Shown here: in pieces, positions 1 through 64,000 of the stretch
Layout of the letters: every line of letters starts with the position of its first letter
Position numbering within the stretch: position 1 is the first letter of the stretch
Assembly: GCF_014696135.1 (NCBI RefSeq)
Contig: NZ_JACJPP010000007.1
Coordinates: 124,001-188,000 of the forward strand
Reading direction: 5' to 3'
Origin: Nodosilinea sp. FACHB-141
GTDB lineage: Bacteria > Cyanobacteriota > Cyanobacteriia > Phormidesmidales > Phormidesmidaceae
Length of the DNA stretch: 64,000 bases
Position numbers and translations under genes: made by a program
Notes under the pieces: model-generated
The model's database searches: none
What the model was told of the DNA's origin: nothing
The model's input: the letters and a program-made list of their open reading frames with translations, nothing else

Positions 1-7
1 TGCCTAG

Positions 8-862
8 GTGAAACCCTTGCCCGATATGGATTTGCGATCGCGCTTGGAGGCGCACTTGCAGCAGGTGGTGGGCGATCGCAACCCCTACTTTGCCTCTGCC
101 AACCACTTTTTTGTGCAGCAATACATCCAGCAGGAGTTCTCCCGCTGGGGCCATTTCACCGGTCACACCTTCGAGCATCGAGGTCAACAGCACACCAACT
201 GGGTCTTAAACCTGCCGGGGCGCGATCCTCGTCGTCCGCCTATTCTAGTTGGGGCTCACTACGACTCAGTGCCCGGCTCTCCCGGAGCCGATGACAATGC
301 CACTGGAGTCGCAGTACTGCTGGAGCTAGCCCGCGCCTTTGCCGAGCAGCCAGGCAAGTCTTCCCTACGCCTAGTAGCCTTTGACCTAGAGGAATTAGGC
401 TTTGTGGGTAGCCGCCACTATGCCGCAGCCTTACATCAGCACGGTGAACCTCTGGGACTCATGTTATCTCTTGAAATGCTGGGCTACAGCTGCCACCAGT
501 CCCACTCCCAGAACTATCCACCTGGGTTAGAGCGCATCTACCCTAACCAGGGCAACTACATCGCCCAGATCGGCCCATGGCAAAGCATTCCAACCATGAT
601 GAGGCTGTGGTGGGGTTTTCGTGCCGCCGGGTTGCGTAGCCAGTGGCTACCCGTTGTGAACCAGGGAAAGGCTGTGCCCGACACCCGACGCAGCGACCAT
701 GTCCCCTTTTGGGACTTGGGCTACCCGGCTATTTTGGTCACCGACACCGCATACCTGCGCAACCCCCATTACCACCAGCCTACCGATACGTTGGAGACGC
801 TGGATCTAGATTTTCTCACCCAGGTTTGTCAGGGGTTAATTTATGGCCTGCGCCGTTTGTGA
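8..862 (+). CDS. M28-family zinc exopeptidase
   Basis: Probable metallo-aminopeptidase of the M28 family (284 aa), which removes N-terminal residues using two zinc ions. Visible ligand motifs are HYDSVPG (His84), ADDNATG (Asp95/96), the catalytic pair in DLEELGF (Glu128/129), a downstream Glu in LEMLGY and a late His in NPHYHQPTD, all in family order. No signal peptide is visible, so a cytoplasmic location is inferred. A TAG lies directly before the GTG at position 8, so translation cannot start further upstream; an in-frame ATG 18 bases later is an alternative. The 3' end overlaps the convergent M23 gene by 27 bp. The family is clear; the substrate is unknown. Confidence 0.88.
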   Translation: MKPLPDMDLRSRLEAHLQQVVGDRNPYFASANHFFVQQYIQQEFSRWGHFTGHTFEHRGQQHTNWVLNLPGRDPRRPPILVGAHYDSVPGSPGADDNATGVAVLLELARAFAEQPGKSSLRLVAFDLEELGFVGSRHYAAALHQHGEPLGLMLSLEMLGYSCHQSHSQNYPPGLERIYPNQGNYIAQIGPWQSIPTMMRLWWGFRAAGLRSQWLPVVNQGKAVPDTRRSDHVPFWDLGYPAILVTDTAYLRNPHYHQPTDTLETLDLDFLTQVCQGLIYGLRRL

Positions 863-1471
863 GGCTTGCTGGTAGTCAAAAGTTGCCTTGAGCACCAGAG
901 CTGGGTCAACCCAAGCTCCGTCATACTTGAGACCCCAGTGCAGGTGTGGGCCAGTAGTGCTGCCGGTCATGCCCACGCGACCAATGCGCTGGCCTGCGGT
1001 CACCATTTGCCCCTGGCGAATCTCGATGCCGCCGTCGCGATCGACTAATACCCGGCCGCCTTCTTTTTCAATCACAATGCTGCCCTGCATATGGCAGTAG
1101 ATGTGAGTCCACGAGCCGGACTGAATGATAGCGGCGGTGCCGCAGGCGGTGTGGTCGTGTACTTCGACTACTTTGCCCTCCCACCAGCTGCGAATATAGC
1201 TGCCCATGGGAGCGGCCAGGTCTAGCCCGTAGTGAAAGCGGTGCCCACCCATAGGATGTTGCCGGTAGCCAAAGGGTGACGTGTAGCGCGAAAAATTTTC
1301 TAGGGGAAAAGATGATCCCAGCCATGGGTTAGCAGGGGCTGCCTCAGCGGCGATCTGTTCTTCGGCAATTACTTGGGGAGTTGATTGAGTGAGTTCTGTC
1401 ATCGTGCCAATGCCAACGCTAAGCGCAACAATCCAACCCAAAGCTTGCGCCCTGTCAAAACGACCATCCAT
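836..1471 (-). CDS. M23-family (LytM-type) peptidoglycan peptidase
   Basis: Probable cell-wall endopeptidase that cuts peptide cross-links of peptidoglycan. The C-terminal half carries the M23 fold: SPFGYRQHPMGG, then HYGLDLAAP with the first His and Asp zinc ligands, and GPHLHWGL with the HxH motif. All expected metal ligands are present. With the start at 1471 the protein is 211 aa and begins MDGRFDRAQ, followed by one hydrophobic stretch (about residues 10-25) that would be a membrane anchor or signal. The frame stays open 33 codons further upstream, but that part looks unlike an N-terminus. The gene converges on the M28 gene and overlaps its end. Confidence 0.88.
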   Translation of the reverse strand: MDGRFDRAQALGWIVALSVGIGTMTELTQSTPQVIAEEQIAAEAAPANPWLGSSFPLENFSRYTSPFGYRQHPMGGHRFHYGLDLAAPMGSYIRSWWEGKVVEVHDHTACGTAAIIQSGSWTHIYCHMQGSIVIEKEGGRVLVDRDGGIEIRQGQMVTAGQRIGRVGMTGSTTGPHLHWGLKYDGAWVDPALVLKATFDYQQASQTAQAIN

Positions 1472-1726
1472 AGCTGCAAAAACCGAGTTGCTGGGGCCTG
1501 CAATAGTACAATTGCATTCATAAGAATAGTGCAAATGCACTAAATTGCCAAGCTTTTTCTCCAGGGTCACCGGAGGGTTTAGTGGGACGCGACTCTATAG
1601 GCCAAGCTAGGGGCGAACTTTGTTGCTCAGCTCTTAATTGAACAAGGCAAACGCTGTTTGCGCATACAGACCTCCCTTGGGTTGAATTAGGGTTGTGGAG
1701 TACTGAGTTGAGCTCAATCCGTTGCT

Positions 1727-4696
1727 CTATTCGTTGCCAGCTTCCAAGGCCAGACTGTTTGTGGGCGGTTCTAGCACCTCTACAATGCCGGTTTCGCCAT
1801 TTATTCGTACCCACTGGCCGGTGTGCAGCCGTTGGGTGGCGTTGGTTACGTCCATAACGGCGGGGATGCCGTACTCGCGGGCGATGATTGCCCCATGGGA
1901 GAGACGACCCCCCACCTCGGCAATCAATCCCTGGGCGCGGGCCAGCAGGGGTGCCCAGCCGGCATCGGTGTAGGGCACCACCAGAATGAAGGGGCCATTG
2001 GCGGCAGCTACGGCTTCAAGCTGGGTGACTACCAGCACTGGACCCGCAACGGTGCCAGCACTGGCGCCAATGCCAGTGAGCTTTTGCTGCACGGTAGCAG
2101 TCGGCATAAGAGGAAGCTGGCGGCTGGGGGGCTCGTTGCCAAACACTAAGTAGGGCACGGCGGGCATTTTCTTGTCTCGCTCGTACTGGGCTTTGCGATC
2201 GCCAACCCACTCCTGCACCGCTCTCCAGTCGGGCGTTCCATTCCCCACCAGCTCCTGAATTTCCTCCAGGGTGAGCAAGAAAATGTCGTCCCGCTCCTGC
2301 AAATACCCCTGCGTTTGCCACTGGGTGGCCAGGGCCAGAATGCTCCAGCGCAGCTCGGCCAGCAGCCGGTTGTAGAGGGTGTTCACCTGCCCCTTTAGAT
2401 CTAGGCGGCGTTGGACGGTGGTGGCTTTGCCTTGGGAGGCAGCAGATTTGGGAGGTGGCGGCTGCCGTACGAACTGGGCTAGCAGTTCACGCACTGGGCC
2501 AGGGCTTTCTTGCCAGGTAGCCACGGCAATGTCGGTTCCCACGGGGCTGAGGTAGCCGTATTGCTCAATAAACTGCCCCATAGCCTTGAGCAACGATTCG
2601 CCGTCGGTGCTTTCGGCCAAGGCCGTCATCAGCGACGAGCTGTCGGTAATGCGGGCCAGCTCGGGCTTCGAGAGCGTCTGGCGAATGTCTTGGGCGATCG
2701 CCCGCAACGCTTCCAAAGCCGCAATCTCGTCATTTTGCATCGGGTTGAGGCTTTCTTCCGGCACCTTGAGCAGGGCGCGGCGCAGGGCAAAGCTAAGCGG
2801 ACCGAGGATGTTGTAGTAAGTGACCCGCTTCAGCAGGGCGAGAATGGTGTCTACTCGGTCGAGCAATTCCTGGGGCGTGAGGGCATCCCTGGGCGTCTCG
2901 GCTAAGGCTTGCAGGGCTGGGGCGAAGCGATCGCGATTCTCCTGGGCAAACTGCTGCTCTAGCTTGAGTTCACGGCGCAGCAGGCGCACCAGACCAGGCA
3001 TATTTCGCAGCGTAGAGCCGAGGGGAGGGCGGCTAAACTTAGCTCCGCGCGTTAAAAACTCTAGGCTTTCGGCGGGCAGACCCATGCGGCGAAAGATGTC
3101 CCCCAGCAGGGTGGCGTTGAAGTAGGCGTGGGCGTGGTGCAGCGTAGCGGTGGCCTCGAAGTCGAGCCCACGGGCGCGATCGCCCAGCACCACCGTAAAA
3201 ATCTCGCCCCACACGCCGCAGGTCAAAGGCCGATTAATCGACCAGGTCAGCGGGCGAATCGTGCCGGGGATCACCTCGGCGGCGATCTTGCGCGTCCATA
3301 GCGGTTGCAGAGTAGTAATCGGGCGACTCTGCAACAGCCACAGCGTTTCCCCATCAAAACTCCACTCAATGTCTTGGGGAACGCCCTGGTAGCGGCTCTC
3401 CAGGTGGCGGGCTAGGTAAGCCACCTGCTGAAGCAGCCGCGAGGGGGTCTGGCCCTGGCCCTCAACCGTCAGCGTCAGCGCGTCGGAGAGCTGCCAATCG
3501 GCCTCGGCGATCGCCGCTAGGGGAGGCACATCGTCGGGCTGCACCAGCACCCGATACTGTTCGGGCGTCACCTGACCTCCCACCACCTGGTCGGCCCCAC
3601 CGGGCAGCGCTTCGATCACCACCGCATCGCCGCAGCGGGCAATGGGGTCACGGCTAAAGGCCACTCCCGAAAATTGCCCCTGCACCTGCTGCTGCACGAT
3701 TACCGCCAGCCCCTGCTCGGGTAAACCCTTGCTCTGCCGATAGGCCTTGGCTTGAGGTGCGCTATAGGACGAGAACACCCGCACGATCGCCGCCGCCAGC
3801 GCCTCCTGGTCAGTGATATTCAAAAATGATTCATACACTCCCGCCGCCGAGGCCGTGCCCGTGTCTTCGTCCTGGGCCGAGGAGCGGACGGCGAGGGGCT
3901 GGGTGGGGGAGGGCTCCGCGATCGCCAGTAGCGCAGTCGGATCATCCCCGGCGGGCAGCACATAGCCGCGTGGCACCGGGTAACCCCAGGCTGTTAGCTG
4001 GCCCAAGGTGGCCGCTTTGTGGCCAAACTTGGTGGGGTCAAGGGCGCGATCGAGGGCAACAAGGGCGCGATCGCCGCGAAAAAACCGAAACATGGTGCGA
4101 GACTCCAATCGTCCTTCATCGTCAGGCAAATCGAGATCGTCAGGTAGCTTTTGATAAATCCAGGCGATCAGCCCGCTTAGGCAAGACATCGCCAATACCA
4201 GCTCTCCATCTGAGTGGCGCAGAGCGGTGATCAGCGGTAGCAACACCAGCGACAGCAGGCGACCCTGCCGCCGCTCGCGAAAGACAGTAAACCCCAGCCC
4301 GCTAAGGATAAACGTTAGCAGTGCCGTCGGCCAGTCGTACGCCGCGACGCCCCACACCACGTTGGTGGTGCCCGCTCCCTTGGCAAACCAGTAGCGACCC
4401 ATCACTAGCCCAATCAGAGCAATAAGTTCCCACACCGGGTCTGCTGGGAAGTAGTGCCGCGCCAGTAGCACGACCCCAATGCCCTTGGCCGCCTCTAGCA
4501 AGACCGCCACAATGCCCGCCACTTTACCACCGTGGTAAAAAGCAGCCGACACGCCGACATTGCCCGTGCCCACTCGCCGCAGCCGTTTCCCCGAAATCAG
4601 CCGAGTCGACCACCCCGTGAGGGGCAACCCACCCGCTATCGGAGACAGCACGAAGATTAAAAAGGCACCCCAAACCTGGGTAAGGGTCATAGCCAT
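1727..4696 (-). CDS. Fusion: PlsY-like membrane domain + PEP-utilising dikinase (RPH/PpsA-like)
   Basis: A 989-aa two-part protein. Residues 1 to about 200 are hydrophobic and resemble PlsY, the acyl-phosphate:glycerol-3-phosphate acyltransferase: GTGNVGVSAAFYHGGK matches its first motif, but the second glycine-rich motif is only GRYWFAKGAG, so activity is doubtful. From about residue 215 it is a PPDK_N-type ATP-grasp domain (KAATLGQL, AVRSSAQDEDT, GVAFSRDP, WSFDGETLWLLQSRP), then a helical middle part with PGTIRPLTWS, then a C-terminal swivelling domain with GGRLSHGAIIAREYGIPAV, whose His carries phosphate in this family. The TIM barrel of true PEP synthase is absent, as in rifampin phosphotransferases. 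The acceptor is unknown. Confidence 0.82.
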   Translation of the reverse strand: MAMTLTQVWGAFLIFVLSPIAGGLPLTGWSTRLISGKRLRRVGTGNVGVSAAFYHGGKVAGIVAVLLEAAKGIGVVLLARHYFPADPVWELIALIGLVMGRYWFAKGAGTTNVVWGVAAYDWPTALLTFILSGLGFTVFRERRQGRLLSLVLLPLITALRHSDGELVLAMSCLSGLIAWIYQKLPDDLDLPDDEGRLESRTMFRFFRGDRALVALDRALDPTKFGHKAATLGQLTAWGYPVPRGYVLPAGDDPTALLAIAEPSPTQPLAVRSSAQDEDTGTASAAGVYESFLNITDQEALAAAIVRVFSSYSAPQAKAYRQSKGLPEQGLAVIVQQQVQGQFSGVAFSRDPIARCGDAVVIEALPGGADQVVGGQVTPEQYRVLVQPDDVPPLAAIAEADWQLSDALTLTVEGQGQTPSRLLQQVAYLARHLESRYQGVPQDIEWSFDGETLWLLQSRPITTLQPLWTRKIAAEVIPGTIRPLTWSINRPLTCGVWGEIFTVVLGDRARGLDFEATATLHHAHAYFNATLLGDIFRRMGLPAESLEFLTRGAKFSRPPLGSTLRNMPGLVRLLRRELKLEQQFAQENRDRFAPALQALAETPRDALTPQELLDRVDTILALLKRVTYYNILGPLSFALRRALLKVPEESLNPMQNDEIAALEALRAIAQDIRQTLSKPELARITDSSSLMTALAESTDGESLLKAMGQFIEQYGYLSPVGTDIAVATWQESPGPVRELLAQFVRQPPPPKSAASQGKATTVQRRLDLKGQVNTLYNRLLAELRWSILALATQWQTQGYLQERDDIFLLTLEEIQELVGNGTPDWRAVQEWVGDRKAQYERDKKMPAVPYLVFGNEPPSRQLPLMPTATVQQKLTGIGASAGTVAGPVLVVTQLEAVAAANGPFILVVPYTDAGWAPLLARAQGLIAEVGGRLSHGAIIAREYGIPAVMDVTNATQRLHTGQWVRINGETGIVEVLEPPTNSLALEAGNE

Positions 4697-4805
4697 TGTC
4701 GTTGCGGGTTAGATGACATCAGCAAAGGGCCAAGGCGTTGTACTACCCCTTAAACCTTACACCGGGAACCTTAAACCCTCTGTATCTCTGAGCCATTGCA
4801 GGGAC

Positions 4806-4833
4806 GTAGCCCTATTCATAGGGCCTAACGTCG
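4806..4833 (-). repeat. Palindrome overlapping a stop codon
   Basis: Inverted repeat ACGTAGCCCTAT / ATAGGGCCTAACGT with a short loop. It covers the last codons and TAG stop of the coiled-coil gene. There is no clear T-run after it, so it may be a REP-like palindrome rather than a simple terminator. Confidence 0.45.
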
Positions 4834-5486
4834 TACTGTATGTAGGGCTGCGGCTGGGCAGGCGGCGGTAGGGGCTGCTTTTCGTAATAAAAGTAGGGGT
4901 TGGGCGGCATGCGCACCGGATACATCATTGGCTGGGGAGGCTGCGGGTTGCGCCGTTGAAGGTGCATGAGCCACAGGGCAATAACTGCAAAGGCCGTGCC
5001 ACCCCCCAAGACCAGCAGCATAAACAGACCCAAAATGCCCCACAGCAGCATGGTCTGAGTCTCGTTGCTGCGCGGTATTGACTCAATCAGCCGCACCTGC
5101 TGAGAGGTCATCTCCTCTACCGCCGTCTGGTAGGTGTCGAGTTGCTCCATCACCGCTTCGGTTTCGGCCTGCTGGCGCTCAAGCTGAGCCTTGAGGTCAT
5201 CGGCCAGATTCTCCTGGGCGCGCAGCTCGTCCTGTAAGCTGTTCACCAAATCTTGCTGTCGGTTTAGATCGCGCTCAAAGCGGTCTTGCTGTAAATCTTG
5301 GCCAGCAGTGGGTGGCGACGGCACCGGTACAGTCTGAACGTTCAGACTTTCTGCGCTGGGAGGGGGTGGCGGCAGCGACGGCGTTGTCCCTGTGCCGGTT
5401 TTGACCAGCAGCGTCAGAATAAACAGCGCACCACCGGCAGCGCAACAGGTGATTAAGATAGGTTTTTCCCTCGTCAATCCCTGCAA
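4812..5486 (-). CDS. Membrane-anchored coiled-coil protein, unknown function
   Basis: Hypothetical protein of 224 aa. An N-terminal hydrophobic segment (about 8-28) is followed by a Pro-rich stretch, then a Gln/Glu/Leu-rich coiled coil (about 65-135), a second membrane segment (about 148-172, GLFMLLVLGGGTAFAVIALW) and a Pro/Tyr-rich tail (PPPAQPQPYIQYD). The start is a TTG with a good AAGGGA ribosome site eight bases upstream; no in-frame ATG lies nearby. A palindrome overlaps the stop codon (4806-4833). The family was not recognised. The layout suggests an envelope-spanning or scaffold protein, which is inference only. Confidence 0.6.
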   Translation of the reverse strand: MQGLTREKPILITCCAAGGALFILTLLVKTGTGTTPSLPPPPPSAESLNVQTVPVPSPPTAGQDLQQDRFERDLNRQQDLVNSLQDELRAQENLADDLKAQLERQQAETEAVMEQLDTYQTAVEEMTSQQVRLIESIPRSNETQTMLLWGILGLFMLLVLGGGTAFAVIALWLMHLQRRNPQPPQPMMYPVRMPPNPYFYYEKQPLPPPAQPQPYIQYDVRPYE

Positions 5487-5743
5487 GATCTCATTCCCTT
5501 GTTGTTGTGGTGTTAGTTAGATTTTCAGGAACGGTCTTAAAGACGATCAAACCCAGCCTAAGGGAAGGGTAACGCAGTGGTAGGTTTCCCAAGAGCGATC
5601 TAGTAACCGATCTACTGTGGGAATTGCCAGATATCCTGACTACGGCCTGCTGCATCTCATTAACGGTAAACAAGATGCAGAAAAAATCCGTGATTCCTAG
5701 GACCTATACATCAGATCATTATACATCGGCCCAGAATTGGCAC

Positions 5744-5806
5744 AACAAAAACCGGGTTTCTGCCAGGGTAGCCAACAAAAGCTAGCTATTTTGGCCGAAA
5801 CCCGGC
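5744..5806 (-). terminator. Rho-independent terminator after the Trypco1 gene
   Basis: Read on the minus strand, CCGGGTTTC pairs with GAAACCCGG across an AT-rich loop and is followed by TTTTTGTTG. It lies 34 bp past the stop of the Trypco1 gene. The same GAAACCCGG stem appears again at 30925-30995. Confidence 0.7.
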
Positions 5807-5839
5807 TGGGTGACGATGATTTCTAGTTTTAGGGGCAGT

Positions 5840-6214
5840 TTAGTTGAACGAGCACTCTACGGTAATTTTCAAGTTGCTCTCTGCGGTGCCTTTAGTAACA
5901 TAGGGAACGCCTGCCTCTCCGCCGACCTTAAGGCCAAACTCTAGGGTGACTTTTTCGACGTTGGCGGTGGCCATGTCTTTGAAGGCGCTCATGGTGTGAC
6001 TGGTGTAGGTGCGAATGGTGCCTTCAATGGCCTTGAAGCTCTGAGCTGCCTGAATTTGAACGGCTTGGTTGGCGCTGTTCCATCCCTTAGCGGTGCGGGT
6101 AGTTTCGCCAGAGGAGTCGAGGATTGGGGCCGAGTCGGGAGCAACCACGTCGTCGGTGGCTTCCATATAGATCTCGGTGCCATCCTCTAAGCGGATGGGG
6201 ACCAGTTGAGTCAT
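5840..6214 (-). CDS. Trypco1-domain (CU044_2847-type) protein
   Basis: A 124-aa protein that looks like trypsin-co-occurring domain 1. It opens with MTQLVPIRLEDGTEIYMEA, has a central helical stretch (about 45-85) and ends in beta strands with KVTLEFGLKVGGEAGVPYVTKGTAESNLKITVE, the hallmark EFG(L)K..GEAG..V.KG..E motif. In other bacteria this domain is found in predicted conflict or effector modules beside trypsin-like proteases or NTPases. Here no protease or effector partner is adjacent. The ATG at 6214 is preferred over the open frame to 6271 because the domain begins directly after it. A terminator follows, so it may be monocistronic. Confidence 0.72.
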   Translation of the reverse strand: MTQLVPIRLEDGTEIYMEATDDVVAPDSAPILDSSGETTRTAKGWNSANQAVQIQAAQSFKAIEGTIRTYTSHTMSAFKDMATANVEKVTLEFGLKVGGEAGVPYVTKGTAESNLKITVECSFN

Positions 6215-6320
6215 AGTGCACACTCCGATGGTTAAGATGCGTATCCGATCGCTAGCATTCCCAAAATCCAAGGCTGCTTGCCAACTCTGGGTGATTTTTC
6301 TGGGCAGCGCAGCACTCAGC

Positions 6321-7202
6321 TCAAGGCTGACCGTCTAAAAAGTCGCGAAAGTTAGTCCAGGTAGTTTGGTTCGGGCGATTGTCGTTTAGAGGGGGCGGGG
6401 TTTGATAGAGAGCAAAGTTATCTGCAATTTGGCTTCGCAGGGGCTCGGGTAACTGTTGCCACGTGCCTACACGGGTGCCGGCCGCATGCACCACGAGGTC
6501 GCCGGGGTGCCCTCCCATTCTCATCCAGGGTAGCCAGGGAGATATGCGATTCCAGCTAACAGCTATATCGTCTATGTCCTGATCTGCTGAGGCCAGTAGT
6601 TGCGATCGCCGAGCCGAAAAAGTGAACATTTCCATCGCATGGTAATGGCCACCAACATAGTCTTGATATTCCCCTCCTAACGGATTGGCGTAGAACAAGG
6701 GCAATGTCACTGTGAAGAAGAGGAAGTCTGTGTCGCCAAAACTTTGAAACTGAAGGCGTTGCCCAGTGGTGTCGGCCCAAAACGGGGAGGAGTTAACGAG
6801 ATCATTGGCTACCGGGTATACGGTCGTGGTTTCCCCAGTCCAAGGGTTTTTCCAGGTGTTTAGCAGGGCATTGGTTTCAGGGTCGAGGTAAATCATCACT
6901 TCTCGGGTGACTTGCCGAAAGCCCGCAGCGCCGGTTTCAGACGTTAGCGAAGTGCAGGCGCGAGTACTTACACCTTGCACATTAAACAAATGGCAGTCGG
7001 CTTCTCCGGGCCGGCGGCTAAAAACCTTGCCTTGCCAGACAAAATATACGGTTTTGCCGTCTTCCACTGAGCAAAGCAGCTTGCGGAATACCTGAAGCGC
7101 ATCCTCAGGGCGATTGAGGTCGAGCGGGGTGGCGATCGCTGCCCCAGACCCAGTGGTGGCAGCCCAAGGCCCGATCATGACTCCCAACAATTTTGACAGC
7201 AT
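6321..7202 (-). CDS. DUF1838 family protein, probably exported
   Basis: Secreted-looking protein of 293 aa that fits DUF1838: LDLNRPEDALQVFRKLLCSVEDGKTVYFVWQGKVFSRRPGE near the N-terminus, then HLFNVQGVSTRAC, WKNPWTGETTTVYPV and, near the end, ISPWLPWMRMGGHPG. The first 25 residues form a signal-like hydrophobic segment ending ...AATTGSGAAIATP. The ATG at 7202 has a GAGGAGA ribosome site at good spacing and is preferred over the TTG at 7217. The biochemical role of DUF1838 is not known to me. It lies about 100 bp upstream of the Trypco1 gene on the same strand. Confidence 0.78.
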   Translation of the reverse strand: MLSKLLGVMIGPWAATTGSGAAIATPLDLNRPEDALQVFRKLLCSVEDGKTVYFVWQGKVFSRRPGEADCHLFNVQGVSTRACTSLTSETGAAGFRQVTREVMIYLDPETNALLNTWKNPWTGETTTVYPVANDLVNSSPFWADTTGQRLQFQSFGDTDFLFFTVTLPLFYANPLGGEYQDYVGGHYHAMEMFTFSARRSQLLASADQDIDDIAVSWNRISPWLPWMRMGGHPGDLVVHAAGTRVGTWQQLPEPLRSQIADNFALYQTPPPLNDNRPNQTTWTNFRDFLDGQP

Positions 7203-7460
7203 GAGCGTTCTCCTCAACGACTGGCAACTGATGGGCCGCTGATGCCGGTTGATAGGTCCGTATGCTTAGCCCAAGGCAGAGATCTCCAACCATATCAAAT
7301 CAGGCGGTTTGGCTATTACCCTGGTCAAGGTTGTTGATGCGAGCCAGCCACCTGCGATCGCTTAAGTCTGTGACAATAGGTTTCCCGTACCGCAACCGAC
7401 CACCAAACCCTTTAGTTTTTGTTTATATAAAAGAAGGGAGTCTCGGCCGAGAGGGTGACG

Positions 7461-7988
7461 ATGGCGGATTTGGCAACGGATGCTTACACCAACAATGGTG
7501 AGTTTTTATACCTGGCTGAGGATGCTCAGCAGATTTTGAGTATTGCGATCGCCCGTCAAACCGAGTCAGGTGAGCTTTCCCGCGCTCAGCTGCTAGAAAT
7601 TGCCGATGAATTGGGCATCTCTGCCGACACCATAGCCGCCGCCGAGCGCGAATGGGATGTCAAAAAGTATGAGCTGGCCGACCAAAGGCTATTCGACAGC
7701 CAGCGCCGCCAACGGTTTCACCATGGGCTGTCTCAATTCGCCATTTTTGGTGGTTTCTTGCTGCTGTTCTTGGTGCTGACCGGCGGCGTTGGGTTTTGGG
7801 GCGGGCTGGTGAAGTTTTTGCTTTATCTCGGAGTTGCCCCCTGGGGTCTTAAGCTCAGCTGGGATGCCTGGCGTATCTACCGCCCTAATGAGTATGGCTA
7901 CCGCCAGGAATTTCAGCGCTGGCGGCGCAAGCAGCAGATGAAGCGGGTGGTTGGCGGTGCCATGCGGCGACTGCTGGGGCCGTCCTAG
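7461..7988 (+). CDS. 2TM-domain protein
   Basis: A 175-aa protein with an N-terminal soluble helical part (SGELSRAQLLEIADELGISADTIAAAEREW) typical of cyanobacterial proteins with an acid-rich N-terminal helix-turn segment, and a 2TM domain at about 95-135 made of two hydrophobic helices (FAIFGGFLLLFLVLTGGVGF and VKFLLYLGVAPWGLKLSWDAW), followed by a basic tail. An ATG at 7461 lies two codons inside an upstream GTG. The function is unknown; in related proteins the 2TM module is attached to kinases or regulators. It stands alone, upstream of the convergent hypB. Confidence 0.65.
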   Translation: MADLATDAYTNNGEFLYLAEDAQQILSIAIARQTESGELSRAQLLEIADELGISADTIAAAEREWDVKKYELADQRLFDSQRRQRFHHGLSQFAIFGGFLLLFLVLTGGVGFWGGLVKFLLYLGVAPWGLKLSWDAWRIYRPNEYGYRQEFQRWRRKQQMKRVVGGAMRRLLGPS

Positions 7989-8033
7989 CGGCCTGCTAGA
8001 TATCTCTAGGTTGCAGCCGCGCAGCGAGGCAGC

Positions 8034-8735
8034 TTAGGCGTGGGTATGGCTCTTGGTGGAAGTTGACGCCTGAACGCGCGATCGCACCCACCCAAACCAT
8101 TCTTCTAATCCTTCGCCGGTCTTAGCCGAAACGGAAATAATCGTGCAGTGGGGATTCATCTGCCGCACGTTGGCTGCGATCTGCTCGATGTTCACGTCTA
8201 GGTAGGGAGCCAAATCTACCTTGGTGATCAGCAAACAGTCGGCCTCTTGAAACATGATCGGATACTTGAGAGGCTTGTCTTCTCCCTCAGTAATGCTCAG
8301 CAGGGCGATTTTGGCGTGTTCGCCCACCTCAAATTCGGCGGGGCAGACCAGGTTACCCACGTTTTCGACCAGCACCAGATCGAGGGCATTCGGGTCGTAC
8401 TGGTGCTCTAGAGTGTGAATGCCACCGGCCACCATCTTGGCGTCCAGATGGCACGATCGCCCCGTATTAATCGCCACTACTGGCACCCCGTACTGGCGCA
8501 GGCGATCGGCATCCAGTTCGGTGGTCATGTCGCCTTCGATGACGGCGATCGCCAGCTTTTGGTGCAGCCCTTCCAAGGTGCGTTCCAGCAGCGCGGTCTT
8601 GCCTGCCCCTGGGCTGCTCATGATGTTCATGCAGGTGATGCCCCAGGCGTCGAAGTGAGCGCGGTTATGGTCGGCCCCCGCCTGGTTGACGTGGAGCAGA
8701 TCGATACCAAGGGCAGCGTCAAAGGTTTGGTGCAT
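8034..8735 (-). CDS. hypB: HypB-type nickel-insertion GTPase
   Basis: GTPase that delivers nickel to an apo-enzyme (233 aa). Visible motifs: P-loop MSSPGAGKT (about 40-48), EGDMTTE, the metal-site motif [21 protein letters not shown] with a second conserved Cys, and the guanine-recognition TKVD. The N-terminus lacks the His-rich nickel store of some HypB proteins; a small TKSHTHA tail may bind metal. It is the last gene of gdmH-hypA-hypB, with no hydrogenase genes nearby, so the likely client is the guanidine hydrolase, as in Synechocystis. The gap to hypA (about 175 bp) holds two repeats. Confidence 0.92.
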
Positions 8736-8773
8736 GGAGGGAACAACTTTGGATTGGGAATTTTGGATATCCG

Positions 8774-8813
8774 GCTCCCCTCGCCCTCTGGGAGAGGGGC
8801 TGGGGGTGAGGGC
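8774..8813. repeat. G/C-rich hairpin repeat in the hypA-hypB spacer
   Basis: CCCTCGCCCTCTGGG followed by AGAGGGGCTGGGGGTGAGGG forms nested inverted repeats. Sequences of this kind are widespread dispersed repeats in cyanobacteria. Only one copy was seen in the window. Confidence 0.5.
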
Positions 8814-8862
8814 ATAAAAGAATTTTGGATGAGGCTCGGTATTCTATGCCGAGACTTTGGGC

Positions 8863-8913
8863 GGTGCATTGCTGCGCGTAGGCGAAGCCGCGCCTTAGCG
8901 CTATGCCCCCTAC
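8863..8913 (+). repeat. 51-bp dispersed repeat, copy A
   Basis: Runs from GGTGCATTGCTGCGCG to CTATGCCCCCTAC. The reverse complement of 34764-34814 matches it at 45 of 51 positions. Its last four bases supply the TAG stop codon of hypA (minus strand), so the repeat abuts or trims the end of that gene. Confidence 0.7.
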
Positions 8914-9275
8914 GGTTGGGCGATCGCCTCCGCATACTCTACCCGATCGATCTTTAGCTCGCGCCCCGAGCGAATATCGCCCATCGGCGCCTTGCAGGTG
9001 GGGCAGGCGTATTGCAAACCAATTTCAGGCCGATATTCACTCTGGCAGTCGTGACAAAAGGCCACCAGCGGCGTTTCGTTAATTACCAGCTCGGCCCCGT
9101 CTAGAAAGGTGCCCTTGGTCTGCACCTCGAAGGCAAACTGCAGGCCCACCGGCTCCACACAGGTGAATTTGCCCACGGTCAGGTGAACTTTTTCGATCGC
9201 GGGCTGCCCAGGCTGCACCTCCCACCAGTCGCGCACGGTAAGAATCAGGGCCTTGGTCATGTCTGTTTCATGCAT
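8910..9275 (-). CDS. hypA: HypA-type nickel chaperone
   Basis: Small nickel chaperone (121 aa) that works with HypB in metal-centre assembly. It begins MHETDMTKAL with the conserved N-terminal His2/Glu3 nickel site. The zinc site is two Cys pairs, CHDC and CPTC (about residues 75 and 92). It lies between gdmH and hypB on the same strand, about 135 bp after gdmH. Family knowledge: HypA/HypB homologues beside guanidine hydrolases activate that Ni enzyme. The stop codon falls in a dispersed 51-bp repeat, so the C-terminus may have been altered by repeat insertion. Confidence 0.92.
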   Translation of the reverse strand: MHETDMTKALILTVRDWWEVQPGQPAIEKVHLTVGKFTCVEPVGLQFAFEVQTKGTFLDGAELVINETPLVAFCHDCQSEYRPEIGLQYACPTCKAPMGDIRSGRELKIDRVEYAEAIAQP

Positions 9276-9411
9276 GGCAGGAAAGTAAAAAGTGAGCAGA
9301 TGAGGAAGACGGGGAGGTCAGGAGGTGGGGAGGGCTGCTTTCTTTCACCTCACCATCCTCGCCACCTCATCCTCCGTACCTAATGAACTCTTGACGCTAG
9401 AGCTAGTTCAC

Positions 9412-10608
9412 TTACTGCCAGGGTTCATCCACACTCATGTTCGCTTCCTCATGGATGTAAGACGGCTTCTCGCGACGGGGCAGCTGACCCGACTTCACCA
9501 GGTGGGCCATGGTGTCGCAGATGACGCGGGTGGCCATTAGTGCCGTCATGTCGCTGACATCGTAGGGGGGCGAGACTTCCACCACTTCGATGCCGCAGAC
9601 GGTGGTCTCTTGAATAATGCGCTTGAGCAGGTAGAGGGCTTCGCGGGGCAGCAGGCCACCGGGTTCGGGCCAGCCGGTGCCGGGCACAAAGCCCGCGTCA
9701 ATGCAGTCGATGTCGAAGCTAATCCAAACGCAGTCGGTGCCGTCGGTGGCGCGGGCGATCGCAAAATCGGCAGCGGCGTCGAGGCCCATTTCGGTAATGT
9801 CGGTAACGGTGAGGATGTTGGTGGCTCGCTCGCGGCACACCTTCACCCCCTGCCGGGGCACCTGCCAGCCGCCAATACCCATCTGCACCAGGTTTTTGGC
9901 TGGAGCATTGGCCATGTTAGTGGCGTGGAACCAGGGGCAGGTGTGCATGCGCTCATCCAGGTCGGTCTCCTGGGTGTCAACGTGGCGATCGAAGTGGATG
10001 ATGCCGACTTTCTTATCGCCCAGGTGGCGGCAGATGCCCCGCACCGTAGGGAAGCCAATAGAGTGGTCGCCCCCCAGCAAAATTGGGAACGCCCCCGAGG
10101 CAAACACGTGGGCCACGCCCTTAGAAATCTGGTCAAAGGATTTTTCGTTGTTGGCCGGAATGGTAAACACATCGCCCACGTCGCAGAGGGTGATACTCTC
10201 GCGCAGGTCAATCCCCATCTCAAAGTTGTAGGGGGTATAGAGGGCTGAAATGCGGCGAATGCCCTGGGGGCCAAAGCGGGTCCCGGGGCGGTAGGTGGTG
10301 CCCGAGTCGTGGGGAATGCCGACGATCGCCACGTCGAATTCCCCAACACGGCGCACATCTTCTATGTAGGGTGCTTTCAGAAAGGTGTTGATGCCCGCGT
10401 AGTGGGGCAGCTCGCCGCGAGAGAAGGTGGGAATGGTGCGATCGCGAATGCTCGCCGCTGCCTCTAGGCCATACTCTAGCCCCTGGGAAACTTCCTGCTG
10501 CCAGCCCGTCATGGGTAGGCGGGCTTCCATCTCTAGGGCACGCTGGGCCTCGGTCGAGTTGCCGTTCGGGCTTTGAAATACAGGATCATTGGATGGGTCG
10601 GTGGTCAT
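9412..10608 (-). CDS. gdmH: Ni-dependent guanidine hydrolase (ureohydrolase family)
   Basis: Probable guanidine hydrolase, converting guanidine to urea and ammonia (398 aa). It has the arginase/agmatinase fold motifs GGDHS, FDRHVDT and SFDIDCIDAGFVPGTGWPEPGG, with the expected His and Asp metal ligands. Three things favour guanidine over agmatine: a long N-terminal extension as in Synechocystis Sll1077, hypA and hypB directly downstream, and a guanidine-I riboswitch in the leader. The ATG at 10608 (MTTDPSNDP) has a GAGGCG ribosome site; the open frame upstream of it runs into the riboswitch. No guanidine transporter genes are present nearby. Agmatinase is the alternative. Confidence 0.88.
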   Translation of the reverse strand: MTTDPSNDPVFQSPNGNSTEAQRALEMEARLPMTGWQQEVSQGLEYGLEAAASIRDRTIPTFSRGELPHYAGINTFLKAPYIEDVRRVGEFDVAIVGIPHDSGTTYRPGTRFGPQGIRRISALYTPYNFEMGIDLRESITLCDVGDVFTIPANNEKSFDQISKGVAHVFASGAFPILLGGDHSIGFPTVRGICRHLGDKKVGIIHFDRHVDTQETDLDERMHTCPWFHATNMANAPAKNLVQMGIGGWQVPRQGVKVCRERATNILTVTDITEMGLDAAADFAIARATDGTDCVWISFDIDCIDAGFVPGTGWPEPGGLLPREALYLLKRIIQETTVCGIEVVEVSPPYDVSDMTALMATRVICDTMAHLVKSGQLPRREKPSYIHEEANMSVDEPWQ

Positions 10609-10716
10609 CGGAACGCCTCGCAGGATTGCACTGAGCACTACACTAAACGCGATTCCCAGGGTGGGTATAGTAAAGCCCAGGAAAACCACGGAAGTTGAAT
10701 GGTTCAACTCCTAGAA

Positions 10717-10843
10717 TTCTCCCGGGCTTTTGTCCCGCCGTGTAGTTAGCGATGGCCCTTTAGGGGCCGGTCTTTGACCATCACCAACCTGCCTCTCTCG
10801 GACCAGGCGTTTGACCCATTAGCCAAACCGGAACCCTAGAGAC
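10717..10843 (-). promoter_or_regulatory. Guanidine-I (ykkC) riboswitch
   Basis: Read on the minus strand the leader contains, in order, TCTAGGGTTCCGG, CTGGTCCGAGAGAGGC and CACGGCGGGACAAAAGCCCG followed by GGAGA. These are the diagnostic conserved blocks of the guanidine-I aptamer. It lies between cobM and gdmH, 109 bp before the gdmH start. Guanidine binding would switch on gdmH-hypA-hypB. A small hairpin just downstream (10691-10709, GAGTTGAA CCA TTCAACT) may belong to the expression platform, but no classic T-run follows it. Confidence 0.93.
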
Positions 10844-10887
10844 ATAAATTTTTCATGCAGATACTCTAAGCCCAGAACTCGCTCGGG

Positions 10888-11766
10888 TCAAGGCTGAGGC
10901 GACACAGCATCTTGGGTAGCGTCTGAAGGAGCCGCTGAGCCGTGGCGGGGGCGAAATAGGTGGGTGTGGTCGGGGTTGTAAAGGCGTGACCTGACCTTCT
11001 GCCCTCGCAGCGCTGGGCTAATTATATATAGCGTGGTGCGAATCAAGTCTTTTTCGCGGGTGGTTTTGGCCATCTCTGACAGGGGCACCACTAGAAGCTG
11101 CTCATCGGGCCAGCCGATGCGAAAGCAGATGGCCACTGGGGTATCTGACTCGTAGTGCTGCAAAAGTTGTGCCTGAGATTCTTCCACATGGCGAGCGCTG
11201 AGGTAGAGGCACAGACTAGTCTTGTGGGCTGCTAGGGAAGCTAAATCTTCCGCTTCCGGCACCTGGGTGCGCCCGCTGATGCGGGTGAGAATGATCGACT
11301 GTACCAGTCCCGGAATCGTCAGTTCGGCATTGAGCTTCGCCGCTGCCGCCTGGTAGGCGCTAATGCCCGGCACCACCTCAAAGGGCACCTCTGCTTCCGC
11401 CAGCGCCTGAATTTGCTCGTGAATGGCGCTGTAGAGGCTGGGATCGCCCGATTGCAGTCGAATCACCGACTTTCCCGCCTGCACTCGCTCTACCATCAGC
11501 GGCAAAATACTCTCTAGGGTCATAGTGGCAGTGCCGATGCGCTCGGCGTCGGGACGGGTCCACTCTAAAATTTGCTGGGGCACCAGAGAGTTGGCGTAGA
11601 GAATCACATCTGCCTGGCTCAGCAGTCGCTGGGCCTTAACCGTCAATAGCTCCGGGTCGCCCGGCCCGGCCCCGACGATGTACACTCCCGGCGCTAGGGC
11701 CGCCCCTGCAGCAGGGGCATGGGCGGGAAAATCTTCGATTCTAGAGGAGGTCACAGGGCTAGCCAT
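10888..11766 (-). CDS. cobM: Precorrin-4 C11-methyltransferase
   Basis: SAM-dependent methyltransferase of the corrin ring pathway to cobalamin (292 aa). Motifs of the tetrapyrrole methyltransferase family: VGAGPGDPELLTVKAQRLL near residue 32, then DVILYANSLV, QSGDPSLYSAIHEQ, VVPGISAYQAAAAKL and CLYLSARH. The last 25 residues (SAAPSDATQDAVSPQP) are a low-complexity tail. There are no other cobalamin genes next to it, as is usual in cyanobacteria. It is on the same strand as gdmH, but the guanidine riboswitch in the gap suggests separate control. Confidence 0.9.
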   Translation of the reverse strand: MASPVTSSRIEDFPAHAPAAGAALAPGVYIVGAGPGDPELLTVKAQRLLSQADVILYANSLVPQQILEWTRPDAERIGTATMTLESILPLMVERVQAGKSVIRLQSGDPSLYSAIHEQIQALAEAEVPFEVVPGISAYQAAAAKLNAELTIPGLVQSIILTRISGRTQVPEAEDLASLAAHKTSLCLYLSARHVEESQAQLLQHYESDTPVAICFRIGWPDEQLLVVPLSEMAKTTREKDLIRTTLYIISPALRGQKVRSRLYNPDHTHLFRPRHGSAAPSDATQDAVSPQP

Positions 11767-12199
11767 AGGGCAAACGTCAACAATTCACACAGCCATTGGA
11801 TCATAGCCACTTTGTTTCAAGTAACCGTGAACTCTAGGTATTTCCCCGGGATTTAGCGATCGCTCTAGGAGATTGGAGCGGTAGATGCACCCTGATTCGG
11901 ACCCCTGAGGATAGCTAACTCAGGGGTCTTTTTGTCTTGGGGATGAGAGCTATTCCCTCGTTGCTGCACCCTAGAACCAGGAACTTAATGCCTCTCGATG
12001 GGCTTGTTGCTGACTGTGGGGCCGCGACAGCGCCGGAGTGAACTTAGATTTCTGTGTTTAGGAATCGCTTTGAATTGGCTCACGTTACAGCCGAGTCGGT
12101 GGCCCGAGCGGAGTTGAGCAGCGGTGCACCAATGCCCAGCGCCACCCGGGGTGACCCACTTTAGCCGCTCACAGAAATAGTGCGGGTTTGCGCTAATCT
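11767..12199. other. Intergenic region with one plus-strand terminator-like hairpin
   Basis: Divergent spacer between cobM and the kinase gene. It must hold both promoters, but none was identified with confidence. The only clear structure is the hairpin at 11902-11935. No open frame of note and no recognised RNA family was seen in the rest. Confidence 0.5.
11902..11937 (+). terminator. Strong terminator hairpin with no annotated gene upstream
   Basis: GACCCCTGAG pairs perfectly with CTCAGGGGTC over a short loop and is followed by TTTTTG on the plus strand. No plus-strand gene precedes it, since cobM is divergent. It could end a small RNA starting within 11770-11890. A transcription end on the minus strand is unlikely because no T-run lies on that side. 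Confidence 0.6.
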
Positions 12200-14284
12200 G
12201 TGACAGATGCATCGAACGCAACACTAGATAGCTGGGTTCAGCAGTACGCACCTATGGCTGAAGCAGGACAGGGAGAACGATTGCTCGGAGGCCACTACCG
12301 AGTGCTGCGGCAGCTCAGTCGGGGCAGCTTTGGCGATACCTACCTGGCCGAAGACACCCACCGATTTCAAGAACTCTGCGTGCTGAAGGAGTTTAACCCT
12401 CAGGTGCCCGGCAAGCTGGCTTTGGATAAAGCCCAAACTCTGTTTGAGCGCGAGGCCAGCATTCTCTATCAGATCAACCATCCCCAGGTGCCTCGGTTTC
12501 GTGAGCTGCTGAGGGATCAAGGACGGCTGTTTTTGGTGCAAGACTACGTCGAAGGCCCCACCTACCGGGAACTGCTCGATCGCCGTCGCGCTGTTGGTGA
12601 GAGCTTTAGCGAAGCAGAGGGGGTGCAGTTTTTGATGCAAACGCTGCCGCTGCTGCAATACCTGCACAGCATAGGTATCGTGCATCGCAATATTTCGCCC
12701 GACAACCTGATTCAACGCAATGCCGACGGTCGGCCGGTGCTCATCGACTTTGGCGGCGTGAAGCAGCTGGTGGTGAATGTGCGCTATCAGCTAGGGGTAG
12801 CTCAGCCCTACCAGGCCGCCGATGGCACCATCACCCGCCTGGGCACCGTGGGCTATGCCCCCGAAGAACAGCTTGAATCAGGTCAAGTGAGCCCGGCTAC
12901 CGATCTCTACGCTCTGGGCATGACCACCCTGGTGCTGCTGACGGGCAAAGACCCCGACGCCCTCTACGACGATCGCCGCGATCGCTGGGTTTGGCCAGAG
13001 CAGGTTGAGCTATCGGCTACCCTAAGCCAGGTGCTGACTCAGTTGGCGGCTCACGAACCGGGCGATCGCTACCAGTCCGCCGGGCAGGCGCTGGCTGCCC
13101 TTAACCTGGCCCACCCCGACGCGCTCTCAGCGACCAGGTCGCAGCCCATGCCCGTTCGCATGCAGCCCACGGTGCCACCGCCCCAACCCGAACCACCGAG
13201 GCCAGCGCCCACGATGGCGGTCGCCCCAGCGGCTCCCTATGCGCCACCTATGGCCCACGACCCCACGGCCACAGTGGCTCCGCCGCCTCGGGCTGTGCCG
13301 GTGCAAAAAACATCGCCGGGGTGCTGGCCTGCGTTGGCCGGGCTGCTGGTCATGGTGGGAGCCGCCGGAGGGCTGTGGTGGTGGCTCGATCCCCTGAGCC
13401 AGTTTGGGGGGGCTGGCTCTGAAGTCGTCTCGCCTGGTGGCAGTGATACCAGCAATCCCAACCTTAGCGAGGCCGAGCGCGATCGCAAACAGGCTCTGCG
13501 CGATCGCGCCGTCGCCCTCAGCGTTGACTGGTCCTACATCTCGCGCTTAACAGACCAACTGTTTTATGAGCAAAACCCCGATCGCCAGGGCACCCAGCTT
13601 ACCGATCAGCCCCAGGATGAGCCCCTGCGAGCGGCGTGGGATGCGATCGCTGCTGACAATTTAAACCTGATTGAAGCCAACCTCAGCACCGACGCCCGCA
13701 GCAAGCTAGGCCGCTATAACCCCACCGACAGCGATCGCTGGAAGAGCCAGGTCAACGCCCTCTACGTCAGCAGCAACGCCCTCTACGATCTGGCTGATGC
13801 CCGTTTTGGCCAGCTGTTTCCGGGGCGGGAAAGGGAGGGCTTTGTCGAAACTGCCGTTGACCAAATCTGGTTTGCGCTGGCCCAAGACCAAGTTAACGCC
13901 ATGGAATCTGGCGAAAACCTGAGTGAGGTTACCTTTGAGCAGGGCACCTTCAACCAGCAGCAGGAAGGCAATCTCAGCCCTGGCCATGGCCAGATCTATG
14001 TTGTCAATCTCACCGCTCAGCAGTTGCTTCGACTAAACCTGCAAGCCCCACCGGAGAGCACCCGCCTCTCGCTCTACGTGCCGGTGCCCACCGACGAGCT
14101 GCCCCATATTCTGGCCGATGCCCAACAAAACACCTGGGCCGGAGAGCTGCCCCAGTCAGGTTACTACGAGATTGTGGTGGTGTCTCAATCAGAGAATGTC
14201 ATTCCCTACCGCCTCACCGTGGCAGTTGATAACGTCATCAACGACATTATTAACCAGCCAGATCCGCCTGAAAAGAACAATTGA
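12200..14284 (+). CDS. Ser/Thr kinase-like membrane protein with HRN in place of HRD
   Basis: A 694-aa protein. Residues about 30-300 form a protein-kinase fold: glycine loop LSRGSFGDTYLAED, Lys in CVLKEFNP, helix-C Glu in EREASIL, and DFG in LIDFGGVKQL. The catalytic loop reads VHRNISPDNL, so the usual catalytic Asp is Asn. A Pro-rich linker (about 315-375) leads to one membrane segment (about 377-397, WPALAGLLVMVGAAGGLWWWL) and a roughly 270-aa C-terminal domain of a cyanobacterial type that is not named with confidence. The start is GTG at 12200; ATG at 12254 also fits. It may be a pseudokinase or weakly active. The next gene (plus) is about 100 bp away. Confidence 0.85.
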   Translation: MTDASNATLDSWVQQYAPMAEAGQGERLLGGHYRVLRQLSRGSFGDTYLAEDTHRFQELCVLKEFNPQVPGKLALDKAQTLFEREASILYQINHPQVPRFRELLRDQGRLFLVQDYVEGPTYRELLDRRRAVGESFSEAEGVQFLMQTLPLLQYLHSIGIVHRNISPDNLIQRNADGRPVLIDFGGVKQLVVNVRYQLGVAQPYQAADGTITRLGTVGYAPEEQLESGQVSPATDLYALGMTTLVLLTGKDPDALYDDRRDRWVWPEQVELSATLSQVLTQLAAHEPGDRYQSAGQALAALNLAHPDALSATRSQPMPVRMQPTVPPPQPEPPRPAPTMAVAPAAPYAPPMAHDPTATVAPPPRAVPVQKTSPGCWPALAGLLVMVGAAGGLWWWLDPLSQFGGAGSEVVSPGGSDTSNPNLSEAERDRKQALRDRAVALSVDWSYISRLTDQLFYEQNPDRQGTQLTDQPQDEPLRAAWDAIAADNLNLIEANLSTDARSKLGRYNPTDSDRWKSQVNALYVSSNALYDLADARFGQLFPGREREGFVETAVDQIWFALAQDQVNAMESGENLSEVTFEQGTFNQQQEGNLSPGHGQIYVVNLTAQQLLRLNLQAPPESTRLSLYVPVPTDELPHILADAQQNTWAGELPQSGYYEIVVVSQSENVIPYRLTVAVDNVINDIINQPDPPEKNN

Positions 14285-14389
14285 CGTCAGCACAGCCTGC
14301 TCTCTCTACCGTTTCCGATTGTTACCTTTTGCAACTTTGGGAGCAACTTAGGGCGATATTTGTTGGGGTCAACGCACTTTCCCACGGTT

Positions 14390-14857
14390 ATGAACCACAT
14401 TCTGAGCACCTCCATTCGGGAGTCTGACGGTCGGTACCTAAGCGATTCAGAACTACGGCCCCTAGCCCAGTTTGTGGCGTCCTTTGATACGCGTTTTAAG
14501 ACCTATACTCGCCTGAGAGCAGACAGTGAAACCCTGGTGCTCAACACCCTGCGCCAGCTCATGGTGAGTTCCTATCGCGATGTGGTTCAAGTGCACGGAG
14601 CCAAGTGCCAGCGCGACATGCTCTATACCCTAGAGTGCATCGCCAAAGCCGTTCTGCTCGATGACCCCGACGGTTTTATGGAAGAGTATGTGATGTGGAT
14701 GCAGAACATTACCCGCGCCCTGCATAAACAAGACTCTGCGATCGTCGCCTACCGTAGCCTGCAAGCTCAAGTTCTGACTGCCTTACCCGAGACCTCAGCT
14801 CAGCTTATCAACAGCTATTTAGACAAACTCATCCAAGCCTTGAGCGATGGTCTGTAG
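14390..14857 (+). CDS. Phycobilisome-like (phycobiliprotein-fold) protein
   Basis: A 155-aa all-helical protein resembling the phycobiliprotein/globin fold. Key stretch: GAKCQRDMLYTLECIAKAVLLDDP, which recalls the bilin-attachment CxRDxxYYLR region (Cys around residue 76), then MEEYVMWMQNITRAL. It is too divergent to be a standard phycocyanin or allophycocyanin subunit. The ATG at 14390 is chosen over a TTG ten codons upstream because the domain starts right after it (MNHILSTSIRESD). It may bind a bilin or have a regulatory role; both are inference. Neighbours give no further clue. Confidence 0.6.
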   Translation: MNHILSTSIRESDGRYLSDSELRPLAQFVASFDTRFKTYTRLRADSETLVLNTLRQLMVSSYRDVVQVHGAKCQRDMLYTLECIAKAVLLDDPDGFMEEYVMWMQNITRALHKQDSAIVAYRSLQAQVLTALPETSAQLINSYLDKLIQALSDGL

Positions 14858-14958
14858 ACCGGCCGCAACAACACCATAACTTCATGCCCCGGGTTGTTGC
14901 TGGCTCGAGTTAGCTGGGAAGACTAGAGGGTAACTGGTGCTTTCATGGTTTAGCGCTG

Positions 14959-15468
14959 ATGAGTCTACGCAATAACGCCTACGCCACAGTTGCTTCGAGG
15001 GCAAATATTTTGACTCATTCCGCTGCGCCTAAGCCTTACCTGATCAGGCTTTCGACCTTTCAGCAGCAGCCGCTACTGGGCGACTATAGGCAGGGTCAGC
15101 TGTGCCTCAACGACTGCGGCCAGATTGTGGCCGACGAGTGGGTACGAGCTGCCGCCAACCGCAAAGGCATCGACCTTGATGTCTGGACGATCACCCCCAC
15201 TAGCCTACAAAGCGTTGTCTTTTTGCAAGTGCCAGCTACGGTTGGTGCTGGGCTAACCGGCCTCCACGAAGGCCAAAAACCCTGGCTGCTGTCGTCATTT
15301 ATTGCCAGCTTTAAAGCGGTAGCGGCCAAGCGCATTAACCTGCGGCTAAACCAGCTGGGGCAGTCGGTGTGGCAGCGCAACTATGACGAGCACCTGATTG
15401 GTGACGATGACTATCTAGCCGAGCTGCGCTATAAGCTGCAAAGCCAGAACCAACAGCCCACTGTATAG
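14959..15468 (+). CDS. RAYT (REP-associated tyrosine transposase)-derived protein, HUH motif lost
   Basis: A 169-aa protein whose two halves align by eye to Y1 transposases of the RAYT type. LCLNDCGQIVADEW resembles the usual LNDAGKIVxxEW, and FKAVAAKRINLRLNQLGQSVWQRNYDEHLIGDDDYLAELR matches the SAVTKxIN...VWQRNYYEHIIRDEEEL region. At the place of the catalytic HUH block (usually MPNHFHGI) it has TPTSLQSV, so both His are missing. The frame is intact. It is either a decayed transposase or a domesticated DNA-binding relic. REP-like palindromes are found elsewhere in the window. Confidence 0.65.
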   Translation: MSLRNNAYATVASRANILTHSAAPKPYLIRLSTFQQQPLLGDYRQGQLCLNDCGQIVADEWVRAAANRKGIDLDVWTITPTSLQSVVFLQVPATVGAGLTGLHEGQKPWLLSSFIASFKAVAAKRINLRLNQLGQSVWQRNYDEHLIGDDDYLAELRYKLQSQNQQPTV

Positions 15469-15583
15469 ACATCTCCAAAAGGTTATGCAAAGTGTTTTAA
15501 GGGGTCTGGCGATCGCTAGGTCTCTTGAGAGCGATCGCCCTATGCTTTCACAAACGGGGGATTAAGAGGCTTTAAACTCAGCT

Positions 15584-16042
15584 CTAGCCCGCTAGTTTGG
15601 CCTTAACCAAAGCCTGCACCTTGCCGCCATCGGCGCGGCCTTTGAGCTGCTGCATGACTGGTCCCATCACTTTACCCATATCTTTGGGCGACGAGGCCCC
15701 CGTTTGGGCGATCAGATCATCAATGACGGCTTCGACCTCGGCATCGCTGAGCTGCTGGGGCAAATATTCTTCGATAATGGCTAGTTCCTGAGCTTCCTGG
15801 GCAGCCAGCTCGTCGCGCCCAGCCTTTTGGTACTGCTCAATGGAGTCTTTGCGCTGTTTGGCCAGCTGGGTCAGCACCTCTAGCTCTTGATCGGCGGTGA
15901 GCTCATCTTGTCCGCTGGGGCGCACCAGGGACTCTTTTTCGAGAATCACTTTTTTGATGCTGCGCACCGTCTCTAGGCGCACCTTATCTTTAGCCTTCAT
16001 GGCGGTTTTGATGTCGTCGCTGATGCGGTCTTTTAGACTCAT
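15584..16042 (-). CDS. yqeY: GatB/YqeY-domain protein
   Basis: A 152-aa YqeY family protein related to the C-terminal tRNA-interacting domain of GatB. Typical features: MSLKDRISDDIKTAMKAKDKVRLETVRSIKKVI at the start, LAKQRKDSIEQYQKAGRDELAAQE in the middle, EEYLPQQLSDAEVEAVID, and DMGKVMGPVMQQLKGRADGGKV at the end. It is thought to act on aminoacyl-tRNA-linked processes, but its exact role is not settled. The length is normal for the family. It stands between two spacers and is probably monocistronic. Confidence 0.92.
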   Translation of the reverse strand: MSLKDRISDDIKTAMKAKDKVRLETVRSIKKVILEKESLVRPSGQDELTADQELEVLTQLAKQRKDSIEQYQKAGRDELAAQEAQELAIIEEYLPQQLSDAEVEAVIDDLIAQTGASSPKDMGKVMGPVMQQLKGRADGGKVQALVKAKLAG

Positions 16043-16198
16043 GGGGAAGATTCCTTACGCCTATCTCGACGGCGCGCTGTAGGCTACCCTTTCACTTTAA
16101 TTCAAACCGCTGGTTGGACGATCAGGAGATGGGGAGGCGAGGACGATAAAGGAAGAGAGCAAGGTAAAAGGCAGATATCTAAGCACTCTTTATCTTCC

Positions 16199-16657
16199 TC
16201 ATCCACCCATTTCCTCCATCTCTTCATCTTTCCGATTTTCCAACTGCTGTTCTAAAAAAATTACTAAATCAGCGCAGGTGAACAGCTGGGTTTCGTCGAA
16301 GTACTCGCTGATATCGAGATCAAAAGTTTCATAGAAGTCTTCGCAGAGGGTGAGACTCCAGTCAAACCAGCACACCGCTGGAAACGACAGATCGTCAACC
16401 AGGTTATCGCTGGGTTTTACGCAGCCGATCTCGAGACCGGAGTAGGCAGTGAGCTGCTGGTAGACAAAGTCAATCAGCGGTTTGGGCAGAGGCCGACGTA
16501 CTGCTGGCGGGGTCCAATGGTAGCGGTACCACTCGTCGCAGGTGAGGCATCGGCGCGATCGCAGCCACTGGTTCACCCGTTGACGGGCGACCATGTCGGG
16601 GCTGAGGGCCATATAGGTGGTAAGGCTATTGACAAAGTTTTTCAACGGTTGCCACAT
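16199..16657 (-). CDS. Hypothetical protein with acyl-carrier-like C-terminal region
   Basis: A 152-aa acidic protein of no recognised family. Residues about 85-140 (DNLVDDLSFPAVCWFDW, then CEDFYETFDLDISEYFDETQLFTCADLVIFLEQQL) follow the helix pattern of acyl-carrier proteins, but the phosphopantetheine-accepting Ser of the DSL motif is not there. The N-terminal half has a CLTCDEWYRYHW motif that is basic and aromatic. It lies upstream of YqeY and downstream of aroA on the same strand, with gaps of about 110-150 bp on either side. The ACP resemblance is weak and by eye only. Confidence 0.5.
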   Translation of the reverse strand: MWQPLKNFVNSLTTYMALSPDMVARQRVNQWLRSRRCLTCDEWYRYHWTPPAVRRPLPKPLIDFVYQQLTAYSGLEIGCVKPSDNLVDDLSFPAVCWFDWSLTLCEDFYETFDLDISEYFDETQLFTCADLVIFLEQQLENRKDEEMEEMGG

Positions 16658-16768
16658 CGGTTGCTTGAACGTCGAGCCCCAAAATTGCTTCTGGGGCTTG
16701 GCCTCTGGGGCTTGCTTAGAGTGTGCCCAGGGTAACGGTCTAAGTCATGATTTCGGCATGAACTTAGC

Positions 16769-18124
16769 TCAGTCCAGGCTCAATCCGCAAAGCTCAGCCA
16801 GGGTAGCGGTAAAGCTCGGGTAGGAAACCGCTGCCGCTTCGGCCCGCTGTACCTGCATTGAGCCTTTGACTCGCAGGGCGGCGATCGCCAGACTCATTGC
16901 GACTCGATGATCAGTGTAACTGTCGACGACGGCCCCTGTGAGGGGGGTGCCACCATAGATGGTAAGGCCGTCGGGGTGTTCTTCAACGCGGGCACCCAGT
17001 TGGGCAAGCTGGCTGGCCATAACGGCGATGCGATCGCACTCCTTTACCCGCAATTCCTCGGCGTCAGTGATCACCGTGGTGCCCTCAGCAAACAGAGCTG
17101 CCACTGCCAAAATCGGCACCTCGTCGATCATGCGGGGGATTAGGTCGCCGCTCAAGGTGGTGGCTTTGAGGCGGCTGTGGCGTACCCGCAGATCGGCCAC
17201 GGGTTCTCCGGTAACCTCACGCGGATTCTCTAAGGTGATGTCGGCTTCCATGGCTTCTAGGGCGTCGAGGATGCCAGTGCGAGTGGGGTTGATGCCCACA
17301 TTCTCAATGACTAGATTGGAGCCGGGGGTAATGGCTCCAGCTACTAGCCAAAAGGCGGCCGAGCTGATGTCGCCAGGGACCACCACGGTTTGCCCGGTGA
17401 GGGTGGCTGGTCCGCGCACGGTGACGCTACAGGTGTCGGCATCTACGGCAATGTCGGCCCCAAAGGCTCGCAGCATACGCTCGCTGTGGTCGCGCGACAG
17501 ACTGGGCTCAGTCACAGTGGTTTCGCCCTCGGTCAGCAGCCCGGCCAGTAAAATGCAGGACTTGATCTGGGCAGAGGCCACGGGGGAGCGGTAGTGGATG
17601 GGTTTGAGGGACTGCCCCCGCACCGCTAGGGGAGCGAGGCGGTTATTCTGCCGGCCCCAAATCTCTGCGCCCATTTGACTGAGGGGTTTAATTACCCGAT
17701 CCATAGGGCGCGATCGCAGTGAACCATCGCCCGTGACTGCAAAATAGCGATCGGGGTGGGACGCCAGCAGCCCCAGCATCAGCCGCAGGGTGGTGCCCGA
17801 ATTCCCGGCGTTGAGCACGTCCGTCGGTTCCTGCAAATTGCCTAAGCCCACCCCCTGCACCGTTACCCATTCGTCCTCAAGCGATGACATATTAACGCCC
17901 ATGGCCTGAAAGCAGGCGGCGGTGCTGCGCGGGTCTTCCCCCAGCAGCAGGCCCTGAATGCGAGTTTCACCCTGGGCGATCGCCCCTAGCATCAGCGATC
18001 GGTGGGAAATTGACTTATCCCCCGGCACCCGCACCCGGCCTCGCAGCGCCACCCCATCGTCAGGGAATTCAAGGGTCAGGGTTTGATGCGGGGCAGCGTC
18101 AGTCAACTCAATGCGGGCAGTCAT
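16769..18124 (-). CDS. aroA: 3-phosphoshikimate 1-carboxyvinyltransferase (EPSP synthase)
   Basis: Shikimate-pathway enzyme joining PEP to shikimate-3-phosphate (451 aa, usual length). Landmarks: [17 protein letters not shown] near residue 32 with the active Lys, [57 protein letters not shown], and [12 protein letters not shown], all in canonical order. It lies 50 bp after the PIN/TRAM gene on the same strand and may be co-transcribed with it. Nothing looks damaged. Confidence 0.96.
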
Positions 18125-18174
18125 GGCAGCGGTAATGAAAAGCCGATGCTGATCGTACCCTATTGCAGTCCGGC

Positions 18175-19257
18175 CTAGGATGCCACGATTGGGGTCTTGG
18201 GGCGGGCAAAAATCATACGGCCAGCGGAGGTTTGTAGGGATCCTGTCACCACCACCTCTAGCTCTTCGCCGATGTAGTCGCGGCCTTCTTCGACTACGAC
18301 CATGGTGCCGTCGTTGAGGTAGCCCACGCCCTGGGAGGGCTCTTTGCCCTCTTTGAGAATCTTCAGATCAATGTCGTCACCGGGCAGGTAGGCGGGGCGA
18401 ATAGCCTGGGCTAGGTCATTAATGTTGAGGACTTCGACATCCTGGAAGCTGGCGACTTTGTTGAGGTTGTAGTCGTTGGTAAGCAGCATGGCGTTGAGTT
18501 CCTGGGCCAGCTTCACCAGCTTGGCATCCACTGTGGGGATGTCGTCATAGTCGACGGAGTTGATCAACAAGCGGTTGGGGTAGGACTCGCGAATGCGGTT
18601 CAGCACATCTAGCCCACGTCGGCCGCGATCGCGCTTTTGGTCATTGCTGGCATCGGCCACATTTTGAAGCTCTTGCAACACGAACTGGGGCACCAGCAGC
18701 TGCCCCTCCAAAAAGCCCGTTTCCATTAACCCTTCGATGCGGCCATCGATAATGCAGCTGGTATCAAGCACCTTGGTTTTGCTGGGCTTGAGGGTGCCCT
18801 CGGCCACCAAGGTTGACTCTAGCGTGCTGGGGCTGATCAGGCGCAGCAGCGATCGCCCGTGGGTATCGGCCAGGTTCATGCCCGACACCGCAAACAGCAC
18901 GCTGCCTAGTACCGCCGTCATCGGCTTGATAAAGCCAAACTCTGAGGGAATGGGCAACAGAAACAGCGGCGCCAGCATCAGGTTGGCGATTAGCAGGCCC
19001 AGCACCAGACCCACGGCGCGGGTGAGAATGCGATCGGGCGGTAGTTCTTTAACCTGGCGTTCTAGACGGCGGTAGCTGGTCTGCATGACTAGGCCCAAGC
19101 CGGTGCCAATCAGCCCACCGAACACGGCCGTCACCGCACCCAGGGCCTCAATGTTGGTGACCTGCTGCAAAATTGGCTGGGGCAGCAGATCAATGCTGTA
19201 GAACCCAATGCCCGCCCCGGCCAGGATAAATGAAAATATAATCAGTGCGTCTAGCAT
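18175..19257 (-). CDS. PIN/TRAM-domain membrane protein
   Basis: A 360-aa protein with four hydrophobic N-terminal segments (about 1-130), then a PIN nuclease-like domain beginning [16 protein letters not shown], with acidic residues in DTS, LQELQ and [12 protein letters not shown], and a C-terminal TRAM domain ([42 protein letters not shown]) that is expected to bind RNA. Homologues are widespread in cyanobacteria and Firmicutes (YacL type). The ATG at 19257 ([10 protein letters not shown]) is preferred over an extended frame that lacks homology. It probably forms an operon with aroA (50-bp gap). Confidence 0.9.
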
Positions 19258-19459
19258 GGTGGTCTGCGGCTCTGGCCTTGATTTTGCAGCGGGTAGAGGC
19301 TGAGTGCCTATCCCTCTCAGTGTACTCCCCTGGATCAAAAGCAACCGACGAAACGCCACTAGGGGAGCCAGGTTGGCAAAAGTATACCGCTAATGCCCAT
19401 CTTCCTAGCCGCCCCACCGGCTCTGCAATAATGGGGGGGTTACTGCACTTGCGTTCTTC

Positions 19460-20584
19460 ATGGCTTTGCCCTTTTTGCGATCGGCGGTGGTTCAACTGAC
19501 GGCCTATACCCCTCATGTTGAGTCGGCAGACGACCCGTCTCCAGCTAGTTTCGACATTCTTGATACCAATGAGTGCCCCTACGACCTGCCCGAGGCGCTC
19601 AAAGAAAAGCTGGCCTGGCACCTGCACCACGATGTCGCTGCCAACCGCTACCCCGACGGTGGGCATGGGGCATTGAAGAGCGCGATCGCCCAGTACGTCA
19701 CCGAATCCGCCAGCAGAGTCGTGGTTAGCGCCGACCACATCTCCGTCGGCAATGGCTCTGACGAACTGATTCGCTCGCTGCTGATCGCCACCTGCATTGG
19801 GGGTGAAGGGTCGGTGCTGGTGGCCAATCCCACCTTTTCGATGTACGGCATTCTCGCCCGCACCCTAGGCATTCCGGTGGTGACGGTGGGGCGGAGCGAG
19901 GAAACTTTTGAGGTGGATCTGGCAGCGGCGCAGCAGGCGATCGACTCTCCTCCAGAATTGCCGGTGCGAGTAGTGTTTATGGTGCACCCCAACTCTCCCA
20001 CGGGCAACGCCCTCACCGCCGCAGAGTTGGATTGGCTCAGATCTTTGCCTCCCGAGATCTTGGTTGTGGTGGATGAGGCCTATTTTGAATTCAGCCAGCA
20101 GACCACCGTGGCGGAGGTACTGGCTCAGCCTAACTGGGTGGTGATGCGAACATTCTCGAAAGCATTTCGCTTAGCGGCTTATCGAGTGGGTTATACCGTG
20201 GCGAATTCAGAGTTGACTCAAGCGCTTGAAAAAGTGCGACTGCCCTATAACCTGCCCAGTCTTACCCAGGCGGCGGCTCAACTGGCTCTAGCTCACCGGC
20301 AGGAGTTATTGGCGGTGGTGCCCGAGATTCAGCAGCAACGGCGGGAATTAGCGGCGGCGATCGCCCAACACACCCCTTTACATCTCTGGCCCAGCGACGC
20401 CAACTTTCTCTACGGGCGACCGCCAGTGCCTTCTGGCCAATCCCCAAACGCAGAGCTAGAGCGCTGGTTCAACTGTCTGCGCAGGCAAGGAACGCTGGTG
20501 CGCCACACGGGCGGCGGCCTAAGAATTACTATCGGCACCCCGACGGAGAATCAGCGAACTTTAGCTCACATGCAGCAGCTGTAG
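19460..20584 (+). CDS. hisC: Histidinol-phosphate aminotransferase
   Basis: PLP enzyme of histidine biosynthesis (374 aa). It shows fold-type I motifs: DTNECPYDLP, NRYPDGGHGALKSAIA, VGNGSDELIRSL, HPNSPTGNAL, VVVDEAYFEF and FSKAFRLAAYRVGY, whose Lys binds the cofactor. The C-terminal part (LVRHTGGGLRITIGTPTENQRTLAHMQQL) includes the substrate-phosphate Arg. It is divergent from the PIN/TRAM gene, with a spacer of about 200 bp. Related class I aminotransferases can have broader specificity, but the motifs favour hisC. Confidence 0.92.
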   Translation: MALPFLRSAVVQLTAYTPHVESADDPSPASFDILDTNECPYDLPEALKEKLAWHLHHDVAANRYPDGGHGALKSAIAQYVTESASRVVVSADHISVGNGSDELIRSLLIATCIGGEGSVLVANPTFSMYGILARTLGIPVVTVGRSEETFEVDLAAAQQAIDSPPELPVRVVFMVHPNSPTGNALTAAELDWLRSLPPEILVVVDEAYFEFSQQTTVAEVLAQPNWVVMRTFSKAFRLAAYRVGYTVANSELTQALEKVRLPYNLPSLTQAAAQLALAHRQELLAVVPEIQQQRRELAAAIAQHTPLHLWPSDANFLYGRPPVPSGQSPNAELERWFNCLRRQGTLVRHTGGGLRITIGTPTENQRTLAHMQQL

Positions 20585-20618
20585 GATTCTTCGCTGAAAC
20601 CTGTTCATCACCCGCAAT

Positions 20619-20647
20619 GTAGTTGGGCAAATGCCATTTGCCCCTAC
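20619..20647. repeat. REP-like palindrome at convergent gene ends
   Basis: GTAGTTGGGCAAATGCC followed by ATTTGCCCCTAC: a near-perfect palindrome with GTAG/CTAC ends. It lies between hisC and the convergent hypothetical gene and supplies the latter's stop codon. Its layout matches the GTAGGGG...CCCCTAC elements at 27696, 38114, 48197 and 51273, with a different core. Confidence 0.55.
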
Positions 20648-21219
20648 ACCAGGGCGCGAGCGCGGCGAACGGTGTAGGGAAGCACGCCCACAAGCAGGGC
20701 AAATGCCTCGTCGGGCACGTTGTCGACAATGTTCTGATCGAAGTAGCTCTTGAACTGTTCGAGGATGAGCTGGGCGCGATCGATGGGCACCGGCTTATCA
20801 GTGAAATTTTGGGTCAGCCGCACCCACTGCAGGCGAATTTTGAGGGCTTTTTGCTGGGCCTCGGCCGACTCGGGAGAAATTAGCGACAGGCTGCCCAGGG
20901 GAATCACGGCTCGGCAATCGGCATCCAGGCCACCACCCACGGCGGCACCAGGGCCGGCAAACTCGGTATAAAACTCTTTGTGGATAATCAAACCGTTGCG
21001 ACGGCGGCTGTTGACAACCCACAGTTCGCCGCCGCGAATCCTAGCCAGAATGTCATCTTCCTCTGACAGCAGGCCAGACTCAAAAAATGGGTTTGACAGG
21101 CTATCCACTGGGCTAACGGCGTAGGGACACATAGGCCGAGATGCCGCAGAAAATCCAGGGGAGTGCAGAGAACTCCCGTATCTAGGTCCTGGAATATTCT
21201 GCTCAAAATTGGAGATCAT
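20644..21219 (-). CDS. Conserved hypothetical protein
   Basis: A 191-aa protein of no recognised family. It starts MISNFEQNIPGPRYGSSLH and is rich in Pro, Ser and Gly for the first 55 residues, then has a mixed domain with LARIRGGELWVVNSRRRNGLIIHKEFYTEFAGPG, ending in a helical part (LILEQFKSYFDQNIVDNVPDEAFALLVGVLPY). The ATG at 21219 is chosen over an open upstream extension. There are no membrane segments or catalytic motifs. The stop codon lies in a REP-like palindrome. The gene is real by codon use and length; its role is unknown. Confidence 0.6.
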   Translation of the reverse strand: MISNFEQNIPGPRYGSSLHSPGFSAASRPMCPYAVSPVDSLSNPFFESGLLSEEDDILARIRGGELWVVNSRRRNGLIIHKEFYTEFAGPGAAVGGGLDADCRAVIPLGSLSLISPESAEAQQKALKIRLQWVRLTQNFTDKPVPIDRAQLILEQFKSYFDQNIVDNVPDEAFALLVGVLPYTVRRARALV

Positions 21220-21416
21220 CCCCGTCACATAGTAGCGACAACAGCTCAATTAGCTACAGTCTGGGTTCTTTTTGGGTGCTCTGATTACAGAGGTGCCCAG
21301 GCCTTCATTCTAGGGTAAACGCCTACCAGACCCTCCGTGAAGTGTTTAGCTACGCTGAAGTAGGGATAAATTTCTCTGCTTGTAGCTTGATGTTTCTGTG
21401 AAGTTGCCCGGTTGGA

Positions 21417-22034
21417 CTAGGGCTTGGTTGGATGAGTCGGCAGCTGTAGGGTTTTGTGCATCATCAGCCGACGGGCCTGTAGCCCTAGCCACGAGGCTGG
21501 TGAGTCTTCGGTCTGCACGACCGAAAATCCGGCCTTGCGGTAAAGCGCTCGGGCTGCCAGGTTGTCTTCCATGACGTGGAGTTGCAGCTCACGGATACCC
21601 CACCGTTGCGCCACCTGTTCGCACGATCGCAGCAGAGTAAGAGCAACGCCCTGCCGCCTAAAGGTTTGATCTACAGCCAGATTTGAAATATAGACGTGGC
21701 GATCGCCCTGCCAGGGCCAGGGCTGGCGTAGCGAGGCTTCAACAGTGCCAGCAACTGCCTCTTCATTGCTTGCAATAGAACCTGCGGTGGGGATAGCGAC
21801 GGCAGCTAGGCAAGCGTAGCGAGGCGACTGGGCCTTGAGTCGCTGCTTTAGGTCTTCGTAAATGCCGAGTCGAATGAAGGGATATACCCACTGCCGCCAG
21901 CCGTCGCGGTTATAAAAGCTGGCGGTGAGCACATCGGTAAGGCGATCGAGGTCGCGCAAAGTGACTGTGCGAACATGCGGCTGGGGTGCTGCCGAGGCCG
22001 AAAGGGGAGAAATATTTGGGTCGGCCTGTACCAT
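21417..22034 (-). CDS. GNAT-family N-acetyltransferase
   Basis: Acetyl-CoA-dependent acetyltransferase of 205 aa. The GNAT core is clear: VYISNLAVDQTFRRQGVALTLLRSCEQVAQRWG, which holds the acetyl-CoA binding motif A (Q/RxxGxG/A), then LQLHVMEDNLAARALYRKAGF, the typical motif B, and VVQTEDSP. ATG at 22034 has an AGAGG ribosome site; an in-frame TTG upstream is less likely. The acceptor substrate cannot be told from the sequence; many relatives acetylate small amines or protein N-termini. It is divergent from the TonB-like gene. Confidence 0.85.
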   Translation of the reverse strand: MVQADPNISPLSASAAPQPHVRTVTLRDLDRLTDVLTASFYNRDGWRQWVYPFIRLGIYEDLKQRLKAQSPRYACLAAVAIPTAGSIASNEEAVAGTVEASLRQPWPWQGDRHVYISNLAVDQTFRRQGVALTLLRSCEQVAQRWGIRELQLHVMEDNLAARALYRKAGFSVVQTEDSPASWLGLQARRLMMHKTLQLPTHPTKP

Positions 22035-22240
22035 GAGCCTCTGCGGCAAACACAACTACTGCCAGCGCTGCCGTTCGCGGAGCGAGTGCGCAGCACTTAA
22101 CCGGACGTTTGGCCATCGCCTTAGCAGTCAATATACCCTTCTCTACCTGCCCAAGGGGTACGATCTAGAGAATCGTTTTATTTACAGCTCGACAACGCTG
22201 ATACTGTCTTTGGTCTGCCCTAGCGAGGGCATCGCTAGCT

Positions 22241-23230
22241 ATGGCCAACTCTCCATTTCTGACGACCTTTGCCCGCCACCGCGACCCCAAGCTGCTGTGG
22301 CCAGTGGCTGCTGTGGCCTCAGTGCTAACCCACGGTCTAGCACTGGGTATGGTACGTACTCTTGCTATTCAAACCCCTACCCTGCCTGAGGGCGAAGTGG
22401 CTCCGTTACCCATTCAGCTGGTGGAGTTGTCTGCCGAGCAGGCTGCCCCTGGACCGACCGCTAAAGACACAGGTGCCGCATCCTTAGCTGAAGCCTCGAT
22501 CGCAGCAGTGGCATCGGCAGATGCCGCTACACCCCTAGCCGCTCAGGCCGCCCCAGCAGCAGAGGCTCCGTCTGTTACCCCCCTGCCCCCGACGCCAGAA
22601 CCGCCGGTTGCACCAGCCCCTCAGCCAGCGGCCCCTCCAGTGGATAGTCCGCCGGTTGCACCAGCCCCTCAGCCGACTCCCGCTCCAGCAACATCGGCAC
22701 CACCTGTGGCTTCAGCTCCCCCCCGTCCAGAGCCAGTGGTGCCCGCCCCAGCGGTCAGCCGACCCCCAGGAGCAGAGGGCTCGCCTGGGGTGGAGAATCC
22801 TGCCCCCGTTGCGCCGCCACCATCAGCACCCCCAGGGAATGCCGCACCGGGTGGAGCTGAAGGACAGGGCGGACAGGTGGTGCCCGTGGGTCTTCGCCTT
22901 GATCCCAATGGCAGGGATATTCCTGAAACGGCTCCCCAGCTGCTAAATACCAGCGCCATTGCCATGCGACCTTTGGCATCGAGCTGTGGGTTTGCCAACC
23001 TAGACGCGCTGCTAGCGGGAGTTCCGGCTGCCTCGGTGCAAATGCAAATTCGGGTGGAGCCCAGCGGCGAAATCTCCAACGTTCGGCTGCTACAGGGCAC
23101 GGGCAGCAGCGCGGTGGATGATTTGGTGGGTTGCGTAGTGCGGCAGCGTCTACGCCTGCAACCGGCTAGCTCAGCGGGGGTATCCCAGCTGACGGATGCG
23201 TTTATTTTGGATGCTCAGATTCAGTTCTAG
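22241..23230 (+). CDS. TonB-like energy-transducer protein
   Basis: A 329-aa protein with the TonB layout: a cytoplasmic start (MANSPFLTTFARHRDPKLLW), one membrane helix (about 20-40), a long Pro/Ala-rich periplasmic spacer (about 95-205), and a C-terminal domain (about 262-329) with VQMQIRVEPSGEISNVRLLQGTGSSAVDDLVGCVVRQRLRLQ that matches the TonB C-terminal fold. It would transmit proton-motive force to outer-membrane receptors. No ExbB/ExbD or receptor is nearby, so its partner is unknown. It lies just upstream of the UbiG-like gene (28-bp gap). Confidence 0.8.
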   Translation: MANSPFLTTFARHRDPKLLWPVAAVASVLTHGLALGMVRTLAIQTPTLPEGEVAPLPIQLVELSAEQAAPGPTAKDTGAASLAEASIAAVASADAATPLAAQAAPAAEAPSVTPLPPTPEPPVAPAPQPAAPPVDSPPVAPAPQPTPAPATSAPPVASAPPRPEPVVPAPAVSRPPGAEGSPGVENPAPVAPPPSAPPGNAAPGGAEGQGGQVVPVGLRLDPNGRDIPETAPQLLNTSAIAMRPLASSCGFANLDALLAGVPAASVQMQIRVEPSGEISNVRLLQGTGSSAVDDLVGCVVRQRLRLQPASSAGVSQLTDAFILDAQIQF

Positions 23231-23258
23231 AACTGTCTATGGTGGATGGGGCTTTTGT

Positions 23259-24056
23259 ATGCCGGGAGCGAAGTTTCTAGGAAAGAATTTGGGACGACAG
23301 CGCAACAACCTTGCTTTTTACGATCAGCAGGCTGCCCGTTGGTGGGACGAAACTGCCACCATTGCGCCGCTCAATCGTTTGAACCCGCTGAGGTTCGAAT
23401 ATTTTGATCGGGTCATACCCCACTGGAAAGGGCTGAGGGTGCTGGATGTCGGCTGTGGTGGGGGCTTTACCTGCGAGTTTTTGGCTCACCAAGGGGCTCA
23501 GGTTTGGGGGCTAGACCAGTCGGCCAGTTGTATTGCGGCAGCTCAGGCCCATGCCGAGGCGGAGGGCTGGCTGATTACCTACTGCCGGGGTGTGGCAGAA
23601 GCGCTGCCCTTTGAGGCGGCTGCCTTTGATGTGGTGGTCTGTGTGGATGTGCTGGAGCACGTGGCCGACCCCCTAAAATCGGTGCAGGAAATCAGCCGGG
23701 TGCTGAGACCTGGCGGGTTGTTTTGCTTTGACACGATTAACCGCACGGCGCGATCGCGCTTAGTCATGATCTGGCTGCTAGAGAACATCCTGCGCCAGAT
23801 TCCGGTGGGTATTCACGACTGGGAGAAGTTCATCACCCCCGATGAGCTGCGCGCCATGCTGACCCAGGCGGGCTTTGGGGCGGTCAAGATGGATGGCTTC
23901 AATCTGTTTGGCAGCACGGTGAGGGAAGCGGTGGCGGCCTATCGGCTATATCAGACGACGGGCAAGTTTGAGGCGCGCTTTGATGGTGATATGCGAGTGA
24001 TGTATATCGGCACGGCGGTCAAGGGGCGTGCGGAGCAGGTAGGTAAGCGAGGTTAA
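23259..24056 (+). CDS. UbiG-like class I SAM methyltransferase
   Basis: A 265-aa methyltransferase of the UbiG type, acting on polyprenyl phenols or quinol-like substrates. Motifs: YDQQAARWWDE and LNPLRFEYFDR at the N-terminus as in UbiG, the SAM motif VLDVGCGGGFTCEFLA, GLDQSASCIAAA, FDVVVCVDVLEHVADP, and RVLRPGGLFCFDTINR. The ATG at 23259 (MPGAKFLGK) is the first start with a plausible N-terminus. Cyanobacteria make plastoquinone, not ubiquinone, so the true substrate is open. It ends 4 bp inside the convergent phosphatase gene. Confidence 0.85.
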   Translation: MPGAKFLGKNLGRQRNNLAFYDQQAARWWDETATIAPLNRLNPLRFEYFDRVIPHWKGLRVLDVGCGGGFTCEFLAHQGAQVWGLDQSASCIAAAQAHAEAEGWLITYCRGVAEALPFEAAAFDVVVCVDVLEHVADPLKSVQEISRVLRPGGLFCFDTINRTARSRLVMIWLLENILRQIPVGIHDWEKFITPDELRAMLTQAGFGAVKMDGFNLFGSTVREAVAAYRLYQTTGKFEARFDGDMRVMYIGTAVKGRAEQVGKRG

Positions 24057-24817
24057 CATTCGCGCGGATGGTGTAGGTGGGCGGTGGCGTTGAAGCGTTT
24101 GATGCGCCACAGTTCGCTATTGAGACGGTTGAGGCCGGGTTGAAGCCAGCGATCGCGATCGAGCCAAAATTCAAACAGGGCGGTGTTGGCCATGGGTAGA
24201 CCCCAGGCGCGATCGCAGCCCATTAGACAGGCGATCGCGTGCTGCAAAATCCAGTGGTGACCAATGACGAGAACGCGATCGCCGTTACAGTGACGCTCGA
24301 TCAGCCCATCCACCACCCGCTGGGCTCGGTTGTGGCCCTGCTCCAGGGTTTCGGCCTGGGGAATGGGTTGCCAGTCAAGGTTGGTTTCGAGCTGGTGGCA
24401 GAGGTCAGGGTAGCGATCGCAGGCTTCTGCCCAGGTCAGACCGGTAAAGATGCCGGCGTCGTATTCTTTGAGGTCATCCAGCAGGGTCACGGGTACCGTC
24501 TGATCAGAGGCTAGGGTCGTAGCGTGAGGAGTTCCTGCGATCGCGGCGTGTGTGGCTGAATTCGGTTCATTAGCAGCTTGAAAAGCCTCTTTTCCTAGGC
24601 CTTTGACTATTTCTGCCAGGGTGGCGGTTGAGCGTGCCAAGGGGCTGCAATAGATGTGGGTAGGGTGCCAGCCGGTGGTGGCCAAATGTTGGCCTAACCG
24701 TTGCGACTGCTCCATGCCTAGGGGGGTTAGCCCGGTAGAGCTGCATCCTTCCATTCGGCCCTCGGTGTTGCCCACCGACTGGCCGTGACGCACAAGCAGC
24801 AGTTTGAGAACAGTCAT
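24053..24817 (-). CDS. Histidine-phosphatase family protein (phosphoglycerate mutase-like)
   Basis: A 254-aa member of the His-phosphatase superfamily. LLVRHGQSVGNTEGRMEG carries the catalytic RHG motif (His11), SPLARSTATLAE holds a conserved Arg, and GDRVLVIGHHWIL has the second conserved His. An internal Glu sits in KEYDAGIFTGLTW. The fold may be a phosphoglycerate mutase, sugar phosphatase or a phosphate-monoester hydrolase; the motifs do not separate these. It is convergent with the UbiG-like gene and overlaps it by 4 bp. Confidence 0.85.
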   Translation of the reverse strand: MTVLKLLLVRHGQSVGNTEGRMEGCSSTGLTPLGMEQSQRLGQHLATTGWHPTHIYCSPLARSTATLAEIVKGLGKEAFQAANEPNSATHAAIAGTPHATTLASDQTVPVTLLDDLKEYDAGIFTGLTWAEACDRYPDLCHQLETNLDWQPIPQAETLEQGHNRAQRVVDGLIERHCNGDRVLVIGHHWILQHAIACLMGCDRAWGLPMANTALFEFWLDRDRWLQPGLNRLNSELWRIKRFNATAHLHHPREC

Positions 24818-25120
24818 CGGCTCGACTCAACAGTAAGCTATCCCAAACCTAAGTTTAGGTCGCCCATTGGGCGACCTTTTCCATAGACGGCTAGATTCAG
24901 AGGGTGATCAACCAGGTGCGCTTGGGCTTGCTCGAGAGCGATCGGCAGAAGATTCTCTGGATCTGGAGGGGAAGCCGTCGATGGGGTTAGGGGAGTAGAG
25001 GGTGAGTAGGCAGGGGATGAAGGGTAGGCTAGGGGAATCAGGAAAGTGTCTATTGATGCGCCCAGAATGCTGGAAGCATGCCAAGATGCTAGGAAAATTG
25101 CCTAGATTTACGGTTTACCT
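24818..25120. other. Spacer before the CDF gene, holding a perfect inverted repeat
   Basis: About 300 bp without a clear gene. At 24858-24881 AGGTCGCCCA meets TTGGGCGACCT and is followed by TTTT on the plus strand, a terminator-like palindrome with no plus-strand gene directly before it. A short open frame at 25002-25196 overlaps the CDF start and looks like a shadow. Nothing else was recognised. Confidence 0.45.
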
Positions 25121-25942
25121 ATGGTTTGCTCGGTTCACCCAACGTCGCCGTTTGCCTGCCGCTGTGGTCTCGATGCTGTCGATCGACAGCGGTTAGGCCT
25201 ATTCCTGAGCGTAGTGCTGGGGTTTGCGGTGGTGGAATGGCTGGTAGGTAGCCAGAGTCACAGCCTGGCGCTTCAGTCAGACGCGGGGCACATGCTGACG
25301 GATGTGGGGGCGATCGCCCTGGCGCTGTCGGCGAGCTGGCTGACCCGGCTGACGCTGGCCCGACCTCGACCGGGGCAGCCTCGTTTGGAGGCGATCGCGG
25401 CTCTGGTCAATGGCTTGGGGTTGTTGGCCATGGCGGGGTTGATTTCCCTAGAGGCTTGGCAGCACTTAAGTGCGCCACCTGTGGCCTTGGTCAGCGGGCC
25501 AATGCTGGGAACGGCTCTGGTGGGCCTGGCCATTAACGGATTTGGGGTGTGGCTGCTGCACGGCCAGGGCAACGAGTCGCTGAACCGGCGCGGGGCATTT
25601 TTGCATGTGGTGGCTGACCTGGTGAGCTCGGTGGGAGTCATCGTGGGGGCGCTGTGTATGGCGCTGTTCCACTGGTTTTGGGTGGATGGGGCCTTGAGTT
25701 TGGCGATCGCCCTGCTGATTGGCAGTAGTGCCCTGCCGCTGATCTACCAAAGCTGGGGCTACCTGAGGGGCAATAGGGGCAATGCTGGCCCAGACCTATC
25801 CGCCCTTGGGTTTCTAGAGGCCGGGCGCACTGACCTGAGTGCCCACATCTTGGGGTCATTCTCCTCTAGCGCGCCGTTGGTAACGGCTTTGGGTAACAAA
25901 CCTGGTGTATTGGCGACAAAACTGCACCACAACGGCTTTTAG
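25121..25942 (+). CDS. Cation-diffusion-facilitator transporter without C-terminal domain
   Basis: Probable zinc or other divalent-cation exporter of the CDF family (273 aa). The two metal-site motifs are present: LQSDAGHMLTDVGAIALAL in TM2 and HVVADLVSSVGVIVGAL in TM5. Six hydrophobic helices run from about residue 25 to 212. After TM6 there are only about 60 residues with no match to the usual cytoplasmic metal-sensing domain. The N-terminus MVCSVHPTSPFACRCG has Cys and His that could bind metal. ATG at 25121 is used. Confidence 0.8.
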   Translation: MVCSVHPTSPFACRCGLDAVDRQRLGLFLSVVLGFAVVEWLVGSQSHSLALQSDAGHMLTDVGAIALALSASWLTRLTLARPRPGQPRLEAIAALVNGLGLLAMAGLISLEAWQHLSAPPVALVSGPMLGTALVGLAINGFGVWLLHGQGNESLNRRGAFLHVVADLVSSVGVIVGALCMALFHWFWVDGALSLAIALLIGSSALPLIYQSWGYLRGNRGNAGPDLSALGFLEAGRTDLSAHILGSFSSSAPLVTALGNKPGVLATKLHHNGF

Positions 25943-26014
25943 ATTCTAATATTCATAGCTAGGTGGCCATCTCTGCATGGGCCAGCACTGCACTGTGTCT
26001 ACGGGAGTTAAACC

Positions 26015-27568
26015 ATGGGTACCTGGGTTAAGGAAACCGATGAAGCTTTTTACTTGATGCAGGGAAACCAGTGGATCTCCCGCATTCAGAAGCGCCCCTC
26101 TGCCGGAAACCCCAACGAGCGGGTGCTGAATGTGGAAGGCATGCGGGAGTGGTTCTTGCGATCGGATTCGCCTCTAGCCATGACGGTGTCGGTAGGCACT
26201 GGCGGGCCAGAACCAGAGCAGGCTGGTTCCTCGAGTGGCGGCCAGACCCCACCGCCTGAGGGAGAAACTCCACTCCCCATAGGCGGTGACACCTCGCCCG
26301 AAGAGCCTGGTTCGGGAGGAGAACCCGCTCCCGAACCGGCTAAGAACCTGGCGCTGCGAGTCAAGAGCACGACCTACTTTAAGCTCCAGCCCAAACTGGC
26401 CAACGAGCTGACTGATGCTGAGAAGGTGCTGGTCACCAACGGTACGACCTTAAACATTCAGTACTACATCGACGTAGGCAAAAACCACTGGCAGGTGCAG
26501 CTGCTCGAACCCACCCTGGGCGATAAAACCAATCGCACCTGGTATGTCTACACCCCAGACATTGATGTGCTGACTGGCGTTCGGCTACGGGTGATCAGCG
26601 ATACCCTCTTCAAGACCGAGCCTAAAATATCGTCGCAGCTGAGCGAGTCGCAGAAGTTGTTTGTCAAAAACGGCACGCAGGTAAGTCTGCTGGCCTTTAA
26701 GCCAGCAGCGGGCGACCACTACGAGATTGAACTCGCCGATGCGATCGCGGGGGCCGAAGTCAACACCAAGTGGTATGTCTACAGCCTCGACACCAAGGTA
26801 GACGGCAACCGTCAGACCTTGGAGGTTACGGGTGACACTATCTTCAAGGCTCGGCCAGTGCAAGCCAGCCAGCTCTCTGATGCCGATAAGGTGCTGGTGA
26901 AGAAGGGCACAGTGTTCTTGTTAAACTCCTACGCTCAGCCCGAGAGCAACCATGTGCGGGTGGCCCTGCAAGGCGCCTTTCTCGGCCCCCAAAACCGCAC
27001 GTCTTGGCATGCCTATGTGCCTGATATTCAAATTTCGGGCACCGAGCTTGGCAACCGTCCCAGTGACCAAGGGCCAGGGCAGCCCACTAACCCAGCCGAT
27101 CGGGGCGTGGCGATGAGCTTCCCTGGGTTTACGGGCACCTACTACTCCAACGACCCGATTCAGCCTAAAAACCGCTACGGGGTGCGGGGCAACTTTACCT
27201 GGGGCGAGGCTCTGCACGTCAACCGCTCTACGGGGGCCTACCGTCGCCCCGCCAACGCTGGCGTCATCTACAACATTTTGAAAGTGGCCGATGCCATGGA
27301 AGAAATTCGCAAAATGTACGGCGATAAGCCACTAAAAATTAATTCCTGGTATCGTGATCCGGCTACCAACGCGGCGGTCGGCGGAGCCTCGATGTCGCGT
27401 CACCTATCAGGCGATGCGGTGGACTTTGTGGTGCCCGGCGTGCGGTGCTATGACGTGTATGCGCGGCTCAACGGCTGGTGGGGCAGCCGGGGCGGCTTGG
27501 CCAGCTCTTCAGTGTTTACCCACATCGACGTGCGGGGTTACCGAGCCCGCTGGAGCTACGGCTACTAG
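26015..27568 (+). CDS. M15-family (D-Ala-D-Ala carboxypeptidase-like) peptidase with three N-terminal repeats
   Basis: A 517-aa protein. The C-terminal part (about 395-517) is an M15A-type peptidase: KINSWYRDPATNAAVGG, SMSRHLSGDAVDFVVPG with the HxxGxAxD zinc motif, and VFTHIDVRGY with the last His ligand. Upstream lie three copies of a repeat of about 80 aa; each begins like (V/T)LxV.S.T.FK..P..A.QL.(D/E)..K..V..GT and ends in WYVY or WHAYVPD. A Pro/Glu/Gly-rich linker (about 65-110) separates a short leading domain. No signal peptide is visible at the N-terminus, so the export route is unclear. Confidence 0.85.
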   Translation: MGTWVKETDEAFYLMQGNQWISRIQKRPSAGNPNERVLNVEGMREWFLRSDSPLAMTVSVGTGGPEPEQAGSSSGGQTPPPEGETPLPIGGDTSPEEPGSGGEPAPEPAKNLALRVKSTTYFKLQPKLANELTDAEKVLVTNGTTLNIQYYIDVGKNHWQVQLLEPTLGDKTNRTWYVYTPDIDVLTGVRLRVISDTLFKTEPKISSQLSESQKLFVKNGTQVSLLAFKPAAGDHYEIELADAIAGAEVNTKWYVYSLDTKVDGNRQTLEVTGDTIFKARPVQASQLSDADKVLVKKGTVFLLNSYAQPESNHVRVALQGAFLGPQNRTSWHAYVPDIQISGTELGNRPSDQGPGQPTNPADRGVAMSFPGFTGTYYSNDPIQPKNRYGVRGNFTWGEALHVNRSTGAYRRPANAGVIYNILKVADAMEEIRKMYGDKPLKINSWYRDPATNAAVGGASMSRHLSGDAVDFVVPGVRCYDVYARLNGWWGSRGGLASSSVFTHIDVRGYRARWSYGY

Positions 27569-27695
27569 GCCAGGTCGCGTTTTGCAAGTTTGGATGGCTC
27601 TGCGATGGCGAAAAGCTCGTCGTAGAGCCGTTTTGCGATATCGGTATCCTTGGTCAAATCGCTCTGCAATAGCTTTGACTGACACCTCACGTTCT

Positions 27696-27723
27696 GTAGG
27701 GGCGCAGCATGCTGCGCCCCTAC
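27696..27723. repeat. REP-like 28-bp palindrome, copy 1
   Basis: A perfect palindrome with half-site GTAGGGGCGCAGCA around a CATG centre, ending CCCCTAC. It lies between the M15 and hydrolase genes. Copies: 38114-38141 (identical), 48197-48224 and 51273-51299 (variants). Confidence 0.8.
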
Positions 27724-27764
27724 GTGGGGGAATTAGAGACGTCAGAAGGTTTTTGGCTTTAGCA

Positions 27765-29429
27765 ATGCTCACGCTGGCGCTGAGCTTGGGAGGAATTCCG
27801 ATAGCAGGCCTGGCGCTTTTGCCACCGCCGGAGACGGCTCTTACCCCCGATCTGGCAAATTTTCTCTTGGTGAGATCTTACGACTTAGGCATGGCCAGTC
27901 TGGCCCAGAGTGGCACGGAGGTTGGCACCATGCCGCTGGCGCTGACCGGGGCGATCGCCCTTCCCCCCGGCGATTCCCCTATTCCCTGGGTTGTGGTGCT
28001 CCACGGTCGCCATGCTGGATGTCACTTTCAGCCCGAGGCTACTAGCCAGTGGCCCTGTGCTCCTGAACCTCGCTTTGACCTAGGCTTTGCCTACCTGGCC
28101 CAGTCTTTGGCTGAGGCCGGCTACGGTGTGCTGATTCCTAATCTAAATGCGGCCTTTAGCGAAACCTACGGGGCCACCGCCGACACCCGCAACGACTTCG
28201 CTGACCAGCGCAGCGGCCAAATTATTGACGCCCACCTCACCCGTCTGGCCCTGGCCCACCGAGGGGATGATGCCGGCTTTGGAATTTCTCTGACTGGGCG
28301 GGTTGACTCGACTCGTCTGGCGATGGTGGGTCACTCTATGGGCGGCGGCGCAGCGACCCTCAGCGCCTTGCAGCAGCGCGGCGGTGCGCCAGCTTTGCAA
28401 GGCAGAACCGTCTCTGGCCTCAGTCCGTCGGCCTTGGTGCTGATTAGCCCTACGCGCAGCTATCCCATGGCCCAACGTCCCGATGCCTACCAGCTGCCGG
28501 ATATGCCGACGGCGGTAATTGCGGGGGGATGCGATCGCGACATCTTCGATCTCAGCAGTCTCTACTACGTCGAAATGGCTCGGCGGCAGACCCGCACAAC
28601 GCCGGTTGTGGGGCTATTGCTGGCGGGGGCCAACCACAACTACTTCAACGCCGCTGTGGCTGAGGATGACTACTACCGCAGACCCAACAATGGGCCGTTG
28701 TGCAACCCCCAGCGATCGCGCGATCGCCTGTCGCGGGTGGCCCAAGAAAACTTTCTTGCCCAGTACACTCAGGCGTTTTTGCGCACCGTCTGGTCTGCCT
28801 CTGGGGAGGCAGCCCTCGCCGAGGTGGGCATGGCTCCTGATCGAGTGGCTCCAGCGGAGCTGTTTGGCCTGCCGGTACTTACCGCGCTCGTTTCTCCCAA
28901 TGCTCAACGCTATACCGTGTTTGAGGCCGAGAATGCTCCGGCAGCCGTTTTCACTGCTGGGCTAAAGGCAACCTTCTGTGAGCCGCTGACCGATTGCCAG
29001 CAGCCCTCACGGCCCTATCCTCACTTTCCAACGCTGCTCACTGTGGGGTGGGAGTCCGCTACAGAATCGGTGCAACTGCCCTTGGAAGACGTCAACGTCA
29101 GCGACTTTACCAGCCTGGAACTGCGTCTTGCCCCTGATCCATCTTGGTCGCTACTCCAGGGGCAACCAGCGTTTGCGGTGGTGCTGCGCGATCGCCAGGG
29201 GAACGCTGCACGGGTTGAAATTCTCTCTGTGGTGCCTGCTCTACGACAGTTCGAGGCTGACCCTACCCACGGAGCCACAGCGCCCCTCTACCCCAGCGCT
29301 CTGCGCATTCCCCTGGGGCAGTTTTCAGGTGTGGATTTAGCGGCGTTGGCGAGTGTAGAGTTGGTGTTTGATCAAGTTTCCCAGGGCAAGCTGCACCTGG
29401 CCAGCATTGAGTTTGTGGGGCAGAATTAG
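27765..29429 (+). CDS. Alpha/beta-hydrolase, secreted or membrane-anchored
   Basis: A 554-aa protein with an N-terminal hydrophobic segment (MLTLALSLGGIPIAGLALL) and an alpha/beta-hydrolase domain (about 65-330): HGRHAGC near the oxyanion position, AMVGHSMGGGAATL with the nucleophile Ser, GGCDRDIFDL holding a probable acid, and ANHNYF with a likely catalytic His. The remaining C-terminal 200 residues form a beta-rich domain (VNVSDFTSLELRLAP ... VVLRDRQGNAARVEI) like those of carbohydrate-binding modules. The ATG at 27765 is chosen because the upstream open frame crosses a REP-like palindrome. The substrate is unknown. Confidence 0.78.
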   Translation: MLTLALSLGGIPIAGLALLPPPETALTPDLANFLLVRSYDLGMASLAQSGTEVGTMPLALTGAIALPPGDSPIPWVVVLHGRHAGCHFQPEATSQWPCAPEPRFDLGFAYLAQSLAEAGYGVLIPNLNAAFSETYGATADTRNDFADQRSGQIIDAHLTRLALAHRGDDAGFGISLTGRVDSTRLAMVGHSMGGGAATLSALQQRGGAPALQGRTVSGLSPSALVLISPTRSYPMAQRPDAYQLPDMPTAVIAGGCDRDIFDLSSLYYVEMARRQTRTTPVVGLLLAGANHNYFNAAVAEDDYYRRPNNGPLCNPQRSRDRLSRVAQENFLAQYTQAFLRTVWSASGEAALAEVGMAPDRVAPAELFGLPVLTALVSPNAQRYTVFEAENAPAAVFTAGLKATFCEPLTDCQQPSRPYPHFPTLLTVGWESATESVQLPLEDVNVSDFTSLELRLAPDPSWSLLQGQPAFAVVLRDRQGNAARVEILSVVPALRQFEADPTHGATAPLYPSALRIPLGQFSGVDLAALASVELVFDQVSQGKLHLASIEFVGQN

Positions 29430-29434
29430 TATCC

Positions 29435-30259
29435 CTAGATGCCTTCAAAGGTGCTGTGGCGAAAGGTGTAGCCTGCTGCCTTGAGCTTTTGATTCGACAC
29501 GCGCACGTTGTAGGGACGAGCACTGGGTTGTGATGGATCCCACTGTACGGGGTCTAGGTCGTTGGCTTGGCAGACGCGATCGATCAGCTCGCGCACGGTG
29601 GGAATTTCGTCTTGCACCAGGTTGTAGAGGCCGCTGAGGGAGTGGGTTTGGGCATGGGCGATCGCCCCCACAATGTCATCTAAATGAATCCAGTTGCTGC
29701 CTTCGTGGCCAGAGCCGGGGCGGGTGGTGCCAGCGGCGCGGCTGTAGATTTTGGCTAGCTCTCGCCCCGGGCCGTAGATGCCGCCGAGGCGGAAGATGCC
29801 GACTTGGCGATCGGGTGTAGCTGCTCCTAGCAGTGTTTGCTCGGTCTCGGCCATGATGCGGGCGTTGTCGGTGGCGGGTTTGACTGGGTCGTCTTCTCTC
29901 ACCCAAGCCCCATCGTAGTTGCCGTAAACCGAATAGCTACTGGTAAAGATAATTTGCTTCAGGTTGGAAGCGCGATCGAGAGCACCCACGACTGTTTGAG
30001 CTGTCCTTAAGTAAACGTCTTCGTAGTTCGCCTGGCGACCGGCTCCTACGCAGATGAGCAGCGTGTCTTGGTCTTGTAAGAGGGCGGCAATGCCGTCTGC
30101 ATCTGACCCATTCACCACCTGCACAGCATCGGCTACTGTCTGTAAATCGCTAACTCGATCAGAGCTAGTGGTCGTGGCTGTTATATGGATTCCTTGGGTT
30201 TTCCACAGCTGCGCTACGGCCTTGCCGACATATCCACAGCCCAAAATTGCTGCCTTCAT
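29435..30259 (-). CDS. NAD(P)-dependent SDR-type epimerase/dehydratase
   Basis: Extended-SDR protein of 274 aa. A nucleotide-binding motif ILGCGYVGKAVAQLW lies at residue 5 and a catalytic-type SSYSVYG at about 105. The YxxxK Tyr/Lys pair is not obvious: Tyr in SVYGNYDG has no Lys at +4. The FRLGGIYGPGR motif and the NLVQDEIPTVRELI tail match the family. Its start overlaps the rnc stop by 4 bp (ATGA), so the two genes are translationally coupled. Substrate unknown; related genes act on sugar nucleotides. Confidence 0.85.
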   Translation of the reverse strand: MKAAILGCGYVGKAVAQLWKTQGIHITATTTSSDRVSDLQTVADAVQVVNGSDADGIAALLQDQDTLLICVGAGRQANYEDVYLRTAQTVVGALDRASNLKQIIFTSSYSVYGNYDGAWVREDDPVKPATDNARIMAETEQTLLGAATPDRQVGIFRLGGIYGPGRELAKIYSRAAGTTRPGSGHEGSNWIHLDDIVGAIAHAQTHSLSGLYNLVQDEIPTVRELIDRVCQANDLDPVQWDPSQPSARPYNVRVSNQKLKAAGYTFRHSTFEGI

Positions 30260-30909
30260 GGTTTTAAGATCCTCAGTGCTGCGATCGCGGCATTTTTGCG
30301 CGCTTCTTTGATGCTGCGGCCTTGACCCATGCCATAGCTGGTTCCGCCCGCCCAGACTTCTAGGATGAATACTTTAGCGTGGTCGGGGCCAAGTCGCTCT
30401 TTTTCTAGGTAGGTGGGCAAGGTGCCGCCCATGTGGGCCTGCACATATTCTTGCAGCTCGGTCACTGGGTCGGTGGCTTGAAGGTCTAGGGCGCGATCGA
30501 TGAGGGGGCTAACGATCGCCTCAACATAGCTAAGGGCGGCGGCAATGCCAGCGTCTAAGCGGTAAGCGCCGATCACCGCTTCAAACATGTCGGCCTGAAC
30601 GCTGGGATTGTGGCGCTCGTGCTGGGCTCCAGCTCCCAAGCGCATTTGGTTGGGAATGCCTAGCTTTACGGCTAGCTCTGCTAGGGAAGGCTCATCGACG
30701 AGGCGATCGCACCGCTGCGACATTTCCCCCACGGCTAGGTGAGGATAGCGAGCAAAGATTAAATCGCGCACCACAACTTCAAGAATGCCGTCGCCCAAAA
30801 ACTCTAGGCGATCATAGTCGGGGCCTTCGTTAGGGTGTTCGTTGGCGTAGCTGCTGTGGGTGAGCGCTTGCTGAAGCAAGGCTGGATTTTGAAAGTGAGG
30901 CAGGGACAT
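30256..30909 (-). CDS. rnc: Ribonuclease III
   Basis: Double-strand-specific endoribonuclease for rRNA and small-RNA processing (217 aa). The RNase III signature RLEFLGDGILEVVV (about residue 35) and the second acidic patch DMFEAVIGAYRLD are present. The C-terminal dsRNA-binding domain runs from about 147 (DPVTELQEYVQAHMG) to YGMGQGRSIKEARKNAAIAAL. The acidic active-site residues (Glu and Asp in LEFLGDG, Asp and Glu in DMFEAV) are kept. It is a short cyanobacterial form and precedes the SDR gene with a 4-bp overlap. Confidence 0.9.
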   Translation of the reverse strand: MSLPHFQNPALLQQALTHSSYANEHPNEGPDYDRLEFLGDGILEVVVRDLIFARYPHLAVGEMSQRCDRLVDEPSLAELAVKLGIPNQMRLGAGAQHERHNPSVQADMFEAVIGAYRLDAGIAAALSYVEAIVSPLIDRALDLQATDPVTELQEYVQAHMGGTLPTYLEKERLGPDHAKVFILEVWAGGTSYGMGQGRSIKEARKNAAIAALRILKP

Positions 30910-30924
30910 TTTGGGCTCGACAGT

Positions 30925-30995
30925 AAAACCGGGTTCCTTGCTCTAAACTCTAAAAGCTAATTTAGCTATTAAAGCTTAGCTGAAACCCGGTTTCA
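30925..30995 (-). terminator. Hairpin terminator after the HNH gene
   Basis: Read on the minus strand, AAACCGGGTTTC pairs with GAACCCGGTTTT around an AT-rich loop, 118 bp past the HNH stop and just upstream of rnc. It has the same stem as the terminator at 5744-5806, so it may be a dispersed repeat used as a terminator. Confidence 0.55.
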
Positions 30996-31113
30996 AAACT
31001 GGTGAGCTTAGGTCAGTTAAGGGGTGTCCCTGAAGTAGCGATCGCCCTCGCCCGGTGAAGTGTTAGCAAAAACTAACAGTTGGCTTGCTCTGCTTTACCT
31101 GACCTAACAACGA

Positions 31114-32166
31114 TTAAGGCATGTTATAGTGATTCTCGAAAAATGACTGAAGTTTTTCTAATTTAATGACAAGAGCATCAAGATTTTTGGTGCTTCGTTC
31201 TGTCTCGAACTTACCCCCCTCTGCATGAAATAGATATTCAATAAGATCTTTTGGTTCACAGCTTTCACTGCCATGCCATCTGTGGAAACCCTGATGTATC
31301 TCAGCATGCATGACGAGCAGGTTATCCAAGACATCTGCTAAGTCAGGTCTTGAGCTGCGATCAAACAAATGATGAACATGGAGATCAAAAGGTTGAGAAG
31401 CAGTACGCCTCTTTAAAGAAACTTGGCAGACGTTGTCAGCAAGTCTTTTGGCTTTTTCCATTGCCTTTTTTATTCGACTGTCGGCAGACTCCAAGTATTT
31501 TCTTTGTTCTTGAATCGCCTCTTCAATTTCTTCAAATACTGTATCTGTCCATGCTTTTCGGGATGCCCGCGATCGCCTTCCATGATTTTGAGACATATCT
31601 TGGGCTAAGCTAACGATTCCAACTTGGCTCCAGTATTGGTTGTTTTCTATAACATCAAAATGCTTTCCGGGTTTCAGCTGCTCTTGTCCTTCTAAACTAT
31701 CATTATCCTGTATTCGCTTAATTGATGCATTTAATCCCTTTCCGTTTGTGCGCAGAATACGAATAATCTTTGGCCTTCCTAGAAAAACCAAATCAGACGT
31801 CAAGCTTACGTCATCCAGACTTGAAAATTCGATAGAAACTTGTCTTCTTACTAAGTGACGACGTATTCTTTTGCGCCTATGGGTAAAAGCTTCTAGAACT
31901 TCGTCCATTAAACTAGCGAAAAATCCTTGTGTTTCAACCTCCTGTAAGTACTTTGCAAGTGCTACGGCTCCTGCTTCATAAAATTGCCGCTTTCTTACAT
32001 CCTTTCTCACCCACTCGAAATGCTCTCCCTCAATCAGATCCCATTCATCGTCAGCTTTATCATCAAAAAACTTGCAGACTCTGTAGAGTTTTTCAATTCT
32101 AATTTTTAATATATTTGCTGTTTCTTGATCAGACAAAAGAATATGTTGTCGTTGTGATGCCGGCAT
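31114..32166 (-). CDS. HNH-nuclease protein with tandem HTH-like N-terminal modules
   Basis: A 350-aa protein. The C-terminal part (about 250-310) is an HNH nuclease: CQVSLKRRT, then FDLHVHHLFDRSSR, LDNLLVMHAEIHQGFHRW, giving the H-N-H pattern (HH, N, H). The N-terminal half has two related segments, LIEGEHFEWVR...YEAGAVALAKYL (about 45-80) and LKPGKHFDVIENNQYWSQVGIVSLAQDM (about 170-200), similar to DNA-binding modules of phage-type regulators. The region is AT-richer than its neighbours with one HIP1 site. It starts 23 bp after a J-domain gene and is likely co-transcribed with it. Role unknown; defence is a hypothesis. Confidence 0.75.
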   Translation of the reverse strand: MPASQRQHILLSDQETANILKIRIEKLYRVCKFFDDKADDEWDLIEGEHFEWVRKDVRKRQFYEAGAVALAKYLQEVETQGFFASLMDEVLEAFTHRRKRIRRHLVRRQVSIEFSSLDDVSLTSDLVFLGRPKIIRILRTNGKGLNASIKRIQDNDSLEGQEQLKPGKHFDVIENNQYWSQVGIVSLAQDMSQNHGRRSRASRKAWTDTVFEEIEEAIQEQRKYLESADSRIKKAMEKAKRLADNVCQVSLKRRTASQPFDLHVHHLFDRSSRPDLADVLDNLLVMHAEIHQGFHRWHGSESCEPKDLIEYLFHAEGGKFETERSTKNLDALVIKLEKLQSFFENHYNMP

Positions 32167-32189
32167 TTTTAATACTCACTTAGAAATAA

Positions 32190-32741
32190 TTAACGCAGCA
32201 AAAGTAAGGAATCTCGCATCTTTTGAAGCTCTTCAAAGACTTTGCGGTCTCCACCAGCATCGGGATGATGTTTTTTGGCTAGCTGACGAAAAGCTGTATT
32301 AATGTCATCAGCAGTAGCGGTTTTTGAATCGAGTTGAAACACCTGCCAAGGGCGGAAATTTTTGAGTACGTCAATCCCATTAATAGTGTTTGGCCCAATT
32401 TCATCGCGCTCGTTTTCAGGGACTCGCACCCATTCGCGATAGAGTGTCAGCCAGGAATCTTTGTAACTAAAATTGAAATTGCGTCCAGCAATAGCCAGCT
32501 TAAACGCCTTATTTTTCTTAAGGGTCTTATAATCAGGACAGTTAAACGCTTGGCAAACTGCTTCCTTCAATTCGTTTAGGCTCGGTTCAATTTCTTTGAA
32601 TTTCCCACCATTCACAAATTCAGCAAAGTCTAATAAAATCTGCTCATCGTAGTTGTGCTGCTTTGCTAGCTTGCGAATTTGTGCTCGAATCTGGTTGATA
32701 TTTGCTGGCTTGCGACGGTTTGACGACTTTTTCTGGCTCAT
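32190..32741 (-). CDS. J-domain (DnaJ-like) protein
   Basis: A 183-aa protein with a basic N-terminus (MSQKKSSNRRKPANINQIRAQIRKL) and a C-terminal J domain (about 132-183): WQVFQLDSKTATADDINTAFRQLAKKHHPDAGGDRKVFEEL, with the essential HPD loop. J domains stimulate the ATPase of Hsp70 (DnaK). There is no Gly/Phe or zinc domain, so it is a specialised co-chaperone with an unknown target. It is the first gene of a pair with the HNH nuclease (23-bp gap). ATG at 32741 is used; the open frame continues to 32834 with weaker support. Confidence 0.8.
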   Translation of the reverse strand: MSQKKSSNRRKPANINQIRAQIRKLAKQHNYDEQILLDFAEFVNGGKFKEIEPSLNELKEAVCQAFNCPDYKTLKKNKAFKLAIAGRNFNFSYKDSWLTLYREWVRVPENERDEIGPNTINGIDVLKNFRPWQVFQLDSKTATADDINTAFRQLAKKHHPDAGGDRKVFEELQKMRDSLLLLR

Positions 32742-33132
32742 GAAATTTCTAGGGTAGAGACTGAATGCGGAACTGGGTACATAAGGGGACATAATATTTC
32801 TAGCTACAATGTTCCCAGCAACAAACCGGAACATCGCATCTGTATCACTTAATCTTGATAATCTTCACGTGTGGCAGTGCTCGTGTGAGGGTTTTGGCTT
32901 CGTTCAACGATTCTCAAAACGCTACCTGTTATTTGAAAGCCCAGCTATCGGTGTGAAACTGGCTATTGTCTAGTTACAAGACTCTTTGACCTCTGTAAAT
33001 TGCTGATCCAGAGTTGTAATTAGGTATTTTGAGCGAGATGATGAAGTCATCGCAACCTTGGTTAACTTCGTCCGTTATCCTCGAAGGTTCTTCACCGCTG
33101 TCGATCGTTCATCCAGGCCCTTCGAGACAAGC
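32742..33132. other. Spacer upstream of the J-domain gene, no feature seen
   Basis: About 390 bp of AT-rich sequence that must carry the promoter of the J-domain/HNH pair. No open frame, known RNA or clear operator was recognised. Confidence 0.4.
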
Positions 33133-33188
33133 AACAAAAATCAACCCCCAAGACTCGTAGGTTCTACTTACGAATCTTGGGGGTTGAG
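33133..33188 (-). terminator. Terminator of gltD
   Basis: On the minus strand a stem of about 18-20 bp (CAACCCCCAAGATTCG... paired with ...TCTTGGGGGTTG) is followed by ATTTTTGTTG, 32 bp past the gltD stop. Confidence 0.88.
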
Positions 33189-33220
33189 CTAAGTAATAGA
33201 CTGGACTACGAGTTGATAGG

Positions 33221-34705
33221 CTAAGGCAATTCGGTGGTGCCCATTAGGTAGCGATCGCACTCCCGCGCCGCCCCACGCCCTTCATTGATCGCCCACACCA
33301 CCAGGCTCTGGCCCCGACGACAATCCCCAGCGGCAAACACCCCCGGAATCGAAGTGGTGTACTGCTCATGCTCAGCCTTCACATTGCTGCGGCCATCTTT
33401 TTCTAGACCCAAAGCATCAATCAACGGCTGCTCAGGACCAAGAAAGCCCATGGCCAGCAGCACCAAATGCGCAGGGACAACCTTCTCGGTGCCGGGCACA
33501 TTCTGAGGCACAAACCGCCCGTTTTCGTCTTTGCCCCACTGAATCTGCACCGTGTGAACGGCCTTGACGTTACCCTGCTCATCGCCCTCAAACTTGGTGG
33601 CGGTGGTCAGGTAGGCGCGGGGGTCGTCGCCAAACATAGCGGCGGCTTCCTCCTGGCCGTAGTCCATCTTGTAGACCTTGGGCCACTCGGGCCAGGGGTT
33701 GCCCGCCGAGCGAGTTTCAGGCGGCTGGGGCATGATTTCCACCTGGGTGACGCTGTTGCACCCGTGGCGAATGGAGGTGCCCACGCAATCGGTGCCCGTG
33801 TCGCCGCCACCGATAATCACCACATCTTTGCCCGCCGCCGAGATGTAGTCGTTGCCGGGGTAGCCATCCAGCAGCGATCGCGTATTGGCGGTGAGAAACT
33901 CCATCGCAAAGTGAATGCCCTTCAGCTCACGCCCTTCGATGGGCAGGTCACGGGGCTTAGTGGAGCCGGTACAGAGCACCACCGAATCAAACTCTTTGAG
34001 CAGGTTCTCAGCAGAAATGTCTTTGCCGACTTCGGTGTTGCAGACAAAGGTGACACCCTCGGCCTCCAGCACATCCAACCGGCGCTGCACCACCTGCTGC
34101 TTATCGAGCTTCATGTTGGGGATGCCGTACATCAGCAGGCCGCCGGGGCGATCGGCCCGTTCGTACACCGTCACCCAGTGACCCGCCGAGTTGAGCTGGG
34201 CGGCGGCGGCGAGGCCAGCGGGGCCAGAGCCAATCACGGCCACCTTCTTGTCCGTGCGCTGCTGCGGTGGCGTAGGAGTAATCCAGCCCGACTCCCAGCC
34301 CTTTTCGGCAATGGAATACTCAATATTTTTGATTGTCACCGGGGGGTTGGTGATGCCTAGCACGCAGGAACCCTCGCAGGGGGCAGGGCAAACGCGCCCG
34401 GTAAACTCGGGGAAGTTGTTGGTCTTGTGCAGCCGCTCCAGGGCTTCTTCCCACAGGCCCCGGTAAACCAGATCGTTCCATTCAGGAATTAGGTTGTTGA
34501 CGGGGCAACCGCTGGCCATGCCGCTGATGGTCATGCCGGTGTGGCAGAAGGGGGTGCCGCAATCCATGCAGCGAGCGCCCTGGGTGCGGAGGCTGTCCTC
34601 CGGCATGTGGAGGTGAAACTCATCCCAGTTGCGAATGCGATCGGCGGGGGCGACTTCTTGCGCCACTTCCCGCAGATATTCCATAAAGCCAGTCGGTTTT
34701 CCCAT
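33221..34705 (-). CDS. gltD: Glutamate synthase small subunit
   Basis: NAD(P)H/FAD subunit of glutamate synthase (494 aa). It has the iron-sulfur Cys clusters [23 protein letters not shown] and [10 protein letters not shown], the FAD-binding [15 protein letters not shown], and [15 protein letters not shown] for the NADPH fold. The final [19 protein letters not shown] is typical. It lies downstream of gltB on the same strand with a spacer of about 200 bp that contains a MITE-like repeat. A strong terminator follows. It supplies electrons to GltB in the GS-GOGAT cycle. Confidence 0.96.
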
Positions 34706-34763
34706 GGTGTTTGTCCTGAAAGGTGTGTTGATGGGGGAAATGTACTTTGCCTAGGGCAGGTGT

Positions 34764-34905
34764 GTAGGGTGCATAACGCTAAGGCGAGGCTCCGCCAACG
34801 CGAAGCAATGCACCATGATGCAAGGTTTCGCGGGTGGTGCATTGCGGCTCAAAGGCGCAATCTGGGGTAATTGGCCAAAGATTGTGAGCCGCGAATGCAC
34901 CCTAC
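34764..34905. repeat. MITE-like repeat between gltB and gltD (contains 51-bp repeat copy B)
   Basis: A 142-bp block bounded by 11-bp inverted ends, GTAGGGTGCAT and ATGCACCCTAC. The first 51 bp (34764-34814) are the reverse of the repeat at 8863-8913 (45 of 51 matches). The second half also has GGTGGTGCATTGCGGCTC, a partial inverted copy. It is non-coding and lies in a transcribed spacer, so it can fold in the gltBD mRNA. Confidence 0.65.
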
Positions 34906-34907
34906 GA

Positions 34908-37900
34908 TTAACTTCCGCCGATACGGGCGACGTCGCGAGCGTTTTCTTCGAAGGCAGCGGTGAGGGCATCGTCGCCGGTGAGCCCATCGGCCAAGGCTTT
35001 TTGGATGTGTTGCAGCACGCGCTTGTAGTCGCGGGGCATCACCTTCACAAACTTGGCGACGGAGCTATCCCAGTCTTCGAGCAGTTTCAGGCCCCGCTTG
35101 CTCTGGGTGTAATCGACATGGCGCTGGATCAGCTCTTGCAGATCGCGAATTTCTTCGGGGTCGGTGAGCTGCTCCAGATCCACCATTTCGGTGTTGCAGC
35201 GGGTGGCAAAATCACCCGCCTCATCGAGCACGTAGGCGATGCCGCCGCTCATGCCCGCCGCAAAGTTGCGCCCGGTTAACCCCAGCACGATCGCCTTGCC
35301 GCCGGTCATATATTCGCAGGCGTGGTCGCCAACGCCTTCTACTACTGCGGTCACACCTGAGTTGCGCACGCAGAAGCGCTCGCCCGCTAGGCCACGAATG
35401 TAGGCTTCACCGCTGGTAGCTCCGTAGAAGGCGACGTTGCCGGTGATGATGTTTTCAGCGGGCACAAAGGTCGACTGCTTGGGCGGATAGACGATCAGCT
35501 TGCCACCGCTGAGGCCCTTGCCCAGGTAGTCATTGGCTTCGCCTTCGAGTTCGAGGGTGACACCCTTGGGCACAAAGGCCCCAAAGCTTTGCCCGGCGCT
35601 GCCCTGAAAATGCAGGTGAACAGTGTCTTCGGGTAGCCCTTCCCAGTGACGCTTGGTGATTTCGTTGCCGAGAATGGTGCCCACCACCCGGTTGATGTTC
35701 TGGATGGGGAGGCTGGCGGTCACCTTTTCGCCGCGCTCAATGGCGGGGGCACATAGATCCAGCAGCTTGGTCATATCGAGGGATTTTTCTAAGCCGTGGT
35801 CTTGGGCCATCTGGCAGTAGCGACCCACCTCTGGCCCTACCTCCGGCTGGTGCAGCATGGGGGAGAGGTCGAGTCCCTTAGCCTTCCAGTGCTCAATGGC
35901 CGCCTTTGGCTCTAGCACATCGGTGCGGCCCACCATCTCATTGAGGGTGCGGAAGCCCAGTGCAGCCATAATCTCGCGCATGTCTTGAGCGATGAACTGC
36001 ATAAAGTTGACCACGTGGTCGGGGTCGCCCATAAAGTGCTTGCGCAGCTCAGGATCTTGGGTAGCGACGCCCACGGGGCAGGTGTTTAGGTGACAGACCC
36101 GCATCATGATGCAGCCTAGGGAGACCAGGGGCGCGGTGGCAAAGCCAAATTCTTCGGCCCCCAGCAGAGCCGCGACGACGACATCGCGGCCGGTTTTCAT
36201 TTGGCCGTCGGTTTCGACAATCACCCGACTGCGCAGGTTGTTCATCACCAGGGTTTGGTGAGTTTCCGCCAAACCCAGCTCCCACGGTAGACCGGCGTGC
36301 TTGATCGAGGTTTGGGGTGAGGCCCCAGTGCCGCCGTCAAACCCGGCAATGAGAATGACATCGGCGTGAGCCTTGGCCACCCCAGCGGCGATGGTGCCAA
36401 CACCGACTTCCGACACCAACTTGACGTTGACCCGGGCCTCACGGTTAGCGTTCTTGAGGTCATGGATCAGCTCGGCCAGATCTTCAATGGAGTAGATGTC
36501 GTGGTGGGGTGGGGGCGAAATCAGGCCCACACCGGGGGTCGAGTGGCGCACCTTGGCAATCCAGGGATAGACCTTGCGGCCCGGTAGCTGTCCGCCTTCG
36601 CCCGGTTTCGCGCCCTGGGCCATTTTGATCTGGATTTCTTGAGCTTGAGATAGGTAGAGGCTAGTGACGCCGAAGCGGCCAGAGGCCACCTGCTTGATGG
36701 CGCTGTTTTTAGAGTCGCCCTTCTCATTCGTCCAGGTGTAGCGATCGGGGTCTTCGCCGCCTTCGCCTGTGTTGGACTTGCCGCCGATGCGATTCATGGC
36801 GATCGCCAGCGCTTCATGGGCCTCCTTCGAGATCGACCCGTAGCTCATGGCTCCGGTCTTAAACCGCCGGGTGATGGCCTCTACCGGCTCCACCTCGTCG
36901 AGGGGAATCGGCTCGCGCTGCTTGAATTGCAGCAGATCGCGCAGGCGAAACATCTGCTTGTCTTGCTCGTTGACTAAGGCGGCGTAGCGCTTATAGGCAT
37001 CGTAATCGCCAGTGCGTACCGCTTTTTGCAGGGTGTGAATGACCTCAGGACTGAGCAAGTGGGCTTCGCCTTCTTTGCGCCACTGGTAGTCGCCACCCAC
37101 ATCGAGGGTGACACGATCGCTGGGGCGATCGGGGAAGGCGTGGCAGTGCCGCTTGAGGGCTTCTTCGGCCAGCATGTCTAGCCCGATGCCCTGAATGCGC
37201 GAAGCCGTCCAGGTAAAGTACTGGTCAATGACGGTTTGGTTCAGGCCCAGAGCCTCAAAGATCTGCGCACCACGATAGCTCTGAATGGTGGATATGCCGA
37301 TCTTGGAGGCGATCTTGATCACGCCCTTGGTGACGGCCTTGATGAAGTTCTGGCAGGCTTTCTCCAGATCCATGGGGGGGAGAAGCTGGTCGGCGATCAT
37401 GCCCTCAATGGTGTCGAACACCAGGTAGGGGTTGATGGCCCCGCAGCCATAGCCGATCAGGGTGGCGAAGTGGTGGACTTCGCGCGGTTCGCCCGACTCG
37501 AGGACGAGGCCGACGCGGGTGCGGCTACCATTGCGAATCAGGTGGTGGTGCAGGCCAGCGACGGCCAGCAGGGCGGGAATGGGGGCATGGTCAGCGTCGA
37601 TAGTGCGATCGCTCAGAATGATCAGGCTGGTGCCATTGGCGATCGCCTCGTCCGCCGCCGCAAAAATTCCGTTCAGCGCTGCTTCTAGCCCCGCTTCACC
37701 TTCCTCAGCTTTAAACACGATCGGCAGCGTCACCGAAGGAAATCCACTAGCCTCGGCACTCTTCAGCTTGGCCAGTTCCGCGTTGGTGATGATCGGCGTT
37801 TTGAGGTTGATCAGCCGACAGCTCTCGGGCTCGGGCTTGAGCAGATTGCGCTCGCTACCGATAGTGGTGTCTGCGGAGGTGATAATCGCCTCGCGAATGG

Positions 37901-39542
37901 AGTCGATGGGCGGGTTGGTCACCTGAGCAAACAGCTGGTGGAAATAGTCATACAGCAGCCGAGGCTTATTCGACAGCACGGGCAGCGGCGTGTCGGTGCC
38001 CATGGCACCCACGGCTTCGACCCCGCTCTCGGCCATGGGCTTGAGCAGCAGGCGCAGCTCCTCGAAGGTGTAGCCAAAGGCAGTTTGGGCGATCGATAGG
38101 GGTGCAGGGGTGGGTAGGGGCGCAGCATGCTGCGCCCCTACAGGGTTTGTGCCATTGCCGTTTAAACCTGCGGGGTTCGTGGACTCTGGCAGATCGCCCA
38201 GTTTCACTAGGTGCTGATCGAGCCATTCTCGGTAGGGTTGCTCGGCGGCGATCTGGTGCTTGATCTCTTCGTCGGAGACAATACGGCCCTCTTCCATATT
38301 CACTAAGAACATGCGGCCCGGCTCCAGGCGACCCTTGTAGGCGACTCGCTCGGGCTCGATGGGCAGCACCCCGGCTTCCGAGGCCATGATCACCAAGTCA
38401 TCTTTGGTGACGGTGTAGCGGGAGGGGCGCAGGCCGTTGCGATCGAGCACCGCACCCATCATGGTGCCGTCGGTGAAGGCGATCGCCGCTGGGCCATCCC
38501 AGGGCTCCATCAGGCAGGCGTGGTATTCGTAGAAAGCTTTTTTCTCAGCGCTCATCGACTCGTGGGCCGTCCAAGGTTCGGGCACCATCATCATCATGGC
38601 GTGGGGCAGGGAACGGCCCGCCAGGGTCATGAGTTCCAAAGTATTGTCGAAGATGCCGGAGTCGCTGCCTTCTTTGTTGATCAGGGGCTTGGCGCGATCG
38701 AGATCGCCGCCAAACAGCTCAGACTCAAACATCGACTGGCGAGCATACATCCAGTTGATGTTGCCGCGCAGGGTGTTGATTTCGCCGTTGTGGGCCACAT
38801 AGCGGTAGGGGTGAGCCCGCTCCCAGCTGGGGAAGGTGTTGGTGCTAAAGCGCGAGTGCACCAGGGCCAGGGCGCTTTCCATCGCCTCGTCGGCCAGGTC
38901 GGGGAAGTATAGTCCCACCTGTTCTGGCGTCAACATGCCCTTGTAGACCACCGTGCGGCAGGACAAGCTGGTGGCATACCAGTAGGGGTCGGTGGGGTGA
39001 ATGGCCGAGTGGGTGCGCTTGCGAATGATGTAGAGCTTGCGTTCAAAGGCTTGGTCGTCGGCCAGCTCAGGCGATCGCTGAATGAACACCTGCTGCATGA
39101 AAGGCTCGCTGGCCTTGGCCGTATCGCCTAGGGAAGCGTTGTCGGTGGGCACATCGCGCCAGCCCAGCACCTGCTGCCCTTCTTCTGCGGCAATTTGCTC
39201 AAAGATGCGACGACCTTGTTCGCGGTCTGCCGGGGTAGGTGACGAAAAGAAAAAGCCGACACCATAATGCCCCGGCCCTGGTAGGGTAATGCCCGCTTCT
39301 GCTGCTACCTTGGCCATAAATTTGTGAGGCATTTGCAGCAAAATACCTGCCCCGTCGCCAGTGTTGGCCTCAGCCCCCACCGCGCCTCGGTGGGCCAGAT
39401 TGACCAAAATCGTCAGCCCCTGCTGCACAATAGTGTGCGACTGAGCGCCCTTCATGTGGACGATGAAGCCAACGCCACAGGCATCGTGTTCGTACTGTGG
39501 ATGGTAAAGACCTTGAGCTTGGGGCGGTTGAGATAGGGTCAT
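34908..39542 (-). CDS. gltB: Glutamate synthase large subunit
   Basis: Catalytic subunit of glutamate synthase (1544 aa, normal length). Cleavage after a short leader would expose the glutaminase Cys in [10 protein letters not shown]. The FMN/synthase domain has [17 protein letters not shown] and [27 protein letters not shown], and the 3Fe-4S cluster Cys lie in [16 protein letters not shown]. The ATG at 39542 ([11 protein letters not shown]) is preferred over one 10 codons upstream. A REP-like palindrome (38114-38141) is read in frame within a linker ([14 protein letters not shown]). It transfers glutamine amide N to 2-oxoglutarate, with gltD following. Confidence 0.95.
38114..38141. repeat. 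REP-like 28-bp palindrome, copy 2, inside gltB
   Basis: Identical in all 28 bases to copy 1 (27696-27723). It lies inside the gltB frame and is translated as [11 protein letters not shown]. Flanking Pro/Asn/Thr/Gly residues form a low-complexity linker just before the conserved [12 protein letters not shown]. Confidence 0.85.
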
Positions 39543-40807
39543 TGATTTATCGAGCAACAGGAAGGAACTCAAACAGACATAGCTATGGACCGTGCCTAGC
39601 TATTCTGCGATGAGCCATGGGGTATTGACTAGTCCCTTAAGAAAATAATCAGATCAATGTCTTAAGAAGTTTGCGAAATATCACAAAAGCTAGGGCTTTT
39701 TAACCGCCAAGAATTTCTGCTAAATCGAGCACATCTATAGGAAAAGATATATTGTGCTCGCCAGTGAATTGTCTTGGGTGAGCCAGAGTCGCTTGTGTCT
39801 ATGCTAGCAGCCTGATTTTTGCCAAGTTGAAAGGCTGTTTGCAAAGGGACCTGTCGCAACTTGATTCACAGCCCCTTGAAAGAGTGTATTCAACCCCAGA
39901 ATCTCTTTTGAAGAAGGATATTTAAGGAGAAACTCAGATTCTTGCTATGTAGGGATAGAACCTCTAAATCAATATTCAAGCATATTGCTGCGATGAGTAA
40001 TCAGCAACAAAGCTAAGCTTAATCAGGCCTTATTTTTGCTCGCATATACTGGCTGAATCAGTTTAAAGTGTAACTACCCTGCCGTAATCTTTATGAGATT
40101 TAAAGGGCTGGCAAATTGTGCACTCTATCTATTGAATGGCAGCAGTTTCAAAGATCACATTCTCCTGCAGGCTGTGTTGATTAGATCGAGTGATCTGGTT
40201 ATCGCTTCCTTTGGTCAGAAAAATGCTGTGAAAAGACCATGGTTTGTTCGACTACTGAGAAATGCCAGCCTCATTTTGTTGCTTTTAATGTTGTGGCGAA
40301 GAACATAGGGCGATCGCCTCACAAGGCTGACATGCCATTGAGCGGAGTTCCCTGCTTCCTTAACCTTCTCAAAAGTCTGTCTCTGCTTCCTCACCGCTTC
40401 CTTCCTAAGCAGTTAATAAGCTTTTCCTCTATCTAAGCTTTCTATATGCCTGTCTAACGAGATTAGACCCGTACACAAATTCTTGCCAAATGTCAATATT
40501 TCGCTCGATGGTTATTCTGTCAGAGCCTGAGAGTTTTTTGGCAGCGCTCTAAGGCACCTGACCCTTGATTTTGCGTTCTTCTAGTACCTATTCCCAAAGG
40601 TAGATGACGGAAAAGAAGCAACTCACTGTGTCATTAGCTTTATGGAAATTTCATTGAAGTTTATCAAAACTTTAATTAACCTCTAGTTAATCTTACCTAC
40701 CATAACTTAAGTATAAGTTTACCTTTAGATAACCTTTGACCTTCTTTTGCATAGGTTATCTGTCGCCATTGCTATTAAGTTTTGCCCCCAACTTAGGATT
40801 CATAGAC
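39543..40807. other. 1.2-kb gene-poor, AT-rich divergent spacer
   Basis: Spacer between gltB and the sulfotransferase. It holds only short open frames (such as 40093-40308) with no family features. No NtcA site of the GTA-N8-TAC form was found near gltB by eye. The HIP1 frequency is low and base composition is AT-rich, as in the flanking sulfotransferase gene. It may be decayed or foreign DNA. Confidence 0.5.
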
Positions 40808-41842
40808 ATGGTGAAGCAAGGTGCATCGCCCCGCCTTACTGCGACTTCGGCTGTTGATACGTTAACCCGAGGGCTCAGCACTCAGCGCCCTCTCGTAAAA
40901 TCTCCCTTCTTTATTTGTTGCTCAGGGCGGTCTGGTTCTACCCACCTACGCCTCATGCTGGATCACCACCCTCAGTTATCTTGTGTTGATGAAGTGGGTT
41001 ACATCACCGAGCTGGTGTCTGATGATGGCGATATGCCTGATGTGGCAACGTACCGCCAGTGGCTAGAATCTGATTTCATTTTTCAATCTTGTTGCGACTT
41101 CACTATCGACCCTGATTTAGACTTCTATGAATTGGTAAACGATTTTCTTTGCCAACAGAAGGATTGCAGCAATAAGCAGGCAGTGGGTGCAATCAGCCAT
41201 TTTGATTTCATTCGGCTTTTAAAGCTTTGGCCAGATGCACGTTTTATTCACATGGTGCGAGATGGGCGAGATGTCGCCTATTCCTGGATGAAGGAGATGC
41301 ATCTCTTTGAAAATCCTTGGTTCGCCGCTGAGAAATGGCGTGAGGCAGAGCAGGCTTGGGAGCGGTTGGCTCAGCGTCTTCCCGAGGGACAGTATCTAGA
41401 AATTACCTATGAGGATATGGTCAACGACACGGTAGGTACACTGACAGAGGTTTGTCAGTTTCTAGGTGTTGACTATGATGCTGAAATGCTGAAATTTAGT
41501 AAAGCAGGAAGCTACTTCACTTTGCCAGATCCAAAGTTTAGTGGTCTATGGCGATCGCATCTCTCTCCCTGGGAAATACAAGTAGCAGAAGCCAACATTT
41601 CAGATTTGCTCATTGATAGAGGCTATAGGCTCAGCGAACTGCCCAGGTTGACGGTTAGCTCTCTAGATCTGAAGCGGTTTAAGCTGGTGGAGAAGGTATT
41701 TATGTGGCGGCAACGCATTGGCTTTTTTGGCCTGCGTCTGTCAGCAGCTGAGTACTTCTCACGTCGCCTTGGTCTGCAGGGGTGGCACCGACGGGTAAAA
41801 CAAAACATGCATGCGATTTCAATTCCTGCTTTGAAGCGCTAG
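40808..41842 (+). CDS. Sulfotransferase family protein
   Basis: A 344-aa PAPS-dependent sulfotransferase. The 5'-phosphosulfate loop is FICCSGRSGSTHLRLML (about residue 35), the 3'-phosphate motif is HMVRDGRDVAYSW (about 150). Further conserved parts are WEQ-like EAEQAWERLAQRLPEG and LEITYEDMVNDTVGTLTEVCQFLG. ATG at 40808 (MVKQGASPR) is preferred over the long upstream frame. It likely sulfates a sugar or lipid; the acceptor is unknown. The surrounding DNA is AT-rich and gene-poor, which hints at transfer. Confidence 0.85.
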   Translation: MVKQGASPRLTATSAVDTLTRGLSTQRPLVKSPFFICCSGRSGSTHLRLMLDHHPQLSCVDEVGYITELVSDDGDMPDVATYRQWLESDFIFQSCCDFTIDPDLDFYELVNDFLCQQKDCSNKQAVGAISHFDFIRLLKLWPDARFIHMVRDGRDVAYSWMKEMHLFENPWFAAEKWREAEQAWERLAQRLPEGQYLEITYEDMVNDTVGTLTEVCQFLGVDYDAEMLKFSKAGSYFTLPDPKFSGLWRSHLSPWEIQVAEANISDLLIDRGYRLSELPRLTVSSLDLKRFKLVEKVFMWRQRIGFFGLRLSAAEYFSRRLGLQGWHRRVKQNMHAISIPALKR

Positions 41843-41889
41843 CGACCCAACAAGGCAAGACAGCCTCCGCGTTTGCCGCGTTCACTCTC

Positions 41890-41937
41890 ATCCCTGGCCC
41901 TTCTTAAAAAAGAGAAGAGCTGGGGATTTCTATATTT
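41890..41937 (+). terminator. Probable terminator of the sulfotransferase gene
   Basis: ATCCCTGGCCCTTCTT pairs, with G-U wobbles, with AGAAGAGCTGGGGAT over an A-rich loop and is followed by TTCTATATTT. It begins 48 bp past the stop. Confidence 0.6.
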
Positions 41938-42492
41938 ATGAGGTGTGAGTTTTGTATAGGCCGCAGGCCGATCGCAACCGGACGAAGTTGAACCTGTAGG
42001 GCGGGCGCGATCGCCAGGCTCATCCTCGCAGCCACAAGGGTGGCATAAAGCTGTACTGACTTCTTCAATTTGGGATTCCTAGAGCGACGCAACAGAATCG
42101 TGGGGGATAACGCAGTGGAGTGGCGAGCTGGGTAAAATCGCCCCAAGCAGGCCAATCCGCCGCCTGTAAAGCGCTGAGGCTAATTTAATCCACCGAATCC
42201 CAGCGCTGGTACGCAAGGCTTGCTGCGAATAAAACGTCCTTATTGAAAATCTGTTGCATTAATCCCGAGGCTTGGGTATCTTAGTAACAACGATAGTCAA
42301 TAGCAAAGCAACCGATGTCCCCAGGGTATCGCGTCCAGTAATTCTTAGAAAAATGCCTTAATGCTTTCTGGGAAAGGGATCCAGCTTTTTCAAACCTCGG
42401 CTGAGCCCAACACCTTAGCGTTTAGTTCAGAGTTAGTTTCAATAAGTTCTGACCCCTAGCGGTCAACACTATGGAGATTCAGTCGAGTTAAT
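41938..42492. other. Spacer of about 550 bp, no feature recognised
   Basis: GC-mixed sequence with no convincing gene; short open frames on the minus strand lack codon signal. No known riboswitch or RNA family was recognised. It contains the promoter of the downstream ferredoxin pair. Confidence 0.35.
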
Positions 42493-42780
42493 ATGCACGT
42501 TTTAGAGTCAGATTATTTAGGGTCAGGGCAAGACCTGCAAAATACTGCCCCCGCTCAAACCGTGGTTGATTTAGACCGGGTAACCCGCTGGAACGTCTAC
42601 CGCCGCCTGCAAGAGCTGAACCTAGTGTGCGCCTGTGGTAGCGATCGCCCGCTTACTGTCGCCATCGACACCCCTGCCGATGCTTTGCTGGTTTGGAGCG
42701 TGGTGCAGGCTGCCATTCAGCCCAAGCTATGCCTCGCCGACCACCTGAAGCGCTGCTGGCAGCAAAGGAGCCTGACATGA
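42493..42780 (+). CDS. Small conserved hypothetical protein coupled to a 2Fe-2S protein
   Basis: A 95-aa protein not recognised by family name. It reads DLDRVTRWNVYRRLQELNLVCACGSDRPLTVAIDTPADALLVWSVVQAAI, with two Cys in a CxC arrangement and one further Cys near the end. There is no signal or membrane segment. Its TGA overlaps the start of the next gene (ATGA), so the two are translationally coupled, and a role tied to the 2Fe-2S protein is likely. The length and pattern suggest a small adaptor; this is inference. Confidence 0.6.
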   Translation: MHVLESDYLGSGQDLQNTAPAQTVVDLDRVTRWNVYRRLQELNLVCACGSDRPLTVAIDTPADALLVWSVVQAAIQPKLCLADHLKRCWQQRSLT

Positions 42781-43358
42781 GCCGCCATGAGCCCGCCACC
42801 CTAGAGGCTGGTACTGTCTCCACTGGTCAAGTGCTCAAGGGTCAATACAGTGGGGTCTATCGCTCCGACAAAGGCAAGATCAAGGGACTGCTGCTGCAAG
42901 CCGGTGAAGCCAAGTTCACTGTTAAGCTGCCCAAATATTTGCGTCCCATGCTGATGCGTGAGTTAGCACCGGGTGACTTCGTGCAGGTCTGGGCCTATCC
43001 CGAAGACGATCGCTGGCGGGCAATTAATGTTTTGCCTCTGCCCAAGTGCGAGGCGGAGGTACTGCAACAGCAGTGGGGCGACCTTGCCCCTGTCCCAGAG
43101 CTGACTCGAACCTCGCAAAAACGCATGTGCATCGAGATTTGCACTAAGGGCAAATGCTACAAGCAGGGGGCGCGTCAAGTCCACAGCGCCCTGCAAGAGG
43201 TCGTGGATCGCGATCCAGCTTTGGCCCACGTTGCTATCAAGGAAACTGGCTGCATGAAAGCCTGCAAGCAAGGCCCAAACCTTCGCCTGCCCAATGGCCG
43301 AATGCTGCACCGGGTCAGCCCCGCCGACGCTTTAGCGCAGCTGGACGCAAAACGATGA
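42777..43358 (+). CDS. Thioredoxin-like 2Fe-2S ferredoxin-domain protein
   Basis: A 193-aa protein. Its C-terminal part (about 117-190) is a thioredoxin-like 2Fe-2S ferredoxin: CTKGKCYKQGARQV provides two Cys and TGCMKACKQGPNLRLPNG the other two, with LPNGRMLHRVSP as the usual end. The N-terminal part (about 15-85) looks like a small beta-rich domain (VLKGQYSGVYRSDKGKIKGLLLQAG). ATG at 42777 overlaps the stop of the preceding gene. Electron transfer or iron-sulfur handling is likely; its partner is unknown. No respiratory or hydrogenase genes are adjacent. Confidence 0.8.
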   Translation: MSRHEPATLEAGTVSTGQVLKGQYSGVYRSDKGKIKGLLLQAGEAKFTVKLPKYLRPMLMRELAPGDFVQVWAYPEDDRWRAINVLPLPKCEAEVLQQQWGDLAPVPELTRTSQKRMCIEICTKGKCYKQGARQVHSALQEVVDRDPALAHVAIKETGCMKACKQGPNLRLPNGRMLHRVSPADALAQLDAKR

Positions 43359-43502
43359 CCGCTCAGGAATCTAATCCCCAGCGGTAGGACTATTGGCTGG
43401 TGATTGTGACTGGGCGTTTTCAAACTGGATTATCTGGAAGGTGTATCTCGATTCGTAGGTGGTGAGCGTGAGCGATCGTCCGCTGGAGGACAACTACAGC
43501 AA

Positions 43503-43540
43503 AATAACCCTGCCCTCAATGAATGAGCAGCAGGGTTTGC
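43503..43540 (-). terminator. Terminator of dps
   Basis: Minus strand: AACCCTGCTGC ... GGGCAGGGTT followed by ATTTTG, about 20 bp after the dps stop. Confidence 0.65.
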
Positions 43541-43559
43541 AGATGGCTCTTCTCAGCAA

Positions 43560-44096
43560 CTACCAGCCCAGTTTGAGGCTGTCTGGAGTGAGGAAGTGCT
43601 CTAGATGGTAAGCCCGCTCCTCGGTTTTCAGCAAAATTTGCTCGTAGAGGTAGCGAGTAGCGCGATCGCCCAAGCTCTCAGCCTGGGCAGCCAGCCGACG
43701 AATCAGTTCGATCAGCGACTGCTCAGCTTTCAGATCGTGGTCGATCATGATGCGGCAGCGGTAGGTGTCGTCGTTTTCCATGTCGAAGCAGCACAGCTCA
43801 GCCAGCTTGCCAAAGCTGAGAGGAGGAATTCCCCCCAGCCCGTGCAGGCGCTCTCCCACCTCGTGAGCGTGGCCTTGAGCCGCTTCGTAGCTCTCCTCGA
43901 AATAGTTGTGGAGCATGTAGTACTCAGAACCTTCCACAACAAAATGGTGCTTTTGGTACTGCAACGACAGGGCTGTAAAGCTGGCATAGAGCGTCGCCAG
44001 TCCATCCACCACTGGTTCTGTAACCGACTTCTCCAGCAATACTGGGTTGTTTGCCACCTCGCCATAGGTTTGCAGCAGAGTCTCAGTAATCGGCAT
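43560..44096 (-). CDS. dps: Dps/ferritin-family iron-storage and DNA-protection protein
   Basis: A 178-aa Dps-like ferritin that oxidises and stores iron with peroxide. It has YQKHHFVVEG with the ferroxidase His, then LHNYFEESYEAAQGHAHEVGERLHGLGGIP, the usual HxxxD/E helix pattern. The N-terminus is MPITETLLQTYGEV. ATG at 44096 fits the GGGGG ribosome site better than the ATG at 44102, which sits too close. It is divergent from the Fur-family gene across a 360-bp spacer that holds a palindrome. Control by a PerR- or Fur-type repressor is likely but unproven. Confidence 0.88.
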   Translation of the reverse strand: MPITETLLQTYGEVANNPVLLEKSVTEPVVDGLATLYASFTALSLQYQKHHFVVEGSEYYMLHNYFEESYEAAQGHAHEVGERLHGLGGIPPLSFGKLAELCCFDMENDDTYRCRIMIDHDLKAEQSLIELIRRLAAQAESLGDRATRYLYEQILLKTEERAYHLEHFLTPDSLKLGW

Positions 44097-44459
44097 AAGC
44101 ATCCCCCTTTTTTAGCAGTGAAAGCAGCCCTAGCCTTTCAGGGTTGCTTATTGAGCCTAGCTCATTTTTTTGAATCTAGCTAATAACTTTGTTTGCCTAA
44201 AAAAGTATGGAGAAGTGCAGAATTTAACTGTTAATAGGAATAGCGAAAATGATTTTCAATAGGTTGAATTCTTTGTATCGAAACTGATTGGCGATAGGCT
44301 CAAACCCCTTGGTGAAAGCCACTTTCAATAACAATGACTAATTTAATAAGCCTAGGGCGATCGCCCAAAATCCTGCTTTAGTTATTCCCTTCGTTAGATG
44401 TCAATGCTCTGATTTATATGGTCAACCTAACTGCTTTCTTCAATTGTGACGACCAGACG
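44097..44459. other. Divergent dps/fur control region
   Basis: About 360 bp of AT-rich sequence with the promoters of dps and the Fur-family gene. One perfect palindrome at 44245-44257 stands out; otherwise there is no open frame or RNA of note. Confidence 0.5.
44245..44257. promoter_or_regulatory. Candidate Fur/PerR operator
   Basis: GAAAATGATTTTC is a perfect 6-1-6 palindrome, in line with Fur-family site layout. It lies about 150 bp from the dps start and 200 bp from the regulator start. The match is by eye and sites of this size occur by chance in AT-rich DNA. Confidence 0.45.
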
Positions 44460-44933
44460 ATGGAACAAGATCCAGCTCTGCCTAGCTTAAATCAAGAGCC
44501 CGAACTACTCAAAACCGTTCTTAATAAGGAAGGGTTTCGGTTCACCAACCAGCGACAAAAAATACTGGACTTGTTTCAGTCGGCAGCTCTGGGTCATCAC
44601 CTCAATGCTGAAGAAATCCATCAGCAGTTGCTAGATCAGGGTGAAAAAATCAGCTTTTCTACCATCTATAGAGCGTTACACGTCATGGTCAGATTAGGGT
44701 TGCTGCAAGAGCTAGAGCTAGCTGAGGGCAGAAAGTATTACGAACTCAATACTCCCTTTATGAATCAGCACCACCATTTGGTCTGTGTTCACTGCGGCGA
44801 TGTAGAAGAGTTTGAAGATGCCAAAATGACCCAGGTGGGCAGCAATGAGAGTGCCTCCCACGGGTTCTCGCTGCTGAACTGCCAGTTTACGGTGTATGGC
44901 ATTTGCCCTAGCTGCCAGTCACTGCTGGGCTAA
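44460..44933 (+). CDS. Fur-family transcriptional regulator (PerR/Fur type)
   Basis: A 157-aa metal-dependent repressor. The N-terminal winged helix shows FRFTNQRQKILDLFQSA and ISFSTIYRALHVMVRLGLLQELEL; the metal-binding part has NQHHHLVCVHCGDVEEFEDAK and a C-terminal ICPSC pair, so a structural zinc site (CxxC twice) is present. The HHH block supplies the regulatory site. It resembles the peroxide-sensing PerR of cyanobacteria more than classic Fur, but this is not certain. An ATG 14 codons upstream (44418) is possible. It is divergent from dps. Confidence 0.88.
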   Translation: MEQDPALPSLNQEPELLKTVLNKEGFRFTNQRQKILDLFQSAALGHHLNAEEIHQQLLDQGEKISFSTIYRALHVMVRLGLLQELELAEGRKYYELNTPFMNQHHHLVCVHCGDVEEFEDAKMTQVGSNESASHGFSLLNCQFTVYGICPSCQSLLG

Positions 44934-45587
44934 ATGTCGGTAATAGTGCCACAGTAAGTGGGCCACCGCACCCCGGTAGGGATCGAGAGTTGCTGTAGAG
45001 ATCAATAGGTCCTTGCGAGTGGGGCGGCTTTCTAGATTGTGTAGCCGCTGGTAGCTAATTTGAATGGCCAAATCTGAGGCGGGGAAGCTGCTCAACCGCT
45101 GGAGGCAAAACAGTAGGTAGACTTCCGCCGTCCAAACGCCAATGCCTTTAATCTGAGTTAGATGTGCGATCGCCTCTGTGTCGGGCAATGTGGCGAGGGT
45201 TTCTAGGCTGAGCTGGCCCGACAAAATGGCGTTGGCGAGTCGCTGGCAAGTGGCGATTTTAGCTTGGCTGAGCCCCACCTGTTTGAGGGTGCTGTCTGGG
45301 GTGGCGGCGATCGCTTCAGGGGTCAACTCTATGGTCGCCATCAACCGTTGAAAGATTGCTTGGGCCGCTCTCGACGACAGCTGCTGTCCCATAATGATGC
45401 GCACCAGCGATGGCAACCCGGCGGCCCAGGCGCGAACGGTGAGGGGACCAGCTTCGGCCTCAATGTGCTGAAAGGTGGGGGCGCGATCGCACACCACCGT
45501 CACCGCCTGCCGCAGCTGAGGGCTGGGTGGCAGTAGCTCGCTATCTAGGATCTTGGCTACATCATTACGCGGCATTGCAACAATCAT
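44919..45587 (-). CDS. HhH-GPD DNA glycosylase (AlkA-type 3-methyladenine glycosylase)
   Basis: A 222-aa base-excision enzyme for alkylated purines. The helix-hairpin-helix motif is LTQIKGIGVWTAEVYLLFCLQRLSSFPASDLAIQ, with the catalytic Asp in ASDLAI. IIMGQQLSSRAAQAIFQRL at about residue 65 is the typical helical element. The frame stays open for 40 codons upstream, but the start at 45587 or 45575 (MPRNDVAKIL) fits the family. There is no iron-sulfur cluster. It ends inside the convergent Fur gene (15 bp overlap). Confidence 0.88.
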   Translation of the reverse strand: MIVAMPRNDVAKILDSELLPPSPQLRQAVTVVCDRAPTFQHIEAEAGPLTVRAWAAGLPSLVRIIMGQQLSSRAAQAIFQRLMATIELTPEAIAATPDSTLKQVGLSQAKIATCQRLANAILSGQLSLETLATLPDTEAIAHLTQIKGIGVWTAEVYLLFCLQRLSSFPASDLAIQISYQRLHNLESRPTRKDLLISTATLDPYRGAVAHLLWHYYRHLAQQ

Positions 45588-45615
45588 CCTAAACCCAGAA
45601 TCCGAAATCGCTCGA

Positions 45616-46503
45616 TCAACTGCTGAGCCAAAGCACCACGGGCAGGGTAAACACACTGAGAAAGGTCGAAAGCACAATGGTTCTAGCCACACGGGTTCTG
45701 TCACCACCCAGCTCTGTCACCCAGATCAGCGAGTTGACGGCCACGGGCATGGCCGCCTGGAGCACCAGCACCTGCCGGTCTAACCCCTGCAAACCCATTG
45801 CCGTACCAATGCCGTAGGCCAGCACGGGTGCCACCACCAACCGCAGCACCGCACCGATTAATTCATAGCGATCGAATACCAGCTCCGTCCGTGCTAGCTG
45901 CACCCCCAGCGTCAGCAGCGCCACCGGAATTGCGCCCTCCCCCAGCAGCGCCATGCCCCGCTCCAGCGGTAGCGGAAACGCTTCGTGTGTAGCCTGGAGA
46001 CCGATGCCCGCGAGGGCGGCCCAAAATACTGGCAGCCGCAGCGTGACGTTGATCCCGGCCTTTAGCCCTGCCTGCTGCAGCACAATGGGGAAGACGGTGG
46101 CGATCATTACGCTAGAGCCCACCAGATACACCACCGCCCGCTCTAGCCCGGCCTCGCCGAGGGCAAACAAAATGAAGGGCAGCCCCAGGTTGCCCACGTT
46201 TGAGAACATCACAATGGCAATGAGGCTCTTTTGCTCATCCACCGAAAAGTCGAGGCGACGGCTTAGCCCCACCGCCAGCAGGTACAGCACCACGGTATTG
46301 AGCAAAAAGCTGGTGATGATCGCGATCGCACTGCCCATCGCCAGCGTGGTCTCAGCCAGGCTAGTCAACACCAGCGCGGGCAGCAGGGCGTAGATGTTCA
46401 ACCGAGTCAGGGTTTGCATGTCTAGCTCAAAGCTGCGCCCCACGCCAAACCCCACCAGAGCCACCAGGGCCACAGGCAGCATCGCCGAAATCAAAACTTC
46501 CAT
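45616..46503 (-). CDS. AEC-family (auxin-efflux-carrier-like) transporter
   Basis: A 295-aa membrane protein with ten hydrophobic segments, of the AEC family. Helix 1 includes LISAMLPVALVALVGFGVGR and helix 4 contains FSNVGNLGLPFILFALG, the family's hallmark NxGxxGxP motif. MPVAVNSLIWVTELGGD is the second conserved region near the end. The cargo is unknown; family members move malate, other acids or auxin-like compounds. It lies upstream of the DNA-glycosylase gene on the same strand. Confidence 0.88.
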   Translation of the reverse strand: MEVLISAMLPVALVALVGFGVGRSFELDMQTLTRLNIYALLPALVLTSLAETTLAMGSAIAIITSFLLNTVVLYLLAVGLSRRLDFSVDEQKSLIAIVMFSNVGNLGLPFILFALGEAGLERAVVYLVGSSVMIATVFPIVLQQAGLKAGINVTLRLPVFWAALAGIGLQATHEAFPLPLERGMALLGEGAIPVALLTLGVQLARTELVFDRYELIGAVLRLVVAPVLAYGIGTAMGLQGLDRQVLVLQAAMPVAVNSLIWVTELGGDRTRVARTIVLSTFLSVFTLPVVLWLSS

Positions 46504-46588
46504 AAATACCTAGTGATTTTCACCCTACCACCTGTGACAGGGTGACTGTTCGGGGGGCGATGCGGCGACTGAACCACGGCGATGACTT

Positions 46589-48067
46589 CTAAAACTGCCG
46601 ACTCCACTCCTGCGGCCAGCGCTCGACTACCACTTTGGTCTGCGTGAAAAATTCCACCGCGTGAGCTCCCTGCCCGTGGAGGTCGCCGAAGAAGCTATCC
46701 TTCCAGCCGCTGAAGGGAAAGAAGGCCATGGGTGCCGCCACGCCAATATTGATGCCAATGTTGCCAGCGGTGGCCTCGTAGCGGAATTGGCGGGCGGCGG
46801 CACCACTGTTGGTGAAGAGGCAGGCCATGTTGCCCCAGGGGCTGCGGTTCACTAGGGCGATCGCTGCCTCAATTGTGTCCACCGGCATCAGCCCCAGCAC
46901 CGGGCCGAAGATTTCCGTATGGGCGATTTCTCCAGAGGGGGAAACGTTTTGTAGCACCGTGGGTTTGACGAAGTGACCCGCTTCCAGGGTGGAAATGTGA
47001 GCGTTGCGGCCATCCACCAGCACCGTCGCCCCTTCATCAGCGCCGGTTTGAATCAGGCTCTCAATGCGCTGCTGGCTTTGGGCTGTAATCACCGGTCCCA
47101 TCTGCACCTCGGGGTCGAGGCCATCGCCAACGATGCGGGTAGCGGCGGTGTGGGCGATCGCATCAGTAAACCACTCGGTCGCTTCCCCCACCGTTACCGC
47201 TAGGGACGCCGCCAGACAGCGCTGACCGGCACAGCCAAAGGCGCTATCGGCCACAATTCGCGTGGTCATGTCGCGATCGGCATCGGGCAGCACAATCACC
47301 GGGTTTTTGGCCCCGCCCTGGCACTGCACCCGCTTGCCGTGGGCCGCCGCCTGGGCATAGATATATTTGGCGACCGGCGAGGAGCCGACAAAGCTGATCG
47401 CCCGAATGGTGGGGTGTTCTAGAATCGCATCTACCGTTTCTTTAGCCCCATTCACCAGGTTCACCACGCCGGGTGGAAAGCCCGCCTGATCCAGCAGCTC
47501 GAAGATGCGCTGCATAGTCAGGGGCACTTTTTCGGAGGGTTTGACGATGTAGGTGTTGCCGCAGGCCAGGGCATAGGGCATAAACCAAAAGGGAATCATG
47601 GCGGGGAAGTTAAAGGGGGCGATCGCCGCCGCCACCCCCAACGGTTGCCGAATCATAAACTCGTCGATGCCGCTGGCAATATCCTCCAACACCGTGCCCT
47701 GCATCATCATCGGGATGCCGCAGGCCACCTCTACGTTTTCGATCGCCCGCCGCAGCTCGCCTTTTGACTCGGCCAGGGTTTTGCCACACTCCTGGGTAAT
47801 AGTCTGAGCCAGCTCCTCTAGGTGCGTTTCTAGCAGGTCTTTTAGCTTAAACAGGTACTGCACTCGCTGGGGCGGGGGAACTCGACGCCACTCCTCAAAC
47901 GCCTTCTCGGCAGCACGGGCGGCCTGAGCGACCTCGTCTTTAGGAGAAACCGGCACCTGACCCAGCACTTCCCCCGTAGCCGGGTTATTCACCGAAAGCA
48001 CATCCCCTGCCGCAGACGGTAACCACTGGCCGTTGATGTAGTTTTTGAGAGTTCCCAATTCGGTCAT
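46589..48067 (-). CDS. mmsA: CoA-acylating methylmalonate-semialdehyde dehydrogenase
   Basis: A 492-aa aldehyde dehydrogenase of the MmsA type, which converts malonate/methylmalonate semialdehyde to acetyl- or propionyl-CoA in valine, beta-alanine or inositol breakdown. Features: KNYINGQWL at the start, [46 protein letters not shown] and GCAGQRCLA with the catalytic Cys; the usual catalytic Glu of other ALDHs is replaced (QGGAKN), as in Mms[23 protein letters not shown] is its usual C-terminus. No sister catabolic genes are adjacent. Confidence 0.93.
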
Positions 48068-48196
48068 AAAAGTGCCTGATTACTCCTCAATAAGCATCAT
48101 AGGCGCTGTTTTGGCGCGTAGTTTTCCCGCCTCTCAAGAGCGCAAGCCCTGTGCTTTTACCTTGGAAGCATCTTTTGTGCCAGGGGTAGTGATCTC

Positions 48197-48224
48197 GTAG
48201 GGACGTAGCATGCTACGCCCCTAC
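48197..48224. repeat. REP-like palindrome, copy 3
   Basis: GTAGGGACGTAGCATG followed by CTACGCCCCTAC, a variant of the palindrome at 27696 (GC replaced by GT/AC in the stem). It lies between mmsA and thiC. Confidence 0.75.
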
Positions 48225-48264
48225 GGGGTTTCCGATTATGAATCTGGCTTTCCCAATCGCGGAT

Positions 48265-49638
<1,374 letters not shown>

Positions 49639-49818
49639 TTACCTCTGGTGTGGCGCTAGAGGGCTTGCCTGGTGGATCACGTTGGGTGAGTGAGGATAGG
49701 TAAAGCCAAAACGGTTGAGCAATCGTAAGCAAAGCTCAGCAATCTGCTGAATCTTCACCTAATACCCTGGCTTAGCGCCAGAACGTCAGTTTACCCGTCG
49801 TTTCGGTTGGTAACCTCA

Positions 49819-49904
49819 AGCAACGCTTTCCTCCGCTGGTATTAACCAGGTCAGGTTCTGAGGGTATGATCTCAGTCCGATGAGTCGGACACCCCTAGCT
49901 TGCT
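49819..49904 (-). promoter_or_regulatory. TPP (THI-box) riboswitch of thiC
   Basis: Minus strand: GGGGTGTCCGAC...GGACTGAGAT, ACCCTCAGAACCTGACCTGG and CCAGCGGAGGAAAGC, the standard THI-element blocks. P1 is formed by AGCAAGCT and AGCGTTGCT. It lies 184 bases before the thiC start codon. About 80 of 86 positions match the riboswitch at 53065-53150. Confidence 0.97.
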
Positions 49905-50536
49905 GGCATCGTACCACTGATGTTTAGGGGTAGCGCGAATTAGTTACGGTTCCTCACAGAGCACATCGACGCCCACGTTCAGGGCAATGAGAGCAGACAG
50001 AAAACGAAAAAAGCTCTTTATGACAAGATTTTGGCAATTTGAACGGCCTTTGCTATTTGTTTACTGGTTCTAGCTAGTTTTGTAGGTCGTTCAACCCAAA
50101 TTATCTACGAGAATAGCCGTTAAAGGCGATCATCCCGACGTAAACGAGAATTCAGTTAGGAGCAGATTGCTTTGCCTAGAACTGTTCATTGGCCTTAAGT
50201 CTTCCTACAGACAGGTAAAGCGCTAACTAACTTAGTTCTTCAGCAAGAGGAAGGGGCATCCCGTGGTTCCTATGATGCACGTAGTGTTGCAGCAGATTTT
50301 TTCTGCAAAAGTAGCGACGCTACTAGCTGAGACCATAAAGCCTCTCTGGAGCATAGAGCACAAAACGATAGGAAAGCTAGCTGTCACAAGCAGAAGCAAA
50401 TCGAGAGCCGCAGTCTAGGTAGTCAAGAGCAATCGTGACCTAGGAATGTAGCTACCGCTTTTCCTTGCTGGCAGTAGACAGTACTGCTCTTACAAAACTG
50501 TTCTCAAAAAACCCTTGTTACACGGAGTATCTTGCC
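49905..50536. other. Spacer upstream of thiC riboswitch and the DUF4383 gene
   Basis: About 630 bp with both divergent promoters. Small hairpins (such as GCAGA TTTTTT TCTGC at 50292-50306) occur, but no known RNA or operator was recognised. Part of the sequence just upstream of the thiC aptamer resembles that upstream of the second TPP leader. Confidence 0.4.
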
Positions 50537-51043
50537 ATGAATGAAATTAGTATGAATAGCGAACAAAAATGTGCATTAGCGCTGGGAATTATCTTCACCT
50601 TTTTAGGAATTGCTGGTTTTATTCCCGCTCTTGTCAACCTGCCTGGCGCAGGAATGGGAGCTAGTGCACCAGTAGACACAAGCGCAATTCCAGTTAGCGG
50701 TGGGCCTACTTACATAGCTGCTTACCTAAGAGGTTTTGGCTATTTGTTTGGGCTCTTCCCGACTAACCTGCTTCACAATATGGTTCACCTAGCCATCGGT
50801 GGCTTTGGCCTATTTTCGGCTACGGGTAAAGAAGGGGCGTTTAGATACAATCGATTCTTTGCTATTAGCTATTTGCTGCTTGCCGTTATGGGGTTGATTC
50901 CGCTCTCAAATACCCTCTTTGGTATCATGCCCATCTTTGGCAACAACGTTTGGTTCAACGCTGTAACAGGGGCGATCGCGGCTTACTTTGCCTTCGTCTG
51001 GCATCCTAGCCATCCCGAATCGACAGCTCCTTCTACGCAATAG
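50537..51043 (+). CDS. DUF4383-type membrane protein
   Basis: A 168-aa protein with four hydrophobic segments, matching DUF4383: CALALGIIFTFLGIAGFIP, the loop, LFGLFPTNLLHNMVHLAIGGFGLFSA (conserved NxxHxxxHLxxG), YNRFFAISYLLLAVMGLIPLS and FNAVTGAIAAYFAFVW. ATG at 50537 (MNEISMN) follows an open upstream stretch that is not part of the family. The function is unknown; in other species such proteins are linked to stress or membrane upkeep. A strong terminator follows. Confidence 0.78.
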   Translation: MNEISMNSEQKCALALGIIFTFLGIAGFIPALVNLPGAGMGASAPVDTSAIPVSGGPTYIAAYLRGFGYLFGLFPTNLLHNMVHLAIGGFGLFSATGKEGAFRYNRFFAISYLLLAVMGLIPLSNTLFGIMPIFGNNVWFNAVTGAIAAYFAFVWHPSHPESTAPSTQ

Positions 51044-51108
51044 TCGTCTAATGACTATGCAATTGGCTGGCGCTACGAATTGACTCGATAAGCGTCAGAT
51101 CTGCTTTC

Positions 51109-51145
51109 AAGCGCACGGTAATTTTTGACCGTGCGCTTATTTGAT
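51109..51145 (+). terminator. Terminator of the DUF4383 gene
   Basis: AAGCGCACGGT and ACCGTGCGCTT form an 11-bp stem over an 8-nt loop, followed by ATTTGATT, 66 bp past the stop. Confidence 0.75.
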
Positions 51146-51272
51146 TCTCAGCTGTCGCTTGCCGCAAAGCTTAGATTTGATCCGATTTACGGTTTGTGGG
51201 TAATGTCTCGGCATTGAAGATGATTGAGCCGAAATTCGATTTGGTAAACCCCGATTCATAGTCAGGAACCCC

Positions 51273-51299
51273 GTAGGGCGTAGCATGCTACGCCCCTAC
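51273..51299. repeat. REP-like palindrome, copy 4
   Basis: GTAGGGCGTAGCATG followed by CTACGCCCCTAC, a 27-nt variant of copy 3 (one base shorter). It lies just downstream of the symporter stop codon (minus-strand gene ends at 51337). Confidence 0.75.
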
Positions 51300-51336
51300 A
51301 AATTGGGGAGTGTTCATTCGGAATTTGGTATGAGAT

Positions 51337-52869
51337 CTATAGCAGTGGATCATTCGCCCGACGCTGTGTATCGGTCAAACTATCAGCCGGTAGCGAATCG
51401 CTCTCCCCGTAGGCGTGGATGTCGCGGCTGAGAATGCCAAAGTCGAAGGTCTCCGTCTTACCACCCTGAGCTTTAATCTGGATCCATACCAGGCAGACTA
51501 GCGTCGATACCACAACGGGGGCGGCAAAGCTAACCAGCAGATCGCCTGCAAAGGGTAGACCGTTCCAGGGGCTAAAGTCGGGCCGTGGGAAGAATAGGGC
51601 ACCAGTCGCGATCGCCACCACCGCACTCCAAAACGCCATCGTCCCCGTCAAGCGCCGTGAATATAGGCCAAACAGCACTGGAAATGCTGCTCCGGCGCAA
51701 ATCAAGTCGGCTAGCAGAAACAGGTACAGCACGTTGTAGCCCTGAGAGGCAATCAGAATGGCGGGGATGCCGATGAGCACGGTTAGAATGCGCGAAGCCC
51801 GCAAAATGCCCGCCGTGGGCGTGGTCGGCATCAGCCGCACCAAATCAAGGGTAAAAACACTCGCAATGCCGTTCAGTAGTGCACTCAGGGTACTCATCAC
51901 TAGGGCTAGCACCAGCAGCAAAATGCCCATGCCCACCCAGGTGGGCAGCTCTAAGGCCTGAACCAGCGAGAAAAAGGCGCGATCGTCGTTGAAGCCAAAG
52001 TGCATCGCCAAAATGCCCAGCATGCCTGCAAGCAACAGCATTGGCCAAATGACCAAAGACGATCTCAAAAAAGACCGCCGCACAACGGTATTAGTTTTGC
52101 AGGCATAGACCCGTTGCCAGTTGCCCTGGTTAAACATTTCGGCTGCAATCACAGCGATCACCAGGGTGGCCCCAAATTTAATGCCGGGACCGTTAGCTAG
52201 GCTTAACAGTTCTGGCGCAGACTGGGTCACAGGGGCGATCGCATTTCCCCACCCTCCTAGGGCAACTACCGCTACACCAAAGCTGAGCAGCAGCAGCGGC
52301 ACGATCACCACAAACTGAAGGGCATCGGTAAAGATAGACGCCTCTAGCCCGCCGACAACGGTGTAGATAAAGACACCTGTAATGACGAGCAGGGCAGTCA
52401 ACCAGAGGGGCACCCCGGCCATCAGTTCGACCGCTTTGGCGATCGCCGTCAGCTCCGCCGCCAGGTAAATGAACATGTAAAACACCCCAATGCCCAGGGT
52501 TAGCAAATACATGGCCTGGCCATAGCGGTGAAGCACGTATTCATTCAGCGAGTGACCGTTGGGCATCAAAAACCGCATGCGGGTGCCCAAAAACGCCAGC
52601 ATTGCCGCTGGGGTAGCCTGCCCAATGCAGTAGCCCACAATGCCCGCAATGCCGCTGGTGGCTCCTACCTCGGGTGGGCTAAATAAGATCCAAGCGCCTA
52701 TGGCCGAGGCGACGATGGTCGCTAAGGCCATGCCGGTGCCCACCCGGTTACGGCTCACCACGTAATCTTCTAGGGTGATGGTGTGGCGGCTCGCTTGCAG
52801 CAAACCCAGCAGGGTAAAGCTAGCCACGGTTACTAAGATGACAGCGATCGCTGTGGCACCAATGGTCAT
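51337..52869 (-). CDS. Sodium:solute symporter under TPP control (candidate thiamine-precursor transporter)
   Basis: A 510-aa SSS-family (SLC5-type) transporter with about 13 membrane helices; conserved parts include RNRVGTGMALATIVASAIGAW, FIYTVVGGLEASIFTDALQ, GNWQRVYACKTNTVVRRSF and LSALLNGIASVFTLDLV. The start at 52869 (MTIGATAIAV) has a GAGGTG ribosome site; the TTG upstream is less likely. It lies about 195 bases downstream of a TPP riboswitch, so it is likely to import thiamine, HMP or another precursor. SSS-type carriers of this kind (ThiV) were predicted before in other bacteria from such riboswitches. Confidence 0.85.
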   Translation of the reverse strand: MTIGATAIAVILVTVASFTLLGLLQASRHTITLEDYVVSRNRVGTGMALATIVASAIGAWILFSPPEVGATSGIAGIVGYCIGQATPAAMLAFLGTRMRFLMPNGHSLNEYVLHRYGQAMYLLTLGIGVFYMFIYLAAELTAIAKAVELMAGVPLWLTALLVITGVFIYTVVGGLEASIFTDALQFVVIVPLLLLSFGVAVVALGGWGNAIAPVTQSAPELLSLANGPGIKFGATLVIAVIAAEMFNQGNWQRVYACKTNTVVRRSFLRSSLVIWPMLLLAGMLGILAMHFGFNDDRAFFSLVQALELPTWVGMGILLLVLALVMSTLSALLNGIASVFTLDLVRLMPTTPTAGILRASRILTVLIGIPAILIASQGYNVLYLFLLADLICAGAAFPVLFGLYSRRLTGTMAFWSAVVAIATGALFFPRPDFSPWNGLPFAGDLLVSFAAPVVVSTLVCLVWIQIKAQGGKTETFDFGILSRDIHAYGESDSLPADSLTDTQRRANDPLL

Positions 52870-53064
52870 AGAAACGCACCTCACAAACAACGGTGTGGCG
52901 CTAGAGGACGTTCCTGGGCGGGTCGTTGGGTAAGTGAGGACGGGTGAAATCGAACGCTACAAAGCTACAGATAGTGGGCATCAGTTTTATGCTGACACCT
53001 CACCAATTGTTCTAGAACTCTCTCTAGAACGCCTATAGGCTCGTCGTTTCGGTCTGTGACCTCA

Positions 53065-53150
53065 AGCAACGCTTTCCTCCGCTGGTATCAACCAGGTCAG
53101 GTTCTGAGGGTATGATCTCAGTCCAATTGCTCGGACACCCCTAGCTTGAT
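53065..53150 (-). promoter_or_regulatory. TPP (THI-box) riboswitch of the sodium:solute symporter
   Basis: Same ordered blocks as the thiC copy: GGGGTGTCCGAG...GGACTGAGAT, ACCCTCAGAACCTGACCTGG and CCAGCGGAGGAAAGC, with the P1 arms ATCAAGCT and AGCGTTGCT. About 195 bases separate it from the symporter start. The leader between riboswitch and gene is also similar to that of thiC (CCTCTAGCGCCACACC near both starts). Confidence 0.96.
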
Positions 53151-53339
53151 AGCATCCTACCACTGGTGTTTGCAGCAAACGCAAATGGCTTACAGTTCCG
53201 CACCGCACCGCTTGCCCGCAGAAAAGTTCCGTTTTCGTCGCCAGAGACTGTTCAAAAACGGATTCCACTGCCCCTTTTAGGGAGCTACAGAGCGCATCGC
53301 TGACCGCAAAGACCGGGAGATTTGACTCAGACCCTAGTC

Positions 53340-54311
53340 CTATATCTGCTTTAAGTGGTGCAGGCTAAAGAGCTGATTCTCATCCGTCCACACCTGCACT
53401 GGCTTGAAACCCGCTTCCATCGCCAAAAGCTGAAACTCATCTACTGTGTATTTATAAGAATGCTCAGTGCGCAGGGTTTCGCCTTGGCGAAAGGAAATTT
53501 CGGCATTGCCCAGTCGCACAGTTTGGTCGCAGAGGCTGGCGATCGCCATCTCAATCCGTCCCTGGTCCTCGTTGTAGTGCGCCCGATACTCAAACTGGGT
53601 CAGGTCAAAATCGGCTCCTAGTTCTCGGTTGATCCTCTCCAGCACATTTAGGGCGAAGGCTGCCGAAACCCCTTGGGCATCGTCATAGGCGGGTTCGAGG
53701 ATAGCGGCAGATTTCTTGAGATCTACCCCAACGATCAAATCACCCAGCACCGCTACGGTTTTGAGAAAGCTGATCACCTCGGCAGGCTCCAGATTGCCAA
53801 TGGAAGAACCGGGAAAAAAGCCGATGGTGGGGCGGTTTTGTAGCTCAGGGATGGCGGCGATGGGTAGAGGTTGAGTGTAGTCAGCACAGACGGCGATCGC
53901 ATCCAACCCACCAAAGTCCTGCATCAGCGCTGCACAGGCTTCCTGCAAATGCTGCCGCGAAATATCCACCCCCACGTAGGTCGTCACCTGAGGGGCAGCG
54001 TCTAGCAAAATGCGAATTTTTTGGCTGCTGCCACTGCCCAGTTCAACCAAGACGCGGTGATCTAGAGCCGCCGCAACATCCTCTGCATAGGTACGCAAAA
54101 TAGCCATCTCGGTACGCGTCAGGTAATACTCCGGCAGCTGACAGATGGCATCAAACAGCTCCGACCCCCGTTTGTCGTAGAGAAACTTAGGAGAAAGCGT
54201 CTTTTGCGGCTGGCTCAGACCCCGTAGCACTGCGCTGCGAAAATCTTCCACTGGCGGATGAAAGTCGTAAAGCTTGACGGGAGAGGGCTTGGTTTGGGAG
54301 GTGGGGGGCAT
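53340..54311 (-). CDS. egtD: L-histidine N(alpha)-methyltransferase (ergothioneine)
   Basis: SAM-dependent enzyme that trimethylates histidine to hercynine, the first step of ergothioneine synthesis (323 aa). Family marks: SPKFLYDKRGSELFDAICQLPEYYLTRTE, VELGSGSSQKIRILLDA (SAM motif), TYVGVDISRQHLQEA, IGFFPGSSIGNLEP and the end with VQVWTDENQLFSLHHL. The start ATG at 54311 is used. It follows egtB on the same strand after a spacer full of short repeats. No egtC or egtA is nearby, as is usual in cyanobacteria. Confidence 0.95.
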   Translation of the reverse strand: MPPTSQTKPSPVKLYDFHPPVEDFRSAVLRGLSQPQKTLSPKFLYDKRGSELFDAICQLPEYYLTRTEMAILRTYAEDVAAALDHRVLVELGSGSSQKIRILLDAAPQVTTYVGVDISRQHLQEACAALMQDFGGLDAIAVCADYTQPLPIAAIPELQNRPTIGFFPGSSIGNLEPAEVISFLKTVAVLGDLIVGVDLKKSAAILEPAYDDAQGVSAAFALNVLERINRELGADFDLTQFEYRAHYNEDQGRIEMAIASLCDQTVRLGNAEISFRQGETLRTEHSYKYTVDEFQLLAMEAGFKPVQVWTDENQLFSLHHLKQI

Positions 54312-54477
54312 GGGGAGTGGGTGAGTAGGGGAGTGGGCGAGTGGATGAGTGGGTGAGTAGGAGGGTGGATGAGTGGGCGAGTGGATGGGTGGATGAGTGG
54401 GAGGGTGGATGCGATGCTGGCGTGAAACTTACCCGCCTACCCACCTACTCGCCTACCCGCCTAACCCATCCACCCAT
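54312..54477. repeat. Short-repeat tract in the egtB-egtD spacer
   Basis: Degenerate 7-10 bp units like GAGTGGGTGAGTAGG, GGATGAGTGGGCGAGT (54308-54420), then CTACCCACCTACTCGCCTACCCGCC (pattern, units of seven to eight) up to about 54477. The two halves are roughly inverted relative to one another and could fold. It is non-coding. Confidence 0.7.
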
Positions 54478-55767
54478 CTACCCATCCACTCCCTTCGCCA
54501 GCCGCAGGCCGCTAAACTGCCACCGGGCGCTGGGCGGAAAGAAATTGCGATAGCTAGGGCGAATGTGGCCGGGCGGAGTTACGCAGGAGCCGCCGCGTAG
54601 CACCATTTGGTTGCACATAAACTTGCCGTTGTATTCTCCCACGGCACCGGGGGCAGGGCGAAAGCCGGGGTAGGGCAGGTAGGCGCTCTGGGTCCATTCC
54701 CAAACATCGCCGTAGAGCTGCTGGAGTTTCTGGGATTTCGATGCGGGTTGTGGGTGCAGATGGTCGGCGGCGAGGAGATTGCCTTGGATGGAAACCTCTG
54801 AGGCCGCGACTTCCCATTCGGCTTCGGTGGGGAGGCGATCGCCCCGCCATTGGGCAAAGGCATCGGCCTCAAAGTAGCTGAGGTGGCACACGGGTGCCGC
54901 TGGGTTCACGGGCTGCATGCCGCCCAGCGTGAACAGCCACCACTCACCGTCGCGCTGCTCCCAGTACAGAGGCGCTTGCCAGCCTTCGCTCTGCACCATG
55001 CCCCAGCCCTCGGCTAGCCAGTGGGCAGCGGTCTGGTAGCCTTTGTCAGCAATAAATTCTAGATATTCGCCGTTAGTGACGAGGCGGTTGGCTAGGGCAA
55101 AATCTTGGAGATAGACCCGATGGGCCGGGCTTTCGTTGTCAAAGGCAAACCCAGAAGATTGATGGCCGAGGTCATAAAGGCCACCGGGAAAATCCACGAA
55201 CGTCAGCGGTGTTGGGGATTCAGCCTGTCCCAGGGCGACGTCTGAACGGTAGACGGGACGCAGGGGATTGATCGCCAGATTGTATTTGAGGTCGGTGAGG
55301 ATGAGTTCTTGGTGTTGCTGCTCGTGGTGCAGGCCGAGGGTGGTCAGTTCTGCTACGGCGGGATGGTCGGCGCAATCGCACAGCAGCCTTTCCATCGCTG
55401 CATCTACATGGGCGCGATATTCATAGACCTCTTTTACTGTGGGGCGCGACAGCAGCCCGCGCTGGGGCCGAGGATGGCGATCGCCCACCGCCTCATAGTA
55501 GGAGTTAAACAAGTAGCCGTAGCCGGGGTGAAATTCTCGGTAGCCTTCGAGGTGGGGGCGCAGCAGAAAGGTCTCAAAAAACCAGGAGGTGTGGGCCAAA
55601 TGCCACTTTGGAGGGCTGACATCGGCCATGCTCTGTACGCCATAGTCTTCAATCTCAAGCGGTTCACAAAGGGTCTCGCTAAGGTGGCGCACGGCGCCAT
55701 ATTGAGCTACTAAATCAGCTGTGGCCGAGACCTCTAACGGTGGTGCAAAGGGTGAAGAAAGCGTCAT
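54478..55767 (-). CDS. egtB: Ergothioneine synthase EgtB (iron-dependent sulfoxide synthase)
   Basis: Non-haem iron enzyme forming the C-S bond of ergothioneine from hercynine (429 aa). The DinB-like N-terminal domain carries the iron ligands in WHLAHTSWFFE and HHEQQHQELILTDLK. The C-terminal FGE-type domain (about 180-429) contains FDNESPAHRVYLQDFALANRLVTNGEYLEFI, RLPTEAEWEVAA and VWEWTQSAYLPYPGFRP, then RGGSCVTPPGHIRPSYRNFF. It lies upstream of egtD on the same strand. The likely sulfur source (Cys or gamma-Glu-Cys) cannot be told by eye. Confidence 0.94.
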   Translation of the reverse strand: MTLSSPFAPPLEVSATADLVAQYGAVRHLSETLCEPLEIEDYGVQSMADVSPPKWHLAHTSWFFETFLLRPHLEGYREFHPGYGYLFNSYYEAVGDRHPRPQRGLLSRPTVKEVYEYRAHVDAAMERLLCDCADHPAVAELTTLGLHHEQQHQELILTDLKYNLAINPLRPVYRSDVALGQAESPTPLTFVDFPGGLYDLGHQSSGFAFDNESPAHRVYLQDFALANRLVTNGEYLEFIADKGYQTAAHWLAEGWGMVQSEGWQAPLYWEQRDGEWWLFTLGGMQPVNPAAPVCHLSYFEADAFAQWRGDRLPTEAEWEVAASEVSIQGNLLAADHLHPQPASKSQKLQQLYGDVWEWTQSAYLPYPGFRPAPGAVGEYNGKFMCNQMVLRGGSCVTPPGHIRPSYRNFFPPSARWQFSGLRLAKGVDG

Positions 55768-56259
55768 TTTGGGGCTTTTGGGGATATTGCTGGCAATTGT
55801 GACAGATAGAACTCACATGATGACTACCTTAAATTGTCTAAAACCTTCCTGAGAGTATCCCGGCTCTATCCTCATCCCAAACCATGCGCTACCGAACAGT
55901 TGATCTCAGTAACCTGGGTTAGGATTCTCAGTCAGATGGAATACCCGTGGAAAGTCTTGCTTCAGCTTGAACCCTAGGGTTGACCCAGACATCTATCTAT
56001 GGAGAAACATCCCGTGGCCGTTTCAGGGCAAAACCTCTCCACGAGTGGTACGGTTCTGCCTACCCAGCAACAAAACCTAGCCTGTTAACTTAGTTACATG
56101 GGTTTCAGGAATGACTGAGCGACTCCATGTAGATAGTCAATAGTGACGTAGACAACAAAAAGTTAGGGTTCTAATCCCAATGGGGAACAATAACCCTATC
56201 CAGCTCAATTCGATAAACCCAGGCCGCACGCACACTGCTAGCCAAGCGAGGTATCTCCT
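55768..56259. other. Divergent spacer before the DUF760 gene
   Basis: About 490 bp between egtB and the DUF760 gene. A minus-strand open frame from 56625 down to 56137 overlaps the DUF760 gene and looks like its shadow. No known RNA, operator or repeat was recognised. Confidence 0.4.
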
Positions 56260-56610
56260 GTGAGCAATTCTTCCGGTAAAGCCCAAGACCTTTTCAACGG
56301 CTTCAAAAACTCCTCTGAGCATCCCAACTCCCTCATGCAGTACGTCCATGGCATGAGCCCTGAGACGATTGCCCAGCTCTCCAATCCTGCTTCTACTGAG
56401 GTGCAGCAGATGATGGAACACAACATTATCGGCTTGCTCGGTGGGCTGCCGTCTCAGCACTTTGATGTAGAAATCACCACCAATCGCGAAAACCTGGGCC
56501 GTCTGCTGGCCTCTGCTATGATGAGCGGGTATTTTCTGCGGGGTGCCGAACAGCGCATGGCCTTCGAGGACTCGCTGATGTCGGCCGAATCTGCCCCTGA
56601 GATTGAGTGA
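56260..56610 (+). CDS. DUF760 protein
   Basis: A 116-aa protein typical of DUF760 of cyanobacteria and plants. It has NSLMQYVHGMSPETIAQLSNPASTEVQQMMEHNIIGLLGGLPSQHFDVEITTNRENLGRLLASAMMSGYFLRGAEQRM as its core (reading across about residues 23-100). The start is GTG at 56260. Its TGA overlaps the mutY start by 4 bp (GTGA), so the two are probably co-transcribed and coupled. The biochemical role is unknown. Confidence 0.85.
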   Translation: MSNSSGKAQDLFNGFKNSSEHPNSLMQYVHGMSPETIAQLSNPASTEVQQMMEHNIIGLLGGLPSQHFDVEITTNRENLGRLLASAMMSGYFLRGAEQRMAFEDSLMSAESAPEIE

Positions 56611-57887
56611 GCCATAGTCAACCACCCGTCCCAGCGGATCAGCTAAGTTTCGATTCCTCCTTTGGCCATCGCCGTTCTACCGCGCGCGATACTGAGGGTT
56701 CTTATACAACGAGCAAAAGGAGGGTTCTAAACCCTCTTTCCCCCAATCCGGCCCTGGCGACTCTGCCCTGGCCGGATTTTCCTGCTGGGGTGTTGCGGGC
56801 AGAGCTGCTGGCTTGGTATGGCGACTGTGGCCGCACCCTGCCCTGGCGCAATATCGATAACTCCTACGCCATTTGGATCTCGGAGATCATGCTCCAGCAG
56901 ACCCAGGTGAAGACGGTGCTGCCCTACTACCAGCGCTGGCTAGAGCAGTTCCCCACCGTGGAGGCGCTGGCCGCCGCCGATCAGCAAACGGTGCTCAAAG
57001 CTTGGGAGGGGTTGGGTTACTACGCCCGTGCCCGCAACCTGCACCAGGCTGCCCAGCGCATTGTGGCCGAGCACAATGGCGAAATTCCCAAGGATTTTGA
57101 CACCATCACTACGCTGCCCGGCATTGGCAAAACCACGGCGGGGGGCATTCTCAGCTCAGCCTTTAACCTGCCCCACGCCATTCTCGACGGCAATGTGAAG
57201 CGGGTGCTGGCTCGCCTGGTGGCGCTGCCGGTGCCCCCAGCCAGAGCGCTAAAGGATCTTTGGCAACTGTCAGAAATTTTGCTAGATCCGACGAACCCCC
57301 GCGACTTTAACCAGGCGTTGATGGATCTGGGCGCAACCCTTTGTACGCGGCGCAATCCCCAATGCGATCGCTGCCCCTGTCAGGCCCATTGCCAAGCCTA
57401 TAATCGCAATATTCAATCGGAGCTGCCCATGTCAGAAACCAAAGGTCCCCTGCCCCACAAGCAAATCGGCGTCGCTGTGATTTGGAATGAGCAAGACCAA
57501 ATTCTGATCGATCGCCGCAAGCAAGAAGGGCTTCTGGGCGGGCTGTGGGAGTTCCCTGGCGGCAAAATCGAGCCCGGTGAGACAATCGAGGACTGTATTG
57601 CGCGAGAAATTCAGGAAGAACTGGGGATTGAGATTGCGGTGGGCGATCGCCTCTGCACCGTCACCCACGCCTATTCGCACTTCAAGGTCACCCTCAACGT
57701 GCACCATTGCACCCATCTAAGCGGCGAGCCTCAGCCGATCGAGTGCGACGAGGTGCGCTGGGTCACCCTAGACACCATTGAGGAATACCCCTTTCCCAAA
57801 GCCAACATCCACATCATCAACGCGCTGCGGGCCTACGCGGCGGGGCAAACACCCGTGGATGTGGTTGAAACTGCGCCTTCAACGTAA
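56607..57887 (+). CDS. mutY: A/G-specific adenine glycosylase MutY with MutT-like C-terminal domain
   Basis: A 426-aa base-excision enzyme that removes A opposite 8-oxoG. N-terminal glycosylase: PWRNIDNSYAIWISEIMLQQTQV, LPGIGKTTAGGILSSAF, the catalytic Asp in AILDGNVKRVLAR, and the 4Fe-4S Cys in CTRRNPQCDRCPCQAHC (C-x6-C-x2-C-x5-C). The C-terminal Nudix domain has an intact box, GGKIEPGETIEDCIAREIQEELGI in two parts (GX5EX7REUXEEXGU), so it may hydrolyse oxidised nucleotides itself. The first ~40 residues look like a low-complexity extension; GTG at 56607 overlaps the DUF760 stop. Confidence 0.93.
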   Translation: MSHSQPPVPADQLSFDSSFGHRRSTARDTEGSYTTSKRRVLNPLSPNPALATLPWPDFPAGVLRAELLAWYGDCGRTLPWRNIDNSYAIWISEIMLQQTQVKTVLPYYQRWLEQFPTVEALAAADQQTVLKAWEGLGYYARARNLHQAAQRIVAEHNGEIPKDFDTITTLPGIGKTTAGGILSSAFNLPHAILDGNVKRVLARLVALPVPPARALKDLWQLSEILLDPTNPRDFNQALMDLGATLCTRRNPQCDRCPCQAHCQAYNRNIQSELPMSETKGPLPHKQIGVAVIWNEQDQILIDRRKQEGLLGGLWEFPGGKIEPGETIEDCIAREIQEELGIEIAVGDRLCTVTHAYSHFKVTLNVHHCTHLSGEPQPIECDEVRWVTLDTIEEYPFPKANIHIINALRAYAAGQTPVDVVETAPST

Positions 57888-57962
57888 ATAAACCGCCATA
57901 GTTTACAGACATCGCTCTTTTCCTCGGTTTTGATAGAAAAGATTGTTTGGAGCGCTGTGGCT

Positions 57963-60002
57963 ATGGGCACTGAAAATCGGGGATTGGGTTGGGACAAGTG
58001 GGCGCAATGGTCGAGGATTCTGCCTGTGGGGCGAAGGCTCACCTTGGGTTTGATCGGTTCCACACTGGCCGTTAGCACCATGCCGCCCTTGGCCACCCAC
58101 GCCGCCGAACCCGAAGCCTGGCAGCACCTGCCCAACAACACTGCCTTAGTGCTGCTGATCGACACGACCACCGACACCTGGGGTCAGCTCAGCCAGTACC
58201 AGCTCTTCAAGCTGTTGGACGAAGAACAGGGATTGACCCCAGCCCTACCGGGGTTGCCCTACCTGCCCTACGGAATTGACTTTGCCAGCGAGGTGGCCCC
58301 GTGGATCGACGACACGGCTGTGGTGGCTCTGCTGCCGGCGCAGCCTGGAGAGACGACAACAATTACCGATGCCTCGATTATGGTGGCCCCGGTTGCCAAC
58401 ACTGAGGCTTTTGCCGCCTTTCGCGACACCCTTTTTGAGCTGCAAGGTGAGGCCCCTGAGATTACCTCCGCTTTGGGCACCGAGATCTACTTTTGGCCCA
58501 CCCCTGAATTCGACGACTGGTCTGAGCCGGTCATCCCTGAAGCCTGCGCCCCTACTGAAACTGACCCCTGCGATTGGGAATCTGACGACTGGGAGTCTGA
58601 GTCGGATCCAGAAGTCCTAGACGGTCCTAGCCCTGACATGGGGGAGACCGAGGTTGTGCCCCTCAAGTCCTACCCCATATCGGGGCAAATTCTGCGCTTT
58701 AACGAAGCCGTGGGGCTACCTCTCACCGTCAAATCTTTCCACGAAGAGGAGGAATTTGAGGTCGAGGTGCCGGTGCCCCTGCCAGAGTTTGGTCCCAGTG
58801 GGTTAGCTGTGGCCTTTCTGCCCGATGCCCTGATTACGGCAGAAAACCCCGCCGCCCTTGAGCAGTATCTGCGTCTGCGCCAGAGCGAAGCCCAAAACTC
58901 CCTCGCCGATAGCCGTGAATTTCAGCGCACCTTGGCCAATCGACAGCGCACCCAAGCGCTCTTTGCCGTCTACGGCAACGCCCTTGAGTTGCTGAACTAC
59001 GACCTCTCGACAACCACCCTACCCGCCGCCGAGCTGCCGTTGCCTTTCCCCACGCCCCCCACTAGCCTGGATGACGAGACGCTGCAAACTCTGCGATTGC
59101 TCAACTTTGGCGGCACCCTAGAAGCTTTGGTGTATCCCATGGCCACTGGCATGCGGTTTCGGGGCCGCTACTACTATGATGCGGTGCCCTTTACCTTTGG
59201 CCTCACCCCCACGGTGGCCAATGCCGACAGCCCCCTAGAACTGCTGCCTGCCTCGACCTTTGTGGTTATGAGCGGTCGCAACATTGCGGGCTTTTGGCGC
59301 ACTGTGGCCAGCATTTTGGATCAGGCTAGCGACTTTACCCGAGACGGGCTCGCCACGGTGCGCGCTGGGTTCACCCTCTTCACCGGGCTGGATCTCGACG
59401 ATGACGTATTTGGATGGATGGATAGGGAATATGCGATCGCCGCCTTCCCGGCTGAGGGTGGCCCCTTGCAATACGTGGGGCTGGGGCTGCTGCTGCAAAC
59501 GAGCGATCGCCCCACCGCCGACCGCACTCTAGCAGCAGTGGATGACCTGCTGCCCAACGTTGGCCTGACCGTTAACCCCAGAACTGTCAACCAACAGCCC
59601 GCCACCAGCTGGGAACTATTTTCTAGCTTGAATAGTGACTACGTGCCCGACCTCAGCGTGGGTAGCCATGGCTGGGTCACCGACGATACTTTGGCGATCA
59701 CCTCTGGCGCGGTGCCGATGGCGAGTGTTTTGGCCCCCTCGCCCCACGACCCCCTCGCTGACTTTTTCCTGTTTGACGAGGCAACAGCGACCTTCCCCAC
59801 TCCCAACGACGGCTACTTTTATTTGAATGTGGGCGCGACGTTGGCCCTGGCCTACGAGGTATTTGGCTTCCATGACGACCCTAGTTTCAATGTCGCCAAA
59901 CCCTATCTCGGCAGCCTGCGCAGCCTCAGCGCCACCACCGCCCTCACCCCCAACCACATGGAGTTTCAGGGCCAGCTCGGCCTCGCTCCCCGCAGGGATT
60001 AG
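57963..60002 (+). CDS. DUF3352 protein, probably exported
   Basis: A 679-aa cyanobacterial protein of the DUF3352 family. An N-terminal hydrophobic segment (about 22-45, with LTLGLIGSTLAVSTMPPLATHAAE) looks like a signal peptide. The domain is recognisable from LPNNTALVLLIDTTT and, later, LLPASTFVVMSGRNIAGFWRTVASIL and GLDLDDDVFGWMDREYAIAAFP. A Glu/Asp/Ser-rich insert lies at about 195-225. Its role is unknown. ATG at 57963 is preferred over a TTG 11 codons upstream. Confidence 0.85.
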   Translation: MGTENRGLGWDKWAQWSRILPVGRRLTLGLIGSTLAVSTMPPLATHAAEPEAWQHLPNNTALVLLIDTTTDTWGQLSQYQLFKLLDEEQGLTPALPGLPYLPYGIDFASEVAPWIDDTAVVALLPAQPGETTTITDASIMVAPVANTEAFAAFRDTLFELQGEAPEITSALGTEIYFWPTPEFDDWSEPVIPEACAPTETDPCDWESDDWESESDPEVLDGPSPDMGETEVVPLKSYPISGQILRFNEAVGLPLTVKSFHEEEEFEVEVPVPLPEFGPSGLAVAFLPDALITAENPAALEQYLRLRQSEAQNSLADSREFQRTLANRQRTQALFAVYGNALELLNYDLSTTTLPAAELPLPFPTPPTSLDDETLQTLRLLNFGGTLEALVYPMATGMRFRGRYYYDAVPFTFGLTPTVANADSPLELLPASTFVVMSGRNIAGFWRTVASILDQASDFTRDGLATVRAGFTLFTGLDLDDDVFGWMDREYAIAAFPAEGGPLQYVGLGLLLQTSDRPTADRTLAAVDDLLPNVGLTVNPRTVNQQPATSWELFSSLNSDYVPDLSVGSHGWVTDDTLAITSGAVPMASVLAPSPHDPLADFFLFDEATATFPTPNDGYFYLNVGATLALAYEVFGFHDDPSFNVAKPYLGSLRSLSATTALTPNHMEFQGQLGLAPRRD

Positions 60003-60062
60003 GAGCAAAGGGGGCCAAACCCCAGGCCTCGCTAGAATAGGTGTCATGCAAGGGTCACTACC

Positions 60063-60866
60063 ATGACGGAGCCAGTGCTTCAGGCCAGGCGCATTCTTAA
60101 AACTCGGGTGGATGCCACCAGCTACACCGATGCCTGCGATCGCATTCAAACCTGGGCCACCATCGGGCGATCGTGCTATGTGGTCGCCGCCAACGTCCAC
60201 GTCGTGATGACCGCCTATTGGGATGCTCAATACCAGCGCATTCTTGAAGATGCGGCCCTAGTAACTTCCGACGGCATGCCCCTGGTAATGGGGCTGCGGC
60301 TGCTGGGGATACATGGCCAGAGCCGAGTTTATGGACCAGATTTAATGCTGGCCTGGTGCGATCGCGCTGCCCACTTAGATCTGCCTATCTACCTCTACGG
60401 CGGCACTGTCCCCATGCTGGAGAAGATGGCCATTTCCCTCCAGCAGCAATTTCCCGGCCTGCCTATTGCGGGAACCCATGCCCCACCCTTTCGCCCGCTC
60501 TCAGCCGAAGAAGCCGCTGCTGATATGACACGCATCAACCAGTCGGGGGCGCGGGTGGTGTTTATCGGCCTAGGCTGCCCCAAGCAAGAGCAGTGGATGC
60601 ACCGCCATCAAGGCCAGGTCAATGCCGTAATGATTGGCGTCGGGGCCGCCTTTAGCTTCTTTAGCGGCGATGTCTCCCAAGCTCCCCGGTGGATGATGCG
60701 CCTGGGCTTGGAGTGGCTTTACCGCTTTGGCCAAGAGCCGCGCCGCCTGTGGCAGCGCTATTTAGTGAACAACCCTATGTTTGTAATCTTGTTTGGGGCG
60801 CAGGTGGCCAGGTATCGACTGTGGGGAGCGCGGGACAACGAAAAGGGTTCAGGCTTTAAGGTTTAG
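60063..60866 (+). CDS. WecG/TagA/CpsF-family glycosyltransferase
   Basis: A 267-aa glycosyltransferase that adds N-acetyl-hexosamine-type sugars to lipid-linked intermediates. Family blocks: TWATIGRSCYVVAANVHVV, ALVTSDGMPLVMGLRLLG, YGPDLMLAWCDRA, IYLYGGTVPMLEKM, FIGLGCPKQEQWMHRHQ and GVGAAFSFFSGDVSQAPRWMMRLGLEWLYRFGQEPRR. It begins a plus-strand polysaccharide run with the sugar transferase and ligase. The substrate sugar is not determined by sequence. Confidence 0.9.
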   Translation: MTEPVLQARRILKTRVDATSYTDACDRIQTWATIGRSCYVVAANVHVVMTAYWDAQYQRILEDAALVTSDGMPLVMGLRLLGIHGQSRVYGPDLMLAWCDRAAHLDLPIYLYGGTVPMLEKMAISLQQQFPGLPIAGTHAPPFRPLSAEEAAADMTRINQSGARVVFIGLGCPKQEQWMHRHQGQVNAVMIGVGAAFSFFSGDVSQAPRWMMRLGLEWLYRFGQEPRRLWQRYLVNNPMFVILFGAQVARYRLWGARDNEKGSGFKV

Positions 60867-60974
60867 GGTTCACGGTTGGTGTACACCCCTAAACCGTGGA
60901 CCTTGCACCTCAAACCCTTCCCCCGATGATGGATTCTCAGCACAATTGCGGAATACTAGGGCAACCTCATCCCT

Positions 60975-62459
60975 ATGCGTCTGCCCCCTGCTATGGATTG
61001 TCATCGTGCCGTACCCGCCGTGATGCAACAGCGGCCCCGCTACCGTCAAGATCTTCGCGCCCCCCGCAGGCTCAGGCTTCAGCTGCGCGACGCCTTTACT
61101 GGGCCTGGGCGGCGGGGGCTGGTGCTTCTGGCTACGGATATTTTTTCCCTAGGGCTGTCGTGGCACATTGCGCGATCGCTCAATCAGTTTTTCTCCCCAA
61201 TTCCGGCCCAGCTCGTATGGTGGACCTGGCTGGGGCTGCCCAGTCCGTTTTGGGTGCTGGTGGCCTGTGCTGTGGGGCTATTTGCCTACGGCGGCCTCTA
61301 CGACACTAATTCCCAGGGGCAAAAGCACCTGCGGGCAGGTAAGCTGCTCAGCCTGGTGTACCTGAGCGCGCTGGTGTTGATGTACTTCTACGACCCTAAG
61401 CTCGATTTGCCGCGATCGCTCTTCTTCTCGGCCTGGCTCAGCGGGGTGGGACTGGTAGTGGGGCTGCGGCTAGTGGCAACGCTGCTGTTGCGCCCGCTCA
61501 CCCAAGCCAAGGTGCCCTCCTCAGTCTTTTTGATTGCCCCAGCCCCCCGGCTCAAGCGCCTGGCCGACGTGCTCTCTCAGCGGGCCAAGGTGCCGGTCAT
61601 TGGGGCAGCCCTAGCCACTACCGCCAATTCTGCCACCACTTATCAGGCGATTTTGGCCTCTGGGGCCACCCTGGTGCTGGCCGAGAGCATTCCCTCCGCC
61701 GACCTGGCCTCTGAGCTGTACTGGAAGCTGCGGCGGGCGGGTATCGCCATGCAGCTGCTCCCTACCAGCCGCGACATGCTTTACCGCCGGGGCACCCCCG
61801 AAACTGTGGCGGGCCTTCCCACCCTACGCCTTGATGCCCCCCTGATGGGTGGCTGGGACTACCGCTTCAAGCGCTGGATGGATTACCTGGGGGCAGGCCT
61901 AGGCGTGATCGCCCTAGGGCCGGTGCTGCTGAGTATCGCCCTGGCAATTCGCCTCGACTCAAGTGGGCCAATATTCTTTCGTCAGGAGCGGGTGGGCCTG
62001 CACGGCAACATCTTCCAAGTGTGGAAATTTCGCACCATGGTGGTCGATGCGCCTCGGCTCCAGGCAGAGCTAGAGCAGCACAACGAGTCGGCGGATGGGG
62101 TGCTGTTTAAGGTCAAGCACGACCCGCGCATTACGCGAGTAGGCCGCTTGCTGCGCCGCACCAGCCTTGATGAACTGCCCCAGTTGTTTAACGTGCTCTG
62201 TGGCCAGATGAGCTTGGTGGGGCCGCGCCCGTTGCCAGTGCGCGATGTGGCTAAGTTCGATGGTTGGCACAACATTCGTCACCAAGTGCTGCCGGGGGTG
62301 ACGGGGCTATGGCAGATTTCGGGTCGTTCTGACATCGACACTTTTGACGACGTGGCCCGCCTCGACCTGCACTACATCGACAACTGGTCGCTAAATTTGG
62401 ATCTAGAAATTCTCACCGCCACCCTGGGAATTGTGCTTTGGGGCAAGGGGGCCTATTGA
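60975..62459 (+). CDS. Sugar transferase (WbaP/exopolysaccharide initiating glycosylphosphotransferase)
   Basis: A 494-aa polyprenyl-phosphate sugar-1-phosphate transferase that starts polysaccharide repeat units. N-terminal hydrophobic segments (about 45-160) are followed by a Rossmann-like cytosolic part and, from about 280, the catalytic domain: FKRWMDYLGAGLGVIALGP, GPIFFRQERVGLHGNIFQVWKFRTMVVDA, DPRITRVGRLLRRTSLDELPQLFNVL and GQMSLVGPRPLPVRDV, then LPGVTGLWQISGRSD. Catalytic Asp-Glu is in LDELPQ. Its stop overlaps the next start by 4 bp. Confidence 0.92.
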   Translation: MRLPPAMDCHRAVPAVMQQRPRYRQDLRAPRRLRLQLRDAFTGPGRRGLVLLATDIFSLGLSWHIARSLNQFFSPIPAQLVWWTWLGLPSPFWVLVACAVGLFAYGGLYDTNSQGQKHLRAGKLLSLVYLSALVLMYFYDPKLDLPRSLFFSAWLSGVGLVVGLRLVATLLLRPLTQAKVPSSVFLIAPAPRLKRLADVLSQRAKVPVIGAALATTANSATTYQAILASGATLVLAESIPSADLASELYWKLRRAGIAMQLLPTSRDMLYRRGTPETVAGLPTLRLDAPLMGGWDYRFKRWMDYLGAGLGVIALGPVLLSIALAIRLDSSGPIFFRQERVGLHGNIFQVWKFRTMVVDAPRLQAELEQHNESADGVLFKVKHDPRITRVGRLLRRTSLDELPQLFNVLCGQMSLVGPRPLPVRDVAKFDGWHNIRHQVLPGVTGLWQISGRSDIDTFDDVARLDLHYIDNWSLNLDLEILTATLGIVLWGKGAY

Positions 62460-64000
62460 CCGCCGATTCTTCCCCACCACTAGGGGCAACCGATGCTGGC
62501 AACGCAGAGGACTCAGGGATAAGCCATCGTCGAAACTGGGCTAGCCAAAAGCCGGGACTATGGCTGGTTGGAGGGTTGGTGCTACTGACCTTTAGTTGGC
62601 TGCCCCTGAGCTACTACCGCATGGTGGGCTGGGCCTGGATTTTGCTGTGGCAGGCGGGCAGCATAGCGTTGCTGGTAGGGCTGTGGCGGCGGCTGCGCTG
62701 CCCAGAGCCTTTGAGAACTGATGCAGAGCGAGAATCTAGCTCAGAACGGGAACGGGCATTCTATGCCTTGGGCTACGGGCTAGATTGGGTGGCGCTGGGC
62801 ATGGGCATTGTCCTGGCCCTGTCAGCCTTGGTGTCACCGTTTCCCCGAGTGGCGCTGTGGAATGTGAGCCTGGTAGTGACCTACGTTGCGGTGCTGTACT
62901 TCTACCGCAATGTGGTCGATCGCAGCTGGCTGAGTCGTCTGCGTCTGTGGTGGGGTCTAGTCGTGGTGGCAGCGGGGGCCGCAGTGGTAAGCTTGGCCCT
63001 ATGGCGGCCCGACAACGCCATGTGGGCGGCAGATAGCTTTCTAACGGCGCTGCGCAACCATCAGCCCCTCGGGCACCACAATTTTGTGGGGGGCTATTTT
63101 GTGCTGCTGTTGCCCCTAGCGGTGGCGGCAGCGGTGGCCACAACGGGCTGGCTAAGAGGCATCTGGATAGCTTCCGCCGGACTGATCCTGGTGGCGTCAT
63201 ACGTCAGCGGGTCGCGGGGGGCGGCGCTGGGGTTGGTGGTATGGCTGCTGGTCACCTGGCTGAGCCGCTTTAGTTACCTCAAACCCTCCCAACGCTGGCG
63301 CTGGGGCTTGGCCGGGTTGGGGGGAGCCGTGGCCTTAGGGTTGGCCCTGGCCAGCAATCCTCGCATTCGCGTCTGGTTTAGCACGGGCGGCATCACCGAC
63401 GGCCCCACCCTCGATCGCTGGTTTATGCTGCGATTGGGCGGCAACATTCTGCGCGATCGCCCCCTGTTTGGCGTTGGCCCTGGCGTTATGAGTCGGGTGT
63501 CAAACCTCTACCGCCCGATCGAAACTGGGGCGGGCTTAGAGCACATTCAGCAGCTCCACAACACTCCGGTGCAGATCGCGGGAGAGCTGGGGCTAGTTGG
63601 GTTGGGGATATTTCTAGCCGGCATTGTACTGATTCTGCGATTGTGGATCCAACTTTGGCGGCAGCCGCTCGAAGCTACAGACCGGGCGCTATTGGGAGGC
63701 ATTGGCGGCAGCCTGCTGACCTACGGAGTCTCTAGCCTGACCGATTACCAGCTGGAGAATATCCCCATTGCGGGCGCGCTGCTGGGGATCGTCGTGCTGC
63801 TGCTGGCGTTAGGCGCTCGCTATCTACCCAAGGCCACACCCTTGGGAGGGGATGCCAGACGGCGATCGCGTCTAGCGGTTTCTTTATGGCTGGGGCTGCT
63901 GCTGACGATCTGGCTGCCCTTTACCCTTACCGTGGCCTACAGTGCTTTGGCCGATAGAGCATTCTACAACCAGCGGCTCAACTTAGCCGACACGCGCTGG
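62456..64000 (+). CDS. O-antigen ligase/polymerase family protein (partial at window end)
   Basis: An open frame of at least 515 codons that runs off the window, so the C-terminus is missing. It likely starts with TTG at 62456, overlapping the sugar-transferase stop (TTGA); a later start is possible. It is strongly hydrophobic with many membrane helices. The Wzy/WaaL-type signature includes VASYVSGSRGAALGLVVWLL, NILRDRPLFGVGPGVMSR and QQLHNTPVQIAGELGLVGLGIFLAG. It would join or polymerise polysaccharide units and belongs to the exopolysaccharide group with the two upstream genes. Confidence 0.85.
   Translation, partial: MTADSSPPLGATDAGNAEDSGISHRRNWASQKPGLWLVGGLVLLTFSWLPLSYYRMVGWAWILLWQAGSIALLVGLWRRLRCPEPLRTDAERESSSERERAFYALGYGLDWVALGMGIVLALSALVSPFPRVALWNVSLVVTYVAVLYFYRNVVDRSWLSRLRLWWGLVVVAAGAAVVSLALWRPDNAMWAADSFLTALRNHQPLGHHNFVGGYFVLLLPLAVAAAVATTGWLRGIWIASAGLILVASYVSGSRGAALGLVVWLLVTWLSRFSYLKPSQRWRWGLAGLGGAVALGLALASNPRIRVWFSTGGITDGPTLDRWFMLRLGGNILRDRPLFGVGPGVMSRVSNLYRPIETGAGLEHIQQLHNTPVQIAGELGLVGLGIFLAGIVLILRLWIQLWRQPLEATDRALLGGIGGSLLTYGVSSLTDYQLENIPIAGALLGIVVLLLALGARYLPKATPLGGDARRRSRLAVSLWLGLLLTIWLPFTLTVAYSALADRAFYNQRLNLADTRW

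Follow-up and report, generated by a model that had tools for sequence, protein, structure and literature searches.

A mobile J-domain and HNH-nuclease gene pair found at the 3' ends of two cyanobacterial genes, a candidate homing-type cassette

A J-domain gene and an HNH gene between gltD and rnc

In the window, i.e. the whole stretch of 64,000 nucleotides of Nodosilinea sp. FACHB-141 analysed here, two adjacent genes are encoded on the minus strand. The first (32190..32741) specifies a J-domain protein of 183 aa, with a helical N-terminal domain and a C-terminal J-domain bearing an HPD motif, and the second (31114..32166) an HNH protein of 350 aa, made of two MerR-like winged helix-turn-helix (HTH) modules, a helical linker and a C-terminal HNH domain. 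The coordinates, the gene order and the gap of 23 bp are as the initial annotation gave them. The location between rnc and gltD also held, as the Pfam domains expected of gltD are found upstream and RNase III downstream. A further in-frame ATG for the J gene lies at 32834; the relative in locus L042 starts at the position of 32741.

The pair had been described as lying in an AT-rich patch, and between 31001 and 33000 the GC content per 1-kb window is indeed 0.405-0.416, versus 0.546 to 0.61 alongside. The same difference was found beyond this genome, the cassette having a lower GC content than its flanks in 34 of 36 non-redundant loci. Other lower-GC stretches of the window (0.42-0.50) lie at 39501-42000, 44001-45000 and 50001-51500.

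Domain architecture of the two proteins

The J protein is matched by the Pfam DnaJ model at an E value of 4.5e-8, above the family cut-off, and its HPD motif (residues 159-161) is kept in 52 of 52 J proteins in a pattern check over the fetched loci. Its AlphaFold2 model (mean pLDDT 86) retrieves J-domain folds in a VIA fold search with Z up to 8.8, as domain-level matches only. By its J-domain with HPD, and judged on sequence, the protein would belong to the J-domain proteins (Hsp40). It had been taken for a stand-alone J-domain with an intact HPD loop: the loop is intact, but the J-domain is not a bare one, since about 120 residues of predicted helical domain come first. The J module (residues 54-183) is also found in 18 viral contigs (IMG/VR, L161-L178), where it forms, with 46-48% identity, the C-terminal part of proteins some 920 aa long, and one such gene (L163, 1685-4456), which also encodes an LPD1 domain, adjoins a phage portal gene upstream. 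A relative of the HNH protein was not found in these IMG/VR stretches.

Among the Pfam and NCBIfam models, none reached its cut-off with the HNH protein, Pfam HNH_2 remaining below it; this is an annotation gap, the protein being unnamed by either collection. Three PHROG HNH families match it (E 1.3e-4 to 6.7e-4). Conservation of the HNH residues among homologues, on which the initial annotation had made its proposal depend, is strong: all 27 aligned rows share C247, H265, H266, N282, H291, H295 and C303, and the HNH core is intact by pattern in 50 of 52 proteins, with variation in L106 and L118. The C-terminal part of the AlphaFold2 model (mean pLDDT 85) matches McrA, Vvn, Cap5 and the HNH domain of Cas9 in the VIA search (Z 4.7-6.2). 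With a conserved H...N...H core in a beta-beta-alpha fold, the protein is an HNH (His-Me finger) protein.

The domains extend over residues ~5-90 (HTH), ~116-200 (HTH) and ~222-330 (HNH). That there are two HTH-like modules was borne out by a profile-profile alignment of residues 5-90 with residues 116-200 (E 2.2e-5, probability 76%), versus E values of 0.58 and 0.076 when either module was compared with the HNH part. The first module resembles MerR-type winged HTH domains (VIA Z 6.8, a middling value; rmsd 2.5, 60 residues aligned), and CbpM is among its middling structural matches (VIA Z 5.8, rmsd 3.5, 65 aligned). Fold searches with the whole models of both proteins gave no whole-protein match, and the matches from VIA were to domains only.

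Distribution, linkage and selection

The HNH protein is present in 25 of 96 relatives and was detected by profile (E 1e-5 or better, fragments counted) in 33 of 386 genomes across the phylum, a patchy distribution. We fetched 56 loci around HNH matches, many of which are closely related, so that the counts are not independent. All 49 loci with a full-length HNH gene (L042-L067, L100-L122) have the J gene next upstream on the same strand. The gap between the two genes ranges from -47 to 34 bp in the first 26 of these loci and is 289 bp in L120; such operon-like spacing is also what a type II toxin-antitoxin module requires. A J gene likewise adjoins the HNH gene in three divergent pairs (L069, L125 and L126, the latter in the window's own genome). 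As for the remaining loci, L068 ends at a contig edge, L123 and L124 are remnants with a decayed HNH gene, and a J gene was not found at L127. The flanking genes of L123 are those of L103-L105, where the pair is intact.

The divergent pair in the window's own genome (L126, 626-1883, contig C8) has a related copy in L069 (7035-8277). These copies, 82% identical in DNA, encode a shorter HNH protein (242 aa) with no MerR-like match, and a direct repeat of 134 bp flanks the one in L069.

Between the window and its two 89% relatives, dN/dS is 0.066 and 0.076 for the HNH gene and 0.030 and 0.033 for the J gene. The ratio is not low everywhere (0.39 and 0.15, respectively, for L103 versus L106), and saturation of the synonymous sites prevented the calculation of two HNH values. 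The two genes are thus an obligate neighbour pair in cyanobacteria, patchily distributed and kept under purifying selection. As the genes are neighbours in relatives and the HNH residues are conserved, neither of the two grounds on which the initial annotation would have given up the pairing applies.

Recurrence at different loci

The question of whether the pair recurs at different loci received a clear answer, as copies with 85-96% DNA identity lie in differing surroundings in three groups: the window with L042 and L043; L102 with L103-L105 and L106; and L107/L109 with L112. The window, L042 and L043 are all near gltD, yet the sequence on either side of the cassette is not shared. The common unit runs from 25-150 bp before the J gene to 0-30 bp past the HNH stop, with no other gene in common and no transposase or integrase within it. 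In searches beyond the phylum, which were of a kind that finds close relatives, neither protein had a match among 72,556 plasmid records (E up to 1e-3 for the HNH protein, up to 1e-8 for the J protein), and the HNH protein had none among 50,697 phage records.

By eye, no common target motif was found among the insertion sites. A preference for co-directional genes was considered and rejected, the upstream neighbour being on the same strand in 25 cases and on the opposite strand in 10, against a background of 343:186 (Fisher p 0.47). Candidate empty sites for L106 and L102 were likewise discarded as not clean: 119 bp are common to two contig ends of G431, possibly an assembly effect. With reference to the same gene, the cassette of G478 is placed 215 bp downstream and that of G475, judging by a partial match, some 2.5 kb downstream.

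A screen for direct repeats within 900 bp at E < 1e-4 gave positives in 7 of 53 cassette loci; among the 386 control gene pairs there were 10, including a negative-coordinate artefact. Three of the seven were rejected: the repeat of L120 is dispersed within its own locus, that of L122 resembles, by eye, a palindromic interspersed repeat, and L115 appears, again by eye, to hold tandem paralogues with a common promoter-like stretch. Two were added, namely L057, found with flanks of 2500 bp, and the window, whose E value (1.2e-4) is just over the threshold and is backed by the congener alignment described below. Displaced tails were thereby accepted in 6 of the 53 loci, for two target genes, and in the other 47 none was.

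Insertion into the 3' end of gltD

In the window, the gltD 3' end in use (33221..33275, minus strand) is probably a replacement tail. Beyond its stop codon, a stretch at 33121..33220 (minus strand), with a hairpin at about 33142-33186 as judged by eye, is common to L049 and L058 and absent from cassette-free congeners. On the other side of the pair, some 60 bp past the HNH stop, lies a decayed copy of the old gltD tail (31008..31054, minus strand), consisting of its last 41-47 bp including the stop codon. Between this displaced tail and rnc is the native gltD terminator region (30904..31007, minus strand), recognised by alignment to the native gltD downstream sequence and once located 3' of the old tail. 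Taken as a direct repeat, the displaced tail measures 49 bp with 73.5% identity. In all 13 cassette-free congeners, the native gltD end and terminator can be aligned with the stretch past the HNH gene, across the stop codon, with E values of 1.8e-5 to 2.3e-12. The cassette therefore sits within the 3' end of gltD, some 45-55 bp short of the old stop, and the tail of gltD is complete.

Displaced gltD tails were also found 3' of the HNH gene in L042 (54 bp, 92.6% identical to the tail of the window), L049 (55 bp), L058 (39 bp) and L057 (35 bp), and none in L043, the 85% DNA relative near gltD. Among the 13 cassette-free loci, of which two had less than 3 kb of searchable sequence, a second gltD tail occurs only in L128 (G020), as a weak match (54 bp, 70%, E 9e-6). 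Since this locus has DUF2283 and HicA genes in the slot and no J-HNH pair, such duplications need not depend on the pair. The gltD tails in use are no more foreign than those of the controls.

The slot between gltD and rnc also provides a direct view of cassette replacement. In L049 (G004), L058 (G008) and L057 (G017), it holds HNH proteins only 30, 28 and 29% identical, respectively, to that of the window, while the flanking DNA is 87-90% identical (L049, L058) or 76-94% identical (L057). Homology to L049 and L058 breaks at window positions 31045-31049 and 33121-33125. For the segment in between (31050..33120, no strand), DNA homology to the slot of these two loci is undetectable; their own J-HNH pair is divergent and runs in the same direction. 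More generally the slot is a hotspot, in which relatives lacking the J-HNH pair carry BrnT, HicA and DUF2283 genes (L128 and L129) and another HNH gene (L129); ORFs in the slot of L135 and L043 look similar by eye, and those of L057 were also read by eye as part of the hotspot.

A second target, the 3' end of a CHAT-domain gene

In L119 (G286) the gene upstream of the J gene encodes a CHAT domain (Pfam E 1.5e-34), and its 3' end is repeated 5 bp past the HNH stop over 188 bp with 90% identity. When the joined CHAT flanks were searched in 29 relatives, 5 matched. L158 (G461) has the cassette and a displaced CHAT tail, which begins, as in L119, 4-5 bp past the HNH stop. L160 (G373) is an empty site: 16 bp separate its native tail from a downstream sequence that also lies 16 bp past the displaced tail of L158. 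L159 (G078) is cassette-free with a differing downstream sequence.

The tree of the gene body groups L119 with L159 and L158 with L160 (0.996). When the tree is built from the last 145 bp, L160 is joined by the displaced tail of L158 (133/145 identical positions; 0.996) and the L119/L159 lineage by the in-gene tail of L158. Accordingly, the in-gene tail of L158 matches L119 at 136/144 positions versus 126/145 for its own displaced tail. Of nine diagnostic sites (columns 61-129), all 9 are of the donor type in the in-gene tail; in the displaced tail 7 are of the recipient type, 1 is of the donor type and 1 of neither. The in-gene tail is a mosaic, of the recipient type at 4 of the first 5 sites, of the donor type at 10 of 10 sites from +40 to +118, and again of the recipient type at +136; the displaced tail is also of the donor type at three sites from +40 to +42, and the gene body of L158 favours neither type (12 and 12 of 28 sites). 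In L158, then, the tail in use matches another lineage and the displaced tail matches its own, as expected of a cassette that takes a donor gene end along. In L119 the in-gene and displaced tails are alike (140/145), with no split by lineage.

The cassette has therefore been swapped between genomes and inserted in the coding 3' end of two unrelated genes, gltD and the CHAT gene; the target gene retains a complete tail, and the old tail and native downstream sequence lie past the HNH gene. The mobility of the pair, which the initial annotation had suggested, is supported by the slot swap, the gltD insertion, the differing surroundings of near-identical copies, and the empty CHAT site together with the foreign tail. 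The insertion into gene 3' ends had not been foreseen, and it speaks for a homing-type element no less than for defence.

A homing-type cassette or a conflict module

We consider that the pair is a free-standing homing-type cassette with 3'-end rescue and a co-chaperone partner, its cutting activity being putative, and we give this reading a probability of about one half. Insertion in a 3' end with the native tail displaced past the element, as in the mobile ORFs (mORFs) of fungal mitochondria, was found at five gltD loci and two CHAT loci; a foreign tail in use together with a native displaced tail is clear in L158 and was not seen in L119 or at gltD. In this reading, the tandem MerR-like modules would recognise a target near the gene 3' end and the HNH domain would cut or nick the cassette-free allele. 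Repair from cassette-bearing DNA, for which natural transformation would serve, would then copy in the cassette along with the donor gene tail, and the essential host gene could survive thanks to this tail. The J protein may associate with the nuclease or with the MerR-like part and, via its HPD and DnaK, could retain the nuclease on DNA, release it or turn it over, much as CbpA works with CbpM and HspR. In its most complete form, a cut-and-rescue cassette of bacterial chromosomes in which a MerR-HNH protein homes into conserved 3' ends with a replacement gene end, and in which a dedicated J protein couples the nuclease to Hsp70 so that spread is chaperone-dependent, the scenario is more tentative and, in our view, rather less likely than not.

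The main competitor, somewhat doubtful in our opinion, is a solitary defence or toxin-antitoxin-like module, whose HNH protein would attack invading or own DNA and whose J protein would sense phage, or restrain the HNH protein via DnaK. Gene 3' ends would then be reached passively, and one-sided homologous recombination of whatever follows gltD elsewhere could give the same picture. The turnover of cassettes within one slot fits such a module, and so do the BrnT, DUF2283 and HicA genes and the other HNH gene in the gltD slot of relatives (L128, L129); with toxin-antitoxin genes in that slot, a conflict role may still apply. A Phd/YefM antitoxin gene and a ParE-like toxin gene lie directly 3' of the HNH gene in L112 (9148-9671), a further point in favour, as is the reported role of DnaJ in phage sensing by bNACHT25 (PMC12169576). 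However, the displaced tail lies directly at the HNH stop or within 30-75 bp of it in 5 of 7 loci, for two genes, which a chance junction would not predict, and neither protein was matched in the plasmid records, nor the HNH protein in the phage records.

The surroundings also argue against this alternative. The expectation that the pair would lie near known defence genes failed: comparing 150 near with 150 distant proteins of the same loci, we saw no Pfam or PADLOC excess among the best 25 families per scan. ORFs were called mechanically, and the two sets were taken from 158 near and 174 far proteins, collected once the window and the same-site copies (19 loci in all) had been set aside; a comparison of this kind may overlook small toxin-antitoxin genes. 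A defence island as the general setting of the pair was thus rejected for these families. In the PADLOC library (2023), the HNH protein is matched by one restriction-enzyme model (E 0.0084) and the J protein by none; the pair matches no PADLOC system and, in the comparison above, does not lie among defence genes, and hence does not qualify as a known anti-phage system. Of the "mobile defence or conflict module" first proposed, mobility stood and the defence-gene surroundings did not.

Integrases often target and duplicate gene 3' ends, and the pair could thus be cargo of integrative elements with attachment sites at such ends, the integrase having since been lost. Pfam Phage_integrase occurs in 2 of the 150 near neighbours. 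Against this improbable reading, the stretch from one tail to the other contains nothing called besides the cassette in the window, L049, L058 and L158, one cassette family has two unrelated target genes, and the common unit stops at the two genes. Finally, a resident stress-regulation pair, in which a MerR-like regulator with an acquired HNH fold would work with a J partner, would recall the MerR-like HspR in operons with CbpA or DnaJ and the binding of CbpM to the CbpA J-domain (PMC4063869), but it is very hard to reconcile with the conserved catalytic HNH residues, the patchy occurrence (33/386 genomes) and the changes of location.

If a homing-type cassette it is, then a bacterial cassette that enters metabolic genes and leaves them functional, with its own co-chaperone, would amount to a natural cut-and-rescue drive, and would offer a genetically tractable system for why a nuclease needs Hsp70. 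If the function is defence instead, the system is absent from the PADLOC copy used (2023). What we judge to be new is the homing-type cassette with a co-chaperone, the homing-element kind being already known.

Comparison with known systems

Literature searches did not find a pairing of J-domain and HNH nuclease in cyanobacteria, and those for a DnaJ domain and an HNH endonuclease in one operon returned only other subjects, judged by title. The cassette shares the HNH fold with defence nucleases (retron I-A HNH, PtuB of Septu, CBASS Cap5, McrA), but the partner genes of those systems are absent at the cassette and whole-protein matches are weak (no Foldseek E < 0.001). With the free-standing HNH homing endonucleases of phages it shares a solitary HNH gene beside conserved genes and the weak PHROG matches; it differs in that no close HNH relative is present in the 50,697 phage records, and we know of no co-chaperone partner for those enzymes.

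The pairing of a J-domain protein with a MerR-like protein is also seen in CbpA-CbpM and CbpA-HspR. CbpM binds the CbpA J-domain over its DnaK-contact surface, and HspR is found in operons with CbpA or DnaJ (PMC4063869). By analogy, the MerR-like modules of the cassette may bind target DNA, and these modules or the nuclease may serve as a docking site for the J-domain, with DnaK controlling release or activity. Those systems are without a nuclease, and the J-domain is N-terminal in CbpA and C-terminal in the J protein of the cassette.

The closest parallel in genetic behaviour comes from the mobile ORFs of fungal mitochondria, in which a free-standing nuclease gene lies near a gene 3' end, the inserted tail is in use and the native tail is displaced past it. 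Examples of the hybrid host genes are atp6 of Allomyces macrogynus and atp6, atp9, cox2 and nad3 of Glomus sp., and the nucleases are LAGLIDADG or GIY-YIG (PMC3630166). Our search for homing endonuclease and gene hybrids gave only this fungal case, with no bacterial hybrid gene from a free-standing homing nuclease; such hybrid genes are described from fungal mitochondria. The cassette resembles the fungal elements in its 3'-end insertion, with a tail in use and a displaced native tail, and differs from them in residing in bacterial chromosomes, in its HNH nuclease with MerR-like modules, in its obligate J partner and in its short tails (~45-190 bp).
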